Positions 1 through 64,000 of a DNA stretch of 64,000 bases are shown here, in pieces (the first letter of the stretch is position 1; each line of letters starts with the position of its first letter). The translations under genes and the position numbers were made by a program. Source of the stretch: Flavobacteriaceae bacterium (GTDB lineage: Bacteria > Bacteroidota > Bacteroidia > Flavobacteriales > Flavobacteriaceae); the NCBI GenBank assembly GCA_028280265.1, contig JANQMD010000044.1:37466-101465 (forward strand), written 5' to 3'. The notes beneath the pieces are model-generated. The model saw nothing but the letters and a program-made list of their open reading frames with translations. It searched no databases and had not been told where the DNA came from.

Positions 1-21
1 AAATTTTTTTTCATAGTAATT

Positions 22-2934
22 ATGAGATACCGTTTATTAGGATTTACAATATGTTTTGCTTTGATATCTTTAAATTATGCATTATCGCAAATCTATACTT
101 TTACACCAGATATAGGGCAGTGTGCTAAGAATGTTATATTAGGCGCCACCATTAATACCTCAGAGACCGACGGAGGTGGAGTTGCAGATTCTATTGATTT
201 AAATGATAATGATGGTATTTTAGATAGTAATAAAAGTAATTGCTCATCTTTAATTTTAGGGGAAAACTTAGCAGTTAATTCGGGATTTGAGTCTGGAAAT
301 ACGGGCTTTACCTCTGATAATAATTATTTTGGAGACTGCTTTGGTTCTCCCCAAAATCAAACTGCTAATTACTATTCAATAGTAAATGCAGGAGGAAATG
401 CTAATAATTGTAATGGTGGTTGGAATATGACTGCATTCGAAGGTGATAGATTTGGGATTTTTGACTTCCCCGAAGCAAATATACAGCAGACATTTTGGCG
501 TCAAAAAATAAATATTGATCCAAACTCTCTTTATTTCTTTTCAGCATATTTTAGTAATGTATTGTCCGTAAATGATGGATTAGTTGGTGTTGCTCCTGTA
601 TTTGCTTTTTATGTTATTGATGATAACTCAGGTGTAGAATCTTTCTTAGGGCAATCAGATGCTCAAATTGATTTGGCCAGAAACTCTAACGGTTGGCAAG
701 AAGCAGGGTTTCAATATACTACAAATGCTTCAGCAACTTCAATAACAATAGAAATTCGTAATGTTTCTTTTGGTCTTATAGGTAATGATGCGGGAATGGA
801 TTTAGTAAGGTTTAGAAGGGCTACATGCGATACTGATGGAGATGGAGTTACAGATTCCGTTGATTTAGATGATGATAATGATGGTATTTTAGATTTAGAT
901 GAAGGATGTTTTGAGGAGTTTGGATGGGCAACATATGATACACCAACGGGCAATAGTGTAACAGGAATAATAGGAGATATACAGTTTACTTATACATCTA
1001 ATGTAAATTTGGACTTAACTCCTGATATTTTTTCGTCTGGATTATCGTCTGGTTGGCCTACTCGATTTAATGTACCTCAAAATAGCCCATCAATAAGAAA
1101 TGTAACTATATCCTCCAACGTCTTAACGTTTAGTACACCAGTACGAGATCCAGTAATTGTTTTTGCTTCTATAGGTAATAATATTTCTGCTTCTGTAGAG
1201 ATGTCAGATCCTTTTATCATAGAATTCGCTGAAAATGTTAACCAATTAACTCCTACCAGAATTCAAGGTACTGAGGGGTATGCTATTTTAAGATTTTCTG
1301 GAACGTATAATAGTTTAAGTTTCGATTACTTGGCAAATGAATTTTATGTTAATTTCACTTTTGGAGTAGTATGTCAAAATTTTACCTGTAATCAAGACAG
1401 TGATAACGACAATATTTTCGATCATCTAGATATTGATAGCGATAATGATGGCATTCCTGATAATATTGAGGCGCAATCTACACTAGGTTATATTTCACCA
1501 AATAATGATGATGCAACAACTTATACTGCTAATAGTGGGGTAAATTCAGCATACATTGGTGGGCTAAGACCTGTAAACTCTGATACCGATGCTATGCCCG
1601 ATTATCTAGATACAAATAGTGACAATGATTGTCTTTTGGATGCCGAAGAGAATAACGAAACCAATGTTGCCATTTTAGGGATAGATGCAGACAACGATGG
1701 CTTGGATGACAGCTATGACGATTTTATTTCTGGTCCTCCACATGATATTAATGACGATATCAATAATCCTGCAACTAATTTACCCGATATTGATAATGAC
1801 CTCGCTTCGGGGGGTGATGTTGATTACAGGGATTTTATAGAAATTACCCCAAGTTTTACAGTCATAACTGCCATTTGTGAAGGCAATACCTTAATCTCAT
1901 TACCCACTACGTCCAACAATGGCATCACAGGTACTTGGTCACCAGCATTTGACAATACCACCACAACAACCTATACCTTTACCCCAGGCCTAGGTCAGTG
2001 TGCTACTACCCAAACCTTAACCATCACGGTACTAAACACTCTTGATGTACCTGTTTTTAATGCTGTAGCCCCCATCTGTGAAGGCGATACCTTAGCCGCA
2101 TTACCTACTACGTCTAATAATGGTATTACTGGTACTTGGTCCCCTGCATTAGACAATACCACAACAACAACGTATACTTTTACTCCAGATGCAGGGCTAT
2201 GTGCTCCAATCCAAACCTTAACCATTACGGTAAACACTCCTGAAGCACCTGTCTTTAGTATTATAGCTCCCATTTGCGAAGGGGATACCTTAACCACATT
2301 GCCTACCATATCCAACAATGGTATTACAGGTAGCTGGTCGCCAGTATTTAACAATACCGCCACAACTACTTATACCTTTACTCCAGATGCTGGACAGTGT
2401 GCTATAGGTACACAACTAACCATTGATGTCCTAAGTATTACTTCGTTAACTGTAGAAGCAGAGGTTATACGCAATAATTTTGATAATACGGCAACGGTTA
2501 TGGTGTTGGTAACAGGCGGTACAGGGAATTATGAATACCAATTAAATAGTGGTCCGTGGCAAACTTCCAGTACATTCTCGGGGCTAAGAAGTTGTAATGT
2601 TTTAAAGTTTAGAGCAAGAGAAATAAGTGGATGTAGTAATACAGCAACTACCTCATTAAATATACTTTTTTATCCTAAATTCTTTACCCCAAATGGAGAT
2701 CTCTATAATCCATATTGGAATATTGAATGTTTACGAGATCAGACATCAGCTAGAATTTCTATATTTGATCGTTATGGCAAATTACTCAAAACGATATCAC
2801 CTCAAGGAATAGGGTGGGATGGTAATTATAACGGTAAACCTATGCCTTCTAACGACTATTGGTTTACAGTAGATTATCTTGATGCCTCAGGAAATTCAAG
2901 AACATTTAAAGCGCATTTTGCATTAAAAAGATAA
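22..2934 (+). CDS. T9SS type B (gliding motility-associated C-terminal domain) secreted protein with thrombospondin type 3-like Asp-rich repeats
   Basis: Signal peptide-like N-terminus; DTDGDGVTDSVDLDDDNDGILD repeats; C-terminal KFFTPNGDLYNPYWNI...ISIFDRYGKLL...GWDGNYNGKPMPSNDYWFTVDY typical of the CHU_C/type B sorting domain. Confidence 0.9.
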   Translation: MRYRLLGFTICFALISLNYALSQIYTFTPDIGQCAKNVILGATINTSETDGGGVADSIDLNDNDGILDSNKSNCSSLILGENLAVNSGFESGNTGFTSDNNYFGDCFGSPQNQTANYYSIVNAGGNANNCNGGWNMTAFEGDRFGIFDFPEANIQQTFWRQKINIDPNSLYFFSAYFSNVLSVNDGLVGVAPVFAFYVIDDNSGVESFLGQSDAQIDLARNSNGWQEAGFQYTTNASATSITIEIRNVSFGLIGNDAGMDLVRFRRATCDTDGDGVTDSVDLDDDNDGILDLDEGCFEEFGWATYDTPTGNSVTGIIGDIQFTYTSNVNLDLTPDIFSSGLSSGWPTRFNVPQNSPSIRNVTISSNVLTFSTPVRDPVIVFASIGNNISASVEMSDPFIIEFAENVNQLTPTRIQGTEGYAILRFSGTYNSLSFDYLANEFYVNFTFGVVCQNFTCNQDSDNDNIFDHLDIDSDNDGIPDNIEAQSTLGYISPNNDDATTYTANSGVNSAYIGGLRPVNSDTDAMPDYLDTNSDNDCLLDAEENNETNVAILGIDADNDGLDDSYDDFISGPPHDINDDINNPATNLPDIDNDLASGGDVDYRDFIEITPSFTVITAICEGNTLISLPTTSNNGITGTWSPAFDNTTTTTYTFTPGLGQCATTQTLTITVLNTLDVPVFNAVAPICEGDTLAALPTTSNNGITGTWSPALDNTTTTTYTFTPDAGLCAPIQTLTITVNTPEAPVFSIIAPICEGDTLTTLPTISNNGITGSWSPVFNNTATTTYTFTPDAGQCAIGTQLTIDVLSITSLTVEAEVIRNNFDNTATVMVLVTGGTGNYEYQLNSGPWQTSSTFSGLRSCNVLKFRAREISGCSNTATTSLNILFYPKFFTPNGDLYNPYWNIECLRDQTSARISIFDRYGKLLKTISPQGIGWDGNYNGKPMPSNDYWFTVDYLDASGNSRTFKAHFALKR
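1849..2430 (+). repeat. Three tandem ~190 bp coding repeats (AxICEGxTLxxLPTxSNNGITGxWSPxxxNTxTTTYTFTPxxGxCAxxxxLTI)
   Basis: Direct comparison of the ORF translation and DNA shows three near-identical units. Confidence 0.9.
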
Positions 2935-3046
2935 ATTTATAAATAATTAAAAATAAGTTTTCCCGATATTTTCTCTTGAAAAAGGGATTCTTATTGAAAA
3001 TAAAAGTATAATCATAAAAAGATTACCGCTTTAGCGGAAAGTAAAC

Positions 3047-3799
3047 ATGACACAACCTTACGTAAAACAAACCATAGAAAACGAAGTCGCCTACATTGAG
3101 TTTTTTCACCCAGCTCATAACTCATTGCCAGGAGATATTTTAGCTGAATTAGCGCAAACCATCACTGATGCTGGAAACAATGATGATGTGAAAGTCATCG
3201 TTTTAAAAAGCGGTGGAAATCGTACTTTCTGCGCAGGAGCTAGTTTTAAGGAGCTCATTCATATCAATGATGAAGCTACAGGAAAAGTATTCTTTTCAGG
3301 CTTTGCCAATGTGATCAATGCCATGCGTAAATGCCCAAAATTCATCATTGGAAGAATTCAAGGAAAAACTGTAGGAGGGGGAGTTGGATTAGCCGCTTCA
3401 ACAGACTATTGTATGGGAACAAAATTTGCAGCCATTAAACTCAGTGAGCTGAATATTGGTATCGGACCTTTTGTAGTGGGGCCTGCTATTGAGCGCAAAA
3501 TGGGTCTAAGTGCCATGTCTCAAATAGCAATTGATGCGAATACCTTTTATCCTGCTGAGTGGGCAAAACAAAAAGGATTGTTCACACACGTTTATGAAAC
3601 CACTGAAGAATTGGACGAAGCTGTCAAGGTAACTGCTGAGCACCTTTGCACCTACAATCCAGAAGCTATGCAAGAAATGAAGAAAATTTTCTGGCGAGGA
3701 ACGGATGACTGGGATGCTTTGTTGGCAGAGCGCGCTCAAATCAGCGGAAGATTGGTCTTGTCTGAGTTTACCAAAGAAAAACTGAAAGGCTTTAAATAA
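3047..3799 (+). CDS. Enoyl-CoA hydratase/isomerase family protein
   Basis: Crotonase fold motifs FCAGASFKEL and GKTVGGGVGLAASTDYCMGT. Confidence 0.9.
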   Translation: MTQPYVKQTIENEVAYIEFFHPAHNSLPGDILAELAQTITDAGNNDDVKVIVLKSGGNRTFCAGASFKELIHINDEATGKVFFSGFANVINAMRKCPKFIIGRIQGKTVGGGVGLAASTDYCMGTKFAAIKLSELNIGIGPFVVGPAIERKMGLSAMSQIAIDANTFYPAEWAKQKGLFTHVYETTEELDEAVKVTAEHLCTYNPEAMQEMKKIFWRGTDDWDALLAERAQISGRLVLSEFTKEKLKGFK

Positions 3800-3905
3800 T
3801 ACCGAATACAGAATACTGAACATAGAACGCAGAATTCTGAAGTTGAATCCAATAAACTTCAATATTCGATATTTTTTATTCAATATTCATAATTTAATAT
3901 TTCAC

Positions 3906-4502
3906 ATGATTTATTCTTTCCAAGGTTATATTCCTGTAGTACACGAATCGAGTTTTGTGCATCCGTTAGCGGCGGTCACAGGAAATGTCATTATTGGTAA
4001 GAATTGCTATATCGGTCCAGGTGCAGCCATTCGAGGTGATTGGGGACAAATTATTTTAGAAGATGGTGTCAATGTACAGGAAAATTGTACGGTTCACATG
4101 TTTCCTGGAAAATCCATTACTTTAAAAGAGAGTGCTCATATCGGTCACGGAGCCATTATTCATGGTGCGAATATTGGGAGAAATGTACTGGTTGGGATGA
4201 ATACTGTGATTATGGATGATGCTGAAATCGGTGACGAGAGTATTATCGGTGCTATGGCATTTGTCAAAGCAGAAACCAAAATCCCCAGAAGAAGTTTGGT
4301 GGTTGGAAATCCTGCTAAGGTTGTTAAAGAAGTTAGTGATGAAATGATTGCTTGGAAAACCAAAGGAACCGAGTTGTATCAGCAATTGCCCAAAGATTGT
4401 CACGACAGCTTGCGAGAAGTAGCGCCTTTGCGAGAAGTTCCCAAAGACAGACCGAAACAAGAAGAAATATACAAAACCTTACGAGAGCAGTTTAAAAAGT
4501 AA
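3906..4502 (+). CDS. Gamma-carbonic anhydrase-like / PaaY-type hexapeptide-repeat protein
   Basis: Left-handed beta-helix hexapeptide repeats; MIYSFQGYIPVVHESSFVHPLAAVTGNVIIGKNCYIGPGAAIRGDWG; ORF trimmed to the ATG at 3906. Confidence 0.85.
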   Translation: MIYSFQGYIPVVHESSFVHPLAAVTGNVIIGKNCYIGPGAAIRGDWGQIILEDGVNVQENCTVHMFPGKSITLKESAHIGHGAIIHGANIGRNVLVGMNTVIMDDAEIGDESIIGAMAFVKAETKIPRRSLVVGNPAKVVKEVSDEMIAWKTKGTELYQQLPKDCHDSLREVAPLREVPKDRPKQEEIYKTLREQFKK

Positions 4503-4596
4503 AAAATACGAATGTAGAATATTGAATAAAGAAGTTGATTTTTAGGAAGTTAAATTAGAACTTACTTTGTCATTTATTATTCAGTACTGAGTATTC

Positions 4597-5070
4597 TTAA
4601 ATCAACAGTTTTTCCAAATCAATCTCATTCGTCTCTTTTCCTGTAGAAAGCGTAATTAAGCTTTGTACACTTCCTAAATAAGGAAGTAAGGTCAATTTAG
4701 TGATGATAAACTTCTCATAAGATTCAATGTCTTCTACCACCAATTTTAAGAGATAGTCAAAATTCCCACTCACACGATGGCATTCAATAACCTCTGGAAA
4801 CCCTTGAATCTCTTTCACAAATTTCTCCAGATAACTACGTGTATGACCTTGCAACGTAATACCAACAAAGACAATTTGTTTCAGGCCTAATTTTTTATAG
4901 TTCAACCTTGCGACATAATTGGAAATATAGCCTTCCTTCTTTAGCTTTTTAATGCGCTCAAAAATAGGAGTGGTTGATAAACCCATTTCTTCTGCAATGC
5001 TCTTTACAGTTCGATCAGAATCTTTTTGTAAAATCTGCATAATCTTGATGTCTAGATTGTCCAACTTCAT
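4597..5070 (-). CDS. Lrp/AsnC family transcriptional regulator
   Basis: MKLDNLDIKIMQILQKDSDRTVKSIAEEMGLSTTPIFERIKKLKKEGYI; start trimmed to MKLD. Confidence 0.92.
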   Translation of the reverse strand: MKLDNLDIKIMQILQKDSDRTVKSIAEEMGLSTTPIFERIKKLKKEGYISNYVARLNYKKLGLKQIVFVGITLQGHTRSYLEKFVKEIQGFPEVIECHRVSGNFDYLLKLVVEDIESYEKFIITKLTLLPYLGSVQSLITLSTGKETNEIDLEKLLI

Positions 5071-5246
5071 GACTTGAGTAATAAAATTATTTTCAACGAT
5101 AAATATAAAGCTTTGAAAAGAATAAAATAACATGATATAATAATATTAAAGAATTTTATTATTAATAAATCATATATTGTGTTTTTAAAAATTTTTAAAA
5201 TATCTTATTTTGTACTTTTGTTCCTCTTTGTAAATCAATGATTTTT

Positions 5247-6563
5247 ATGGAATTTGAGTTGAAAATGCCTCGATTAGGAGAGAGTATAAAAGAAGTGGCT
5301 ATCATTACTTGGTTCAAATCTGTAGGTGATATCATCGAGGAAGACGAGATGTTGCTTGAGGTAGCGACAGATAAAGTAGATTCTGAGATTCCTTCAACGG
5401 TCTCTGGTGTTATAAAAGAGATTTTTTTTGAGCCAGATACCGTCGTAAATGTTGGAGATACGATTGCGATTATTGAAATGGATGAGTCTGTAAAATCAAA
5501 GTCCAAGGAGAAAGCAAAAGAAGTATCCAGAAAAACCGAAAAGAAACCAGTTGCTAAAAAACGAAAACTTAAAAGTTCAGCCCTTCGACAAGCTCAGGGT
5601 AACACTTCGATTTCAACTTCAACTCCAGTAAAGAACAATACATTTTTTTCCCCACTCATCATCTCTATTGCTAAGGAACAGCATATTAGTTTTGAAGAGT
5701 TGGCTCGTATTCCTGCTTCAGGAAAAGATGGGAGATTACGAAAAAGCGATCTGTTTAAATATATTGAAGGGGGGAGACCTTATCAATACGTACAACCTAT
5801 TGCAGAACCAGATCCAACAGCATATCGTATTCCACAATTAAATCTTGATAAGGGAACTGGGAAGATTGTAAAGATGGATCGAATGCGTCAAATGATTGCC
5901 GATCATATGGTGTATTCGAAACATACCTCACCTCATGTGACTGCTTATGTTGAAGCCGACCTAACAGAAATGGTGAAGTGGAGAAATGAAAATAAACTTG
6001 TCTTTCAAGAAAAGTACAACGAGAAACTCACCTTTACACCACTTTTTGTGGAAGCTGTGGCAAAAGCAGTGAAAGCTTTTCCTATGATCAATGTTTCTGT
6101 AGATGGAGAGAATATTATTGTAAAGGAAAACATCAATATTGGAATGGCTACCGCATTGCCTAGTGGAAATCTGATTGTTCCTGTGGTGAAAAATGCAGAT
6201 ACGAAAGATCTTGAAAAATTGGCAAAAGATGTAAATCAATTGGCAGGAAAGGCAAGAGACAATAAGCTTAATGCCGACGATATTCAAGGAAGTACATTTA
6301 CTATTTCCAATGTAGGAACCTTTGGAAGTGTGATGGGAACTCCTATTATCAACCAGCCAGAAGTAGCCATTTTGGCTTTGGGAATCATTAAAAAAAGAGC
6401 TGAAGTACTCGAAACTTCAGAAGGAGACGAAATTGCAATTCGAAGTATGATGTACTTATCACTTTCTTTTGATCATCGTGTGGTAGATGGGTACTTAGGA
6501 GGAAGTTTCTTGCGTCGTGTTGCAGATGAATTAGAACAATTTGATACAAGTAGAAATATCTAA
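5247..6563 (+). CDS. Dihydrolipoamide acyltransferase (E2 of branched-chain 2-oxo acid dehydrogenase)
   Basis: Lipoyl domain EVATDKVDSEIPS, peripheral subunit-binding domain, C-terminal catalytic SFDHRVVDGYLGG. Confidence 0.92.
   Translation: MEFELKMPRLGESIKEVAIITWFKSVGDIIEEDEMLLEVATDKVDSEIPSTVSGVIKEIFFEPDTVVNVGDTIAIIEMDESVKSKSKEKAKEVSRKTEKKPVAKKRKLKSSALRQAQGNTSISTSTPVKNNTFFSPLIISIAKEQHISFEELARIPASGKDGRLRKSDLFKYIEGGRPYQYVQPIAEPDPTAYRIPQLNLDKGTGKIVKMDRMRQMIADHMVYSKHTSPHVTAYVEADLTEMVKWRNENKLVFQEKYNEKLTFTPLFVEAVAKAVKAFPMINVSVDGENIIVKENINIGMATALPSGNLIVPVVKNADTKDLEKLAKDVNQLAGKARDNKLNADDIQGSTFTISNVGTFGSVMGTPIINQPEVAILALGIIKKRAEVLETSEGDEIAIRSMMYLSLSFDHRVVDGYLGGSFLRRVADELEQFDTSRNI
5576..5612. repeat. 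Dispersed palindromic repeat (cttcgacaagctcag family) embedded in the E2 linker
   Basis: cagcccttcgacaagctcagggtaacacttcg; reverse complement of the ctgagcttgtcgaag core seen at 14556 and 25393. Confidence 0.85.
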
Positions 6564-6566
6564 AAA

Positions 6567-6631
6567 CGTCATTCCGAACGGCGTGAAGGAATCTCATGGA
6601 TGAGATTGCCGCGCTTCGCTCGCAAAGACAG
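6567..6631. repeat. Intergenic dispersed repeat (cgtcattccgaacggcgtgaaggaatctc ... cgcttcgctcgcaaagac)
   Basis: Composition and motif match the other gtcattcc.../gcaaagac... repeats in the window. Confidence 0.7.
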
Positions 6632-6644
6632 AATACAGAAAATC

Positions 6645-7712
6645 ATGTCATATAATATCCAAATACAAACCGTTGAAAAGTCCAAAGTTGACAATGTAGA
6701 TTTTAACAATATTCCAATGGGAACGACCTTTACAGATCACATGTTTATCTGTGATTATGCAAATGGTGTATGGGGAACTCCAAGAATTCAACCTCTAGAA
6801 TTCATTCCTACGCATCCAGCTGCCATGGCACTACATTATGGGCAAGCCATTTTTGAGGGAATGAAAGCTACTGTAGATACGGAAGGTAACCCCATGTTGT
6901 TTAGAGCAGATAAAAACGCAGCAAGATTGAATTTCAGTGCCGATAGAATGGGAATGCCTCATTTTCCAGAGGATTTATTTGTAGAAGGGTTAAAGCAATT
7001 GGTGGCTTTGGAACAGAGTTGGATTCCTCCACAAGAAGGAAGTGCTCTGTATTTGAGGCCTTTCATGTATGCAGATGAACCCTTTATTGGGATGCGTGCT
7101 GCGAACAACTTTAAGTTCATTATCATGGCTTCTCCTGCAGGTCCATTTTTCACAAAAAGAATCAAATTGTATGCAGAAACGAAATACATCAGGGCTGCTG
7201 CAGGTGGAACTGGAGAAGCGAAAGCTGCGGGGAATTATGCTGCTGCTATTCGTCCTACAGAGATTGCAAAATCAAAAGGATATGACCAAGTATTATGGTT
7301 AGATGCTGTTGAACACAAATACATTCAGGAAGTAGGAACGATGAACATTTTCTTCAAAATCGATGGCAAATTCATCACACCAGAAAAAGATGGTGCTATT
7401 TTGGATGGAATTACTAGAATGAGTGTCATCGACTTATTGCGTTACAAGGGATATGAAGTGATTGAGAGACCTATCACCATTGATGAAATTGAAAAGGCTT
7501 CTAATAATGGAACCTTAGAAGAAGCTTTCGGAACAGGAACAGCGGTAGGAATTGCGTACATTCAAGAAATAGGAATGCACGATAAAACCATTCATGTTTC
7601 AGATGAAAGCCCAGTAGGACTGGATATTAATGATACATTGAATGGGATTAAAATGGGGAAAATAGAAGACAGGTTCAATTGGATGATTAAGATTGAAAAA
7701 GAGTTTGTATAA
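6645..7712 (+). CDS. ilvE: Branched-chain amino acid aminotransferase
   Basis: PLEFIPTHPAAMALHYGQAIFEGMKA; GGTGEAKAAGNYAA; EVGTMNIFF; start trimmed to MSYNIQIQTVEK. Confidence 0.92.
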   Translation: MSYNIQIQTVEKSKVDNVDFNNIPMGTTFTDHMFICDYANGVWGTPRIQPLEFIPTHPAAMALHYGQAIFEGMKATVDTEGNPMLFRADKNAARLNFSADRMGMPHFPEDLFVEGLKQLVALEQSWIPPQEGSALYLRPFMYADEPFIGMRAANNFKFIIMASPAGPFFTKRIKLYAETKYIRAAAGGTGEAKAAGNYAAAIRPTEIAKSKGYDQVLWLDAVEHKYIQEVGTMNIFFKIDGKFITPEKDGAILDGITRMSVIDLLRYKGYEVIERPITIDEIEKASNNGTLEEAFGTGTAVGIAYIQEIGMHDKTIHVSDESPVGLDINDTLNGIKMGKIEDRFNWMIKIEKEFV

Positions 7713-7744
7713 TTAAAATGCCACCGGAACTGACAAATGATTTT

Positions 7745-7822
7745 GTCATTCCTGCGAAGGCAGGAATCAAAAGAGAAAGAATACATTTAATTTAAATAGA
7801 TTCCTGCCTTCGCAGGAATGAC
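7745..7822. repeat. Perfect 24 bp inverted repeat pair (gtcattcctgcgaaggcaggaatc / gattcctgccttcgcaggaatgac)
   Basis: 7745-7768 is the exact reverse complement of 7799-7822; ends 4 nt before the E1 start codon. Confidence 0.9.
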
Positions 7823-7826
7823 CTTT

Positions 7827-9905
7827 ATGAATAAAAAAATACTAAAGCAAGCATATTCAAACCTTTGTACCGCCAAAGCCATGGCAGAGTTGTACAAAGA
7901 AAACTTTAAGGTAGTTTCCAAATATGTACATGCAACCTCCCGAGGTCATGAAGCCATACAAACTGCTTTGGGGATGCAACTATTACCTCAAGACTACGCT
8001 TTCCCATATTACAGAGATGACGCAATGTTACTCTCATTTGGATTGGAACCTCATGACTTAATGTTGCAGTTGTTGGCAAAAAAAGAGGATCCATTTTCTG
8101 GAGGAAGAACGTACTATAGTCATCCGAGTTTAAAAGATGACGACAAACCTAAAATTCCACACCAGTCATCTGCTACGGGAATGCAAGCCATTCCGGCTAC
8201 AGGGACGGCGATGGGAATGCAATACAAAGAATTGCAAAATATAGAAGATTCTGCGGCAAAAATGTCATCTCGAGCGGAGTCGAGAGATCTCAATCCAATT
8301 ACCGTTTGCTCGTTGGGTGATGCATCCGTAACCGAAGGAGAGATTGCAGAAGCTTTTCAGATGGTAGCGTTAAAGCAATTACCCATTCTGTATTTGGTAC
8401 AAGACAATGGCTGGGATATTTCAGCCAATGCCGAAGAAACCAGAGCTCAAAACGCTTATGAATATGCGCAAGGGTTTCATGGTTTGGAGGCTATTTCTAT
8501 AGATGGGGCTAACTTTATTGAAAGTTATGAAGCCATTGAAAAAGTGATCAACACCATTCGCAAAGATCGAAGACCTTTCTTGGTGCATGCAAAAGTCCCG
8601 TTGTTGAATCATCATACATCAGGAGTACGCATGGAATGGTACCGAGACGATCTGGAAGAAGCACGTTCTCGTGATCCGTATCCGGTTTTAAAACAACAGT
8701 TGTTAGACAACGGATTTACACAAGAAGAAGTTGAGGCCATTGAAAACGAAGCAAAAGAAAAAGTTCAATCCGATTTTGAGAGAGCACAGCTAGCAGAAGA
8801 TCCAAAACCAGAAGATTTATTTACACATGATTTTGCTCCAACGCCCATTACTGAAGAGAACGGTGACCGCTCTCCGAAAGGAAATGAGAAAGTAGTCATG
8901 GTCGATTGTGCTTTGTTTGGTGTTGAGGAGTTAATGAAAAAGCACAAAGAATGCCTGTTATACGGACAAGATGTAGGAGGGCGTTTAGGTGGTGTTTTTC
9001 GTGAAGCTGCTACATTAGCTCAAAAGTTTGGAGACGATCGAGTTTTCAACACACCTATTCAGGAGGCATTTATTGTAGGTTCTACAGTTGGAATGAGCGC
9101 AGTGGGATTGAAACCCATTGTAGAAGTACAATTTGCAGATTACATCTGGCCCGGACTCAATCAATTGTTTACCGAGGTGAGCAGGAGTTGTTATCTGTCC
9201 AATGGAAAATGGCCTGTGAGTATGATTTTACGAGTTCCTATTGGAGCTTATGGAAGTGGAGGTCCGTACCATTCTTCGTCTGTAGAAAGTGTGCTCACCA
9301 GCATCCGAGGAATTAAAATTGCTTATCCAAGCAATGGAGCAGATTTAAAAGGATTGTTAAAAGCTGCGTATTACGATCCCAATCCAGTGGTTTTTTTAGA
9401 ACACAAAGGATTGTATTGGAGTAAGGTTCCCGGAACACAAGGAGCAACTTCTATAGAACCTGCTGAGGATTATATTTTACCTTTTGGAAAAGCTTGGGTC
9501 TTACAAGAAATCTGGAAGCAAGAGGAGGAAGAGACCTTGACAATTGTGACCTATGGAATGGGAGTGCATTGGGCGATGAATGCCAGTGCAGAATTGGGAA
9601 TGCAAGATACCATTGAAGTGATTGATTTACGAACATTGTATCCTCTTGACGAAGAGACTGTAATGAAATCTGTTAAGAAAAATGGCAAGTGCTTGGTGGT
9701 AACGGAAGAGCCAGCATCAACAGGATTTGCAAGGGCTTTGTCAGGAAAAATACAAGAAGAATGTTTTGCGTATTTAGACGCTCCTGTAATGACCATTGGT
9801 AGTGAAAATATGCCTGCAATTCCGTTGAATTCTACATTGGAACAAACCATGATTCCGTCTACAGAAAAAGTAAAATTAAAGATTCAGGAGATCCTTAATT
9901 TTTAG
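7827..9905 (+). CDS. 2-oxoisovalerate dehydrogenase E1, fused alpha/beta subunits
   Basis: TPP-binding region VCSLGDASVTEGEIAEAFQ and transketolase-like C-terminal half; start trimmed to MNKKILKQ. Confidence 0.92.
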   Translation: MNKKILKQAYSNLCTAKAMAELYKENFKVVSKYVHATSRGHEAIQTALGMQLLPQDYAFPYYRDDAMLLSFGLEPHDLMLQLLAKKEDPFSGGRTYYSHPSLKDDDKPKIPHQSSATGMQAIPATGTAMGMQYKELQNIEDSAAKMSSRAESRDLNPITVCSLGDASVTEGEIAEAFQMVALKQLPILYLVQDNGWDISANAEETRAQNAYEYAQGFHGLEAISIDGANFIESYEAIEKVINTIRKDRRPFLVHAKVPLLNHHTSGVRMEWYRDDLEEARSRDPYPVLKQQLLDNGFTQEEVEAIENEAKEKVQSDFERAQLAEDPKPEDLFTHDFAPTPITEENGDRSPKGNEKVVMVDCALFGVEELMKKHKECLLYGQDVGGRLGGVFREAATLAQKFGDDRVFNTPIQEAFIVGSTVGMSAVGLKPIVEVQFADYIWPGLNQLFTEVSRSCYLSNGKWPVSMILRVPIGAYGSGGPYHSSSVESVLTSIRGIKIAYPSNGADLKGLLKAAYYDPNPVVFLEHKGLYWSKVPGTQGATSIEPAEDYILPFGKAWVLQEIWKQEEEETLTIVTYGMGVHWAMNASAELGMQDTIEVIDLRTLYPLDEETVMKSVKKNGKCLVVTEEPASTGFARALSGKIQEECFAYLDAPVMTIGSENMPAIPLNSTLEQTMIPSTEKVKLKIQEILNF
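8263..8291. repeat. Dispersed repeat (tcgagcggagtcgagag family) embedded in the E1 coding region
   Basis: tgtcatctcgagcggagtcgagagatctc; matches intergenic tgtcatttcgagcgcagtcgagaaatctc at 22021. Confidence 0.85.
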
Positions 9906-9958
9906 AAAATCCGTACCTTTCCAGTGTTTGAAAAACGAATCAAAACAAATACTTAATT

Positions 9959-10270
9959 ATGGGGTTATTTGGAATCTTTAGTCAAAAAGAAAGCGTAGAT
10001 AAAATCAAAGAATATCTAGACAAAGGAGCTGTTGTTTTAGATGTAAGAACTCAGCAAGAGTGGGATGAAGATCATCTAGAAGGAGCTAAACACATTGTTT
10101 TGAATACCATTCCAGATCATCTAGAGGAAATCAAATCATTAGACAAACCTATTATTGCTGTATGCAAGAGTGGTGGAAGAAGTCAGAGTGCTACCGATTT
10201 TTTAAATCACCAAGGCTTGGATGTTATCAACGGAGGCCCTTGGCAGAATGTGGCCCAGTTTGTTGATTAA
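9959..10270 (+). CDS. Rhodanese-like domain protein
   Basis: VVLDVRTQQEWDEDHLEGAKHI and catalytic loop CKSGGRS. Confidence 0.92.
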   Translation: MGLFGIFSQKESVDKIKEYLDKGAVVLDVRTQQEWDEDHLEGAKHIVLNTIPDHLEEIKSLDKPIIAVCKSGGRSQSATDFLNHQGLDVINGGPWQNVAQFVD

Positions 10271-10656
10271 ACGTAGTTGTTAAATCCCCTTTTCTTGAGT
10301 CTTTCGAGTCTTCTGTAGACCTTATAGGAATGTGTAAACTTGCGAATGACTGCAAAGACACCTCCTAACAAGGCTCCTGTAAAAGCACCCATGATTCCAG
10401 GGTCGAAATGATGACCCGTAATCCAATACTTCGCATAGAATACCATGATTCCTATTAAGATAGAAATCATAAAAACTTGTAGCTTCGATTTTGAAAAATA
10501 CGCATAGATAGAGCAGAAAAAACCTGTTATAATAGAAGTAGCTGTAATTTTCGTGAAGAAAAGTTCTTTTATCCCAGCCTCAGGAAGAAAAAATGCGGTT
10601 ATGAAAATACCAATTACAGCACCTGCTAAAATTCCTATGACTATTTTTTGAATCAT
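10267..10656 (-). CDS. Hypothetical membrane protein
   Basis: Intact ORF with several hydrophobic helices. Confidence 0.65.
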   Translation of the reverse strand: MIQKIVIGILAGAVIGIFITAFFLPEAGIKELFFTKITATSIITGFFCSIYAYFSKSKLQVFMISILIGIMVFYAKYWITGHHFDPGIMGAFTGALLGGVFAVIRKFTHSYKVYRRLERLKKRGFNNYV

Positions 10657-10701
10657 TAACTGAGAATCTCGAGGTTTAAAAGTACAACTTATTTTTAATA
10701 T

Positions 10702-11355
10702 TTAAATGAGATTTTTCTTTTGAGCCTTTAATACAGCTTCCATTTTATTGTGAACCTGAAGTTTTCGGTAAATATTTTCGATATGCTTTCGAACCGTAGA
10801 AGGTGAGATCACTAAGTTTTCCGCGATGAGATTGTAATTAAGCCCCTTGCTAAGTTGAATTAAAATTTCTGTTTCTCTCTTGGAGAGCCTTACTTCTTCA
10901 AGGTCCTCTTTTGTATCTGTTTTAAAAGTTGGATTCCTAAGTAGATTCAAGGTCTTTAGAGCTATGCTGGGAGTCATAGGGGCACCATCATTCAAAACCT
11001 CTAAAATGCTATCATGTAATTTTTGAGCATCGATTTCTTTTAATAAATAGCCATTAGCTCCTGCCTTAATAGAATCGAAAATGTATTCGTCATCATCATA
11101 AACAGTGAGCATGATAATTTTAATTTGTGGATACTGATTTTTAACCAATTCAGTAGCTTTAATGCCATTCATTTCAGGCATTTGGATGTCCATAAGAATT
11201 ACATCAACTCGTTGATCATCTGCCAATTTTCCAATAAGTTCAGCGCCATTTTTTGCAATAAATTTTATAGTAATATCTTCAAAAAAAGAGAGCTTTTCTT
11301 GGATGGTCTTTACCAAAAAATGGTTGTCCTCAGCGATGGCGATTCGTAATTTCAT
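10702..11355 (-). CDS. NarL/LuxR-family response regulator
   Basis: Receiver domain (VDVILMDIQMPEMNG) and LuxR HTH (LSKRETEILIQLSKGLNYNLIAENLVISPSTVRKHIENIYRKL). Confidence 0.95.
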   Translation of the reverse strand: MKLRIAIAEDNHFLVKTIQEKLSFFEDITIKFIAKNGAELIGKLADDQRVDVILMDIQMPEMNGIKATELVKNQYPQIKIIMLTVYDDDEYIFDSIKAGANGYLLKEIDAQKLHDSILEVLNDGAPMTPSIALKTLNLLRNPTFKTDTKEDLEEVRLSKRETEILIQLSKGLNYNLIAENLVISPSTVRKHIENIYRKLQVHNKMEAVLKAQKKNLI

Positions 11356-13151
11356 AAATGCGATTTATCAATAGAGACTTGTATTTGAGTTCCTTTCCCT
11401 AAATCCGATTTAAGAACTACTTCACCATGGATAGCAGAGACTCTATTTTCAATATTGGACAAGCCATTACCAGCAACAAAATTATTTTTATCAAACCCTT
11501 TTCCATTGTCTTCAATAGTGATTAGAATCTCAGATTTTGATTGCTTAAATTGAATGGAAATTTTACTAGCACTCGAATGCTTTAAGGCATTATTTATAGC
11601 CTCTTGAATTACTCGAAAAAGATTCATTCCAACAACAGAACTAAAAGTGTATGAGTTCATTGATTTTTCGGTAATCTCAAAATCAATATGATGAGCGATT
11701 TTTTTAGCTTTTTCAACAAAAGAGAGCAATCTTCCATGCAAATCTTCAAAAGTTACCTTGTTTTTATTCATAGCCCAGATGGTATCTCTTAGTTGATCGA
11801 TGGTTTCTATGGTGAAACTACTGATTGTAGATAGTTTTTCTTTGACGAGCTTGGATGAATCAGAAGATAGCATTTTAAGATTGTCAATAGATGAAATAAT
11901 AAAAGTTAACTGAGAGCCAATATTATCATGTAAATCTCTTGAAATCTCTAGTCGTTGTTCCTGTAGTTTATTTTGAGTTTTAATTTTGGTTAGTGCATCT
12001 TTTAAGCTCATTTCTTTTTGAAATTGCTTTTGCTTTAGCTGATGTCTTTTGTACAAACCAATAAGAATAATGGTCAGAATAATAATTGAGCCCCCAAGAA
12101 CTAATGAAAAGATATTTTTGTTCTTGATGCGTAAGTTTTGCTCAGCAATCTCTTTTTCTTTTTCAGCCGTTTTATACTTGGCCTCCATTTCCGTAACCCC
12201 ATCAGCTATCCGCTTATTATACATTTGAATAGTAAGTCCGTAAATCTTCTCCTGTACCTCAGTTGTTTCCTTGTAGCGATTTAAAGCAAGCAATGTTTTC
12301 TTTTTTTTCACATAGGCATAAGATAAAGAAGCATTGTCTTTGGATTTTTCATAAATAGCAATAGCCTGATCAATAATCTCTAATGCTTCTTTTAGCTTTT
12401 GCTGCTTGGTTAAAATGCTATTTTTCTTAATGAGAGCAAATCCTAAATATTGATCATTCTTAGATTGTTTTGCATACTTTATAGCTTCGTTGGCTTTTTT
12501 ATATGCAGTGTTGAGTTGATTCAACTGTATGTAACATTCTGCCCATAAACTTGTACAAAGTGACAATTCTGTGAGTTGATTTTTAGCTATAAATATTTTT
12601 GCTACCTGTTCATAGTTGTGAATAGCTTTGTAAAATAGACTAGAATCTTTTTGAGCCATTCCTTCTTCAAGGTTTATGGTCCCAAGGTTTTGAAGAATCT
12701 TGGTTTGCACTCTTCCTGACAGGAATTTATTCAAATTATTGGCTTTTTCAAAGTATTCTAAAGAAACGAGTCTTCTATTAAGTAAGTAGTTGCAGATTCC
12801 TATTTGATAATATGCAAGCGCAATATTGTTAGAATCGTTGATATTTTTAAAAAAAGCTAGAGAGGACAGTAATATTTCGTGTGCTTTTTGAGTATCTCCT
12901 TTTCGCATAAAGATGGCCGCTTTTGCAACACTCTCTTTGTAATACAAGGTTGAGTCAATAGATTGTTTGACACGAATTGCAATGGCTCTTTCAAGATAAA
13001 AACTAGCAGAATCGAGTTGCCTATTGTCAGTAAAAGCCATGCTCTTGTTCAAGAGATCATTAATAACAAACTCAGCATTTTCTTGCGAAAATGCTGAGTT
13101 AAAGTAAATGAATAATAAAAAGGGGAGAAAAACGCTTTTCATCACAGACAA
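11352..13151 (-). CDS. TPR-containing sensor histidine kinase (HisKA_3 type)
   Basis: TPR N-terminus, TM helix, EISRDLHDNIGSQLTFI, HATPase ITIEDNGKGFD...GNGLSNIENR; overlaps the regulator gene. Confidence 0.93.
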   Translation of the reverse strand: MSVMKSVFLPFLLFIYFNSAFSQENAEFVINDLLNKSMAFTDNRQLDSASFYLERAIAIRVKQSIDSTLYYKESVAKAAIFMRKGDTQKAHEILLSSLAFFKNINDSNNIALAYYQIGICNYLLNRRLVSLEYFEKANNLNKFLSGRVQTKILQNLGTINLEEGMAQKDSSLFYKAIHNYEQVAKIFIAKNQLTELSLCTSLWAECYIQLNQLNTAYKKANEAIKYAKQSKNDQYLGFALIKKNSILTKQQKLKEALEIIDQAIAIYEKSKDNASLSYAYVKKKKTLLALNRYKETTEVQEKIYGLTIQMYNKRIADGVTEMEAKYKTAEKEKEIAEQNLRIKNKNIFSLVLGGSIIILTIILIGLYKRHQLKQKQFQKEMSLKDALTKIKTQNKLQEQRLEISRDLHDNIGSQLTFIISSIDNLKMLSSDSSKLVKEKLSTISSFTIETIDQLRDTIWAMNKNKVTFEDLHGRLLSFVEKAKKIAHHIDFEITEKSMNSYTFSSVVGMNLFRVIQEAINNALKHSSASKISIQFKQSKSEILITIEDNGKGFDKNNFVAGNGLSNIENRVSAIHGEVVLKSDLGKGTQIQVSIDKSHL

Positions 13152-13152
13152 G

Positions 13153-13437
13153 TTACAAATTATTTAAAAGCTGGGGGACAGTCTCTTTTAAATCAAAATC
13201 GATATTCATGAGATTCAATTGAATAAACAAGATTTTGTGGTCTGTATTCTTTGTCTTAAACTCGAGCTTTTTTACTTCTTCACGATAATGATCGTTCAAA
13301 TATTTGTTCTCTTCAATTTCATTGATTAATGAAATGATCTTTTGATGATTTTCATACTCAATAGATTGGAACTGTTTGATCATCTGAAGCGTTAAAAAAG
13401 CAATAATTGCTAAAAAGAAACATGTAAGATATAGCAT
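13153..13437 (-). CDS. Hypothetical small membrane-anchored protein
   Basis: N-terminal TM, coiled-coil-like remainder; directly upstream of the kinase. Confidence 0.55.
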   Translation of the reverse strand: MLYLTCFFLAIIAFLTLQMIKQFQSIEYENHQKIISLINEIEENKYLNDHYREEVKKLEFKTKNTDHKILFIQLNLMNIDFDLKETVPQLLNNL

Positions 13438-13505
13438 GCATTATTATTCTGAGTACAAATCTGCTCAAATTAGTCCGGCCATAAAATACGTCATTTGACG
13501 TATTT

Positions 13506-14456
13506 TTAAAATATAATATGCGGGTGTGCTTTACTAATTGAAGTTTTATCCTTCGCTAGTTTGGCAAGAAAAATCTTGTGTTCCTCAGATTTAGGATTGA
13601 AAGGTTTGTGGAGCAATCTCTTTTGTATCGAATCCACTTCTTTCATGAGGTGATGAGAAGCTTCTGAAATCCAACCCTTAACAAACTTTTCCCAAATGTA
13701 GTTGATAGCAGTTTGATTTGGATGAATCATATCTTCATTATAAAAACGATAATCACGCAACTCATCCATCATGACTTCATAACTTGGGAAATAAAAGATT
13801 TTGTTTCTGGGATTCACAACCTGATGAATTGCTGAAATCAAATGTGCTTTGCTACGCTGATTTTCAATAAAACCATCTTTCAAATGACGCACTGGAGAAA
13901 CCGTAAAAATGAAATTCACCTTTGGATTAATATCTCGAATGAGTGCAATGATAGCATCCAAACTTTCTGCAATCTCTTCTACTGAAAGTAGCTCCTTTAA
14001 GAATTTTTTCTGAGGAACTTTATGACAGTTGGCAACAATACGATCCGATTCAATATCTCTGTAAACCCATGCAGTTCCCAGAGTAATGACTATGTGGGTT
14101 GATTTTTGGAGTTGTTGATTTGTTAATTGGATTCCTTGGTTAAGGTTCTGAAGAATCTCCTTTTTTGAAGAACTACTCAATAAAGAATGAGCATCGAAAC
14201 AATGATACCGTTCGTTTAAGTCGAAAATATCTTCTTCAGAATATGCTTTTTTATTGATTGCATTGCTAATTAAAGTTTCAATAGCTTTTGGATGAAAGAG
14301 AATTCCAAACGGATTTTGACTTGATTGGAATTTGTAGTATTCCAATTGATTGCCAATATTCTCTGAAAAACAAGAACCTAAAAGAAAGATCTTAGAATTG
14401 TAATCAATTGGATGTCTAGTCTCTTTAGGAAATGGTATGTGGGTTTGTAATTTCAT
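13506..14456 (-). CDS. GSCFA domain-containing protein
   Basis: KIFLLGSCFSENIGNQLEYYKF (GSCFA-type motif), FTVSPVRH. Confidence 0.9.
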   Translation of the reverse strand: MKLQTHIPFPKETRHPIDYNSKIFLLGSCFSENIGNQLEYYKFQSSQNPFGILFHPKAIETLISNAINKKAYSEEDIFDLNERYHCFDAHSLLSSSSKKEILQNLNQGIQLTNQQLQKSTHIVITLGTAWVYRDIESDRIVANCHKVPQKKFLKELLSVEEIAESLDAIIALIRDINPKVNFIFTVSPVRHLKDGFIENQRSKAHLISAIHQVVNPRNKIFYFPSYEVMMDELRDYRFYNEDMIHPNQTAINYIWEKFVKGWISEASHHLMKEVDSIQKRLLHKPFNPKSEEHKIFLAKLAKDKTSISKAHPHIIF

Positions 14457-14555
14457 TACTGGAGCTAAAAGTACAAAGTTAAAAAGTGATAAAGTATAAA
14501 CGTTAGTAAAGAAGTTTTTAGTTGTTGCTTTAAATCTTGTGGATGATTCTTAAAC

Positions 14556-14589
14556 TGTCATGCTGAGCTTGTCGAAGCATAGTCGAAGT
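14556..14589. repeat. Dispersed repeat (gtcatgctgagcttgtcgaagcatagtcgaag)
   Basis: Shares the ctgagcttgtcgaag core with 5576 and 25393. Confidence 0.85.
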
Positions 14590-14640
14590 TATGATTTTCA
14601 ATTTTCTTCCTAGAAAACTTTAAGAGAAAATGAACAACCT

Positions 14641-15069
14641 TTAAATTCCCAAGGTAGGCAAATGTTTTACTTTATGATATCTTAATCCTGCTTTAATGCA
14701 GTGTTGTAACTGTTCCTTCGGCAGGCGATCATTCAATTGGAATACGATGGCTCTTTTCCCTTCAAACTCAAAAGTGTTCTTAAAAATGAGTCTGAAAGTT
14801 TCTACCAACCGACTTGTACACTGGAAATACATAGCATACTGATCGGGAGATTTCTTTTTCCAGTCAATACGTATGGTACTTCCTATTTTAGTCAGATAAC
14901 TAGGTTCTCCCCATTTTAGAGTTTCTTCTACTTCTTGTATTTCTTCAATATTTTTTGCTGTAACAAGGATTAGTTCCCGAAGTGCTAGCATTTTTTCTTT
15001 AACACCTTCTGGATAATTATCAAAGACCAATGATACTTCAGGATTTTCTTTGATTCGGAAATCATTCAT
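14641..15069 (-). CDS. DUF1801-like protein
   Basis: Translation VEETLKWGEPSYLTKIGSTIRIDWKKKSPDQYAMYFQC. Confidence 0.75.
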   Translation of the reverse strand: MNDFRIKENPEVSLVFDNYPEGVKEKMLALRELILVTAKNIEEIQEVEETLKWGEPSYLTKIGSTIRIDWKKKSPDQYAMYFQCTSRLVETFRLIFKNTFEFEGKRAIVFQLNDRLPKEQLQHCIKAGLRYHKVKHLPTLGI

Positions 15070-15093
15070 TGGTTCAAGTTAGGGAATAAAATC

Positions 15094-17703
15094 TTATAAG
15101 TAGCTCTTTGCTTTTTGAAGAGCTTCTTTGATTCCATCTGGATTTCTCCCTCCCGCAGTGGCAAAGAAAGGTTGTCCGCCACCGCCGCCTTGAATGAATT
15201 TTCCGAGCTCGCGAACGATTGTACCTGCATTTAGCTTGTCAGATGTGATCTCTTTAGAAATGTAACAGGTTAAAATAGCTTTTCCATGTACATTTGCTCC
15301 AAACAAAAGGAATAAGTTGTTGAACTCATTACCCAATTCAAAAGCCAAATTTTTAATTCCACCTGCATCTAAGTCAACTTGAGTGGCTAAAAATTGAACG
15401 CCATTTACTTCTTCTAACTGCCCTTTTAAGTCACCTTTTAAGTTCTTTGCTTTGTCCTTTAACAATTGTTCAATTTGCTTCTTCAAAGAACTATTTTCGT
15501 TTTGTAAAGACTTCAATGCTTTTACAGGTTCTTTGGAATTATTCAGCAAATCTTTCATCTCAAAGAACTGCCTATTATTGTCGAAGTAGAAATCTTTTAC
15601 AGCATCTGTTGTAATGGCTTCTATTCTGCGAATTCCCGCAGCCACAGCTCCTTCTGATTTGATTTTAAAATGCCATAAATCCGCAGTATTTTTCACATGT
15701 GTCCCTCCGCACAATTCAATAGAATTCCCAAATCGGATAGAACGAACAGTATCGCCATATTTTTCTCCAAATAAACTCATTGCGCCCTCTGCCAAAGCTT
15801 GCTCTTTGGGAATGTTTCTTTTTTCTTCCAAGGGAAGTTTTCCTTCTATACGTGCGTTCACAAAATTTTCCACATCACGCAATTCTTCAACAGTCATTTT
15901 GGAAAAATGAGAAAAGTCAAAGCGCAAATATTTGGAATGCACAGCACTCCCTTTCTGTTCTACATGTGTTCCTAAAACTTCACGTAATGCTTGATGCAAA
16001 AGATGGGTTGCAGTATGATTAGCAGCAGTTCTTTCACGTTGTTTTTGATCCACAACCGCATTGAATGTCTCATTAAGACGTTTGGGCAGGTTCTTTGTGA
16101 AATGAATAATCACATTGTTTTCCTTCTTGGTGTCTAAAATATAGATTACATCGCCGTGTATGTCTTCCAGATATCCTTTGTCTCCAACTTGACCACCTCC
16201 TTCAGGATAGAAAGGTGTTAGGTTAAATACCAGTTGATACATGTCACCATCCTTTTTAGAAGTAACTTTTCTGTATCGAGTCATTTTTACTTTCGCTTCT
16301 AAGGTGTCATACCCAACAAATTCCTCAACAACATCATCCGTTAAAACAGTCCAATCATCCGTAGAACTTTCACTAGCAGCTCTGGAGCGCTCTTTCTGTT
16401 TTGCCATTTCTTCGTGGAACCCATTCTCATCTAAATTCAATCCCTTTTCTCGTAAGATTAAGGAAGTTAAGTCGATAGGGAATCCATAAGTGTCGTACAA
16501 TTCAAAAGCTTTTTCTCCAGGAATGGTTTTTGAGTTTGCACTCTCAATCATTTGATTGAGTAAAATCAGTCCTTGTTCTAGTGTTCTTAGAAAAGAGCTT
16601 TCTTCTTCACGAATCACATTTTCGATTAAGTTTTTTTGCACTTTTATCTCAGGAAATGCTTTCCCCATTTTTTTAGAAAGCACATCCACCAACCTGTAAA
16701 TGAAAGGTTCTTTTTTATCTAAAAAAGTAAAACCATAGCGAACAGCTCTTCGTAATATTCTTCGAATCACATACCCAGCTCCATTGTTACTAGGCAATTG
16801 TCCATCCGCAATAGAAAAAGCAACAGCTCTCACATGATCTGCAATCACACGCATGGCAATATCTGTCTTTTCACCTTTTCCATATTTTGCAGAAGAAATA
16901 GCTTCAATTTCACGAATCAGAGGCGTAAAAATATCAGTATCATAATTAGAACTAACTCCTTGAAGAACCATACACAAGCGTTCAAAGCCCATTCCTGTAT
17001 CTATATGCTTCTCGGGTAAATCTTCTAAATCACCTGATGCTCTGCGATTGTATTGCATGAATACCAAATTCCAAATCTCAACAACCTGAGGATGATCCAT
17101 ATTGACTAACTCTTTCCCATCTACTTTAGACTTTTCTTCTTCGGAACGAATATCAACGTGAATTTCCGAGCAGGGACCACAAGGACCTTGATCGCCCATT
17201 TCCCAGAAATTGTCCTTTTTATTCCCCATCAAAATACGATCTTCAGGAATGATGTCTTTCCAGAAATCATAGGCCTCCTGATCCATCGGGAGGTTGTCTT
17301 TATCTGAACTTCCTTCGAAAACAGTTACATATAAAATATCTTTAGAAATTCCATATACTTCAGTCAACAGTTCCCATGCCCACGCAATAGCCTCTTTTTT
17401 AAAGTAATCTCCAAAACTCCAATTTCCCAACATTTCAAACATTGTGTGATGATAGGTATCATAACCTACTTCTTCTAAGTCGTTATGTTTTCCTGAAACA
17501 CGCAAGCATTTTTGAGTGTCGGCGATACGGTTGCTTTTTGGAACCCCATTTCCCAAGAAAAACTCCTTGAAAGGAGCCATTCCAGAGTTGGTGAACATCA
17601 ACGTAGGATCGTCCTTTAAAACCATGGGAGATGAGGGAACAATCGCGTGAGATTTGCCCTTAAAGAAGTCTAAAAATTGAGAACGTATTTCTTGAGATTT
17701 CAT
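15094..17703 (-). CDS. alaS: Alanine--tRNA ligase
   Basis: [70 protein letters not shown]. Confidence 0.98.
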
Positions 17704-17857
17704 GAGTCAAGAGAGTATTTCTTAGATGTTAACTTTTGTCAAAAAAACACTTCCAGAAATTGAATATGGAAACATTTTGTAAATTTGCTCGTATTTTGTG
17801 TGAAAGTCTTACTAATTTCAAAACTTTACAGCTCACAAAAGTAGCATATTTACTCGT

Positions 17858-18826
17858 ATGGCGAAAGTAAAATATTATTACGATCCAGAAACGTTAAGCT
17901 ATCGAAAGATAGAGGCGAGCAGAGGTCATTTGTATAAAATGATAGTACTCATTACGCTGAGTGCTGCAGTTGTGATGTTGGTAGGTTTTTTAGTTTTGAG
18001 TCAATTCCTCAAAACTCCTGATCAAATTGCCTTAGAAAGAGAATTGGAATATACAAAGTTCAATTTGGAGTTGACTAATAAACGCGCTGATGAGATTTCT
18101 GAAGTTTTAAATCAGATGCAAGAGCGTGATAATAACATATACAGAGCTTACTTTGAGGCTAATCCGATTCCCGAAGAGCAAAGAAAAGCAGGGTATGGAG
18201 GGGTGAATCGATACAAATATTTAGAAGGTTATGACAATTCTAAATTGGTAACGGATGTTACTCAAAAACTAGATGTTTTATCTAATCAGATGGCGGTTCA
18301 ATCCAGGTCATTAGATGAGATTGTTGATTTAGCGAAGGAAAAAGAAGATATGCTGGCATCAATTCCGGCGATCATGCCAATAAAAAAAGGAGACCTTTCT
18401 TATGTGGCATCAGGCTTTAAATGGAGAATGCATCCTATTTTAAAAATTCGAAAGTTTCACAAAGGAATGGACTTTAAAGCTCCCACTGGAACACCAATTT
18501 ATGCTTCTGGAAACGGACGAGTAAGTTTAGCACAGCGAAGTGCTACTTTTGGAAAAGTGGTATACATAGACCACGGATATGGCTTCCGAACGGTCTATGC
18601 TCACATGAGTAAAATAGCAGTAAGAAGAGGCAGACGTGTAAAAAGAGGAGATATTATTGGCTATGTAGGAAATACAGGAAGGTCCGTAGGGTCTCATCTA
18701 CATTACGAAGTGCACAAAAATGGGGTAGCCTTAAACCCAATCAATTTTTACTATGGCGATTTAACACCAGAAGAATTTGCAGCTATGCAAAAAGCAGCAG
18801 AGAAAGAAGGGAAATCTTACGACTAA
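17858..18826 (+). CDS. M23 family peptidoglycan metallopeptidase
   Basis: HPILKIRKFHKGMDFKAPTGTPIYASGNG and GSHLHYEVHKNG. Confidence 0.93.
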   Translation: MAKVKYYYDPETLSYRKIEASRGHLYKMIVLITLSAAVVMLVGFLVLSQFLKTPDQIALERELEYTKFNLELTNKRADEISEVLNQMQERDNNIYRAYFEANPIPEEQRKAGYGGVNRYKYLEGYDNSKLVTDVTQKLDVLSNQMAVQSRSLDEIVDLAKEKEDMLASIPAIMPIKKGDLSYVASGFKWRMHPILKIRKFHKGMDFKAPTGTPIYASGNGRVSLAQRSATFGKVVYIDHGYGFRTVYAHMSKIAVRRGRRVKRGDIIGYVGNTGRSVGSHLHYEVHKNGVALNPINFYYGDLTPEEFAAMQKAAEKEGKSYD

Positions 18827-18838
18827 CTTTCTCAAAAT

Positions 18839-19168
18839 ATGCATGTAGATTTACCTGAAAAAAGATATTACAAGATAGGAGAAGTTGCCAAAGCCTTTTC
18901 TGTAAATACATCACTCATACGTTTCTGGGAAAAAGAGTTTGATGTTATCAAGCCTAAAAAAAATGCAAAAGGAAATCGCTTATTTACTCCAGAGGATATT
19001 GCAAATTTTAAATTGATATACAATCTAGTTAAGGAAAGGGGTTTTACTTTGGAAGGAGCCAAGCAAAAACTCAAGAAAAACCCAGAAGGCATCGTTCATA
19101 ATCACGAAATTATTAGTAGATTAGAAGCAGTAAAAGCCGAATTGGTTAAGATTAAAAATCAATTATAA
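18839..19168 (+). CDS. MerR family transcriptional regulator
   Basis: YYKIGEVAKAFSVNTSLIRFWEKEFDVIKPKKNAKGNRLFTPEDI. Confidence 0.92.
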   Translation: MHVDLPEKRYYKIGEVAKAFSVNTSLIRFWEKEFDVIKPKKNAKGNRLFTPEDIANFKLIYNLVKERGFTLEGAKQKLKKNPEGIVHNHEIISRLEAVKAELVKIKNQL

Positions 19169-19275
19169 ACAACTTTGTATCTGACCCCTTGATACAGGAC
19201 AGTCTTAAGTCTTCATTCAACTAGCGAAGCAATCCTGAGTCGGAATTATTAGATGCTAAAAAAAACAAATTAACA

Positions 19276-21087
19276 ATGCCACAAAAGTATGTAGATGTCG
19301 ATACATTGAAGTACATGCTTTATGATGTGCACAATCTCGAAGGAATTCTCTCTAGAAAGCGTTTTCAAGATCATGATAAAGGGTCGTTGGACATGTTTTT
19401 GGATTCCGTAAAGGAATTTGCAGACAGAGAATTGTTTCCTTATTTCAAAGAGATGGATGAAAATCCTGCCTATCATAAAGATGGAAAAGTCTTTGTACAC
19501 GATCAAGTAAAAACGATGATGTATAAAGGTGGAGAACTAGGATTGATTTCTGCACCTTTTGATTATGAAGATGGAGGGCTTCAAATTCCTCTCATGACCC
19601 AAACGGCAGCTTACTATGTGTTGGACGCTGCAAACAACCATTTGCCAGGATATGCAGCATTAACCTCTGGGGCAGCAGAATTAATTATCCATTTTGGAAA
19701 TGATCAACTCAAAGAAACCTATGTTTCTAAAATGCTCAATGGAATTTGGGGTGGAACCATGTGTTTAACCGAACCTCAGGCAGGAAGCTCCTTATCTGAT
19801 GTTATCACTAAGGCCATACCTACCGAAAATGACTACTATCACATCTCTGGACAAAAGATCTTCATCTCTGGAGGAGATAATAATTTTATAGAAAATGTAG
19901 TGCATCTGGTATTGGCCAGAATTGAAGGAGCACCCAAGGGAACCAAGGGAATCTCTTTATTTGTAGTGCCTAAAAATCGTCCTATTGAAAATGGAAGCTT
20001 AGCATGGAACGATGTAACCACCGTTGCCGATTTTCAAAAGTTAGGACAAAAAGGATATTGTACTACACATCTGGGATTCGGAGACAAAGAAGATTGTAGA
20101 GGTTGGCTGGTTGGCGAACCCAACAAAGGACTGCATTATATGTTCCTAATGATGAATGCGGCAAGAATTGCAGTAGGAAGAGGGGCCTCAGCCATAGCGA
20201 GCGCAGCGTATTATGCTTCGTTGGAATATGCCAATGAACGTCCACAGGGAAGGAAGTTGTCGAGTGATGGAAAAAAGAATCCAGATGAAAAGCAAACACT
20301 TATCATCAATCATCCTGATGTTCGAAGAATGTTGTTGCAGCAAAAGTCTATCGTAGAAGGAACTATGAGTTTAGTGATGTTGGCGGCTCAATATTACGAC
20401 CTCATTGAAACAGCAGAATCGCCCGAAGAAAAGGAAAAGTATCATTTGTTGTTAGAGGTGATCATTCCTATTGTAAAAACACATCCTTCTGAGGCAGGGC
20501 TACAAGCTGTCAATGCAGGATTGCAAACACTCGGGGGGTATGGCTTTTGTGAAGATTACATCTTACAACAATACTATCGAGATATTCGTATTTTCTCAAT
20601 TTATGAAGGAACCACAGGCATTCAGTCGCAGGATCTTCTGGGAAGAAAAGTCCCCATGCAAAACGGAAAAGCTTTGGAATTACTTTCGGCTGAGATCATG
20701 AAAACACTTCAAGAGGCTTCTCAAATTGAAAGCCTACAATCTTACGCAAAAGTGTTGGGAGAAAAGTTACAATTGACTCAAAAAGTATTGGGGCATTTGA
20801 TGCCGTATGCGATGAAAGGCAATTATGAACGTTTCTTGGCAGATGCTTCTGTTTTTATGGAGTTTATGAGCATTGTTTTAATGTCTTGGACTTGGTTAGA
20901 GCTAGGAGTCAATGCTGCCAAAGCAATTGAAAATGGAGGAAATTATTCCAAAGAATTTTACGAAAGTAAATTGCACACCATGAAGTATTATTACACTTAT
21001 GAATTGCCAAAAACAAGCGGATTGTCAGAAATTTTATTGAATTCTGAATCCTTAACGATTAAAAAAGAAAACGAACCTATCATTTAA
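19276..21087 (+). CDS. Acyl-CoA dehydrogenase, C-terminally extended
   Basis: MCLTEPQAGSSLSDV, KIFISGGDNN, YYRDIRIFSIYEGTTGIQ. Confidence 0.93.
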   Translation: MPQKYVDVDTLKYMLYDVHNLEGILSRKRFQDHDKGSLDMFLDSVKEFADRELFPYFKEMDENPAYHKDGKVFVHDQVKTMMYKGGELGLISAPFDYEDGGLQIPLMTQTAAYYVLDAANNHLPGYAALTSGAAELIIHFGNDQLKETYVSKMLNGIWGGTMCLTEPQAGSSLSDVITKAIPTENDYYHISGQKIFISGGDNNFIENVVHLVLARIEGAPKGTKGISLFVVPKNRPIENGSLAWNDVTTVADFQKLGQKGYCTTHLGFGDKEDCRGWLVGEPNKGLHYMFLMMNAARIAVGRGASAIASAAYYASLEYANERPQGRKLSSDGKKNPDEKQTLIINHPDVRRMLLQQKSIVEGTMSLVMLAAQYYDLIETAESPEEKEKYHLLLEVIIPIVKTHPSEAGLQAVNAGLQTLGGYGFCEDYILQQYYRDIRIFSIYEGTTGIQSQDLLGRKVPMQNGKALELLSAEIMKTLQEASQIESLQSYAKVLGEKLQLTQKVLGHLMPYAMKGNYERFLADASVFMEFMSIVLMSWTWLELGVNAAKAIENGGNYSKEFYESKLHTMKYYYTYELPKTSGLSEILLNSESLTIKKENEPII

Positions 21088-21133
21088 TTAGATGAAAGTT
21101 GAAAAGTTTGAAAGTAAAAAGACCATATATTAA

Positions 21134-21185
21134 TGTCTTTGCGAGTGGACATTGAGCGGAGTCGAAATGGAAATGAAGCAATCTT
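21134..21185. repeat. Nested dispersed repeat (gtctttgcgag ... ggacattgagcggagtcgaaatgg ... gaagcaatc)
   Basis: Combines motifs found separately at other intergenic repeats. Confidence 0.65.
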
Positions 21186-21213
21186 TTTTAAAACAAAAGT
21201 ATAAATCAAATAA

Positions 21214-21978
21214 ATGAATGCATTCAATTTAGACGGAAGAGTAGCCATCGTCACAGGATCCAGCAAAGGTATTGGTAAAGCCATTGCAAAAGGATTGGCA
21301 GAAAAAGGAGCAGAAGTTGTTGTGAGTAGTAGGAGTCAAGAAGCTTGCGATGAAGTTGTAAAAGAATTCACCAAAGAAGGATTAAAAGCAATAGGAATCG
21401 CCTGTCATATAGGAAAGGAAGACCAACGGAAAAGCCTCGTTGATAAGATCATTGAAGCATATGGTCGAATTGATATTTTGGTGAACAACGCTGCCATCAA
21501 TCCTGTATTTGGTCCGATAGAAGATGTAGATCCAGGAATTTTTGATAAAATTATGGATGTAAATGTAAAAGCACCTTGGGCATTGTCAAACTTAGTTCTA
21601 CCTGAAATGCAGAAGCATCAGAAGGGAAGCATTATCAATATCGCTTCTGTAGAAGCCCTCACACCTGGATTTGGGCTGGGATTGTATAGTACTAGTAAAG
21701 CAGCTTTGCTAATGCTGACAAAAAATCAAGCAAAAGAATGGGGACAGCATGGAATTCGTGCCAATGCGATTTGCCCAGGATTGATTCAAACAAAATTCAG
21801 TGCAGCCTTGTGGACCAATGAAAAGCTCTTGAACAAAGTTGAAAAAAGTATTCCAAGTGGACGCATGGGACAACCCGAAGAAATGGTAGGACTCGCTTGC
21901 TTGTTAGCTTCTGATGCTGGTGCCTACATGACTGGAGGTGTATATACGGCAGATGGAGGATATATGATAGCTGGATAG
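21214..21978 (+). CDS. SDR family oxidoreductase
   Basis: TGSSKGIGKAIA, NNAAIN, YSTSKAALLMLTK. Confidence 0.93.
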   Translation: MNAFNLDGRVAIVTGSSKGIGKAIAKGLAEKGAEVVVSSRSQEACDEVVKEFTKEGLKAIGIACHIGKEDQRKSLVDKIIEAYGRIDILVNNAAINPVFGPIEDVDPGIFDKIMDVNVKAPWALSNLVLPEMQKHQKGSIINIASVEALTPGFGLGLYSTSKAALLMLTKNQAKEWGQHGIRANAICPGLIQTKFSAALWTNEKLLNKVEKSIPSGRMGQPEEMVGLACLLASDAGAYMTGGVYTADGGYMIAG

Positions 21979-22020
21979 AATCAATGTTCAATGTTCAATG
22001 AACAATTAACAATGATCAAT

Positions 22021-22049
22021 TGTCATTTCGAGCGCAGTCGAGAAATCTC
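22021..22049. repeat. Dispersed repeat tgtcatttcgagcgcagtcgagaaatctc
   Basis: Near-identical to the in-CDS copy at 8263-8291. Confidence 0.85.
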
Positions 22050-22072
22050 AAAAAGGAAATGAAAATTTAATA

Positions 22073-22606
22073 ATGACTAAGAAAGAGATAAAAGTAGCAG
22101 TTGTAACCACTGTCATCAGTGTTAGTGGTACAGCAATTTATGATTTTATAAAAGAGAAGCCTGTGTTCTCTTCTCTATGGAATAGTGTAAAATGGATTTG
22201 GACTACTGTTTTTGAGTTTGAACTGAAGTTATGGTATTTTTTGCTAGGGTTAGTCATTTTTGTTACTATTAAAAGGACTATAAAATCTAAGAAGATCGAT
22301 ACTGTTATTATTCCTAGTGAAGAGATGATAGATTGGTTAATGTATAAGGAAGATACAATTGATAGTATAAAATGGAAGTGGGATTGGATAAAAAATCCAG
22401 TAGATGGTAATTGGAATGCCAAAAATATTCAACCCATTTGTAATAAATGCCAAACTAAGATGCATCTTTCTAAAGGAGTTTGGTATGATTTAAATTCTGA
22501 ATGTCCAAGATGTGATAACCAATACCGTAATCTAAAAGGGATAGAAAAGATAGAGTCCATTATTATTGATAATGTACAAAGAGGTTTTTATAAATCTAAA
22601 ATTTAA
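22073..22606 (+). CDS. Hypothetical membrane protein with zinc-ribbon-like motif
   Basis: TM helices; CNKCQTKM...CPRCDNQY. Confidence 0.6.
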   Translation: MTKKEIKVAVVTTVISVSGTAIYDFIKEKPVFSSLWNSVKWIWTTVFEFELKLWYFLLGLVIFVTIKRTIKSKKIDTVIIPSEEMIDWLMYKEDTIDSIKWKWDWIKNPVDGNWNAKNIQPICNKCQTKMHLSKGVWYDLNSECPRCDNQYRNLKGIEKIESIIIDNVQRGFYKSKI

Positions 22607-22623
22607 TAAACTTCATTAAATAA

Positions 22624-23841
22624 ATGAATTTCGAATACACACAAAAATCAAAAGACTTACAAGCTAAACTCAACGCATTTATAGAAGAGCACATCGTTCC
22701 TGTAGAAGCTGAGTTTTATGCTTTTCAGCAAAATCCAGAAAATCTTTGGAAACGTTGGTCCAAAACAGAAGAACTCAAGCAGAAAGCCAAAGAGGCTGCC
22801 TTGTGGAATCTTTTTTTACCCAAAGATTATGGCGATTTAAGTCCTGGGCTCACCAATCTTGAATATGCACCCTTGGCTGAGATTATGGGAAAACGTATTT
22901 GGATCTCAGAAATATTTAACTGCTCGGCTCCCGATACAGGAAACATGGAAGTATTGGCAAAGTACGGAAGTGATGCTCAAAAAAAACAGTGGTTAGAACC
23001 GCTTATGAACGGAGAGATTCGTTCTGCTTTTTTGATGACAGAACCCGAAGTAGCTTCTTCTGATGCAACCAATATTGAGACATCGATTGTTTTAGAGGGA
23101 GACGAGTATGTGATCAATGGAAGAAAATGGTGGTCGAGTGGAGGAATGGATCCGCATTGTAAAGTGGCCATTGTCATGGGTAAAACAGATGCCAATGCAC
23201 ATCGCCATCAACAGCAAAGCATGATTTTAGTGCCCATGGACACCCCAGGATTGGAGATCATTCGTCCATTGTCTGTATTGGGCTTTTACGATTCGCCAGA
23301 GGGGCATGCAGAGATTAAACTCAACAATGTAAGAGTTCCTAAAGAGAATTTGATTTTAGGAGAGGGAAGAGGTTTTGAAATCGCTCAAGGGCGTTTAGGT
23401 CCAGGGCGAATTCACCACTGTATGCGACTCGTAGGAATGGCACAATATGCACTGGAGATAATGTCGCAACGTACCTTAGAACGCGAAGCTTTTGGTAAAA
23501 AGTTTTACGATTTTAGTAGCATGCGACAAGACATTGCCAAATCGCAATGCGAAATTGAGCAAGCTCGCTTGTTAACGCTTTCAGCAGCTGATAAAATGGA
23601 CAAAAAAGGAAACAAAGAAGCCAAGGATTTGATTGCTATGATTAAAATTGTAGCACCTAATATGGCCATGAATGTAATTGACAGGGCGATTCAAATTTTA
23701 GGAGGCAAGGGAGTAGGTCCCGATACTCAATTGGCACACTATTATGCCATTGCCAGAATGTTGCGTTTGGCAGACGGACCCGATGAAGTGCATATGTACC
23801 AATTAGGAAAAAGCTTGATTAAAAAATACGGAAAGGGATGA
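22624..23841 (+). CDS. Acyl-CoA dehydrogenase, ACAD10/11-like
   Basis: [44 protein letters not shown]. Confidence 0.93.
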
Positions 23842-24929
23842 GTGAGACCTCAAATCAACAAGTACGAAAAGGAGAAGAATTACCCGAAGGAAAACTCAAG
23901 GAGTTCCTACTAAAGAATGAATTGATCAATTCAATAGAGAGTGAACTGTTTGTGAAGCAATTTACACATGGGTATTCCAACTTAACCTATTTATTGACGA
24001 CAGAAGATCGAGAGTTTGTACTGAGAAAACCTCCCATAGGAGCCATCAAGAGAGGTCATGATATGAGTCGCGAATACAAGGTGCAAAGTGGTGTGCAAAA
24101 AGGATTCTCCAAGGTTCCCAAGATGTTTGCTTATACAAATGACGAATCCATTCTAGGAAGTGAGTTCTACCTCATGGAAAAAGTAAATGGCATCATTTTA
24201 AATTACAAGGAAGCAAAAAAGAGAAATATTGCACCCGAACAATACAAAGTGATTGCCAATTCGTGGTTAGACACTTTTGCAGAATTACATCAGTTGGATT
24301 ATGAAGCAGTTGGACTTTCTGATTTAGGAAGACCAGAAGGCTATGTAGAGCGTCAGGTAACGAATTGGGGAAAACAATATCTAAAGGCTGCGACCGAAGA
24401 TGTTTCTGCTGCAAAAGAGGTCATGCAATGGATGGAAGAAAATCAACCCAAAGCCTATGAACATTGTTTGATTCACAACGATTATAAATACGATAACGTA
24501 GTATTTGCCGAGCCTGTCCTGAACGATGTCAAAGGAACAAGTTGGACAGAAATCACCGCAGTCCTTGATTGGGAAATGGCAACTTTAGGGGATCCGTTAA
24601 TGGATTTGGGAACTTCACTAGGATATTGGACAGTAACATCCGATCACGATTTTGTGAAACAAGGCATTCCTTCACCTACGATATTTGAAGGAAACCCCAT
24701 TCGAAGTGAGATTGTAGAAATGTATGCGAATAAATCTGGGAGAGACGCCCAAAATATTGTCTTTTATTATGCCTTTGGATTGTTTAAGATCGCAGTAATT
24801 GCACAGCAAATTTATTATCGTTATAACAAAGGCCTCACCACAGATCCGCGATTTGCCAATTTAAACAAGGCATCAGAATTGTGTTGTAATTTGGCTATGA
24901 AAGCAATTCAAACAAAACAAATAGATTAA
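23838..24929 (+). CDS. Phosphotransferase (aminoglycoside phosphotransferase-like) family protein
   Basis: [14 protein letters not shown] and [21 protein letters not shown] overlap with the preceding ACAD gene. Confidence 0.92.
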
Positions 24930-24987
24930 GGTGTCTGAGCGGAGTCGAAGACACCATTTAAGGTAGTTTCGACTCTGTTCAATCACC
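24930..24987. repeat. Composite repeat, left copy flanking the small ORF at 25015
   Basis: ggtgtctgagcggagtcgaagacacc...tttcgactctgttcaatcacc; same outer ends as 25383-25462. Confidence 0.8.
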
Positions 24988-25014
24988 TTGCTATTATTAC
25001 ATAAATATAATATT

Positions 25015-25380
25015 ATGAACCTAAACCTAGAAGGAATAGAAAAACTAGAGTCTTTTGATGACAATGTCCCTATTTTTATGTTAAACTATCTCAATTATAA
25101 GGATATTGTTGAAGAGACAGGAAAAACAGGAGCAGAAACTTATGATGAATACTTAATAGAGGCTGCTGCTTTTTTCGAACAACTCGATGCTAATGTTGTT
25201 TTTAAAGGAAGACCTCAAGGAATTATTTTAGGTCCATCTGAAGAAGAGTTATGGGACGAGATTCTCATTGTAAAATATGTCAACAAGTATGAGTTTTTTA
25301 AAATTTTTCAAATGGAAGGTTACCCCTTAGAATTGAGAGCTTCGGCATTGTCTGACTCTAGACTGATATTTTGTGAATAA
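25015..25380 (+). CDS. DUF1330-like small protein
   Basis: VPIFMLNYLNYKDIVEETGKTGAETYDEYL...GIILGPSEEELWDEILIVKY; start trimmed to MNLNLEG. Confidence 0.65.
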   Translation: MNLNLEGIEKLESFDDNVPIFMLNYLNYKDIVEETGKTGAETYDEYLIEAAAFFEQLDANVVFKGRPQGIILGPSEEELWDEILIVKYVNKYEFFKIFQMEGYPLELRASALSDSRLIFCE

Positions 25381-25382
25381 AA

Positions 25383-25462
25383 GGTGTCTGAGTCGTCATG
25401 CTGAGCTTGTCGAAGTATAGTCTAAGACACAATCAAAGTGATTTCGACTCCGCTCAATCACC
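25383..25462. repeat. Composite repeat, right copy with a nested ctgagcttgtcgaag element
   Basis: ggtgtctgag[tcgtcatgctgagcttgtcgaagtatagtc]taagacac...tttcgactccgctcaatcacc. Confidence 0.8.
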
Positions 25463-25479
25463 AAAATAATAGAATACGT

Positions 25480-26235
25480 ATGCAAGTAAAAAACAAAGTT
25501 GTCATTGTAACAGGAGCAGGTTCTGGAATTGGAAGAGCTACTGCACTGCACTTTGCTCATTTTGGAGCCAAAGTGATTGTATCAGACATTAACTTAGAAA
25601 AAGCACAAAAAGTTTCCGAAGAAATTGTAACAAATTTTGGAGAATCGCTACCTATAAGAGCAAATGTTGCCAAATATGAAGAAGTAGAAAATCTTATTCA
25701 GCATGCCGTTACGGCTTATGGTCAATTAGATGTAATGGTGAATAATGCTGGAATTGGCCCAAAGAAATTGCTCAAAACAGCAGAATATACCTTAGAAGAT
25801 TGGGACAGTGTCATTGCCGTCAATCAAACTGGTGTGTTCTACTGCATGAAATTGGCTTTGCAACAAATGATGAAACAAGGATTTGGAAATATTGTGAATG
25901 TAGCTTCTTTAGCAGGCTTAAAAGCATCGTTGAATAATTTGTCTTATTCGGCAAGTAAGTTTGCGGTGGTAGGAATGACAAAATCAGCTGCTTTGGAATA
26001 TGCCAAAACTGGCATTCGGATCAACGCAGTATGCCCAGGCTACACAGAGTCAAATTTACTGAGTCAATTATTGTCTGCTCGTCCCGATATGGATGATTTG
26101 TTAAAAGCAGTCATTCCCATGAAACGCTATGGAGATGCCAAAGAAGTAGCAGATGCCATTGTATGGTTAGCATCGGATCAAACAAAGTTCATTACAGGTC
26201 AAACCATCACCATAGATGGCGGAACCTCATTGTAA
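25480..26235 (+). CDS. SDR family oxidoreductase
   Basis: VTGAGSGIGRATA, NNAGIG, YSASKFAVVGMTK; start trimmed to MQVKNKVV. Confidence 0.93.
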   Translation: MQVKNKVVIVTGAGSGIGRATALHFAHFGAKVIVSDINLEKAQKVSEEIVTNFGESLPIRANVAKYEEVENLIQHAVTAYGQLDVMVNNAGIGPKKLLKTAEYTLEDWDSVIAVNQTGVFYCMKLALQQMMKQGFGNIVNVASLAGLKASLNNLSYSASKFAVVGMTKSAALEYAKTGIRINAVCPGYTESNLLSQLLSARPDMDDLLKAVIPMKRYGDAKEVADAIVWLASDQTKFITGQTITIDGGTSL

Positions 26236-26273
26236 ATAAAAAATAGAATTACAAATAATAAATTAGAGAACAA

Positions 26274-26875
26274 ATGAAAAAATGGATTCCATTAATTATT
26301 CTAGCTATTGTCCTTATAGGCGGTTACAGCTGGCCAAAGGGTTTAACAACACGGCTGTAGAGCATCAAGAAAATGCGAAGACAGCTTGGTCTAATGTAGA
26401 GAGTGCCTATCAACGTAGAAATGACTTGATTGGAAACTTGGTAAAAACGGTGCAAGGAGCTGCCGATTTTGAAAAGTCAACCTTAACTGAAGTCATTAGT
26501 GCAAGAGCCAAAGCAACTTCTGTGAATATCGATGCGAGTAGTTTAACAGTGGCTAATATGGCGCAATTTCAACAAGCACAGACAGGTTTGACAGGAGCCT
26601 TGTCTAAACTGCTGGTGGCAGTTGAACGCTACCCCGACTTGAAAGCGAATCAGAATTTTTTAGAGTTGCAAAGTCAGTTAGAAGGCACAGAAAACCGAAT
26701 TAAAATGGAACGAGATCGCTTCAATAAATCTGTAAACACTTATAATATCCATATTAAGAAATTTCCTAATTCTCTCTTGGCTGGAGCTTTTGGTTTTGAT
26801 GGAATGGATCGATACAAAGCGAATCCAGGCTCCGAAAATGCACCTGATGTAAATTTTGATTTTAATAAAAAATAG
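26274..26875 (+). pseudogene. lemA: LemA family protein with an apparent 1-nt frameshift in the N-terminal TM/mature junction
   Basis: Frame from ATG 26274 gives MKKWIPLIILAIVLIGGYSW then runs to TAG 26358; LemA body AKGFNNTAVEHQENAKTAWSNVESAYQRRNDLIGNLV continues in the frame of ORF 26282. Confidence 0.75.
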
Positions 26876-26877
26876 AG

Positions 26878-27318
26878 ATGTCAGAATTTGATCATTTTTT
26901 AACCAAGGAGGATGAAAAATCAGTTGTAGTTGCCATTAAAGAAGCAGAACAAAACACTTCTGGTGAGATTAGGGTGCATATTGAAGCACATACCGATGAG
27001 GAGCATTTCGAGCATGCGCAAAAAGTATTTGCACAGTTAGAAATGCATCAAACCGAGTTGCGAAATGGAGTACTCATTTACATTGCTGTGAACGATCATA
27101 AGTTTGTCATTTTGGGCGATGAAGGAATTAACAAAGTAGTGGCAGATGATTTTTGGGATCAGACCAAAGATGTTATGCAAGCACATTTTCGAAAAGGAGA
27201 TTTTAAAACAGGAATTGTAGAAGGAATTCTACAAGCTGGAAACGAATTGAAAACTCATTTTCCTTATCAGGATGATGATGAAAATGAATTGTCGAACGAA
27301 ATCTCCAAGAGTTCATGA
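26878..27318 (+). CDS. TPM domain-containing protein (short form)
   Basis: AIKEAEQNTSGEIRVHIEAH...NGVLIYIAVNDHKFVILGDEGINKVV. Confidence 0.85.
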   Translation: MSEFDHFLTKEDEKSVVVAIKEAEQNTSGEIRVHIEAHTDEEHFEHAQKVFAQLEMHQTELRNGVLIYIAVNDHKFVILGDEGINKVVADDFWDQTKDVMQAHFRKGDFKTGIVEGILQAGNELKTHFPYQDDDENELSNEISKSS

Positions 27319-28106
27319 AGAAATTATTAGCATCACTTTTACTAGGTTTTTTCCTTGTGGGAATTTCCTATGCGCAATACGATATTCCTAATCCACCTAA
27401 AAAACAAACCAGTGTATATCAAATTGGTACTGAGGTTCTTTCCAATTCGGAAGCAAAGCGATTGGAGCGAAAATTAATTCGCTATTCTGACTCTACCTCT
27501 ACCCAAATTGTACTGATAGTCATTCCTACCACAAAAGGAGAGGATATCAATTATTTAGCTGCTAATTGGGGTGAAAAATGGGGGATTGGTCAAAAAGGAA
27601 AAGACAATGGCATTGTATTGATGTTGGCGAAAAATGATCGAAAAGTAGCCATTCAAGCTGGACGCGGAACAGAAGGAAGGTTAACGGATTTGATGGCCAA
27701 ACGCATTATTGAGCAACGTATCATTCCTGAATTTAAAAGAGGTGACTTTTATCGAGGGCTAGACAGAGGAACCGATGGCATTTTTGAAGTTTTGAATGGC
27801 GAGTTCAAAGAAACCCGCAAACGAAAACGACGCAGCAAACGAGAAAAAACAGGATTTTTAGGGATCATTCCCATTATCATTGTGGTCATTCTGTTAATCA
27901 TTTTTAGAGGTCGAGGTGGCGGAAGAGGTAGGCGAAGAAGATCTACAGCGGGGACTTTGATGGACATTCTCATTTTAAGCAGTATGGGAAGTAGAGGCGG
28001 ATCCTCGGGTGGCTTTGGAAGTGGCGGAAGCTTCGGTGGAGGCGGTTTCGGTGGTGGCTTTGGAGGAGGAAGCTTTGGGGGTGGTGGCGCCTCAGGAAGT
28101 TGGTAA
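27315..28106 (+). CDS. TPM domain-containing membrane protein with Gly-rich tail
   Basis: STQIVLIVIPTTKGEDINYLAANWGEKWGIGQKGKDNGIVLMLAKNDRKVAIQ; tail GGGGASGSW. Confidence 0.88.
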   Translation: MKKLLASLLLGFFLVGISYAQYDIPNPPKKQTSVYQIGTEVLSNSEAKRLERKLIRYSDSTSTQIVLIVIPTTKGEDINYLAANWGEKWGIGQKGKDNGIVLMLAKNDRKVAIQAGRGTEGRLTDLMAKRIIEQRIIPEFKRGDFYRGLDRGTDGIFEVLNGEFKETRKRKRRSKREKTGFLGIIPIIIVVILLIIFRGRGGGRGRRRRSTAGTLMDILILSSMGSRGGSSGGFGSGGSFGGGGFGGGFGGGSFGGGGASGSW

Positions 28107-28121
28107 GCGATTCTTGAAAAA

Positions 28122-28925
28122 ATGAAAAAGAGATTATTACCCTTTATTTTGACATTACTTTTTGCGCATTTTGGCAATGCTCAATACAGCATACCCAAAG
28201 TACCAGAAGTTCAAACAAGTTTTTATGATTATATTGGATTGATAAATCAATCTGGAGCTCGTTTTTTAAAAGAGAAGCTTCTTAAATACTCAGATTCTAC
28301 AGCTACCCAAATAGTAATGATAATTATTAAATCTACAGACGGAGAAAAAACTCTAGATTTAGCTACACGTTGGGGAAATGAGTGGGGAATTGGACATAAA
28401 GACAAGGATAACGGAATTGTGTTATTGGTTGCGAAGGACGATCGTGAAGTAGCCATTGCAACAGGAGATGGAATACAAGAAGAGTTAACCGATTATGAGG
28501 TAAAAAAAATAATAGATGACCGAATTGTTCCTGAATTTAAAAAAGGAAAATATTATAGAGGTTTACGTGCAGGAGCAGATGGAATTTTTGAAGCTATAAA
28601 AGGCACAAAACCTAAGAAGGAATCTTTTGGAAAGATTGCTAATTATGATGAGTCATTTATGGATATAGTATACAGAAATCTTTATGAGATTTCTGTAACT
28701 GTATTGATCATCATCGGTATTATTTTTGGAAGGAAGTTCCCAACTCGAAATAGAAGAAATGACCGATATGATGACAGATGGGATGATAACGATTCAGATT
28801 ATTGGGGTAAAGATAGAAGGTCTAGAACCTTTGGAGGTTTTGATGTAAATTCTGATAGTAGTAGTTTTGATGATGGCTATGAAGGGGGGAGTTTTAACGG
28901 TGGTGGCGCCTCAGGAAGTTGGTAA
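28122..28925 (+). CDS. TPM domain-containing membrane protein (paralogue)
   Basis: Same architecture as the upstream gene, tail NGGGASGSW. Confidence 0.88.
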   Translation: MKKRLLPFILTLLFAHFGNAQYSIPKVPEVQTSFYDYIGLINQSGARFLKEKLLKYSDSTATQIVMIIIKSTDGEKTLDLATRWGNEWGIGHKDKDNGIVLLVAKDDREVAIATGDGIQEELTDYEVKKIIDDRIVPEFKKGKYYRGLRAGADGIFEAIKGTKPKKESFGKIANYDESFMDIVYRNLYEISVTVLIIIGIIFGRKFPTRNRRNDRYDDRWDDNDSDYWGKDRRSRTFGGFDVNSDSSSFDDGYEGGSFNGGGASGSW

Positions 28926-29001
28926 ATATATTCATACTTTTATACCATTCCCATCTTGATCGGGGATTTAGACTCATTAGATTGTAATAATAAGTACATC
29001 C

Positions 29002-29886
29002 ATGAAAAGAATTAGCCCTTTCTTGTTTCTCTTTTTAACTTTCTTCTTTGTCAGTTGCGAAAACTATGGTCAGCTAACGGTAAAAGCAAAGCTTCCTAAA
29101 AAGCTGGAAGAGGTTTCTGGAATTCAGTACGATGCAAAAGAAGATGCCTTTTGGATGATCAATGATAGTGGAAACAAGCCTTCAGTGTATTTGATTAATG
29201 AAGAAGGAAAAATACTAAGAGAGCTAAAGATCGATGCGGCAAATCATGACTGGGAGGATATTACACAAGACGAAGAAGGAAATTTATATGTGGGTGATTT
29301 TGGCAACAACATGAACGATCGAAAGGACTTACACATCTTGAAAATCAAGAAAAAAGATTTGCAAGTTACAGACCGGAAAATACCAGTAGAGAAGATCTAT
29401 TTCTCCTTTCCCGAGCAGAAAAAATTTCCACCCAAAAAGAAGAAACGCTATTACGATGTAGAAGCCTTTTTTGCATGGAAAGGGAGTTTTTATGTGTTTA
29501 CCAAGAGTCGCGTAAAGAACAAAATAGGACGAACTTTTTTATATCGTGTTACGAATATTCAAGATTATAAATCTGCCAAAACCTATGGTGTTTTTAGAGC
29601 AGAATTGATTTCCGATTTTACCACTTGCCCTGAAAAATACTGTTGGATCACAGGAGCTGATATTTCCAGAGATGAGAAGCAAGTAGTATTACTAAATCAT
29701 AAATCTGCATGGGTATTTTCCAATTTCACCGATGATGATTTCTTCTCTGGCACTGTACAAGAGTATCCTTTTGATCACGAATCTCAGAAGGAGTCCATTA
29801 CCTTTAAAAACAGCAATACGCTTTTCATTGCCGATGAGCAAAATGGGATGAGCGGGAGAAAGTTGTATGAGATGAGGTTGGAATAG
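29002..29886 (+). CDS. Predicted lipoprotein, beta-propeller-like
   Basis: Lipobox-like FFFVSCEN; repeated GNLYVGDFGNN-type segments. Confidence 0.55.
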   Translation: MKRISPFLFLFLTFFFVSCENYGQLTVKAKLPKKLEEVSGIQYDAKEDAFWMINDSGNKPSVYLINEEGKILRELKIDAANHDWEDITQDEEGNLYVGDFGNNMNDRKDLHILKIKKKDLQVTDRKIPVEKIYFSFPEQKKFPPKKKKRYYDVEAFFAWKGSFYVFTKSRVKNKIGRTFLYRVTNIQDYKSAKTYGVFRAELISDFTTCPEKYCWITGADISRDEKQVVLLNHKSAWVFSNFTDDDFFSGTVQEYPFDHESQKESITFKNSNTLFIADEQNGMSGRKLYEMRLE

Positions 29887-29936
29887 TTTTTATAACTTGG
29901 CTAACATATCCAAGCTAACTGATGAGATACAAAAAA

Positions 29937-29992
29937 TGTCAACTTCGAGCCTGCTTTGTCGGCAGACAGGTGCACTGAGCGAAGTCGAAGTG
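29937..29992. repeat. Nested dispersed repeat containing cctgctttgtcggcagacagg
   Basis: Inner palindrome recurs in reverse orientation at 38577-38597. Confidence 0.75.
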
Positions 29993-30127
29993 TATATTGA
30001 GAAGTACTTTTTAGATGAGAAATTTTCTTGTTTTCGATGCATCTAATCAAAGATTAGCCACTCAAACTGACAAAAATTTCTTGCCTTAGATTCATTTAAC
30101 TTTAGGGCTCAGCATTTTGAAAAAGGT

Positions 30128-30655
30128 TTAGTACTCTCTCAAACTTTTTTCATATAAATTGTTGGTAGAGAGTGGTACTATTTTTTCGCCCACCTTTGTA
30201 AAACCTTGACTTTCGTAATACTTACAAAGCCCTTCATTTTTAGCATCACAATCCAGTCGAAGGTACTCGTAATGGCTTTCTTTTGCCTCAGACTCGATGA
30301 GTTGAAGAACTTTACTTCCGAGACCTTTTCCATTATGAGCCTCAGAAATCACGAAGGAATGAATGTATTTGGATTTGTCGTTTTTTTCACCCCAATACAT
30401 CAGGTCTTCCTCTAGAATTCGTACCATGCCTATCCTTTCATTGACATTACCTAGGATAAAGAAAAATTCATGATTTGAAATCCCTTCTTTTACCCATGCT
30501 ACTTTTTTTTCAGGTGGATTTTTCCAATACTGCCAATGGTCGATGTTCTTTTTTGCAATTCTTTCAGCAGCACTTTTAAACAAATTGAGAACTACTGGTA
30601 AATCTGCCAAAGTAATTTCCTTAAAATGAATGTTCATAGAATTTAGACTAGTCAT
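30128..30655 (-). CDS. GNAT family N-acetyltransferase
   Basis: YIHSFVISEAHNGKGLGSKVLQLIESEAKESHYEYLRLDCDAKNEGLCKYYESQGFTKVG. Confidence 0.9.
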   Translation of the reverse strand: MTSLNSMNIHFKEITLADLPVVLNLFKSAAERIAKKNIDHWQYWKNPPEKKVAWVKEGISNHEFFFILGNVNERIGMVRILEEDLMYWGEKNDKSKYIHSFVISEAHNGKGLGSKVLQLIESEAKESHYEYLRLDCDAKNEGLCKYYESQGFTKVGEKIVPLSTNNLYEKSLREY

Positions 30656-30685
30656 ATACTTTTAGCATGATCGTAATGATATTTC

Positions 30686-33600
30686 TTACAATCCAAAACC
30701 AAAGGCAAAGGCAATACGCATTCCATCTCCGCTACCAAAAGCTGCGATGCTAGCAGAAATCATGTCAGCGGCATCAAAGATCAATCCACCACCAGCAGAG
30801 GTATTCCAATTTCCAGTAGGTAAGCCATCTGCCCATACTTTTCCATAATCGAACCCTCCAAATAATCCAATAGTTACGGGAACAAGTCCAGTTTTATATT
30901 TCTTGAGGTTGATTCGTATATCAGAACTCTGGTAGAAAGAGCTTTTTCCCAAAAAGCGGTCGAAACGGTATCCGCGTAATCCATTTCTTGCTCCCAATCG
31001 AGCTGCCTGATAGAATTCAAAATCATTATTAAAGTTGATTTGCCCACCTAATTTTGTGGCAAATACCAAACGCCCGTTATGAGTCAGATTGTAATCAAAA
31101 GAAATAGCTGGTTTTAAATAGCCAAACCCTCTGGAAGCAGATAGATTTGATTTGTAACCTGTAGTCATACGGATAGCCATTCCCAATGTGGGAAAGGCAG
31201 CATTGTCAGTGTTGGAAAATTCATAGCTCAGTTCTCCTCCCAAGAAATTTTGATTTTCGAAAACGGGATTGTTGGCTGCAAAAGCAGATTCAATAAATCG
31301 TCCCGTAGTTCTGTCTACTTCTATGACTTCATAAGTTGCGCCTAATTTTACCAACGAACCCAGGTCTCCTTTCCAGAGTAAAGAAGCGCCCAGGCTAGCT
31401 TGACGAATTTTTACTCGATTGTAATTTCTATCTATAGCATCGTTGTCTGGATCAAGATTGACAGACTGGTTTCCAAATCCAAAAAAGTTGGTGGCAAAAT
31501 TGGGACTAGTAAAAGAAGCATTCAATCCCAAGTTGACTTTTCCGAGAACATGCGCAAACTCACCTGCATAATTCAATTCAAAACCATTGGTGGCCAAATA
31601 CACAGCCCCATCAATTGTATGCATATAGGTAAATGGATTTCTCGCGAAACCATTGGCGATATAGGTATGTGCTAGTCCTACTTTAAGCCCGTCATCTGGA
31701 TTGGCTCCAATATTGGGTAAAAACTGTCGAGAGTTGTTTTTTAATTTTTTATGATTGTACACATTGGTGTTGTAATCATCGGTCAAACGTTTTCTTCCTT
31801 TGTTGGTTCTAAAGATGCTTTTCTTCGATTTATAGTCATAAATGATCACATTTTTTCCATTCTGAATGTCGTAGGTGTCTTTGTTCTGTCCCCCAATAAT
31901 GCGAACTTTAATGTAGTTATCTCCTTTGCCAGAAACCACAAATTGATCATCGTCATCCAGTCCATAGATCCAAATTTCTTTGGTGTGTTTTCTATCGTAT
32001 GTCTTTTGGTGAATGACATCTGCTTTTTTACCTTTTTTAATACGATAACCCATTACTCTTGTTTGTCCGTTGGGCATTCTTTCCACATCAAACCAATCGT
32101 CCTTATCGGTTCCTTTTACGACCTGAAACTTGCTAATGTGTTTAAAATAACGATTGGAGATTCGCTGTAAATTTTTTCGTCTTCCTTGGAGTTTTTTCTT
32201 AATCACCTGAATAGTAGCATCGTTAACTTCTTTTGGAAACGCGGTAAATGCTTTTTCAATCACCTCGTCGGTTAGATTGGTAACAATCTGATTTACCTGA
32301 GCATCCCAATCAGATTTAACAGATTCATTGATCAATGCCATATCTAATGGATACGGTTCTAGATTAAAACTTGGTACATCTCTTAAATCGTCATCATACG
32401 ATTGCATCAAAGACAAGTTGGTCATAGTTCTGGTGGCAAAGCTTAACAAAAAACCATCTGCCATGATTGAAAATGCCTGATCACGATCTCTCGGTACAGG
32501 TCTGTATATGGTTTTCTTCCCCTCTTTGAATTTCGCCCAGCGCCATTGATCTTCGTGACGATCCCAATCGCCGATCAGCATGTCAAACAAACGCGCACGG
32601 ATATAGGATTTTTCATCAACAATATTGTCTTCATCTTTGTGCAGTTCTTTCAACAAATCATCGGTGCTGATCAGTTTGTTAGAGAAACCAAAACTTTTCT
32701 GATTGTCGTGACCGTCAGCTGCCCGCTCTTCAATCATGTACAATTCATCTCCAAAATCTGCATTGTACATGCCCAAGGCTTTCTGCTTCGGGATGTAGTA
32801 AAGAACTGGGTTTGTATGATACACATCAACAGCATCTGCTAAGGTGCCAATGACAAAGGGTGCATAAGGGTGTGCTCCCGTAAACCCATCCAATAAGAGA
32901 CCTTCTGTGTAGGTGTCATTAAATTGACCTTGAATGTACTGATCCCTAAAAGCCACCGCTTGTAAGTATTGAATGGCATTTTTTCGCAAAGCTCTCATTA
33001 CAAACTCTCTTCCATCTTTGTCCTCCAGACGTAGTGATTTAGATTGATTTCCACCTCCTTTTCGCGTGGGTTTTAAACCACCAAATAATGTGTCTAAAGA
33101 AACGGTAGGTGCTTCTACTTCGGTACCGTAGTATTTCCTGTATCGATCTCCCCAGAAAAACTTGTAGGTATTTCCTTTGGTTACTTCTTCTTGAGTGTAA
33201 ACGGACGCTTTTTTCGTAGTGGGGAATTGATCTGGATAATTGATTAATTGTACAGGTTTATTCGGATTAATCACTGTCGTTTCAAAACTAGGAGTATCTT
33301 TTTCTGAGGTGAAAAATTGCACATGAGATGAACCATCTTTGTAAACAATCAATTTTGCATAGCCTTGTTTTCCCTCGGAATAAAAACCTGCCTCAGAGAG
33401 CTTGGTTGCACTTTCCTTAGAGCCAGATCCACTTACGATTTGAGGAATGTTGTCCTGAACGATGTATTGTAAACTGTGCTCGTGGCCTGAAACAAAAATG
33501 GTTTTTTCGTTCTGTTGCGCCAATGTCACCAAACGCTTTTTAAGCTCATTGTATTTTTTGTTTTGCAAATCGGCATTGGAAACTCCTGTCGTTTTTCTTA

Positions 33601-34345
33601 AGATATTCTTTAAGGTTCCCAAAATAGGTAGGGGACTCATATGACTCTTAAAAGAATACTTTCCGCCATGAGGTCCCATGGTAAACATAGGATGATGTAG
33701 TGCTACAACCACTGTTTTTCCTTGTGCTTTTTTCAATTGACTTTTGAATTCATCAAAGAACTTTGCTCTGGTTTTTATTTCACAATTGTCATTAATGGTT
33801 GGATGTTTGTTCCAATTGGTAAGATACCAATGCGTATCGAGGGTAATCAACACGACGTCATCGGAGATTTTTACTCGATCGATGGGACATCCATTTTCCG
33901 GTAAAAAAGAATCTTTTCCCAATGCCTTTTCTACTCGCTTTTCTTGATCTTTCAGAGCTTTTAGACCACCATACCAATCGTGGTTTCCAGGAATAAAAAT
34001 GGTCTTTCCTTTAAAATCTTTTCCCAATGCTATTTGCGCATCGATTCGATGCTTCGAAATCTCAGATTTATCATATCCATTAGGATAAATATTATCTCCG
34101 AGAAATAATAATGTTGAATTCTTATCAGCATTCTTGAGGTCACTTTGTAATGCTTTTAAAGCGGGTGTGCTTTCATTTGCTGTAGCATTCCCAGCATCTC
34201 CAATCAAATAAAAAGTATGAGAAACTTCTTTATTGGTTAAAGAGATAGGACTCTTAACGCTCATTTGATATTGGGCTTTGTGTGTAGCACAAGAAACAAG
34301 TAGAGAGAGAAACCCGAGTAATAGAATACTTTTGATCGTTTTCAT
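30686..34345 (-). CDS. Metallophosphoesterase fused to a kinase-like middle region and a C-terminal outer-membrane beta-barrel (surface-antigen type)
   Basis: GDAGN...FLGDNIYPNGY, PGNHDWYGG, ALHHPMFT, SGHEHSLQ; KDGREFVMRAL, GDWDRHEDQWRW, RDRDQAF; RLGARNGLRGYRFDRFLGKSSFYQSSDIRIN and a terminal aromatic/hydrophobic end (FGFGL). Confidence 0.85.
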   Translation of the reverse strand: MKTIKSILLLGFLSLLVSCATHKAQYQMSVKSPISLTNKEVSHTFYLIGDAGNATANESTPALKALQSDLKNADKNSTLLFLGDNIYPNGYDKSEISKHRIDAQIALGKDFKGKTIFIPGNHDWYGGLKALKDQEKRVEKALGKDSFLPENGCPIDRVKISDDVVLITLDTHWYLTNWNKHPTINDNCEIKTRAKFFDEFKSQLKKAQGKTVVVALHHPMFTMGPHGGKYSFKSHMSPLPILGTLKNILRKTTGVSNADLQNKKYNELKKRLVTLAQQNEKTIFVSGHEHSLQYIVQDNIPQIVSGSGSKESATKLSEAGFYSEGKQGYAKLIVYKDGSSHVQFFTSEKDTPSFETTVINPNKPVQLINYPDQFPTTKKASVYTQEEVTKGNTYKFFWGDRYRKYYGTEVEAPTVSLDTLFGGLKPTRKGGGNQSKSLRLEDKDGREFVMRALRKNAIQYLQAVAFRDQYIQGQFNDTYTEGLLLDGFTGAHPYAPFVIGTLADAVDVYHTNPVLYYIPKQKALGMYNADFGDELYMIEERAADGHDNQKSFGFSNKLISTDDLLKELHKDEDNIVDEKSYIRARLFDMLIGDWDRHEDQWRWAKFKEGKKTIYRPVPRDRDQAFSIMADGFLLSFATRTMTNLSLMQSYDDDLRDVPSFNLEPYPLDMALINESVKSDWDAQVNQIVTNLTDEVIEKAFTAFPKEVNDATIQVIKKKLQGRRKNLQRISNRYFKHISKFQVVKGTDKDDWFDVERMPNGQTRVMGYRIKKGKKADVIHQKTYDRKHTKEIWIYGLDDDDQFVVSGKGDNYIKVRIIGGQNKDTYDIQNGKNVIIYDYKSKKSIFRTNKGRKRLTDDYNTNVYNHKKLKNNSRQFLPNIGANPDDGLKVGLAHTYIANGFARNPFTYMHTIDGAVYLATNGFELNYAGEFAHVLGKVNLGLNASFTSPNFATNFFGFGNQSVNLDPDNDAIDRNYNRVKIRQASLGASLLWKGDLGSLVKLGATYEVIEVDRTTGRFIESAFAANNPVFENQNFLGGELSYEFSNTDNAAFPTLGMAIRMTTGYKSNLSASRGFGYLKPAISFDYNLTHNGRLVFATKLGGQINFNNDFEFYQAARLGARNGLRGYRFDRFLGKSSFYQSSDIRINLKKYKTGLVPVTIGLFGGFDYGKVWADGLPTGNWNTSAGGGLIFDAADMISASIAAFGSGDGMRIAFAFGFGL

Positions 34346-34433
34346 GAGAGATGAGTTGATATAGACAAATGTAATGAATTATGAGTTTGGGGCATGGATT
34401 GCTAGTTTGTTAGGTGTTAGTTACTTTTTTAAC

Positions 34434-34489
34434 TTCGCTATTCGCTATTCGCTATTCGCTATTCGCTATTCGCTATTCGCTATTCGCTA
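34434..34489. repeat. Heptanucleotide tandem array (ttcgcta)x8
   Basis: Eight perfect copies counted directly. Confidence 0.97.
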
Positions 34490-34770
34490 TTGGGTTACTT
34501 TTTATCATTTCGAACTGAGCGACGCGATCTCATGAATTTGATACGCAACTATTCTGACTATTAGATTTTTGGACTATTGGATTGTTTGATAGAAGTAAAA
34601 AATGAAAACTTGTACTTTACAATTATCAATAAACAATTAGCAGTGGTCAATTGAGCATTTAAAATTCAAAATTGTTGTTGCACTTCGTAACTTTGAGCCT
34701 TTGTAACTCTCATTTTCAGATCATCAAATTGGCAGATTACTTCATTGTTACATTATAAAAACTTTGAAAC

Positions 34771-35715
34771 TCAGGCCGTCTTTTCCCACAAGCTGTCGAC
34801 AAAATAATGCTTACAGTCCAAGAAATTTTCCTGTATTTCAAATCCATTTTCTCGAGCCAGATGATCGATATCGTCTAAAGAATATTTTTTTGATAGCTCT
34901 GTCCAAATCAATTCATCATACGAGAATACGATGGTCTTGTTGAGCTTTCCGATATGAACTTTTTGGTTGCGCAAACTCACAATATAGCTTTTTACATCTC
35001 CCGTATCTGGGTTGTAATAACTGTAAAAATCGAAATCATCGATCTTAAAATCAGCGTCCAATTCTCTGTTGATTCTAAGCAGCAAATTCAAATTGAATTT
35101 TTTGGTAATGCCGGCATCATCTAAATAGGCTTTTTGGATGGTCAAAGGATTCTTTTTCAGGTCGATTCCTATCAAAAGTTTGTCGCCTTTTTTCATGTTT
35201 TGATGAAAGAGCATCAATAATTCTCGAGCCTGTTCTTCTTCATAATTTCCAATATTACTCCCTAAAAAAAGTAACAAACTAGGAGTGCTTGATTGCTTTA
35301 AATCTTTCAACATTTCAAAATAATCACCCACTTTTGCCTGAATGGAAAGATTGGGTAATCGGGCTAACAATTTGCTCGATAAGGTCTCAATAGCCTCTTG
35401 AGAAATGTCAATAGGAACATAATGAAAATCGATTTTATTGTTGACTAGATATTCTAGTAATTTGAATGTTTTAAAGCCATCTCCAGCTCCCAATTCAATG
35501 ATATTAAAAGGCTGCTGAAACTGAATTGCATCTACAATTTGTTTGGCTTGAAGGGATAAAATTTCGAACTCACTGTTGGTTAAGTAGTATTCAGGCATGT
35601 GCATAATTTCCTGAAAAATTCTACTGCCGTTATCGTCATAAAAATATTTTGAAGACAGATACTTGTTTTTTGCTGTCAGTCCTCTAAGCACATCCTGTGC
35701 AAATTGTTCGTTCAT
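34771..35715 (-). CDS. egtD: L-histidine N-alpha-methyltransferase (EgtD-like)
   Basis: PEYYLTNSEFEIL, IIELGAGDGFKTFKLL, LLLFLGSNIGNYEEEQA. Confidence 0.9.
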   Translation of the reverse strand: MNEQFAQDVLRGLTAKNKYLSSKYFYDDNGSRIFQEIMHMPEYYLTNSEFEILSLQAKQIVDAIQFQQPFNIIELGAGDGFKTFKLLEYLVNNKIDFHYVPIDISQEAIETLSSKLLARLPNLSIQAKVGDYFEMLKDLKQSSTPSLLLFLGSNIGNYEEEQARELLMLFHQNMKKGDKLLIGIDLKKNPLTIQKAYLDDAGITKKFNLNLLLRINRELDADFKIDDFDFYSYYNPDTGDVKSYIVSLRNQKVHIGKLNKTIVFSYDELIWTELSKKYSLDDIDHLARENGFEIQENFLDCKHYFVDSLWEKTA

Positions 35716-35716
35716 A

Positions 35717-36871
35717 TTATTTTGCTAATCGAATTCCGGAATAGAGCCATCTCATATCTGGATGAAAGAAATTTCGGTAGGTGATTCTACTATGATTTTT
35801 TGAAGTTGCTAAGGAAGCACCTCGAAGTACGATCTGATTGACCATGAATTTTCCATTGTATTCTCCAAGAGCTCCTGCTGCTTTCTGAAAATTGGGGTAG
35901 GGTAAATAAGCACTATTGGTCCACTCCCAAAGCGTCCCCCAGTCTAGTTTCTCAGCGGCAACTTCCCATTCAAATTCTGTAGGTAAGCGCATTCCTTTCC
36001 ATGCTGCAAAAGCACTCGCCTCATAATAGCTGATGTGTTTGACAGCTTCGTCTGGATTCACTTTTTCAAAACGATTTAGGGTGTAATGATGCCATTCACT
36101 GTCTACCTGATGCCAATACAAAGGAGCTTTTAATTGATGTTGTTGTACATAATCCCATCCCTCGGCATGCCATAAATTGAAGTCCTGATATCCTCCCTCT
36201 TTGATGAATTCCATATACTCTTGATTGGTAACCAGTCGATCAGCAATTTCAAATTCGTGGAGATAGACCTTGTGTCTCCCTAGCTCATTGTCAAAACAAA
36301 AATCACTTCCTGAATGTCCAATGTCATAAACACCTTCCTCTATTTTTAGAAAGTGCATGGGAGTCTGTTTCTGGGAGAAATCAAAGTCACATTTGATGCT
36401 GGGAAAGGTCGCCTGATTTCCTAGAATGTATTTGATGTCGTAATGCATCAATTCTTGATGTTGCTGTTCGTGCTGCAAACCAATTTCGATGACTTCAACA
36501 ATTTCTTGAGAATGACTGGTTTGTAAAAACGCCCGCATTTTTTCACTGACATAGGCACGATATTTATACACTTTTTCTACAGAAGGCCGTGTCATTAATC
36601 CCCGATTGGGGCGCAATACTCGCTTTCCAACATTGTTGTAATAACTGTTGAAAAGAAAAGCGAAGTCTTCATCGAAAATGGTGTAGTCAGAAGCAAATTC
36701 GGAAAGGACAAATTGTTCAAAAAACCAAGTGCTGTGTGCCAAATGCCATTTGGGTGGCGAGACAAATATTTGAGGCTGTACAGAATAATCTTCGTTATTC
36801 AATTCACTGCAAATAACCTCTGTATGTTTACGTATCGATAGAAATCGATCGAGCAAAGTTTGATTGTTCAA
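35717..36871 (-). CDS. egtB: Ergothioneine biosynthesis sulfoxide synthase (EgtB-like; DinB_2 + FGE-sulfatase)
   Basis: HLAHSTWFFEQFVLSEF, EHEQQHQELMHYDIKYI-type histidines, FGE region EWTNSAYLPYP...VLRGASLATSKNHSRITYRNFFHPDMRWLYSGIRLA. Confidence 0.9.
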   Translation of the reverse strand: MNNQTLLDRFLSIRKHTEVICSELNNEDYSVQPQIFVSPPKWHLAHSTWFFEQFVLSEFASDYTIFDEDFAFLFNSYYNNVGKRVLRPNRGLMTRPSVEKVYKYRAYVSEKMRAFLQTSHSQEIVEVIEIGLQHEQQHQELMHYDIKYILGNQATFPSIKCDFDFSQKQTPMHFLKIEEGVYDIGHSGSDFCFDNELGRHKVYLHEFEIADRLVTNQEYMEFIKEGGYQDFNLWHAEGWDYVQQHQLKAPLYWHQVDSEWHHYTLNRFEKVNPDEAVKHISYYEASAFAAWKGMRLPTEFEWEVAAEKLDWGTLWEWTNSAYLPYPNFQKAAGALGEYNGKFMVNQIVLRGASLATSKNHSRITYRNFFHPDMRWLYSGIRLAK

Positions 36872-36886
36872 AATGGTTGAATGTCT

Positions 36887-38107
36887 TTATTCTTCGATCA
36901 AGGAGGTTTCAAAAACAACTCCTCTTTCTAGTGTTCTATGAACGGGGCAACGAGAGGCAATTTCCTTCAATCGTTTTTTCTGTTCTGCCTCTAAGTTACC
37001 AACAAATTTTAACTTTTTAGTGATATGATCTAGATATCCTGGCTTTTCTGTTTCAATTCCCAAATCATCGCTGTGTTTTTTACTATTGGTAATGTAGACA
37101 AAGACTTCTTGAAGATCCCATTTCTTTCGCTGCGCGTACATTTTTAAGGTCATGACCGTACAAGCAGCCAGAGAGGCGTTCAGTAAATCATAAGGAGAGG
37201 GGCCAAAATCGTCTCCAATTCCTTCAGGCTCATCTGCAATTAATGAGTGATTCTTGGTCTGTAAGGAGGTGGTAAAGTTGTCTTCAAGCAGATTCAAATG
37301 TCCTACCAGTTTTTCTCCTTCGGTGTCTAGTATTTCGTTTTCTTGAACGGGGAAATATCGTTTTACCCATGTTCCTATCACTTCTCCCACATACCGGCTG
37401 TCTTTGGAGTTGGTCAATAAATGATCTGCACCGTCTAATGTCACAAAACTTTTTGGATGAAATGCATTAACATATAATTTTTCAGCATTCTCAATACCCA
37501 CTATGGTATCGAAAGGAGCATGCATGATCAACAACGGTTTTCGAAGGTTTTTAACAATGGCAGGCAAATCTGTTTGATCGAAATTGTCTACAAATTCTTT
37601 GTTGATGTTAAAGGGTCTCCCTCCGATGTTTACCTGAATCGTTCCTTTTTCTGGAACTTCATTTTCTGAATGAGAAAACAAATGCTTTACATGATGAACC
37701 GTAGCGGGTGCTCCTACGGTAGCGACAGCCTTAATGTCTTCCAACAAAGAAGCTGCTACTAAAACAGCAGCACCTCCTAAAGAATGCCCAACCAAAAGGC
37801 TGGGTGCTTCATACGCTTGTTTGATGAACTCATGAACATCTAACAAGTCTTCTACATTCGCAGAGAAGTGGCTGTCAGCAAATTCTCCTTCGCTTCTTCC
37901 CAAACCTGTAAAATCGAACCGAACAACTCCAAATCCATCTTGGGTTAAAGATCGACTTACATTTTTTACAGCAGACAAACTGGAACTACAGGTAAAACAA
38001 TGTGCAAAAATGGCATAATAGTTCGGTTTTTGATTGGCAGGCAATTCCAAAAAAGCATTCAGTTGGAGTCCTTTTCTATTCGGAATTTTTAGTTTGATGG
38101 TTTTCAT
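36887..38107 (-). CDS. Alpha/beta hydrolase fused to OsmC-family domain
   Basis: [12 protein letters not shown] lipase motif; OsmC-type [29 protein letters not shown] and [12 protein letters not shown]. Confidence 0.92.
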
Positions 38108-38195
38108 GTACGTTATTGAGTAATTTAAAAATTAAAGATTCAAAGATTCAAGGAAACAACCTTTAATTGTTCAATCGTTGAATCTTTAAATAAGA

Positions 38196-38477
38196 TTACT
38201 TTTCAACTTTGATTCCTCTCCAGAAGGCGACATAACCTTCTATGTGTTTTGCGTGTTCAGATGTTTTAGGGTAGTACCAAGCGGCATTTTCATTTTTACT
38301 TCCATCTACATTTACGGTGTAATAGGAGGCAACTCCTTTCCACGGACAGGTAGAATGTAAATCGGTAGCAGTAAAATACTCTTCTTTGATGCTGTCTGTA
38401 GGAAAATAGTGGTTGTTTTCTACCACAACTGTTTCGTCACTTTCTGCAATGACTGTGTTGTTCCAAATTGCTTTCAT
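38196..38477 (-). CDS. DUF427 domain-containing protein
   Basis: MKAIWNNTVIAESDETVVVENNHYFP...STCPWKGVASYYTV. Confidence 0.92.
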   Translation of the reverse strand: MKAIWNNTVIAESDETVVVENNHYFPTDSIKEEYFTATDLHSTCPWKGVASYYTVNVDGSKNENAAWYYPKTSEHAKHIEGYVAFWRGIKVEK

Positions 38478-38494
38478 ATTGTTTAGGTTTTGGT

Positions 38495-38619
38495 GTCATT
38501 CCGACAGAGCTTGCGACGAAGAATCTCAATGAACTGACATACATTTTAGAGATTCCTCCCTTTGATTTTGACTTCGCCTGTCTGCCGACAAGGCAGGCTC
38601 AATCACCAGTCGGAATGAC
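38495..38619. repeat. 125 bp MITE-like composite repeat bounded by gtcattccgac / gtcggaatgac
   Basis: Terminal 11 bp perfect inverted repeat; internal cctgtctgccgacaaggcagg palindrome. Confidence 0.75.
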
Positions 38620-38636
38620 AAGGTGTTTTGTTTGTA

Positions 38637-40187
38637 TCATGAACTGCAAGACAGCATGGAGCAGCCTACCTTATGACGTGCCCATTCGGGTCTTTTGGCA
38701 AACCATTGCTCAGAATTGGGTTGTTCGTCGTATGGTTTTTTTAAGAGTTGATAAAACTCCTCAATCAAAGTGTAATCTCCTTTGTCTGCCTTGTCAATTG
38801 CCAATTGTGCCATGTAATTGCGTAGCACATATTTTGGATTGATTTTGTTCATTTGCTCTTTACGTTGGTCGTTAGAAAGCGCTTCATCTTTCAATCTTTG
38901 TGCATAGTCCGAAAACCATTGATTCCATTGGTCTTGGAGCTTTCCTTGGATGGCTTTGGGTTCGTAAAAAGCCTGTTGAACAAGCGTTATTCCTTCAGAT
39001 GGATGTTCTTTTTGAAACTCACTGAGCTTTCTAAAGAAAATGGTCATGTCTGTTTCTGAGGCTTGTAAATTGTTTTCCAAAGCCATGATCAAATCAAGGT
39101 CACCTTCCTGCTGTGTAGACAATCCTAATTTGCTTCGCATCATGTTTTGCGATTGCACCTCATAGTTGGTTTTGTAGCTTTCTAAAATAGTTTCTAAAGG
39201 TTCCGTTTCTTCAATCAAAGGATACAGTGCATTGGCCAATTGGTACAAGTTCCACAAGCCAATGTTCGGCTGATTTCCGTATCGATATCTTTTGTTCTGA
39301 CGATCTGTGGTATTGGGCGTCCAACCAAACTCAAAACCTTCTAGCCAACCATAGGGCCCATAATCGATGGTCAAGCCTAAAATGGACATGTTGTCTGTAT
39401 TCATCACCCCGTGCACAAAGCCCACACGTTGCCAGTGAATGATCATTTCCAAAGTGCGATTGACCACTTCTTGAAAGAATTTCAGATAGGTTTCTTTATG
39501 AGGTTTTCCTAAATGTGAAAAATGCGTATTGATGGTGTAATCCAATAAGATTTTCAAGTTTTTAAGATCGTTTCTTGCTGCAAAAATCTCGTAGTTTCCG
39601 AAACGTAAAAAGGATTTGGCTACACGAGAAACAACAGCTCCTTTTTCGTATTCAGGATTTCCATCGTAGAGCATATCACGCATTACCTGATCGCCAGTCA
39701 AGCTCAATGATAAGGCTCTGGTGGTAGGAACTCCCAAATGGTGCATGGCTTCACTACACAAATATTCACGAATCGAAGATCGAAGCACGGCCAATCCGTC
39801 CGCAGAACGAGAGTAGGGCGTAGGGCCTGCTCCCTTCAATTGAATCGCCCAATTGTTTATTTCACCTAGATTGATGGCTCTACCATCTCCCAACTGTCCA
39901 GCCCAATGCCCAAATTGATGTCCGGCATAACACATGGCATAGGGTTTTGAACTCTCCAAAACTCGGTTTCCTGTGACAAACTGAAGAAAGTCTTTGGAAG
40001 CGATGTCTTCTTCTGAAAAACCTAATGCTGTTCTCATTTCTTCTGAAACATGAACCAGACTGGGATTGGCAGTTTGTATAGGAGTGACAAATGAATAAGC
40101 GGCCTCCATGACCTGACGTCTCGAGTTTTCGAGGTTCGCGTCACCCGGTAGGTTTTGGGTAAAATGATTTGTGAGGTTGAGGTTCAA
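38637..40187 (-). CDS. selO: Protein adenylyltransferase SelO family (YdiU)
   Basis: YAMCYAGHQFGHWAGQLGDGRAINLGE; VHGVMNTDNMSILGLTIDYGPYGWLE. Confidence 0.95.
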   Translation of the reverse strand: MNLNLTNHFTQNLPGDANLENSRRQVMEAAYSFVTPIQTANPSLVHVSEEMRTALGFSEEDIASKDFLQFVTGNRVLESSKPYAMCYAGHQFGHWAGQLGDGRAINLGEINNWAIQLKGAGPTPYSRSADGLAVLRSSIREYLCSEAMHHLGVPTTRALSLSLTGDQVMRDMLYDGNPEYEKGAVVSRVAKSFLRFGNYEIFAARNDLKNLKILLDYTINTHFSHLGKPHKETYLKFFQEVVNRTLEMIIHWQRVGFVHGVMNTDNMSILGLTIDYGPYGWLEGFEFGWTPNTTDRQNKRYRYGNQPNIGLWNLYQLANALYPLIEETEPLETILESYKTNYEVQSQNMMRSKLGLSTQQEGDLDLIMALENNLQASETDMTIFFRKLSEFQKEHPSEGITLVQQAFYEPKAIQGKLQDQWNQWFSDYAQRLKDEALSNDQRKEQMNKINPKYVLRNYMAQLAIDKADKGDYTLIEEFYQLLKKPYDEQPNSEQWFAKRPEWARHKVGCSMLSCSS

Positions 40188-40200
40188 GAATTTAATTGTT

Positions 40201-40551
40201 TTAATCTTTATTGAGGTAGAAATCTAATAGTTGCTTAAAAATCTTAACATCATATTTTAAATCATTGTTGTTATATTCATTTGGATTTCGATTTACTTTC
40301 ATATTTATTAATTTGACGTCCCCATTCAATTTCTCAAATTCTACTTTATAAATACAAATGTTAGTCCAACTACGAGTCCAGTACATATTGTTATCAACCA
40401 AAAAAATATTCCATTTTTCATCCATACTCTCAGCATAAATTCCATTCTCAAATTTTCCAAATTCGGATTTAGTTAGATTAAGGTTTAACTCAGTCTCAGA
40501 ATACTTGTCTGAAAAAGAATTTGCAATTTTTATTTTTCTCTTGTTATCCAT
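40201..40551 (-). CDS. Hypothetical protein
   Basis: Intact small ORF, no recognised motif. Confidence 0.5.
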   Translation of the reverse strand: MDNKRKIKIANSFSDKYSETELNLNLTKSEFGKFENGIYAESMDEKWNIFLVDNNMYWTRSWTNICIYKVEFEKLNGDVKLINMKVNRNPNEYNNNDLKYDVKIFKQLLDFYLNKD

Positions 40552-40566
40552 AATTTTTATACCCAG

Positions 40567-40830
40567 TCATAATTCTGATATTTTCTTTTTCAATTCTTCA
40601 AATTGCCCATTTAAGAGCATAGTATATAATCTTTCTACTTCACTCCAATCCAATGCTTGAAATTTTGATTCCTTATCACCAATAATAATTGAAAGATTCA
40701 AATCTTTATTTATTTCAATTATATTTTCATCATCTGTTATCTGAATATCATTGATTGCTTTTTTTATATCTAGTAAACCAATATTGTCTTTTTGATAACC
40801 TGTCGCATATTGAATATAATTTTCAGTCAT
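40567..40830 (-). CDS. Hypothetical protein
   Basis: Intact small ORF, no recognised motif. Confidence 0.5.
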   Translation of the reverse strand: MTENYIQYATGYQKDNIGLLDIKKAINDIQITDDENIIEINKDLNLSIIIGDKESKFQALDWSEVERLYTMLLNGQFEELKKKISEL

Positions 40831-40867
40831 TTTTTATCATTTCAACCTTGTTGATATACCTTTACTA

Positions 40868-41545
40868 TCAATGCCCTTGAAAATAGCTGTGGATTTGATA
40901 GACAAATAACCCGATTCCTGCGAGTACCAAATACCAATTGACAGCTTTGTAAAAAGCAGTAAATTGTCGATGTTTTCTCGATAGTGAAATTACAAAAACT
41001 ATGGGAATTAATGCCAATACTTGTCCGAGCTCTACTCCCAAGTTAAAACACAGAATTTTAGCGAGAAATTGACCTTCTCCCATGTCAAAAGACTGCAATC
41101 GTGTAGCAAGTCCAAAACCGTGAATCAATCCAAAAAGAAGAATCATGAGTAGTAGATTGGGAGAGGAAACTTTGAGCTTTTTAAAACCACCCAAATTCTC
41201 AAACCCCTTGTACAAAACACTCAAGGCAATCACGGCATCTACCAGATGCTCATTTGCGGTGATTCCCATGTAAGTAGCTCCGATTAGAGTGATACAATGA
41301 CCTATGGTGAATACTGTGATGAACTTTAGAATGTCTTTGAAGCTATTCAAGAAGAAAACGACTCCTGCTAGAAATAACAGATGATCATAACCGGTAAGCA
41401 TGTGTGTGGCACCTACCTGAATGTATGCCCACAAACCACCGTTGCGCAAGAGTTCTTGATCGGAACTGGTTACGCCATGCGCAAAGCCTAAAAAAGGAAG
41501 GAATACCAGTAGTAGAAAGAACAATTTTTTTAGATGCGTGTGCAT
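40868..41545 (-). CDS. HupE/UreJ family membrane protein
   Basis: GATHMLTGYDHLLFLAGVVFF, FTIGHCITLIGA, FGLIHGFGLA; start trimmed to MHTHLKK. Confidence 0.9.
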   Translation of the reverse strand: MHTHLKKLFFLLLVFLPFLGFAHGVTSSDQELLRNGGLWAYIQVGATHMLTGYDHLLFLAGVVFFLNSFKDILKFITVFTIGHCITLIGATYMGITANEHLVDAVIALSVLYKGFENLGGFKKLKVSSPNLLLMILLFGLIHGFGLATRLQSFDMGEGQFLAKILCFNLGVELGQVLALIPIVFVISLSRKHRQFTAFYKAVNWYLVLAGIGLFVYQIHSYFQGH

Positions 41546-41549
41546 GCTA

Positions 41550-42605
41550 CTAGTTCTTTTTTCTAAAGACAAAAAATAAGATTCCAATGATCACCAAGCT
41601 TCCTAAGACAAAAATCCACATGGGGAACTCATCTCCATCATGATCATGCGTATGGGTATCTGAACCATGTTTATGACTCACTTCAAATGTCAATGTTGCC
41701 CATTTCGATCGATGGGTCAATTCATTATGATCTGCAACATTCACCATATAAATAGTACGCAAATAATAGACGCCTTCTTCAGGGAGATTCACTGTAACAA
41801 GTCCTTGGTCGTTGCTGCGTAATTGTTGTCCATTGGTATGTGTATGCGCCTCACCTGAGTTGGATTTGTGAGAATGTTGATGCTCACTATCATGACTATG
41901 CGTGTGCTTTTTGTTATCGTGTTTGTGCTCATGGCTGTGATCTCCGTGTGAATGTGTATCATTATTTTTGATGTAATCTGCATAGACCAGTTGGTTGGGC
42001 AAAGGCTTGCCATCCAATAACAGTTGTACTGTTATGCTTTCACCACTGTATTTCTCATAAGGGTTTGCTTGAGGAACAAACTCAATGGGATACCCTAAGG
42101 CAGTATTCCAATCGGTTGTTTTAACGTCACCCACCTGGTAAATGGCTTTTACATGTTTTTCATAGCTCTCAACAGCATCTTGATCTAACAAGTTGTCCTT
42201 CTCACGTTGTTGGAGAATGTCCAAAACCCCATCGTGTTTCAGGTAATCATTGAACTTTTTTGCTGTGAGCTCAATGTTTCTTGCTTTGGTAGAGACGCCT
42301 GCCAGATAAGTTCCAGCTTTCCTTGCTTGAAATGTGACTTTTGTAATGGTGCTATCCTGATCTTCCCATTGTGCTGGATCGATCGCCACTTTTTTCCCAT
42401 GAGCTGTGATGGAGGCATCCAACATGCGATCACGTGTTATGGTATTTTCACTTTTCTCGAAAGTTCCGTTGTAGAGTTGTAAAGTAGCTTGTTGGTTGGG
42501 CTCTAAAAAATAGGATTCCATTTTTATATACAGGTCGTGACTGCATAAAACGACGAGCGCTAATAGTAGGAAAAAATGTTGTCTTCGCATGGGTTGAATT
42601 TTCAC
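41550..42605 (-). CDS. DUF4198-like His-rich periplasmic/membrane metal-binding protein
   Basis: HDLYIKMESYFLEPNQQATLQLYNGTFEKSENTI; His-rich HSHGDHSHEHKHDNKKHTHSHDSEHQHSHKS; C-terminal TM. Confidence 0.8.
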   Translation of the reverse strand: MKIQPMRRQHFFLLLALVVLCSHDLYIKMESYFLEPNQQATLQLYNGTFEKSENTITRDRMLDASITAHGKKVAIDPAQWEDQDSTITKVTFQARKAGTYLAGVSTKARNIELTAKKFNDYLKHDGVLDILQQREKDNLLDQDAVESYEKHVKAIYQVGDVKTTDWNTALGYPIEFVPQANPYEKYSGESITVQLLLDGKPLPNQLVYADYIKNNDTHSHGDHSHEHKHDNKKHTHSHDSEHQHSHKSNSGEAHTHTNGQQLRSNDQGLVTVNLPEEGVYYLRTIYMVNVADHNELTHRSKWATLTFEVSHKHGSDTHTHDHDGDEFPMWIFVLGSLVIIGILFFVFRKKN

Positions 42606-42710
42606 CCCAAATATAGCAGGAAAACAAGTTTTTTATTGCTGAGCAAAAGTTAAATAGTTTTAAAAATTTGTTGTAGAAAGATCCTGTAGATGAAGATCCT
42701 TTTTGTTTTT

Positions 42711-42862
42711 CATTTCTTCTGAAGTATGTGTCAGGATAGGATCGGAGGTCTTAATAGGTGTAAAAAAGAATACACAGCTTCCAATATCTGGCGTCTTGAG
42801 TTTTCTAGGTTTGAATCGCCAGAGAGGTTTTGGATGAAATGATTTGTAATTTTTAAGTTTAG
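42711..42862 (-). pseudogene. Decayed 5'-end fragment of selO
   Basis: Minus-strand reading NLKITNHFIQNLSGDSNLENSRRQILEAVYSF(fs)TPIKTSDPILTHTSEEM aligns to SelO NLNLTNHFTQNLPGDANLENSRRQVMEAAYSFVTPIQTANPSLVHVSEEM. Confidence 0.88.
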
Positions 42863-42864
42863 AA

Positions 42865-43179
42865 TTAATGTCTTTTAAATTTTATATCATTCTTGTTCAT
42901 CATAAAACCCGTACTACCTTCAAGGTCTCCTATATTATAATTAGGTGTGAATTTTACAATTTCATTTGTTTCATACTCTTCTTTTTGAACTGTTCCAGAA
43001 AGTTTTAGTATAATAGGTAAAACTGTTTCCCTGTGAATAAAATGCGTAGTAATCACTGGCACTTTTTCAATTATGATTCTTTCTGTGCCAAAAGCATCAA
43101 TAAATTTGCACTTTAAAAAACCAGGGTAATCATGAATATAGTCTACTACTAATATATCTATCTCAGATTTTAACTTCAT
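42865..43179 (-). CDS. Hypothetical protein
   Basis: Intact small ORF. Confidence 0.5.
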   Translation of the reverse strand: MKLKSEIDILVVDYIHDYPGFLKCKFIDAFGTERIIIEKVPVITTHFIHRETVLPIILKLSGTVQKEEYETNEIVKFTPNYNIGDLEGSTGFMMNKNDIKFKRH

Positions 43180-43229
43180 TGGTTTTCGATTATATTCAAC
43201 GATCTATCTAACTAAATAGGAGCTATATT

Positions 43230-43769
43230 TTATTTGATAATTTTTTCAAAAGTTTCATTTGAATTCCATTTATATACTGTAGCTCCGTTTCCTTCCCCTA
43301 GAAACCCAGAGATGTTAAACTCTTGACCATTTAGAACCTTCAAATTTTTAATTCTCAAATTATTAAACCCTATAAATTGAACCTCTAAATCATATACAGC
43401 CTCGGGTAATACCAACTCGTATTCACCTTTTAAATTAGAGGTTGTTGCAATCACAGAATCGGTTTTTATATTTTTGACCCAGATACTAGCATAAGGCAAA
43501 ATCAACGTGTCATTTTCGTAAATTGAATTTTCAAAAATCTTACCATAAATTTTTGCAATAGTTTTATTTGAAGATCCTAATCTTTTGAATTTTAAAACTT
43601 TACTGTCAAAGTTTTTAATATCAATGTTTTCAAATTTCAAAACAATATATTCACTGTCATGTGAAGTAAAATTTGTACTACTGGCTAGACCACAGTAATA
43701 AATTTTCTTTGAACAATTTGAGAGTCCGTATGAGATAACAACTATTAAAGTTATAATTCTAATTCTCAT
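43230..43769 (-). CDS. Carboxypeptidase-regulatory-like domain lipoprotein, hypothetical
   Basis: YGLSNCSKK lipobox-like; KGEYELVLPEAVYDLEVQFIGFNNLRIKNLKV. Confidence 0.65.
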   Translation of the reverse strand: MRIRIITLIVVISYGLSNCSKKIYYCGLASSTNFTSHDSEYIVLKFENIDIKNFDSKVLKFKRLGSSNKTIAKIYGKIFENSIYENDTLILPYASIWVKNIKTDSVIATTSNLKGEYELVLPEAVYDLEVQFIGFNNLRIKNLKVLNGQEFNISGFLGEGNGATVYKWNSNETFEKIIK

Positions 43770-43844
43770 AAATGAATATTGATTTCTAATTAGACACGAA
43801 CGCTTCTAATATATTTACGTATAAAGATATACCACCACTTCCTG

Positions 43845-43895
43845 TCATTCCAACTTATCTGCATGCAACTTACGTAGCTTTTATTATTTTGATGT
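43845..43895 (-). pseudogene. Decayed 3'-end fragment of msrA
   Basis: Minus-strand reading TSK**KLRKLHADKLE* aligns to MsrA C-terminus TPKLQKLRKLHADKLK*. Confidence 0.82.
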
Positions 43896-43934
43896 AACCA
43901 AAAAATTAAATAATAAATAAAGTTATTGTTTGCC

Positions 43935-44330
43935 TTAAAGCGTTTCAACAATTTGAATGTTGTTTCCACAAGTGCCGTTAAAAACGGCAAACTTTACGGT
44001 GCCCATTTCAGTAGGCTTTACACTAAAATCGACTTTGAGTTTTAGGAGTCTTTCATACTCTTCATCCACATTGTCAACATCAAATTGCGTGTAAGGGATG
44101 CCTGCTTCCATCAATGCATCCTGAAAAACTTTAGAGGGCTCAAAATGGTTTGGAGCAGGTTCTAATAGCAGTTCGGGACCGTCTTGCCATTCAGGAGATA
44201 CCAGGGTGATCCATCTATTTCCACCTCCTAGTGGCGCGTCTTTTTTTACGATAAAACCTAGTTTTTCGGTGTAGAATTTTAAGGCTTTTTCTTGATCTCT
44301 TACAGGAATGCTGATTAGTGTTACTTTCAT
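43935..44330 (-). CDS. VOC (glyoxalase/bleomycin resistance) family protein
   Basis: VTLISIPVRDQEKALKFYTEKLGFIVKKD. Confidence 0.93.
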   Translation of the reverse strand: MKVTLISIPVRDQEKALKFYTEKLGFIVKKDAPLGGGNRWITLVSPEWQDGPELLLEPAPNHFEPSKVFQDALMEAGIPYTQFDVDNVDEEYERLLKLKVDFSVKPTEMGTVKFAVFNGTCGNNIQIVETL

Positions 44331-44363
44331 CGTTGTTCTATTTTTTTAATTCTTTTCCAAAGT

Positions 44364-44768
44364 TTAGAAGTTTCCATCTAATTTGCTTCTCGAAACTTGC
44401 TCTTTTTGAAATTTACTTGGTGATTTTCCTGTTTTTGTTTTGAATAACTTGCTAAATGAACCCAAGCTTTCAAAACCAACAGCAAAGCAAGTTTCTGTAA
44501 CTGTCATTCCTTTTTTTAGGTACTCTTTCGATTTTTCTATCCGTTTGTCGATTAAGTATTGCCTAGGTGTTAGGCCATAGTATCTTTTGAAGAGTCTCTG
44601 CAAATGATATTTTGAGGTAAACTTTACATGAGATAAAAAGTCCAGCTTCAAATCTTTTTCAAAGTTATTGTCAATGAAACGACGCGTTTCTATAACGGTT
44701 TGAATCTGCTTGTCATTTGAATAAAGATCATCCTTAATGAAACTTAATTTTTCTTGGTAGAATGTCAT
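44364..44768 (-). CDS. AraC family helix-turn-helix regulator
   Basis: HLQRLFKRYYGLTPRQYLIDKRIEKSKEYLKKGMTVTETCFAVGFESLGSFSKLFKTKTGKSPSKF. Confidence 0.93.
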   Translation of the reverse strand: MTFYQEKLSFIKDDLYSNDKQIQTVIETRRFIDNNFEKDLKLDFLSHVKFTSKYHLQRLFKRYYGLTPRQYLIDKRIEKSKEYLKKGMTVTETCFAVGFESLGSFSKLFKTKTGKSPSKFQKEQVSRSKLDGNF

Positions 44769-44921
44769 TTTTAATGATTCAGTCTTGTGTTAAGATGATA
44801 CCTAAAGGTTTTTAAACATCAATCGGAAAAATAACTTTGTTACAGTGCCGAAATCTGAAGCTTGTTAAAAATAGTAAATATTTTTGCAGTAAATAAAGTC
44901 TTGTATTCTAGTTAGTGGCTT

Positions 44922-45212
44922 TTATTGCTTAAATCTGCGAATTATTTTTCTTATAAACTCCGACAGGAAGTGTAAGTCTTTCTTTATTGCATCTTTTTCA
45001 AACTGACTGATGTTTTTGTCTTTTACTTTCTCCCAATTTGTTTTTAAAGTAGCAACATCAGAATTGATCAAATTTTTCTCATACTGACTTACTTTGCTTT
45101 TAAATTCATTTACGAGTTGTGCTACCTGAATGTTGATTTTTTCGGATTTAGGCTGGGCATTCCAGGTGTTTTTAACGTCTTGCCAAATGTTTTCTTGTTC
45201 TCTATTCCACAT
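44922..45212 (-). CDS. Hypothetical protein downstream of a sigma factor
   Basis: Position 2 nt after the sigma-70 gene; possible anti-sigma or partner, no motif. Confidence 0.5.
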   Translation of the reverse strand: MWNREQENIWQDVKNTWNAQPKSEKINIQVAQLVNEFKSKVSQYEKNLINSDVATLKTNWEKVKDKNISQFEKDAIKKDLHFLSEFIRKIIRRFKQ

Positions 45213-45214
45213 AA

Positions 45215-45709
45215 TTATGCTATTTTATTGGTGATACAATTCAATAAGATTTTTTTAATTCTTTTCATTTTTACTGCAATATGGTTCTCTGTTAATCCTG
45301 TGATTTTGGCAATTTCCTTGTATTTCAACCCTTCTAAATAAAGAACAATGATCGATGTATTCTCACTGTTTAGTTTTGAGATGCAAGAAGCAAGTTTCTT
45401 ATATTTTTCTTGCTGATCACTGTCACTAGAAATTTCTACAGGAATGAATTGAATAGCCTCCAGTTTTACAGTTTTGAAATCTTTTTTTGCTGATTTCTGT
45501 TTGAATCTAAGGCAGACATTCAGTGTAATTCTATAGACCCAAGTGTCAATGTTTGAATTGCCTTTAAAGGATGGGATAGATTTCCAAATTGCAAAAACTA
45601 CTTCTTGGAATAGGTCCTGAGGTTCTAAAGGAGAAACTGCATAAATTCTACAAATTCTGTAAATCTTCTCTTTATTCTTCTCAAGTAATTGTTCAAATAT
45701 TTCTGTCAT
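45215..45709 (-). CDS. RNA polymerase sigma-70 factor (ECF-like)
   Basis: PLEPQDLFQEVVFAIWKSIPSFKGNSNIDTWVYRITLNVCL; LEGLKYKEIAKITGLTENHIAVKMKRIKK. Confidence 0.9.
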   Translation of the reverse strand: MTEIFEQLLEKNKEKIYRICRIYAVSPLEPQDLFQEVVFAIWKSIPSFKGNSNIDTWVYRITLNVCLRFKQKSAKKDFKTVKLEAIQFIPVEISSDSDQQEKYKKLASCISKLNSENTSIIVLYLEGLKYKEIAKITGLTENHIAVKMKRIKKILLNCITNKIA

Positions 45710-45822
45710 TCGTCTTTGTGTCTTTGATTGTTACTCTATGCTTGTTTAGTTACAAGAGTTTTTAAAATATGACAGATTTTTAGATTTATTTTTTAGAGTA
45801 GGTCAATGGCACGACAATTCTA

Positions 45823-46362
45823 TCATTTCAATTTATCTGCATGCAGCTTACGTAATTTCTGCAATTTGGGTGTAATCACAAAGCTACAATAACCTTGCTC
45901 AGAATTGTTTCTGTAATAATCTTGGTGGTAATCTTCGGCTTCGTAGAAAATTTCCAACGGACTAATTTCCGTGACAATCTTCTGATCAAAATAGGGAGCG
46001 AGTTGTTCTAAAACTACTTCTGCAATTTCTTTTTGTTTGTCATCGTGGTAAAAAATCACAGAGCGATATTGTGTGCCTACATCGGCACCCTGTCGATTCA
46101 ACTGTGTAGGATCATGAGTCGTCATAAAAATGACCAACACATCCTCATAGGAAATCACATTGGCATCAAAGGTCACTTGGATCACTTCCGCATGTCCTGT
46201 CAAACCCGAACATACTTCTCTGTAGGTGGGTTTCCCGGGAGCGTTTCCTCCAGAATATCCTGAGACTACTTTTTCAATTCCTTTTAGCTCTAAAAAAATG
46301 GCTTCTGTACACCAAAAGCATCCTCCACCAAAAGTGGCTGTTTGTATGTTTTTATTACTCAT
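45823..46362 (-). CDS. msrA: Peptide-methionine (S)-S-oxide reductase
   Basis: ATFGGGCFWCTEAIFLELKGIEKVVSGYSGG. Confidence 0.97.
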   Translation of the reverse strand: MSNKNIQTATFGGGCFWCTEAIFLELKGIEKVVSGYSGGNAPGKPTYREVCSGLTGHAEVIQVTFDANVISYEDVLVIFMTTHDPTQLNRQGADVGTQYRSVIFYHDDKQKEIAEVVLEQLAPYFDQKIVTEISPLEIFYEAEDYHQDYYRNNSEQGYCSFVITPKLQKLRKLHADKLK

Positions 46363-46481
46363 ATTTTAAAATCTGTCTTTACGAGTCTTTCGTCTGTCGC
46401 TCAAGACAGGCTAAAACGAAGTAATCTGCTTAAATCTAAAAAGGTTGCTTCTCACACTTTAGTGTGATCGTAATGAAGTTG

Positions 46482-46922
46482 TTAACTTAATTTCATGGAT
46501 TCAGAATTGATGCAATAACGCAATCCACTGGGTTCTGGACCATCAGGAAATACATGTCCTAAGTGTCCATCACAGGTATTGCACATGACTTCTACACGAA
46601 TCATTCCGTGAGAGGTGTCTTTTCTGTATTTGATAGCATTCTCAACGATGGGCTGCGTAAAACTAGGCCAACCTGAGCTTGAATTGAACTTGATGGTTGA
46701 ATCAAACAAGCGCGTACCACAGCAAATGCAACTGTAGGTGCCTTCTTCAAAAATGGAACACAATTCACCAGAAAAAGGACGCTCTGTTCCTTTTAGTCGT
46801 GTAATTCTAAATTGTTCTGGTGTTAATATTTGACTCCACTCTTCGTCTGTTTTTTCTACTCTTCTATCGGGAGTAGGGTTGCCATTCACTGAAAAATGAA
46901 TGACATCTTTCCATGTAATCAT
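46482..46922 (-). CDS. msrB: Peptide-methionine (R)-S-oxide reductase
   Basis: FNSSSGWPSFTQP; CNTCDGHLGHVFPDGPEPSGLRYCINSESM. Confidence 0.97.
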   Translation of the reverse strand: MITWKDVIHFSVNGNPTPDRRVEKTDEEWSQILTPEQFRITRLKGTERPFSGELCSIFEEGTYSCICCGTRLFDSTIKFNSSSGWPSFTQPIVENAIKYRKDTSHGMIRVEVMCNTCDGHLGHVFPDGPEPSGLRYCINSESMKLS

Positions 46923-47058
46923 ACGGTCTTTTTTGTGAGTTAAATTTACTGAAATAATACGGCAATAAGTACGACAGATTAGACGTTTTCGAGGGGTGAA
47001 TCTTACAAATTAGACCAAACGACAATTTTATTCCTAAATTCGTAACAAATAATCGTGT

Positions 47059-48255
47059 ATGGAAACTTTATTGCTAGAAGCTGAGAAGTATGTCTCTTCT
47101 TTATTGAACAACAAATTGGATCATCATTTTGTGTATCATAATTTGAGTCATACGCAACGCGTGGTTGCGGCAACCAAAGAGATCATAGAAGGAGAGCAAA
47201 TATCTGAGGAAGATGCCAATAAATTAATTGTTGCAGCATGGTTTCATGATACTGGTTATACACAATCAATTACAGATCATGAAGATCATAGCATTAAAAT
47301 TACCCGAGCATTTTTAAAGGATCATGAGGTCTCTGAGGAATTTATCGATGAGGTTTCTCATTTGATTGCTGCGACTAAGATGGGCTATGAGCCTTTGAAT
47401 CATTTAGAAAAAGTGATTTGCGATGCAGATTGTGCACATTTTAAAGACAAGGATTATTCTCAGATTAGTGAATTGTTGCGAAGAGAGTGGGAGCTGAGTC
47501 AGAGTAAAACCTACGACGATATTCAGTGGATTGAAGAGAACATTTCATTTTTCACGAAGTATCATCGATACTATACAGATTTTGCTCTGGAAAATTGGCA
47601 AGGAGGCAAGGATAAAAACTTAGCGTCTTTGTTCAAGAACTTAAACAAGCAACACAAAGAGAAAAAGAAAAGTGAGAAGAAAGCCGAAGAACTAGCACTT
47701 AAAAAAGACAAAGCACGATTGCCAGAACGCGGTATTGAAACGATGTTTCGTGTGACGTTGAGAAATCATATTACCTTAAGTGATATTGCGGATACGAAAG
47801 CGAATATTTTACTTTCAGTAAATGCTATTATCGTTTCTCTGGCACTATCGAATTTGTTACCAAAGTTAGACAATCCGTCTAATGGTTACTTAATTATTCC
47901 TTCCATTATTTTTATCCTTTTCACAGTAATTTCTATGGTTTTATCAGTTTTAGCAACTCGTCCGAATGTCACGAGTGGTAAGTTCACCAAAGAGGATGTA
48001 GAAAAGAAAAAAGTAAATTTGTTGTTCTTTGGAAACTTCCATAAGATGAAACTAGATGAATTCGAATGGGCTATGGGAGAAATGATGAAGGACAAAGACT
48101 ATCTCTATGGTTCCATGACGAAGGACTTGTATTTCTTGGGCTTGGTGTTGAACCGTAAATACAGCCTGCTACGAACCACTTATACCGTATTTATCATTGG
48201 AATTTTAATCTCCGTGATTTCCTTTGCTGTTTCTTTTAAGATGCAAGGAGCGTGA
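47059..48255 (+). CDS. HD-domain phosphohydrolase fused to a Pycsar-effector-like (DUF5706) transmembrane domain
   Basis: HD motif AAWFHDTGYTQSITDHEDHS; DUF5706-like LSDIADTKANILLSVNAIIVSLALSNL and following TM helices. Confidence 0.85.
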   Translation: METLLLEAEKYVSSLLNNKLDHHFVYHNLSHTQRVVAATKEIIEGEQISEEDANKLIVAAWFHDTGYTQSITDHEDHSIKITRAFLKDHEVSEEFIDEVSHLIAATKMGYEPLNHLEKVICDADCAHFKDKDYSQISELLRREWELSQSKTYDDIQWIEENISFFTKYHRYYTDFALENWQGGKDKNLASLFKNLNKQHKEKKKSEKKAEELALKKDKARLPERGIETMFRVTLRNHITLSDIADTKANILLSVNAIIVSLALSNLLPKLDNPSNGYLIIPSIIFILFTVISMVLSVLATRPNVTSGKFTKEDVEKKKVNLLFFGNFHKMKLDEFEWAMGEMMKDKDYLYGSMTKDLYFLGLVLNRKYSLLRTTYTVFIIGILISVISFAVSFKMQGA

Positions 48256-48307
48256 TTAATGAGTTAATGATATAATGTGAAAATGTAGCAATGACGAAAA
48301 GGTTGCT

Positions 48308-50692
48308 TTATGACTTTATTTCTTCGATTAAATCCTGAAAACTGATGGTTTTTTTATCGTCAAAATCTTTTTGGTAGACAACTTCAATACGAAGGGCTTT
48401 CAATCCAGAAACCCCCTGAAGATCTTCTAATTCTAGTTTCTCTACTTTCCCTAAGAAGTTTTTAGATTGCAAGTATTTGATATACTTCAAATATTCATCA
48501 GCGTCTTTGTCTTGAGAGTATACAATAGAAATCTTTCCAGGGACTGTTAATCGCTCATCTGTTCCTTTGATATGGGCTTTGTCGATTCGTTTTTTGATGA
48601 TTTCATAACGAATGTTATACGCTCCATCTACATCAAACTGTTTCTCGTCCATTCGAAAACGGATCGATAGTGGATTGCTATGCACTAAGATTAAAGAAGC
48701 AACTTGTAGATCATAAGGCAAACACTGTCTCATAGAGTTTGCAATATTTTCCATTTCACACATGAGTTGCAATTGCCACAGACGTAGGTTGTACAAATAA
48801 ATAGAGTCAAAATTCTGGTTGTTTACCAAAGATTGCCCAATGTACATGTCGTGTTCTACACCATCTGTTTTGTAACGCTCAAAATAATGCGGGAACATTT
48901 GTTGCGCTTCCAACTGTTTGGTATCGATAAATTTAGCAAGCTTATCATTTAGCATGGAAACACTGTCTTCATAAGATTTTCTCTTTTCGTAAACCACATG
49001 AAGATTTGGATCCAAGCGATTCATATAGACATCCACTTGTTTGGAAAGTGATTTCCCTAAACCTTTGATGTGCTTGAATACAGGATAAATCTCTCGCTTT
49101 AAGAAATCTAAAATGCCAATCTCATCACCTGCATTTAGACCGTCTTTTACATGAAAAACATATTCTTCGACTCGAAACATCAACTCTCGATATATGGGCA
49201 GGTTTTCTGTTTCACAGGCTTTTTTCAATACGGAAATGGCTAAGGACAACTGGGTCATTAAATCTTCACGTATGGCTTCGTTTCGTGCAGTAGAAGACCC
49301 TTTGATGTCTGATTGACCAAACAAAGGATAGACTTCTTCAAAAACAATTTGATCGGGTTTTGCTTCTTCAATACCCAATTGTATTTCGTTGTAATACTTT
49401 TCAGCAGCTTCTTCAAATCGCCATTTTACAGAATCGTGAATAGAAGTGTAATGCTCTTGAATGGTTGCTTCAACAATATTTTTATGCTCTTCAGTAGCTC
49501 TTTCCACGGCAGCTTCAAAAGCAGGAATGATGTCTTTCAATTTGTTGACATTGATGGAGTTGAGTTCGTAAGGTCTAGGAGATGCCAGTTCTAAAACAGC
49601 TAAAACTTCATCATTGGTCGCCTTGATAGGAATGAGAATTACACTGCCAATATCTTTCCTTTTCAGCGCTTTGTAAAAAGAGTTAAACCCAGACCTCTTA
49701 CCATATTTTTCGGTATTTGAAATGGCAATGATTTCGTGGTCTCTAAAAATCTTCTGAGAGATGTAATCACAGAAAAAATCAGAACATTTAAATTGATGTC
49801 CTTGGTCAAAAAGTAAACTTTCAGCAATTTTGACCTGGGTAATACCTTCTGGTTTCGATAAATCGAATAATGTAAACCCTAACAACAGATCATTAATGTT
49901 GTAAAACTCTCTTAGATTGACTTGTAATTTTTCCGTAAGATTGTCACCACCTTTTAACAAATTGGTTCGGATCGAAGAAATGGTTTCATCAGCAGTAACA
50001 TCAAAAAGATTCATCAAACCAAAGCCTTTCATGATATAGCTATTGGGAGGAAACTTCTCTTTCCAAACTTCTATATTGTCAAAATTATCTAGCAACTCGT
50101 GGTAATCTTCTTCGGTTATTTTTGGAGCATTTTCTGTAGTAAATACCTCCATAAAGTCGCCATTAAAAGCGGCTCTGTAATGCCTTGTAATTCCAGCTTT
50201 TTTGTCTGGAATATCGAAATAAAAAGGTCTTTTTAGATCTACGTTATAACCGTAGGCATAAGTGAGGATAAATGTACAACACATGATGTACATAAGATCG
50301 TCTTCAAAGTTTCGGACGCTTAATTCAAAATCATCACCTGCATTGTCCAGAATATTTTCAAATCGCTCGGTAAATTTAAAAGAGGTGAATGAGAACGGAA
50401 CGCTGGCCGCCTTGATTTCATTCAGAGCAAGAGCTTCTGGAAACAAAGACTCTAAAAGGAAATCTATTTGCTCTTGATACTTTTCCAATAAAGAAAAATC
50501 AGAGAATCCCTCAATTAGCTCAGGATACTTTTTAAATTCAGCAACCATATCCTTCGCAGACTTGTGATATGGATGGTGCTCATTCTCTTTGTTGGCATAC
50601 TTTTCAAATAATGAAAATGCCTTTTTAAAAGAGATGAAAAGCTGCAAAGGCAGATCCGTGCTTTTATCCATTGACGAGTGTACTATTCTCAT
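48308..50692 (-). CDS. GAF-domain-containing conserved protein
   Basis: GAF-like segment SLLFDQGHQFKCSDFFCDYISQKIFRDHEIIAISN...SVILIPIKATNDEVLAVLELASPRPYELNS. Confidence 0.7.
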   Translation of the reverse strand: MRIVHSSMDKSTDLPLQLFISFKKAFSLFEKYANKENEHHPYHKSAKDMVAEFKKYPELIEGFSDFSLLEKYQEQIDFLLESLFPEALALNEIKAASVPFSFTSFKFTERFENILDNAGDDFELSVRNFEDDLMYIMCCTFILTYAYGYNVDLKRPFYFDIPDKKAGITRHYRAAFNGDFMEVFTTENAPKITEEDYHELLDNFDNIEVWKEKFPPNSYIMKGFGLMNLFDVTADETISSIRTNLLKGGDNLTEKLQVNLREFYNINDLLLGFTLFDLSKPEGITQVKIAESLLFDQGHQFKCSDFFCDYISQKIFRDHEIIAISNTEKYGKRSGFNSFYKALKRKDIGSVILIPIKATNDEVLAVLELASPRPYELNSINVNKLKDIIPAFEAAVERATEEHKNIVEATIQEHYTSIHDSVKWRFEEAAEKYYNEIQLGIEEAKPDQIVFEEVYPLFGQSDIKGSSTARNEAIREDLMTQLSLAISVLKKACETENLPIYRELMFRVEEYVFHVKDGLNAGDEIGILDFLKREIYPVFKHIKGLGKSLSKQVDVYMNRLDPNLHVVYEKRKSYEDSVSMLNDKLAKFIDTKQLEAQQMFPHYFERYKTDGVEHDMYIGQSLVNNQNFDSIYLYNLRLWQLQLMCEMENIANSMRQCLPYDLQVASLILVHSNPLSIRFRMDEKQFDVDGAYNIRYEIIKKRIDKAHIKGTDERLTVPGKISIVYSQDKDADEYLKYIKYLQSKNFLGKVEKLELEDLQGVSGLKALRIEVVYQKDFDDKKTISFQDLIEEIKS

Positions 50693-50844
50693 ATTTGCAG
50701 AGATTGGATTAATAAAACTGTGATGATATGACTACAAATCTACAAAATTGTAACAGGTTGGTCGTTTTTTTGTGTTCTGATTACAAAATGAAAGGTTTTG
50801 GAAGGGAAGATATAGGGGTAAAATAGTTTCTGAAAAACAAGAAG

Positions 50845-53616
50845 TTAGTCGAAAATCACAAAGTTGTTTTTCCGATTTCCTTTGCTTCCGAGTGTGTTGA
50901 ACTTCCAGCTAAAACTCAGCATAACAAATTGCCTTAGTACGATACTTTCCGAATCTTCGATAAAGTTTTGGTTGGCTCTTCTTCTAGCATTGGTATTCTG
51001 ATTCAAGAGGTCATATACTTTTAAAGTAAGAGTGGCTTTGTCACTTAGTAAACTGTATGCCAAGGATGAATTCCAAAACCAAGAGCTTCTCTGAAAACCA
51101 GGTGCTACATTTGGATTGTATTGATACTGTATGTCGTTAGCCCATTCCAATTTCTTAGGAGCGAATGTCTTTGTTCGAATGCGAACATTGTGTCGTGTGA
51201 AATTCTGACCGCTTAACTGGTCAATATTAAAAGAGGTTTTAGACAGTGAAACAAAGTATCTAGGATAGATTTCAAACCAGTCTTTCCAGGTGAAAGTAAC
51301 TCCTACATTTGGACTTAAAGAGGTGTTCAATGAGTTGTACTTGATTCCATTGAAAAAGTTGACATTCCTATTGATATTGGTTGAAAATCCTGCTCTTATT
51401 TTAAGAGAACGAATGGTGTCTAACTTAATTTTTTTACTAATGTTTGCATTGGCATTGATTCGATAATTTCCATTTACATTTTCATAAGTGGTATTTCGAA
51501 TTAAGTTTTGATCAATTACCGATTTGCTTACCACTTGATTGTCGATCATACTTCCACTAAAATAGCTAAAGAAGCCTGTTCCTTTTTGGAAATCGAAACT
51601 GTTAAAACCAAAGTAGACTCTATTGGTGTTTGAAGGTTTTAATGCTGGATTACCTGTAATGATATTCAATGGGTTGGAAATATCTGTAAAAGGTTGTAAT
51701 TGTGATAGCCGAGGTGTATTGTTTCTTAAGGAATACCCCAAATAAGTGGATGATTTTTGACTAAATCTATAATTAAAATTACCATTCAATTGAAGGTTGC
51801 TAAAGGTTCTTTTTAAACTCTGAGTGGGACGAAGAACATCTGAATTCTCCAATGTTCTGGTAATGTAACCTGTTTCGAAACTGATTCTTCCTTTTTTTGT
51901 TCTGTAAGACAATCGAAGACTAGGGGTGGATGTTCTGTCAAAAAAGGTAAAATCTGTACTCAGAGCAGTATTGAATGTCTGCTGATTGGTAGTTGGATCT
52001 AAATTAAAAGTATTTCTAAGATTCTCTCTCTTGTCGTTTCTGTAATTGTATTTAAAATCTAGGAAGAGTTTTTTGGCAATGAAAGGATAGCGATAGGTAA
52101 ATTGAGTTTGAAAACTATTGAAATCGATTGTTTCATCACCTACTTGATTTCTATTGTCTGTGGTAGGATTCGTGCCAAAAATATCAACTTTAGAATTAAA
52201 TCTTGTTGTAATTTCAGTTTTGTCAATTTGGTTTGTAATTCCTAGTTTTAGAAAAGACCCTTTGCTGTTCAATCGTTTGGTAAAGTCCAATCGATTTCTA
52301 AAGTTACGAGCGTCTGCATCTCTAAAATTATTGCTCGTAGAGTTGTTAATCAACGCGTTTGCACTGTCAAAAGATTCTTCAAATTGATTGCTAGTACTTC
52401 TATTTCTATTCAGTGTTAGAGACGGTTTGATATTGATTAAGAAAGTGGAATCAATTTCAATATCAAAATCGAGATTCATCCGTTGATTTCTATTTTCATT
52501 TTTGCTTGTAGAATTGGCATTGGTGAAGAAAGAACTTCCATCTGGTAAGAACGTCTCTCTATTTCTAGAGGTTGCATTTTCGTTATCGGAATTCGAGTAG
52601 AAATAATCTCCGTTAATATCGAATCCTTTTCCATATTCATCCGCATAAGTTGCACCTAGATTTTGAGAGGTGGTGATACCGCTTCCGCTTCCAAAAGCGA
52701 GCCCTCCTACATTAAAAGAACCATTGCTGCTCACAGAAATATTATTACCGCCAAACATGTTCATAATTTCACCAAAACTAAATCCAGGTGAGTTGGTATT
52801 GTTACCACCGCCTAGAATACTGATTCGTCTTTTGTCATTGAAGCGATTGACAATTCCCGCAAACTCATACAAATTGTCTGTTCCTTTTCCTGCCGAGAGC
52901 CTTCCAAAATACCCTTTGTTGTTCTCTTTTTTAATGGTAAGGTTGATGGTTTTATTTTCGTCATCTCCTTTCTCACCTGTAAAAGCTTCTGACTTTGTTT
53001 TTGTATCTGTCACTTGAACCTTCTCAATGATCTCCTTTGATAAATTTCTAGTGGTAATCGTTGGATCGTCACCAAAGAAAGGTTTTCCATTGACTAGTAT
53101 TTTGTTTACAGGTTTTCCATTGACGGTGATTTTGCCTTCTGCATCTACTTCAACTCCAGGTAATTTTTTCAATAAATCTTCAACATTGGCGTCTTTCTTG
53201 GTTTTAAAGGATTTTACGTTGAATTCTAAAGTGTCTTTTTTAATGGTTATGGGAGCTCTTGATTTGACAACTACTTCATCTAGCATATTTGCTGTTTCCA
53301 TTGCAATTTCCCCTAAGTTAATAGCTGGGTTATCAAATGTTATTTTTTGGCTGTAGGATTGATATCCGATAAAAGAAATGACCAGACGAAGCTCTTTTTC
53401 AAAGGTTTTTCCTTCTAACTTAAATCGCCCTTTGCTGTCAGTAATCGTATAAGAGACCACCGAACTGTCCTTTATTTTTTCTAGGTGTGCTGTGGCAGCT
53501 TCTAAGAAAGTCGCATCACTTTTTGATTTTAAAACTCCTTCAATAGAATAGGTTTTTGATTGGGCAAAACCGATAAAAGCACTAAGGATAAGGATAAAGC
53601 AGAAAATCTTTTTCAT
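50845..53616 (-). CDS. TonB-dependent-receptor-like outer membrane beta-barrel protein with CarboxypepD_reg-like N-terminus
   Basis: Signal peptide MKKIFCFILILSAFIGFAQS, carboxypeptidase regulatory repeat, plug-like LLKKLPGVEVDAEGKITVNGKPVNKILVNGKPFFGDDP. Confidence 0.92.
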   Translation of the reverse strand: MKKIFCFILILSAFIGFAQSKTYSIEGVLKSKSDATFLEAATAHLEKIKDSSVVSYTITDSKGRFKLEGKTFEKELRLVISFIGYQSYSQKITFDNPAINLGEIAMETANMLDEVVVKSRAPITIKKDTLEFNVKSFKTKKDANVEDLLKKLPGVEVDAEGKITVNGKPVNKILVNGKPFFGDDPTITTRNLSKEIIEKVQVTDTKTKSEAFTGEKGDDENKTINLTIKKENNKGYFGRLSAGKGTDNLYEFAGIVNRFNDKRRISILGGGNNTNSPGFSFGEIMNMFGGNNISVSSNGSFNVGGLAFGSGSGITTSQNLGATYADEYGKGFDINGDYFYSNSDNENATSRNRETFLPDGSSFFTNANSTSKNENRNQRMNLDFDIEIDSTFLINIKPSLTLNRNRSTSNQFEESFDSANALINNSTSNNFRDADARNFRNRLDFTKRLNSKGSFLKLGITNQIDKTEITTRFNSKVDIFGTNPTTDNRNQVGDETIDFNSFQTQFTYRYPFIAKKLFLDFKYNYRNDKRENLRNTFNLDPTTNQQTFNTALSTDFTFFDRTSTPSLRLSYRTKKGRISFETGYITRTLENSDVLRPTQSLKRTFSNLQLNGNFNYRFSQKSSTYLGYSLRNNTPRLSQLQPFTDISNPLNIITGNPALKPSNTNRVYFGFNSFDFQKGTGFFSYFSGSMIDNQVVSKSVIDQNLIRNTTYENVNGNYRINANANISKKIKLDTIRSLKIRAGFSTNINRNVNFFNGIKYNSLNTSLSPNVGVTFTWKDWFEIYPRYFVSLSKTSFNIDQLSGQNFTRHNVRIRTKTFAPKKLEWANDIQYQYNPNVAPGFQRSSWFWNSSLAYSLLSDKATLTLKVYDLLNQNTNARRRANQNFIEDSESIVLRQFVMLSFSWKFNTLGSKGNRKNNFVIFD

Positions 53617-53769
53617 GATGGTGTTGATCGTTGATGGTTTCTTTTCTATACGATAGACCACAATTTTTAATTTTTGTCACAAAATTTCTTGCACAAATTT
53701 GAAATGTGTGACAAACATAGAGATAAAAATGAATTACTCTACATTTGTAGAATTAAAATTTTCTTAAAA

Positions 53770-55080
53770 TTATTTCTGCCTGAAGTAAATGGTAATGGGT
53801 ACGCCATTAAAATCAAAATGCTCTCTCAATTTATTCTCAATGAATCTCTTATAGGGATCCTTCACATACTGAGGTAGGTTGGCAAAGAAAGCAAACTGAG
53901 GAGTACGAGTAGGAAGTTGCGTACAAAACTTAATTTTGATGTACTTTCCTTTGGTAGCGGGAGGAGGGTTCTGCTTGATAATTTCCAACATCGTATCATT
54001 CAACTTACTCGTAGAAATTCGTTTCTTTCTATTTTGAAAAACTTCGACAGCGGTTTCAATCGCCTTAAAAATACGCTGCTTGGTCAAAGCAGAAATAAAG
54101 ACAACGGGAACATCGGTAAAAGGAGCAATCTGCTTTTTGATTTTGGCTTCAAAGTCTCTCATGGTATTGGTTTCCTTTTCGACCAAATCCCACTTATTAA
54201 TCAAAACCACAACCCCTTTTTTATTCTTTTCAGCCAGCCAGAAAATATTTTGATCCTGACTCTCAAAACCTCTGGTAGCATCTACAACTACTATGGCAAC
54301 ATCTGAGTGTTCAATAGCTCTAACGGCACGCATTACGGAATAAAATTCTAGATCTTCTTTTACCTTCGATTTTTTACGAATACCTGCTGTGTCTACGAGA
54401 TTAAATTCAAAGCCAAAGCGATTGTATTTGGTGTCAATAGAGTCTCTGGTAGTTCCTGCAATATTGGTTACAATGTTTCTATCCTCACCAATGAGCGCAT
54501 TGATAAAGGAAGATTTTCCTGCATTGGGTCTCCCAACGACAGCAAATCTAGGCAACTCTTCAGCTTCCTCCTCAGACACTATTTGTTCTGGGATAGCTTC
54601 TGCAATTGCATCGAGTAAATCACCTGTTCCGCTACCATTGATAGATGAGATGGTGTAGTAATCACCCAACCCCAAATTATAAAACTCAACGGCATCTGCA
54701 GTCCTCATGGCATTGTCTACTTTATTTACAGCAATAAGGATGGGTTTGTCTACTTGTCTTAGGATTCCAGCAACCTCATCATCCATCGGTGTAATTCCAT
54801 CTTCAACATCTACCACAAACACAATAATATCAGCTTCATCTATGGCCAATTGAACTTGCTTTCTGATCTCTCCTTCAAAAATATCATCCGATCCCACAAT
54901 ATAACCTCCCGTATCAATTACGGAAAATTCTTTTCCATTCCAATCGGATTTGCCATAATGACGATCACGAGTTACACCGCTCACAGAATCTACAATTGCT
55001 TCCCTTCGTTTGATTAAACGATTGAAGAATGTGGATTTTCCTACATTGGGTCTTCCTACAATGGCAACAATGCTACTCAT
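53770..55080 (-). CDS. der: Ribosome biogenesis GTPase Der
   Basis: Two GTPase domains, [14 protein letters not shown] and [14 protein letters not shown]. Confidence 0.98.
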
Positions 55081-55194
55081 GGGTTAAATTTTCGGCAAAA
55101 GTACATGAATTTTTTCATTTAGTAACTTACAGAAGAAATATACTCATTTGACACAGAAAATAGTTAAATTTCATGGGTTTAGAATAAGAAGATT

Positions 55195-55692
55195 GTGAGT
55201 ACATTCAATCAGGAAATAGTATTAAGACCTCGGTTTGTTTTGCATAGTGGTAAAAGCAAGGAAGAAATTCTGGTGCGTTTTTCCGAAGCTCAGAAACAAA
55301 ATGAGTACCAACTGGTTCTTAAGATTTTAGACGAGCATGTTTTTATGGATATTTCTGCTGAGAAAAGTCACTTTTGGTCTCCGCAGTTGCATTTAGAGAT
55401 TTTAGCAAAAGATCAAGGAGCAGATGTGAAAGGGTTATTTGGGCCAAAGCCACAGGTATGGACATTCTTTATGTTTTTGCATTTTGTGGTGGGAACGGCT
55501 TTTGTAGGAGTCGCCATTTGGTTGTATGTGAATTATTCTCTGGAGAAAAGCTTAGCACTTCCCATTGTTTTGCTAGTGATGCTGCCCATGATTTGGGTAC
55601 TGCTCTACTTTATTGGAAGGTTAGGAAGAGATTTTGGTAAAAAGCAAATGAAAAAACAATATCAATTGTTATTAGACGTGCTAGAGCTATAG
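55195..55692 (+). CDS. Hypothetical membrane protein (GTG start)
   Basis: Intact ORF with two TM helices between der and era. Confidence 0.7.
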   Translation: MSTFNQEIVLRPRFVLHSGKSKEEILVRFSEAQKQNEYQLVLKILDEHVFMDISAEKSHFWSPQLHLEILAKDQGADVKGLFGPKPQVWTFFMFLHFVVGTAFVGVAIWLYVNYSLEKSLALPIVLLVMLPMIWVLLYFIGRLGRDFGKKQMKKQYQLLLDVLEL

Positions 55693-56574
55693 CTAGTCTC
55701 TGTAACCAAATCGTTTTAGTTGATTTTCGCTAGAACGCCAATTTTTATTCACTTTTACAAAGAGGTCTAAAAAGACTTTTTTTCCAAAGAAGTACTCTAA
55801 ATCTTTTCTTGCTTCAGCGCCTACACGCTTAATGGCACTTCCTTTGTGACCTATGATAATTCCTTTTTGAGTATCTCTTTCCACCATAATCACTGAGCGA
55901 ATCTTAATGATGTTTTCTTCTTCTACAAAACTCTCTGTTTCCACCTCAACAGAATAAGGAATCTCTTTTTTGTAGTGTTTCAAAATCTTTTCTCGAATGG
56001 ATTCATTGACAAAAAAGCGTTCTGGTTTGTCTGTAAGCTGATCTTTTGGATAGAAGGGAGGTGCATCAGGTAGCAACTCTATAATTTTATAGAAGACACT
56101 TTCTACATTGAATTTTTCCAATGCAGAAATTACATAGACAAAGGAATTGGGTACCTTGTTTCTCCAGAAATCAATCTTCTGTTTTACTTCTTCTTCGCTA
56201 GATTTATCAATCTTATTAAGGAGAAGTATGACAGGAATTTTGCTGTTGATGATTTTTTGAAAGAATTCTTCATTTTTCAATTCTTTTTCTCCAACTTCTA
56301 CCATGTAAATAAGCACATCTGCATCCTCAAAAGCAGATTTTACAAAATCCATCATGGATTCTTGTAGCTGATAGGCAGGTTTGATAATTCCAGGAGTATC
56401 GGAAAAAACAATCTGATAATCTTCTCCATTGACAATCCCTAAAATACGATGTCTTGTCGTTTGCGCCTTGGACGTAATGATCGAAAGCTTTTCTCCCACT
56501 AGCGCATTCATCAAGGTCGATTTTCCAACGTTGGGATTCCCGATGATGTTTACAAATCCAGCTTTGTGTGTCAT
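55693..56574 (-). CDS. era: GTPase Era
   Basis: GNPNVGKSTLMNALVGEKLSIITSKAQTTRH; KH-domain IIGHKGSAIKRVGAEARKDLEYFFGKKVFLDLFVKV. Confidence 0.98.
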   Translation of the reverse strand: MTHKAGFVNIIGNPNVGKSTLMNALVGEKLSIITSKAQTTRHRILGIVNGEDYQIVFSDTPGIIKPAYQLQESMMDFVKSAFEDADVLIYMVEVGEKELKNEEFFQKIINSKIPVILLLNKIDKSSEEEVKQKIDFWRNKVPNSFVYVISALEKFNVESVFYKIIELLPDAPPFYPKDQLTDKPERFFVNESIREKILKHYKKEIPYSVEVETESFVEEENIIKIRSVIMVERDTQKGIIIGHKGSAIKRVGAEARKDLEYFFGKKVFLDLFVKVNKNWRSSENQLKRFGYRD

Positions 56575-56714
56575 GTTACAAAGATAGATTGTTTTTGTCT
56601 CTGAGGTTGAGAATTTTGCGAAAGTTATTCTTTTTAAATGATGGAAATCTTGAATAAAATTCGAAAATTTATTTGGTTTGTGAAGTTTATTTCACATATA
56701 TTTGCAATCCAAAT

Positions 56715-56787
56715 CGCGGGATAGAGCAGTAGGCAGCTCGTCGGGCTCATAACCCGAAGGTCGCAGGTTCGAGTCCTGCTCCCGCTA
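56715..56787 (+). tRNA. tRNA-Met (CAT), initiator-like
   Basis: Cloverleaf cgcggga...ctCATaa...ggttcgagtcctg...tcccgct a; three G:C pairs in anticodon stem and unpaired C1/T72. Confidence 0.93.
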
Positions 56788-56799
56788 CTTGAAAATGAG

Positions 56800-56830
56800 G
56801 CAGTTACAGCAAAAAGTAACTGTCTTTTTT
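56800..56830 (+). terminator. Rho-independent-type terminator after tRNA-Met
   Basis: cagttac-agcaaaaa-gtaactg followed by tctttttt. Confidence 0.75.
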
Positions 56831-56992
56831 GTTTTCTGTACAACATATGTACAACATTTTCTGTGTTTTTTTGATGTTTTCTGATCGTATTTGTTTTCAA
56901 AAGCGCTAGTGAAAAATTTGTTTCTCTCTGGATTAGTTTGAAAAAATTTGACGTAATTTTAGTTTGGTATTAACCTAACAAGTCATATTAAG

Positions 56993-58444
56993 TTGGAAAT
57001 AGACATCTCGCAAGAACTTTCAAGATTTGAGAAGCATATTAGTGATTCGGACAACTCACGAATTTTTTTCTCAGGAATTTTTGGAATAGGAAAAACATAT
57101 TTTTTGAATGATTTTTTCAAGGATAATGAAAGCTATGAATCCATATTCTTACGCCCAGTAAATTATTCCATAGCTTCAAATGAAGATATTATTGATTACA
57201 TCAAGTACGATATTGCCTTTGAGCTTTTGGGAAAAGGGCTTGAGAAAGGGCTTGAGTTCGAAAAATCCTCAATCTCAAACTACTTGGCATCTGAGTATTA
57301 TATCAGGGAAAATCCATTAGAAGTGATTTCGATTTTAGCAAAGATGTCGGGTAAAATTGGAAAACCCATCTCAAATATTGTTAATGGGTTTAAAGAGCTA
57401 AAAGAAAATATTGAAAAATATAAAGCAGAAGTTGAAATTGACCAAAAACAAGAGCTGATTACTTTTTTAGAGGAGCATACTGAAAAGGAAGGCTCAATTT
57501 ATCACGAGAATCGTTTTACAGAATTGATTGCACTTCTTATCAGATCACTGAAGTTAGAAGAAGGAGAATCTAAAAAAGAAACGGTACTTATTATTGATGA
57601 CTTAGATAGGTTAGACCCAGAACATATTTTTAGGATTCTCAATGTGTTTGCTTGTCATTTTGATCTGGGCAGATCTGATGAAAATAAGTTTGGATTTGAT
57701 AAAATAATTGTGGTTGGTGATGCTGAGAATATCAGAAATATTTTTCATGCCAAATATGGGATTAATACTGATTTTAATGGCTATATAGATAAATTTTTCA
57801 GTACTGAGATTTACAATTATGATAACAAGTCGGTTTTGAAAGGGCACTTATCTGAATACCTTCCAAAACTTAAAGTTGGACAAGCCCTACATTTGGGGAG
57901 CTCAAGAAGCATTTACTATATATTGCTTCAGACTATTCTAAGAGACTTGATAGATTATGATCTATTAAATCTTAGAACAATGAAGACCTCTTTTGAAAAA
58001 CATCACAATCTTGAACATTTTAGTTTTATAGTTGGAAGTAACTTTAAGAGCTTGTCAAGCGATGAGGTTGTAATGATTCGATTATTTGGCCTTCTGAAAA
58101 GTATTTATGGCTCGATAACAGCTTTGGATTTAGCCTTAGAGAAACTGTCAAAAAGAAGACCTTTTAGGTCGATAGATTCCGATATTTTGGAACCAGTATT
58201 GTGTCTATTAGATTGTAAAAAGCATAAAGGAGAATCTAAAAAAGAAACACACACTTTCAAGAATAATCTACTCAACATCAAGATAGAATATTCTCTAGAT
58301 AAGTCAAATTACCTTCTAAATCTTAGAATCAAAAAAATATCTTATTTGGATGATCCAGAAAAGGAAATGGAGATTTTTCCATTTGCTCCATTTTTATATT
58401 TAACCTTTCAAGAATATTTAGGAATCGAAAAGTTTGAATATTGA
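56993..58444 (+). CDS. KAP-family-like P-loop NTPase (TTG start)
   Basis: Walker A FGIGKTYF; Walker B TVLIIDDLDRLDPEHIFRILNVFACHFD. Confidence 0.82.
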   Translation: MEIDISQELSRFEKHISDSDNSRIFFSGIFGIGKTYFLNDFFKDNESYESIFLRPVNYSIASNEDIIDYIKYDIAFELLGKGLEKGLEFEKSSISNYLASEYYIRENPLEVISILAKMSGKIGKPISNIVNGFKELKENIEKYKAEVEIDQKQELITFLEEHTEKEGSIYHENRFTELIALLIRSLKLEEGESKKETVLIIDDLDRLDPEHIFRILNVFACHFDLGRSDENKFGFDKIIVVGDAENIRNIFHAKYGINTDFNGYIDKFFSTEIYNYDNKSVLKGHLSEYLPKLKVGQALHLGSSRSIYYILLQTILRDLIDYDLLNLRTMKTSFEKHHNLEHFSFIVGSNFKSLSSDEVVMIRLFGLLKSIYGSITALDLALEKLSKRRPFRSIDSDILEPVLCLLDCKKHKGESKKETHTFKNNLLNIKIEYSLDKSNYLLNLRIKKISYLDDPEKEMEIFPFAPFLYLTFQEYLGIEKFEY

Positions 58445-58506
58445 TATGAAAAACATCTCAGTTTCTCATAGCTCTGAATGCACTTATTGAAATATAAAGT
58501 AAGTTT

Positions 58507-58914
58507 TTACCGCTCTAACTCATCATCTCTTTCTTGATCTAGTAGATTTTTGAATCTGTTGACACCTTGATAGTGTTTTTTTATCAGTTCAGGTTTTCTT
58601 TTCAGAATGTTTTTCATATCGGTAACAAAATCTTCAATAGATGCTAAATGGTCAAAGTGGGTATAATCTTTGTCAAGTATAAAGTCAGATCGGTTTTTAG
58701 GATCGGTGATGAGGAGGCAACCAGTAAATTCACTAATCCAGTTTCCAGTAAAATGGTTGAGTGTTTGATTTATCATATAAAACACCTCTCGATCATTTTT
58801 GTTTTCCAATGGGAAAAACAGTGCTTCAGCAGGTGATATTCCAAACTCTTTTTGGATATAATCTCGTACATTTCCCACTGTTATTTCTGTATTTTTTTGA
58901 GTTGAATTTTTCAT
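58507..58914 (-). CDS. Small hypothetical protein of the mobilization module, C-terminus ...QERDDELER
   Basis: Intact ORF; C-terminal motif shared with two following ORFs. Confidence 0.65.
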   Translation of the reverse strand: MKNSTQKNTEITVGNVRDYIQKEFGISPAEALFFPLENKNDREVFYMINQTLNHFTGNWISEFTGCLLITDPKNRSDFILDKDYTHFDHLASIEDFVTDMKNILKRKPELIKKHYQGVNRFKNLLDQERDDELER

Positions 58915-58926
58915 AAAAAAATAGTT

Positions 58927-59193
58927 TTATCGTTCTAAATCATCATCAAAACCCTCACGGGATTTTTGTTTGCTTTTTCCAAAAAGCTGCCTTGCTCTCT
59001 CACGTTTCTCCAATCCCTGCATAAACCCCTCCAACCGTGCTCTCATTCTTCTGTAGTTTTTAGCACTTGGACTGATAGATTTGTACTTCCTCTTATAGGC
59101 TTCAATACTTTCTACTGGACAAAAAATAGCCTCCAAATACCCCTCGTCCCGTTCTTGCTGTAGAATAGTTTCTTTTGGTTTATCCCAGATCAT
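58927..59193 (-). CDS. Small hypothetical basic protein, C-terminus ...REGFDDDLER
   Basis: Intact ORF, tightly packed with neighbours. Confidence 0.65.
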   Translation of the reverse strand: MIWDKPKETILQQERDEGYLEAIFCPVESIEAYKRKYKSISPSAKNYRRMRARLEGFMQGLEKRERARQLFGKSKQKSREGFDDDLER

Positions 59194-59198
59194 ACCCG

Positions 59199-59471
59199 TT
59201 ATCTTTCTAAATCCTCATCCCGCTCACGGACCCGATTAAACTCCCGGATCATTTTGAGCTTGTTTTTTTGTTGATTTTTATCAAGCTTTTGCAATACAAA
59301 TGCCTTGTCCATTTTATATTGATCTCTACCGAGCTTCAAAGGACCTTTGATATGAGTGGGTAAGTTTTTCACCTTCAAAATCATTTGAAGCAATTCTGGC
59401 TCATGCTGTTGCAACCTAGCTCCTCTGTTAAATAGCCAAATTTCACGCTCTTGTTCATTGTTAAATTTCAT
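59199..59471 (-). CDS. Small hypothetical basic protein, C-terminus ...RERDEDLER
   Basis: Intact ORF, tightly packed with neighbours. Confidence 0.65.
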   Translation of the reverse strand: MKFNNEQEREIWLFNRGARLQQHEPELLQMILKVKNLPTHIKGPLKLGRDQYKMDKAFVLQKLDKNQQKNKLKMIREFNRVRERDEDLER

Positions 59472-59483
59472 AATGCTTCCCTT

Positions 59484-59753
59484 TTAAAATTTCTGAATCT
59501 TACTTTGTAAAAACTCTTCGATACTGGGTCTGTAGTAAAGTATGAGCTTACGCGATACCTGACTATGGCGAATCGGATTGTCAGGATCGTCTCTGTATTT
59601 GGCCAGTGTAGTTTTGCTGGATATCCCAAGTTCTTCTAAGGCCTTTTCAGCCGATATCCAATCGTTTTGTTCTTGTTTTTGTCCATCGATGTAGGTAATA
59701 ACCCTGTCGATCAAATCAAAAAAAGCTTCTTCGTCTAAACAGATTACTTGCAT
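59484..59753 (-). CDS. Helix-turn-helix (excisionase/MerR-like) DNA-binding protein
   Basis: DWISAEKALEELGISSKTTLAKYRDDPDNPIRHSQVSRKLILYYRPSIEEFL. Confidence 0.8.
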   Translation of the reverse strand: MQVICLDEEAFFDLIDRVITYIDGQKQEQNDWISAEKALEELGISSKTTLAKYRDDPDNPIRHSQVSRKLILYYRPSIEEFLQSKIQKF

Positions 59754-59756
59754 ATC

Positions 59757-59987
59757 TTACTGATTTTGATTTGCACTGGTTTGACTCATACTCTCAAAGA
59801 CTGCATGAAGGCTTTTGAGCAAATAAGATGTAATGGTCACAAAAAGCCAAAAGGTTGACCTTAAAAGAGCTCCTGAGATTTTCAGGCTTCCAAAGATCAC
59901 TGGAAATAAGAATCCCGTGAAAACTTGCGGAATTGTCCTTACGGTTCTGCTCACAAAATGTGAGTTTCTAGTATTGGGTGTTGTCAT
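59757..59987 (-). CDS. Small membrane protein
   Basis: Hydrophobic/amphipathic ORF in the mobilization gene train. Confidence 0.55.
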   Translation of the reverse strand: MTTPNTRNSHFVSRTVRTIPQVFTGFLFPVIFGSLKISGALLRSTFWLFVTITSYLLKSLHAVFESMSQTSANQNQ

Positions 59988-60015
59988 AATTTTGTGTTTT
60001 TAAGATTGATTTTGT

Positions 60016-60255
60016 TTAGAATCTTCGCCGAAATGGCCAAGAAATAAGTTGTATGATCCCATTTATAAAGGACTTTAGGATAACACCGATAAGTTTGAGG
60101 ATTCCATTTACCAATGACCAAAAACCTTTTATCAGAAAACCAAAGGTTTCAGAGAAAACTTGATCAACAATGCGATAAAATCCACCAAAGAATTTTTTCA
60201 TAATGGGGCGAAATATCCATGTCAAAAGGACAATGGAAAGAATAATGGCAAACAT
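60016..60255 (-). CDS. Small membrane protein
   Basis: N-terminal TM MFAIILSIVLLTWIFRPIMKKFF and long amphipathic repeats; 5 nt downstream of the coupling protein gene. Confidence 0.6.
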   Translation of the reverse strand: MFAIILSIVLLTWIFRPIMKKFFGGFYRIVDQVFSETFGFLIKGFWSLVNGILKLIGVILKSFINGIIQLISWPFRRRF

Positions 60256-60260
60256 GCGTT

Positions 60261-61610
60261 TTAGTTTTTTGTTCTACGTTTTAATGTTCTGTTATTGAAA
60301 TACGGCGTCATACGCACAAGCATGGGCTTATGGTTGATATGCACCACGATGGCTCTGCCGTCCTTTAACCTCCTTACTTCATCTGGAGTAAGTAATTGTC
60401 TTCCCACTCTGTATCGGGGATTGTCGGGGGCAAAAAAATCCTTTTGAGTCTGGCTGTAAAGCTCGGTAGCATTACCAAGCATGTCAGAGACCAAACGACA
60501 AGTCTGTAGGCTCAGTCCTGGTAAAAAAACTTTGGTAGCACAGTTCTGAAAAATGGTTCTTGTCTGGGTAGGATTATAGATCTCTTCCAATTGCTCATAA
60601 GACTGTAGCATCAGATGCAATCCAACATTCCTACGGCGTATGGTAGATATAATCGCCGTGAAATTTGGAATCTTATAGCTGCTAAACTCGTCTAAAAAGC
60701 AGTGTACTGGCTGAGAACCCCCTTCCATCAGATAGTGAAATAACTGGTGAAATAATAATGCCCAAAAGGCTCGGTTGTATGGAATCATATCCTCTCGCTG
60801 ACTTAAAAAAAGAACCGTTTTTCTTTCTCGAAGCTCAGAAAAATGAAAGCTGTTACGCGAGCAGATACGCTGCATCACAGGGTCACTAAAACTGTAAAGA
60901 CAAGATTTTACCGTTGCCAATATGCTCTGCCTTACCTTGAAGCTGTTGGCGTTAAAGGCTGCATATTCCTCAGAGGTCTGAGGATCATTTTCAAAAGCAG
61001 ATTCGATCAAGGCATCAACATGTTCTTGAGAACTGGGATTGAACTTGTTAATCAGATGCGCTAGTAAATAAAGTGTTCGGTTTTGAGGGGGTACCTTTTT
61101 AGCCATGGCAAAGATCACTACAGTCAAAATCATCACGGCCGATTCCGACCAGAATGGGTCTGAAGTATTCTGCTTATAAACTCCCTCTACCAGGGCTTGT
61201 GCCATGTGGCGAGCTTCATTCTTGTTAGTCACAAAAAGTAATGGATTGATTGACTCGCTTTCTTCAGGGTGATTTAAATCAATCTTTCGAGGTAAAAAAC
61301 CCATCTTTCTAAGATAGGAGCCACAATTTTGGTAGAGATCACCCGAAGGGTCAAAAAACACCAATCCTACTGGGTCTTTCCAAGGTCTTAGAGCGTTGTT
61401 GTACGCAAATGCGGTACTCTTAGTCATTCCACTAGGACCAATAATCACACTATGCATGGTGCTTTTATCCAAAGTGAGTCGAAGATCATTTGCCAGATAG
61501 ATTCCTTTATTGCTGGGTTTTAAAACCTTTCGGATTTCCCAAGAATTGGCAAAAGCACTACTTCCATGAGAATTCTTTTTATCTGCATTTTGAAAAAAAT
61601 GTTCCATCAT
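60261..61610 (-). CDS. VirD4/TraG-type type IV coupling protein
   Basis: Walker A-like IIGPSGMTKSTAF; Walker B VHCFLDEFSSYKIPNFTAIISTIRRRNVGLHLMLQS; no N-terminal TM visible. Confidence 0.9.
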   Translation of the reverse strand: MMEHFFQNADKKNSHGSSAFANSWEIRKVLKPSNKGIYLANDLRLTLDKSTMHSVIIGPSGMTKSTAFAYNNALRPWKDPVGLVFFDPSGDLYQNCGSYLRKMGFLPRKIDLNHPEESESINPLLFVTNKNEARHMAQALVEGVYKQNTSDPFWSESAVMILTVVIFAMAKKVPPQNRTLYLLAHLINKFNPSSQEHVDALIESAFENDPQTSEEYAAFNANSFKVRQSILATVKSCLYSFSDPVMQRICSRNSFHFSELRERKTVLFLSQREDMIPYNRAFWALLFHQLFHYLMEGGSQPVHCFLDEFSSYKIPNFTAIISTIRRRNVGLHLMLQSYEQLEEIYNPTQTRTIFQNCATKVFLPGLSLQTCRLVSDMLGNATELYSQTQKDFFAPDNPRYRVGRQLLTPDEVRRLKDGRAIVVHINHKPMLVRMTPYFNNRTLKRRTKN

Positions 61611-62512
61611 CGTTCTAGGGTTATAGATTTACTTTGCTCCAGAGATTTTTCTCTGAGCTTTTCCATTTCATAAGCTCTGACAAACCTGCTTAGGTGATTC
61701 AAATCATCAATGGCAAGTCGCCTGTAGGTATATTTCTTACCCGATGGAGTGATAATCCCTCTGGGCTTGTCGCGATACAAATAGGGTTTGAGGTCAGTTT
61801 GTCTTTCCAAAGCGTATAAAAAACTTTCCCTGCTAGGATGTTTTTTTGCAATGGTATAAAGACGATGTCTCAGGCTTTCCAAAACAGAAGCATCCCCTCT
61901 TTTTTTTGCCCTGTAACTTCCATCGGGGTGTCTCAGTTTTTCAGGGAGTGTCACTTCAATTTCGCCAAGAATTTTTTTCTGATTTCGTTTCAAGCCTGGC
62001 AAATAAAGCAGTGATTTGTCTAAATGAGGAAAATGATCTCGCTGAAACTCGTTCATCTCTATTTGCAAATCCCGAAGTGCAGCTTTGGAAATTCTTCTGT
62101 TTTTTCCACTACCTCGCTCCGAGGCTGAAAACGCACAGTGCAAATGCCAGTTGTCAGTGTCTCTATGTACCGTGATAAAAGACAGAGCTCTATCTCCGTC
62201 GTATAACTGATAGAATTTTTTGGCAAAGGTCAGCAGTGTCTCATTATCCAGAAATTTACGCTCATCTGGATGCCATGAGAGTACGATGTGGTAAGCAGCC
62301 ACTTGTTTTCCCCTTCGTTTTTTAATCAGCTTATTGTTTTCCACAAAATGCCTAGAAACCCCCTTTGCAGTTGTCTCACCTGGAATATTGGTCAGGATAA
62401 AATCGGTATTGGCAGCTAAGTATTCCTTGCCTTGATTTACGTACTGAATCAGTTGGTGCAAGGCAGGACGCTTAGAGGAACGTGTTAAAAATTTAATCAG
62501 CATCATTAGCAA
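61607..62512 (-). CDS. MobA/VirD2-like relaxase
   Basis: AYHIVLSWHPDE and HUH-type FITVHRDTDNWHLHCAFS; ATGA overlap with coupling protein. Confidence 0.9.
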   Translation of the reverse strand: MLMMLIKFLTRSSKRPALHQLIQYVNQGKEYLAANTDFILTNIPGETTAKGVSRHFVENNKLIKKRRGKQVAAYHIVLSWHPDERKFLDNETLLTFAKKFYQLYDGDRALSFITVHRDTDNWHLHCAFSASERGSGKNRRISKAALRDLQIEMNEFQRDHFPHLDKSLLYLPGLKRNQKKILGEIEVTLPEKLRHPDGSYRAKKRGDASVLESLRHRLYTIAKKHPSRESFLYALERQTDLKPYLYRDKPRGIITPSGKKYTYRRLAIDDLNHLSRFVRAYEMEKLREKSLEQSKSITLER

Positions 62513-62978
62513 GGTTTAAAGGTTTAAAAATGGCTTTTGGGGCCTTAAAAAATTGATCCAACGTTTTTTCCATCACCTGCAACTGTTTGGCAGCAGCCAA
62601 AAGCTGACTCTCTGAAATATTCCGCTCTATATGACTGTTGTGAACAATCTCACCTAGAGAGTTGCCAATTCTAGCGATTAAAAACTTGATCTGTTCAATG
62701 TCAGCATCAAAAGGCAGGTACACCTCAGTTGTGAGGTAAGCCAAAGCTGCTTTTCTGATAAAAGCACTTACTTTTTCATCGTAGCCTCTGGCAGCCTTAG
62801 CGATCTGGTTATATTCGCCAGGATGTACGACAATTTCTATTCGTTTGGTACGACCCCGATATTTTTTTCGGTATTCTTTGTGATAGATCTTGCGAAATTC
62901 CGCACGCAATTCCCTCCACCGCTCTTTGGGAAGCGGAGGAGAAATGTTACGTTGAAAAAGGAATTCTGCAAATGTCAT
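62493..62978 (-). CDS. MobC-like relaxosome protein
   Basis: RTKRIEIVVHPGEYNQIAKAARGYDEKVSAFIRKAALAYL...LIARIGNSLGEIVHNSHIERNIS. Confidence 0.85.
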   Translation of the reverse strand: MTFAEFLFQRNISPPLPKERWRELRAEFRKIYHKEYRKKYRGRTKRIEIVVHPGEYNQIAKAARGYDEKVSAFIRKAALAYLTTEVYLPFDADIEQIKFLIARIGNSLGEIVHNSHIERNISESQLLAAAKQLQVMEKTLDQFFKAPKAIFKPLNLANDAD

Positions 62979-63049
62979 TACACAAAAGGGTTTAAAAAAT
63001 ATCCAGAAGCGGTCTTCCAGGGATCAGGCTTATATCACGTTTGTTAAAG

Positions 63050-63913
63050 TCAGTTCAAGTCTTTATTGAGTTTGTTTTTAATTATATACTCTGAATCTTT
63101 CGGGATCATCTCCAATAACTTTCCCATGCAGTCAGGACAATCATAATCGTATCCAGTCAATTTTAACTCTGGCTCTACACTTTGCCAAAAAGACTGAAAA
63201 ACAGGTGTGTTGGCACTGCTATTTTCAAAAGCAGCATCAAACAGTCGGTTGCCACCATCGGGATGTGCTTTGAATTGAAAAAAGTTTCGATCAATGACTC
63301 CATTTTTCTGAAGTGAAGTATAAAATCGTGCAGATTCGAAACGATCCTTGGAATGACTCCTATGAATGATCCCTAGTGTTATAAAACCAATCAGAGTATC
63401 TAAAAGCTGACTGTGTAATATGGTATTACTCTGACTACTTACCTGTACTTCTTTTTTCTCATTGGCTTTGTATCTGGAGCTGGTCGCACAGCGAAAACAA
63501 GCTGGTGTTACACTGGGAATTTGAAAAAATAGTTCTGCTGTCCTGCTATGGGCATACCATCCAGCCCAAATAGCAGGAATGTCATACCGTAAAGCCAGTA
63601 TATTTCCGTATGATTGAGCGGCAAAAGAGTCTGTTCCGAAAATAATTAGTGAGGCAGAACAAAAAATGGCTTTCTCTTCTTGTTCAGACAGGTCCTGTAA
63701 TTTTTTTCTGACCCCGGTAAAGTGTACACTCCGATTGATCTGTCCAATAGCTTCCCTGATGGCATCTACTTTGTATTTACCGATATCGGAATAATTGAAA
63801 TCTTGCCTTGACAGGTTTGCCGCCTCGACTTTGTCAAAATCAATCATAGTGATCTTTCCCACTCCTAGTCGAGCTAGGTTTTTTGCTAAAAGCCCTAGAC
63901 CTGGAGATTCCAA
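63050..63913 (-). pseudogene. ThiF/E1-like adenylyltransferase, N-terminus truncated by an IS end
   Basis: LARLGVGKITMIDFDKVEAANLSRQDF, GTDSFAAQSYGN, CFRC...CPDC; in-frame TAG and IS-type repeats immediately upstream. Confidence 0.8.
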
Positions 63914-64000
63914 CGAAATTGACCCATGTAATCCTACGAAAGTGATCCACTAATTCCAGTGGAAACTGACCCACCCATTCCTGTGCAAATTGACCCATGC
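63910..64000. mobile_element. Terminus of an IS21-like element (tandem degenerate ~23 bp repeats), continuing off-window
   Basis: Four units: ccaacgaaattgacccatgtaat / cctacgaaagtgatccactaatt / ccagtggaaactgacccacccatt / cctgtgcaaattgacccatgc. Confidence 0.65.

Follow-up and report, generated by a model that had tools for sequence, protein, structure and literature searches.

Two homologous repeats stand on either side of orf121, a small gene within an operon of the 64,000-nt stretch of DNA analysed here (the window), and this arrangement raises the question of whether the repeats are the ends of a unit that carried the gene into the operon or whether gene and repeats have separate histories. 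A first, sequence-only reading had seen a resemblance to a mobile gene cassette interrupting an operon. On the basis of relatives and genome-wide repeat searches, we are highly confident that orf121 is instead an old, normal member of the operon, which is of a fatty-acid type and belongs to marine flavobacteria.

The repeat pair around orf121

The left repeat spans 58 nt and the right one 80 nt, as seen by sequence inspection (Table 1). Homologous flanks in direct orientation around a small ORF, as initially described, were confirmed in coordinates and sequence: an unchanged AAGGTGTCTGAG stands at both 24928 and 25381, and over 33 nt the right ends (24955-24987 and 25430-25462) share 79% identity. 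The right copy indeed contains a complete nested element: GGTGTCTGAG is followed there by CGTCATGCTGAGCTTGTCGAAGTAT and then by AGTCTAAGACAC, whereas the left copy shows CGG in place of CGTCATGCTGAGCTTGTCGAAGTAT. Both repeats consist of two hairpins that face one another, built to the same plan, and the left one reads GGTGTCT-GAGCGGAGTCGA-AGACACC, 6 nt, GGTAGT-TTCGACTCTGTTCA-ATCACC. The left element (62 nt) folds as a single long hairpin with -34.5 kcal/mol, compared to -12.5 +/- 2.7 for shuffled sequences (z = -8.2), and its structure exceeds chance; the right dimer, which is interrupted, has a weaker fold (z = -2.1). The core of the nested element is also found at window position 14565, un-nested and with a TGTCATGC flank.

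Table 1. Operon genes and repeat elements at the orf121 locus (window coordinates).
Feature	Position	Strand	Remarks
Acyl-CoA dehydrogenase (ACAD), like the ACAD domain of ACAD11	22624..23841	+	2wbi E 2e-135
APH-family kinase, like the ACAD11 kinase domain	23838..24929	+	PF01636 E 2.7e-41; 8v3v E 6e-45
Left REP dimer, APH-orf121 spacer	24930..24987	.	Hairpin A facing B; cores at 24937(+) and 24968(-); fold z = -8.2
REP monomer A	24930..24955	+	Stem GGTGTCT/AGACACC around GAGCGGAGTCGA
REP monomer B	24962..24987	-	Decayed core (2 mismatches), imperfect stem GGTAGT/ATCACC
orf121, DUF1330-like, dimeric alpha+beta barrel fold, native operon gene	25015..25380	+	Best ORF reading, 121 aa
Right REP dimer, orf121-SDR2 spacer	25383..25462	.	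Element nested in the first hairpin's loop; un-nested counterpart in L108
Nested CGTC-tagged REP	25394..25419	+	CGTCATGC TGAGCTTGTCGAAG TAT
REP monomer of right dimer	25438..25462	-	Exact core TTCGACTCCGCTCA, stem GTGAT/ATCAC
Short-chain dehydrogenase SDR2, downstream operon gene	25480..26235	+	PF13561 E 3.6e-68

orf121 and its operon

The description of the product as DUF1330-like stands by profile and by fold, and is marginal by direct Pfam comparison. The family profile matches RPA0582, which we take to be a DUF1330 protein, with E 1.1e-15, and the structure model (pLDDT 94) matches the RPA0582 structure in Foldseek with a TM of 0.85; an earlier model from 8 sequences (pLDDT 51) was set aside. 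Direct matches to DUF1330 (PF07045) were found in 3/8 homologues with a best E of 0.0094, and the window's own orf121 protein gave no significant direct Pfam match. By sequence and fold, the protein thus matches the DUF1330 family.

The ACAD and APH proteins of the window match the two halves of ACAD11, an enzyme that phosphorylates 4-hydroxyacyl-CoA and then eliminates the phosphate (PMC12440821, PMC11342911). A comparable gene set is described for the lva operon of P. putida, which encodes a kinase (LvaA), the small protein LvaB, an ACAD (LvaC) and an SDR (LvaD) (PMC6692424). As in lva and in mammalian ACAD10/ACAD11, kinase, ACAD and SDR occur together here; their genes are adjacent, and the small-protein gene adjoins the kinase. 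In position, orf121 thus lies where a small LvaB-like partner would be expected. LvaB is presumably a DUF6285 protein, and if so, the DUF1330-like orf121 product belongs to a different family; no DUF6285 protein was found in the window's genome. Region 22624-26235, with its split ACAD10/11-like kinase and dehydrogenase and the DUF1330-like protein between kinase and SDR, is by its sequence a possible 4-hydroxyacyl-CoA catabolic operon in Flavobacteriaceae, and associates the DUF1330-like protein with that kinase and dehydrogenase.

Besides, the SDR1-Acd2 spacer contains orf177 (in 22073-22606), which shows weak zinc-ribbon matches and no tblastn match in 45 homologous operon loci. In the sister locus L095, this spacer holds a different gene of 237 aa, whose product presumably resembles a VIT1-type membrane protein. 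orf177 is a better candidate than orf121 for a gene inserted into the operon.

Inheritance of orf121

For synteny, we read the operon in 13 congeners chosen by a strong APH orthologue. In seven of them, orf121 lies between APH and SDR2, in spacers without this REP, and in L037, L039 and L040 it is tightly packed into the operon. It was lost from five others, and the sixth (L041) keeps a relic in place, as its spacer holds the C-terminal orf121 fragment NLNIEYPEESRSIALSNSRLIFCK*. Among the five, L038, L042 and L043 have clean junctions of 5-10 nt, and L035 and L036 carry unrelated palindromes at the junction. Gene-less relatives with one repeat copy, as sought in a check of the cassette reading, were therefore not found in this set.

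An alignment-based profile search extended the comparison to 32 loci of Flavobacteriaceae (Polaribacter, Tenacibaculum, Pelagihabitans, Spongiivirga, Eudoraea), and a single-protein query of the genome contigs gave no matches. As these loci were selected for carrying the gene and seven of them duplicate the congener set, they inform on position and not on universality. The order APH-orf121-SDR2 is seen in 31/32, the exception being L101, where APH was not found by tblastn comparison. Spacers in the 31 syntenic loci are often only 2-30 nt long, and the REP core occurs in just two of them (L095, L108).

Across the genus, 23/99 sampled members have a match, four of which are remote. In the midpoint-rooted operon tree, orf121 is present on both sides of the root and the absences fall within one clade, a pattern of loss rather than gain; the patchy presence follows from these losses. 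A further operon tree, which places L095 as the sister of the window, replaced one with partial or mis-matched loci, in which L107 and L036 formed an artefactual pair. The orf121 tree is weak, and by the AU test (p 0.17) it is not in significant conflict with the operon topology. The orf121 of the window is fast-evolving, and its own tree lacks the operon clade, a difference that is not significant. Since the gene is missing from 6/13 congener operons, a gain by transfer at the base is formally conceivable, in an event that would predate these repeats.

Taken at face value, the homologous flanks in direct orientation and the absence of orf121 from six of the 13 congener operons would fit a mobile single-gene cassette, with the two composite repeats as ends of the unit that brought the gene into the operon. 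However, relatives that lack these repeats have the gene at the same place, with spacers down to 2 and 7 nt, and a relic of it persists in L041. orf121 is also single-copy in its genome, in which no other gene is bracketed by the same repeat ends, and identical cores occur at dozens of other genomic loci, mostly not paired around a gene. A cassette or compound transposon is recognised by absence from the site in relatives and by presence elsewhere with the same ends, and orf121 does not show this pattern. We regard a cassette as extremely improbable, and the proposed interruption of the operon falls with it, as the same operon site is occupied in repeat-free relatives. The sequence-only reading had named presence at the same locus in all relatives regardless of repeats as the finding that would speak against it; position and independence from the repeats agree with this, and universal presence does not.

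A dispersed REP family with a conserved core

The repeats belong to a family with the core TGAGC(GGA/TT)GTCGAA, of which the genome has 42 or more exact copies and reversed-pattern controls none. In the 3.32-Mb genome (63 contigs), TGAGCGGAGTCGAA occurs exactly 15 times and TGAGCTTGTCGAAG 27 times, the reversed patterns 0 and 0 times, and the loose pattern TGAGCN(1-8)TCGAAG gives 81 matches versus 11 in controls. As short imperfect palindromes in many dispersed copies, the elements are REPs by definition; the mainly extragenic position that belongs to this definition was checked for the two dimers of the locus. In 66 non-redundant elements, Watson-Crick pairing at the three stem positions beside the core reaches 0.97/0.85/0.88, compared to 0.78/0.40/0.31 with permuted flanks. 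As pairing lies above that of permuted flanks, the short stem is variable yet complementary around a constant core, with pairing above chance limited to about 3-4 stem positions beside it. A CGTC/TGTC tag at -7/-8 is present in 28/66 elements; the nested element is tagged, and hairpin A is not clearly so.

Among the closest known repeats are the CGTC-tagged REPs (Di Nocera et al., 2013; PMC3733652), which are short, dispersed, CGTC/TGTC-tagged palindromes known from Bacteroidetes, form dimers, lie in some cases inside larger palindromes and have no dedicated transposase. In contrast to these, it is the loop-proximal core TGAGC..GTCGAA that is conserved here, the outer stem varies and the tag is confined to the 28/66; the defining stem of 8-9 bp, whose positions 1-2 are complementary A-T and whose loop measures 4-5 nt, was not found. 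In the dimers, two opposed monomers lie a few nucleotides apart and can fold into one long hairpin, as in REPINs and BIMEs, and the left dimer does form such a larger hairpin (-34.5 kcal/mol). In contrast to REPINs and BIMEs, however, there are few dimers per genome, and no cognate RAYT flanked by the same REPs was found. A strict dimer pattern occurs in 8/99 genus genomes, a rarity that makes dimer abundance unusable as evidence, and is absent from the window's own genome because the second core on the left has two mismatches and the first core on the right is interrupted. A literature search with the core sequences as letter strings found no paper.

At L008 (G000:C35:13030), a hairpin with a T run behind it (aaaaaagccactggttac...gtacagtggcttttttt) carries a TGAGCGGAGTCGAA core in its loop, which looks as if a REP had either inserted into an intrinsic terminator or turned into one.

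Probable history and possible role of the dimers

We consider it very probable that REP dimers were inserted independently into both spacers of a native operon gene. orf121 would be an ancestral, vertically inherited gene of the Acd-APH-DUF1330-SDR operon of Flavobacteriaceae, whose two spacers would have been colonised separately and late by dimers of the dispersed family; the first hairpin of the right dimer would then have taken up an additional CGTC-tagged REP in its loop. Mobility would lie with the 25-60-nt repeats and not with the gene. In L095, the sister of the window, the left spacer holds a dimer with similar stems and both cores flipped, and another kind of palindrome occupies the right spacer. 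In L108, from the neighbouring clade, the left side is empty and an un-nested dimer lies on the right, 4 nt behind the stop codon of orf121 compared to 3 nt in the window. In other lineages, other palindromes occupy the same spacers (L034, L036, L097, L099, L100), and the operon spacers look like repeated landing sites.

Within this explanation, one dimer could have been inserted once and then been copied across orf121 by local rearrangement or gene conversion. The stems GGTGTC and ATCACC match between left and right although stems vary elsewhere, and TTTCGACTCNGNTCAATCACC finds an exact fit nowhere else in the genome. But the same stem pair occurs one-sided in L108 (right) and in L095 (left, with flipped core orientations), so that the dimer type looks recurrent, and the sequence between and around the stems differs; copying seems to us unlikely, if worth keeping in mind. 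Rather improbable is that the spacer hairpins are not selfish insertions but a selected regulatory RNA for inter-cistronic processing or stabilisation. While the strong fold of the left dimer and the unrelated palindromes in the same spacers of the five lineages named above would suit such a role, many relatives with spacers of 2-30 nt have no hairpin, the same elements occur at unrelated loci, and Rfam gave no match. Independently inserted dimers may nevertheless have effects, since in the mRNA they form strong hairpins between the cistrons, with no U run at the end, and may therefore tune 3'-end stability or downstream translation.

REP nesting in REP loops and a proposed mobilisation

Repeat-into-repeat nesting, which had also been proposed for the right copy, recurs in the genome. 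Both halves of an outer REP surround 11/66 elements, with about 4 expected for independent left and right halves (odds ratio 15, Fisher p 5e-5, an optimistic value, as we chose the outer-half motifs ourselves after examples had been seen). Outer flanks also pair better than permuted flanks (4 of 5000 permutations). REPs inside palindromes are already published for A. variabilis, T. roseum and H. neapolitanus (PMC3733652), and these cases are loosely similar to the REP-into-REP-loop nesting described here.

Several further nests were seen. L090 (G000:C27:4628) is apparently triple nested, with ATGTCATACTGAGCCTGTCGAAGTATTG enclosed by TTGCACTGAG and TCGAAGTGTA and these in turn by TGTCATTCTGAG and GCGAAGAATTTCTCA. 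In the spacer upstream of SDR2, L097 and L100 have a hairpin of the GCGTTAGGG type whose loop is filled by a TGTC-tagged element; the GCGTTAGGG...GAACGCC repeat, present in several species overall, occupies the same site in L036 and L099 with an unfilled loop. At the Y1 transposase locus (see below), a TGAGCTTG element lies inside the loop of one flanking palindrome.

Mobilisation of REPs is generally attributed to Y1/HUH transposases that work in trans on hairpins of single-stranded DNA. The sole Y1/HUH transposase gene of the genome (C30:72120; L073 1900-3260, G000:C30) has palindromes of the GCGCGGAT type on its flanks, and the loop of one of them holds a TGAGCTTGTCGAAG element. We considered these flanks as members of the TGAGC family and rejected this, because they belong to another palindrome family, with a TGAGC element nested in one of them; a transposase for the TGAGC family was not found in the genome. 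The Y1 protein resembles RAYT/TnpA-REP subclass 2.6 of Bacteroidetes (PMC6006769) in its WQ and YIHQNP motifs and its flanking palindromes, but its HUH motif is SHMH instead of NH[LIV]H, and the flanks are of another family. CGTC REPs in general have no assigned transposase (PMC3733652). Insertion of TGAGC elements would proceed via a single-stranded intermediate with a trans-acting Y1/HUH transposase, a step that we infer, since the only candidate has flanks of another family.

The analysis removes a false mobile-gene claim from this locus, whose true mobile units are the REP repeats, and its remaining interest is the repeated loop nesting. It is conceivable, though on balance doubtful, that CGTC-tagged REPs of Polaribacter-type flavobacteria preferentially enter the apical loops of existing REP hairpins, between TGAGC and GTCGAA, giving nests up to three deep. 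The design of a conserved core with a variable stem, together with loop nesting, is a testable hint that hairpin loops are the chosen target, and if this were true, folded single-stranded REPs would be the real target of an undescribed REP mobilisation system.
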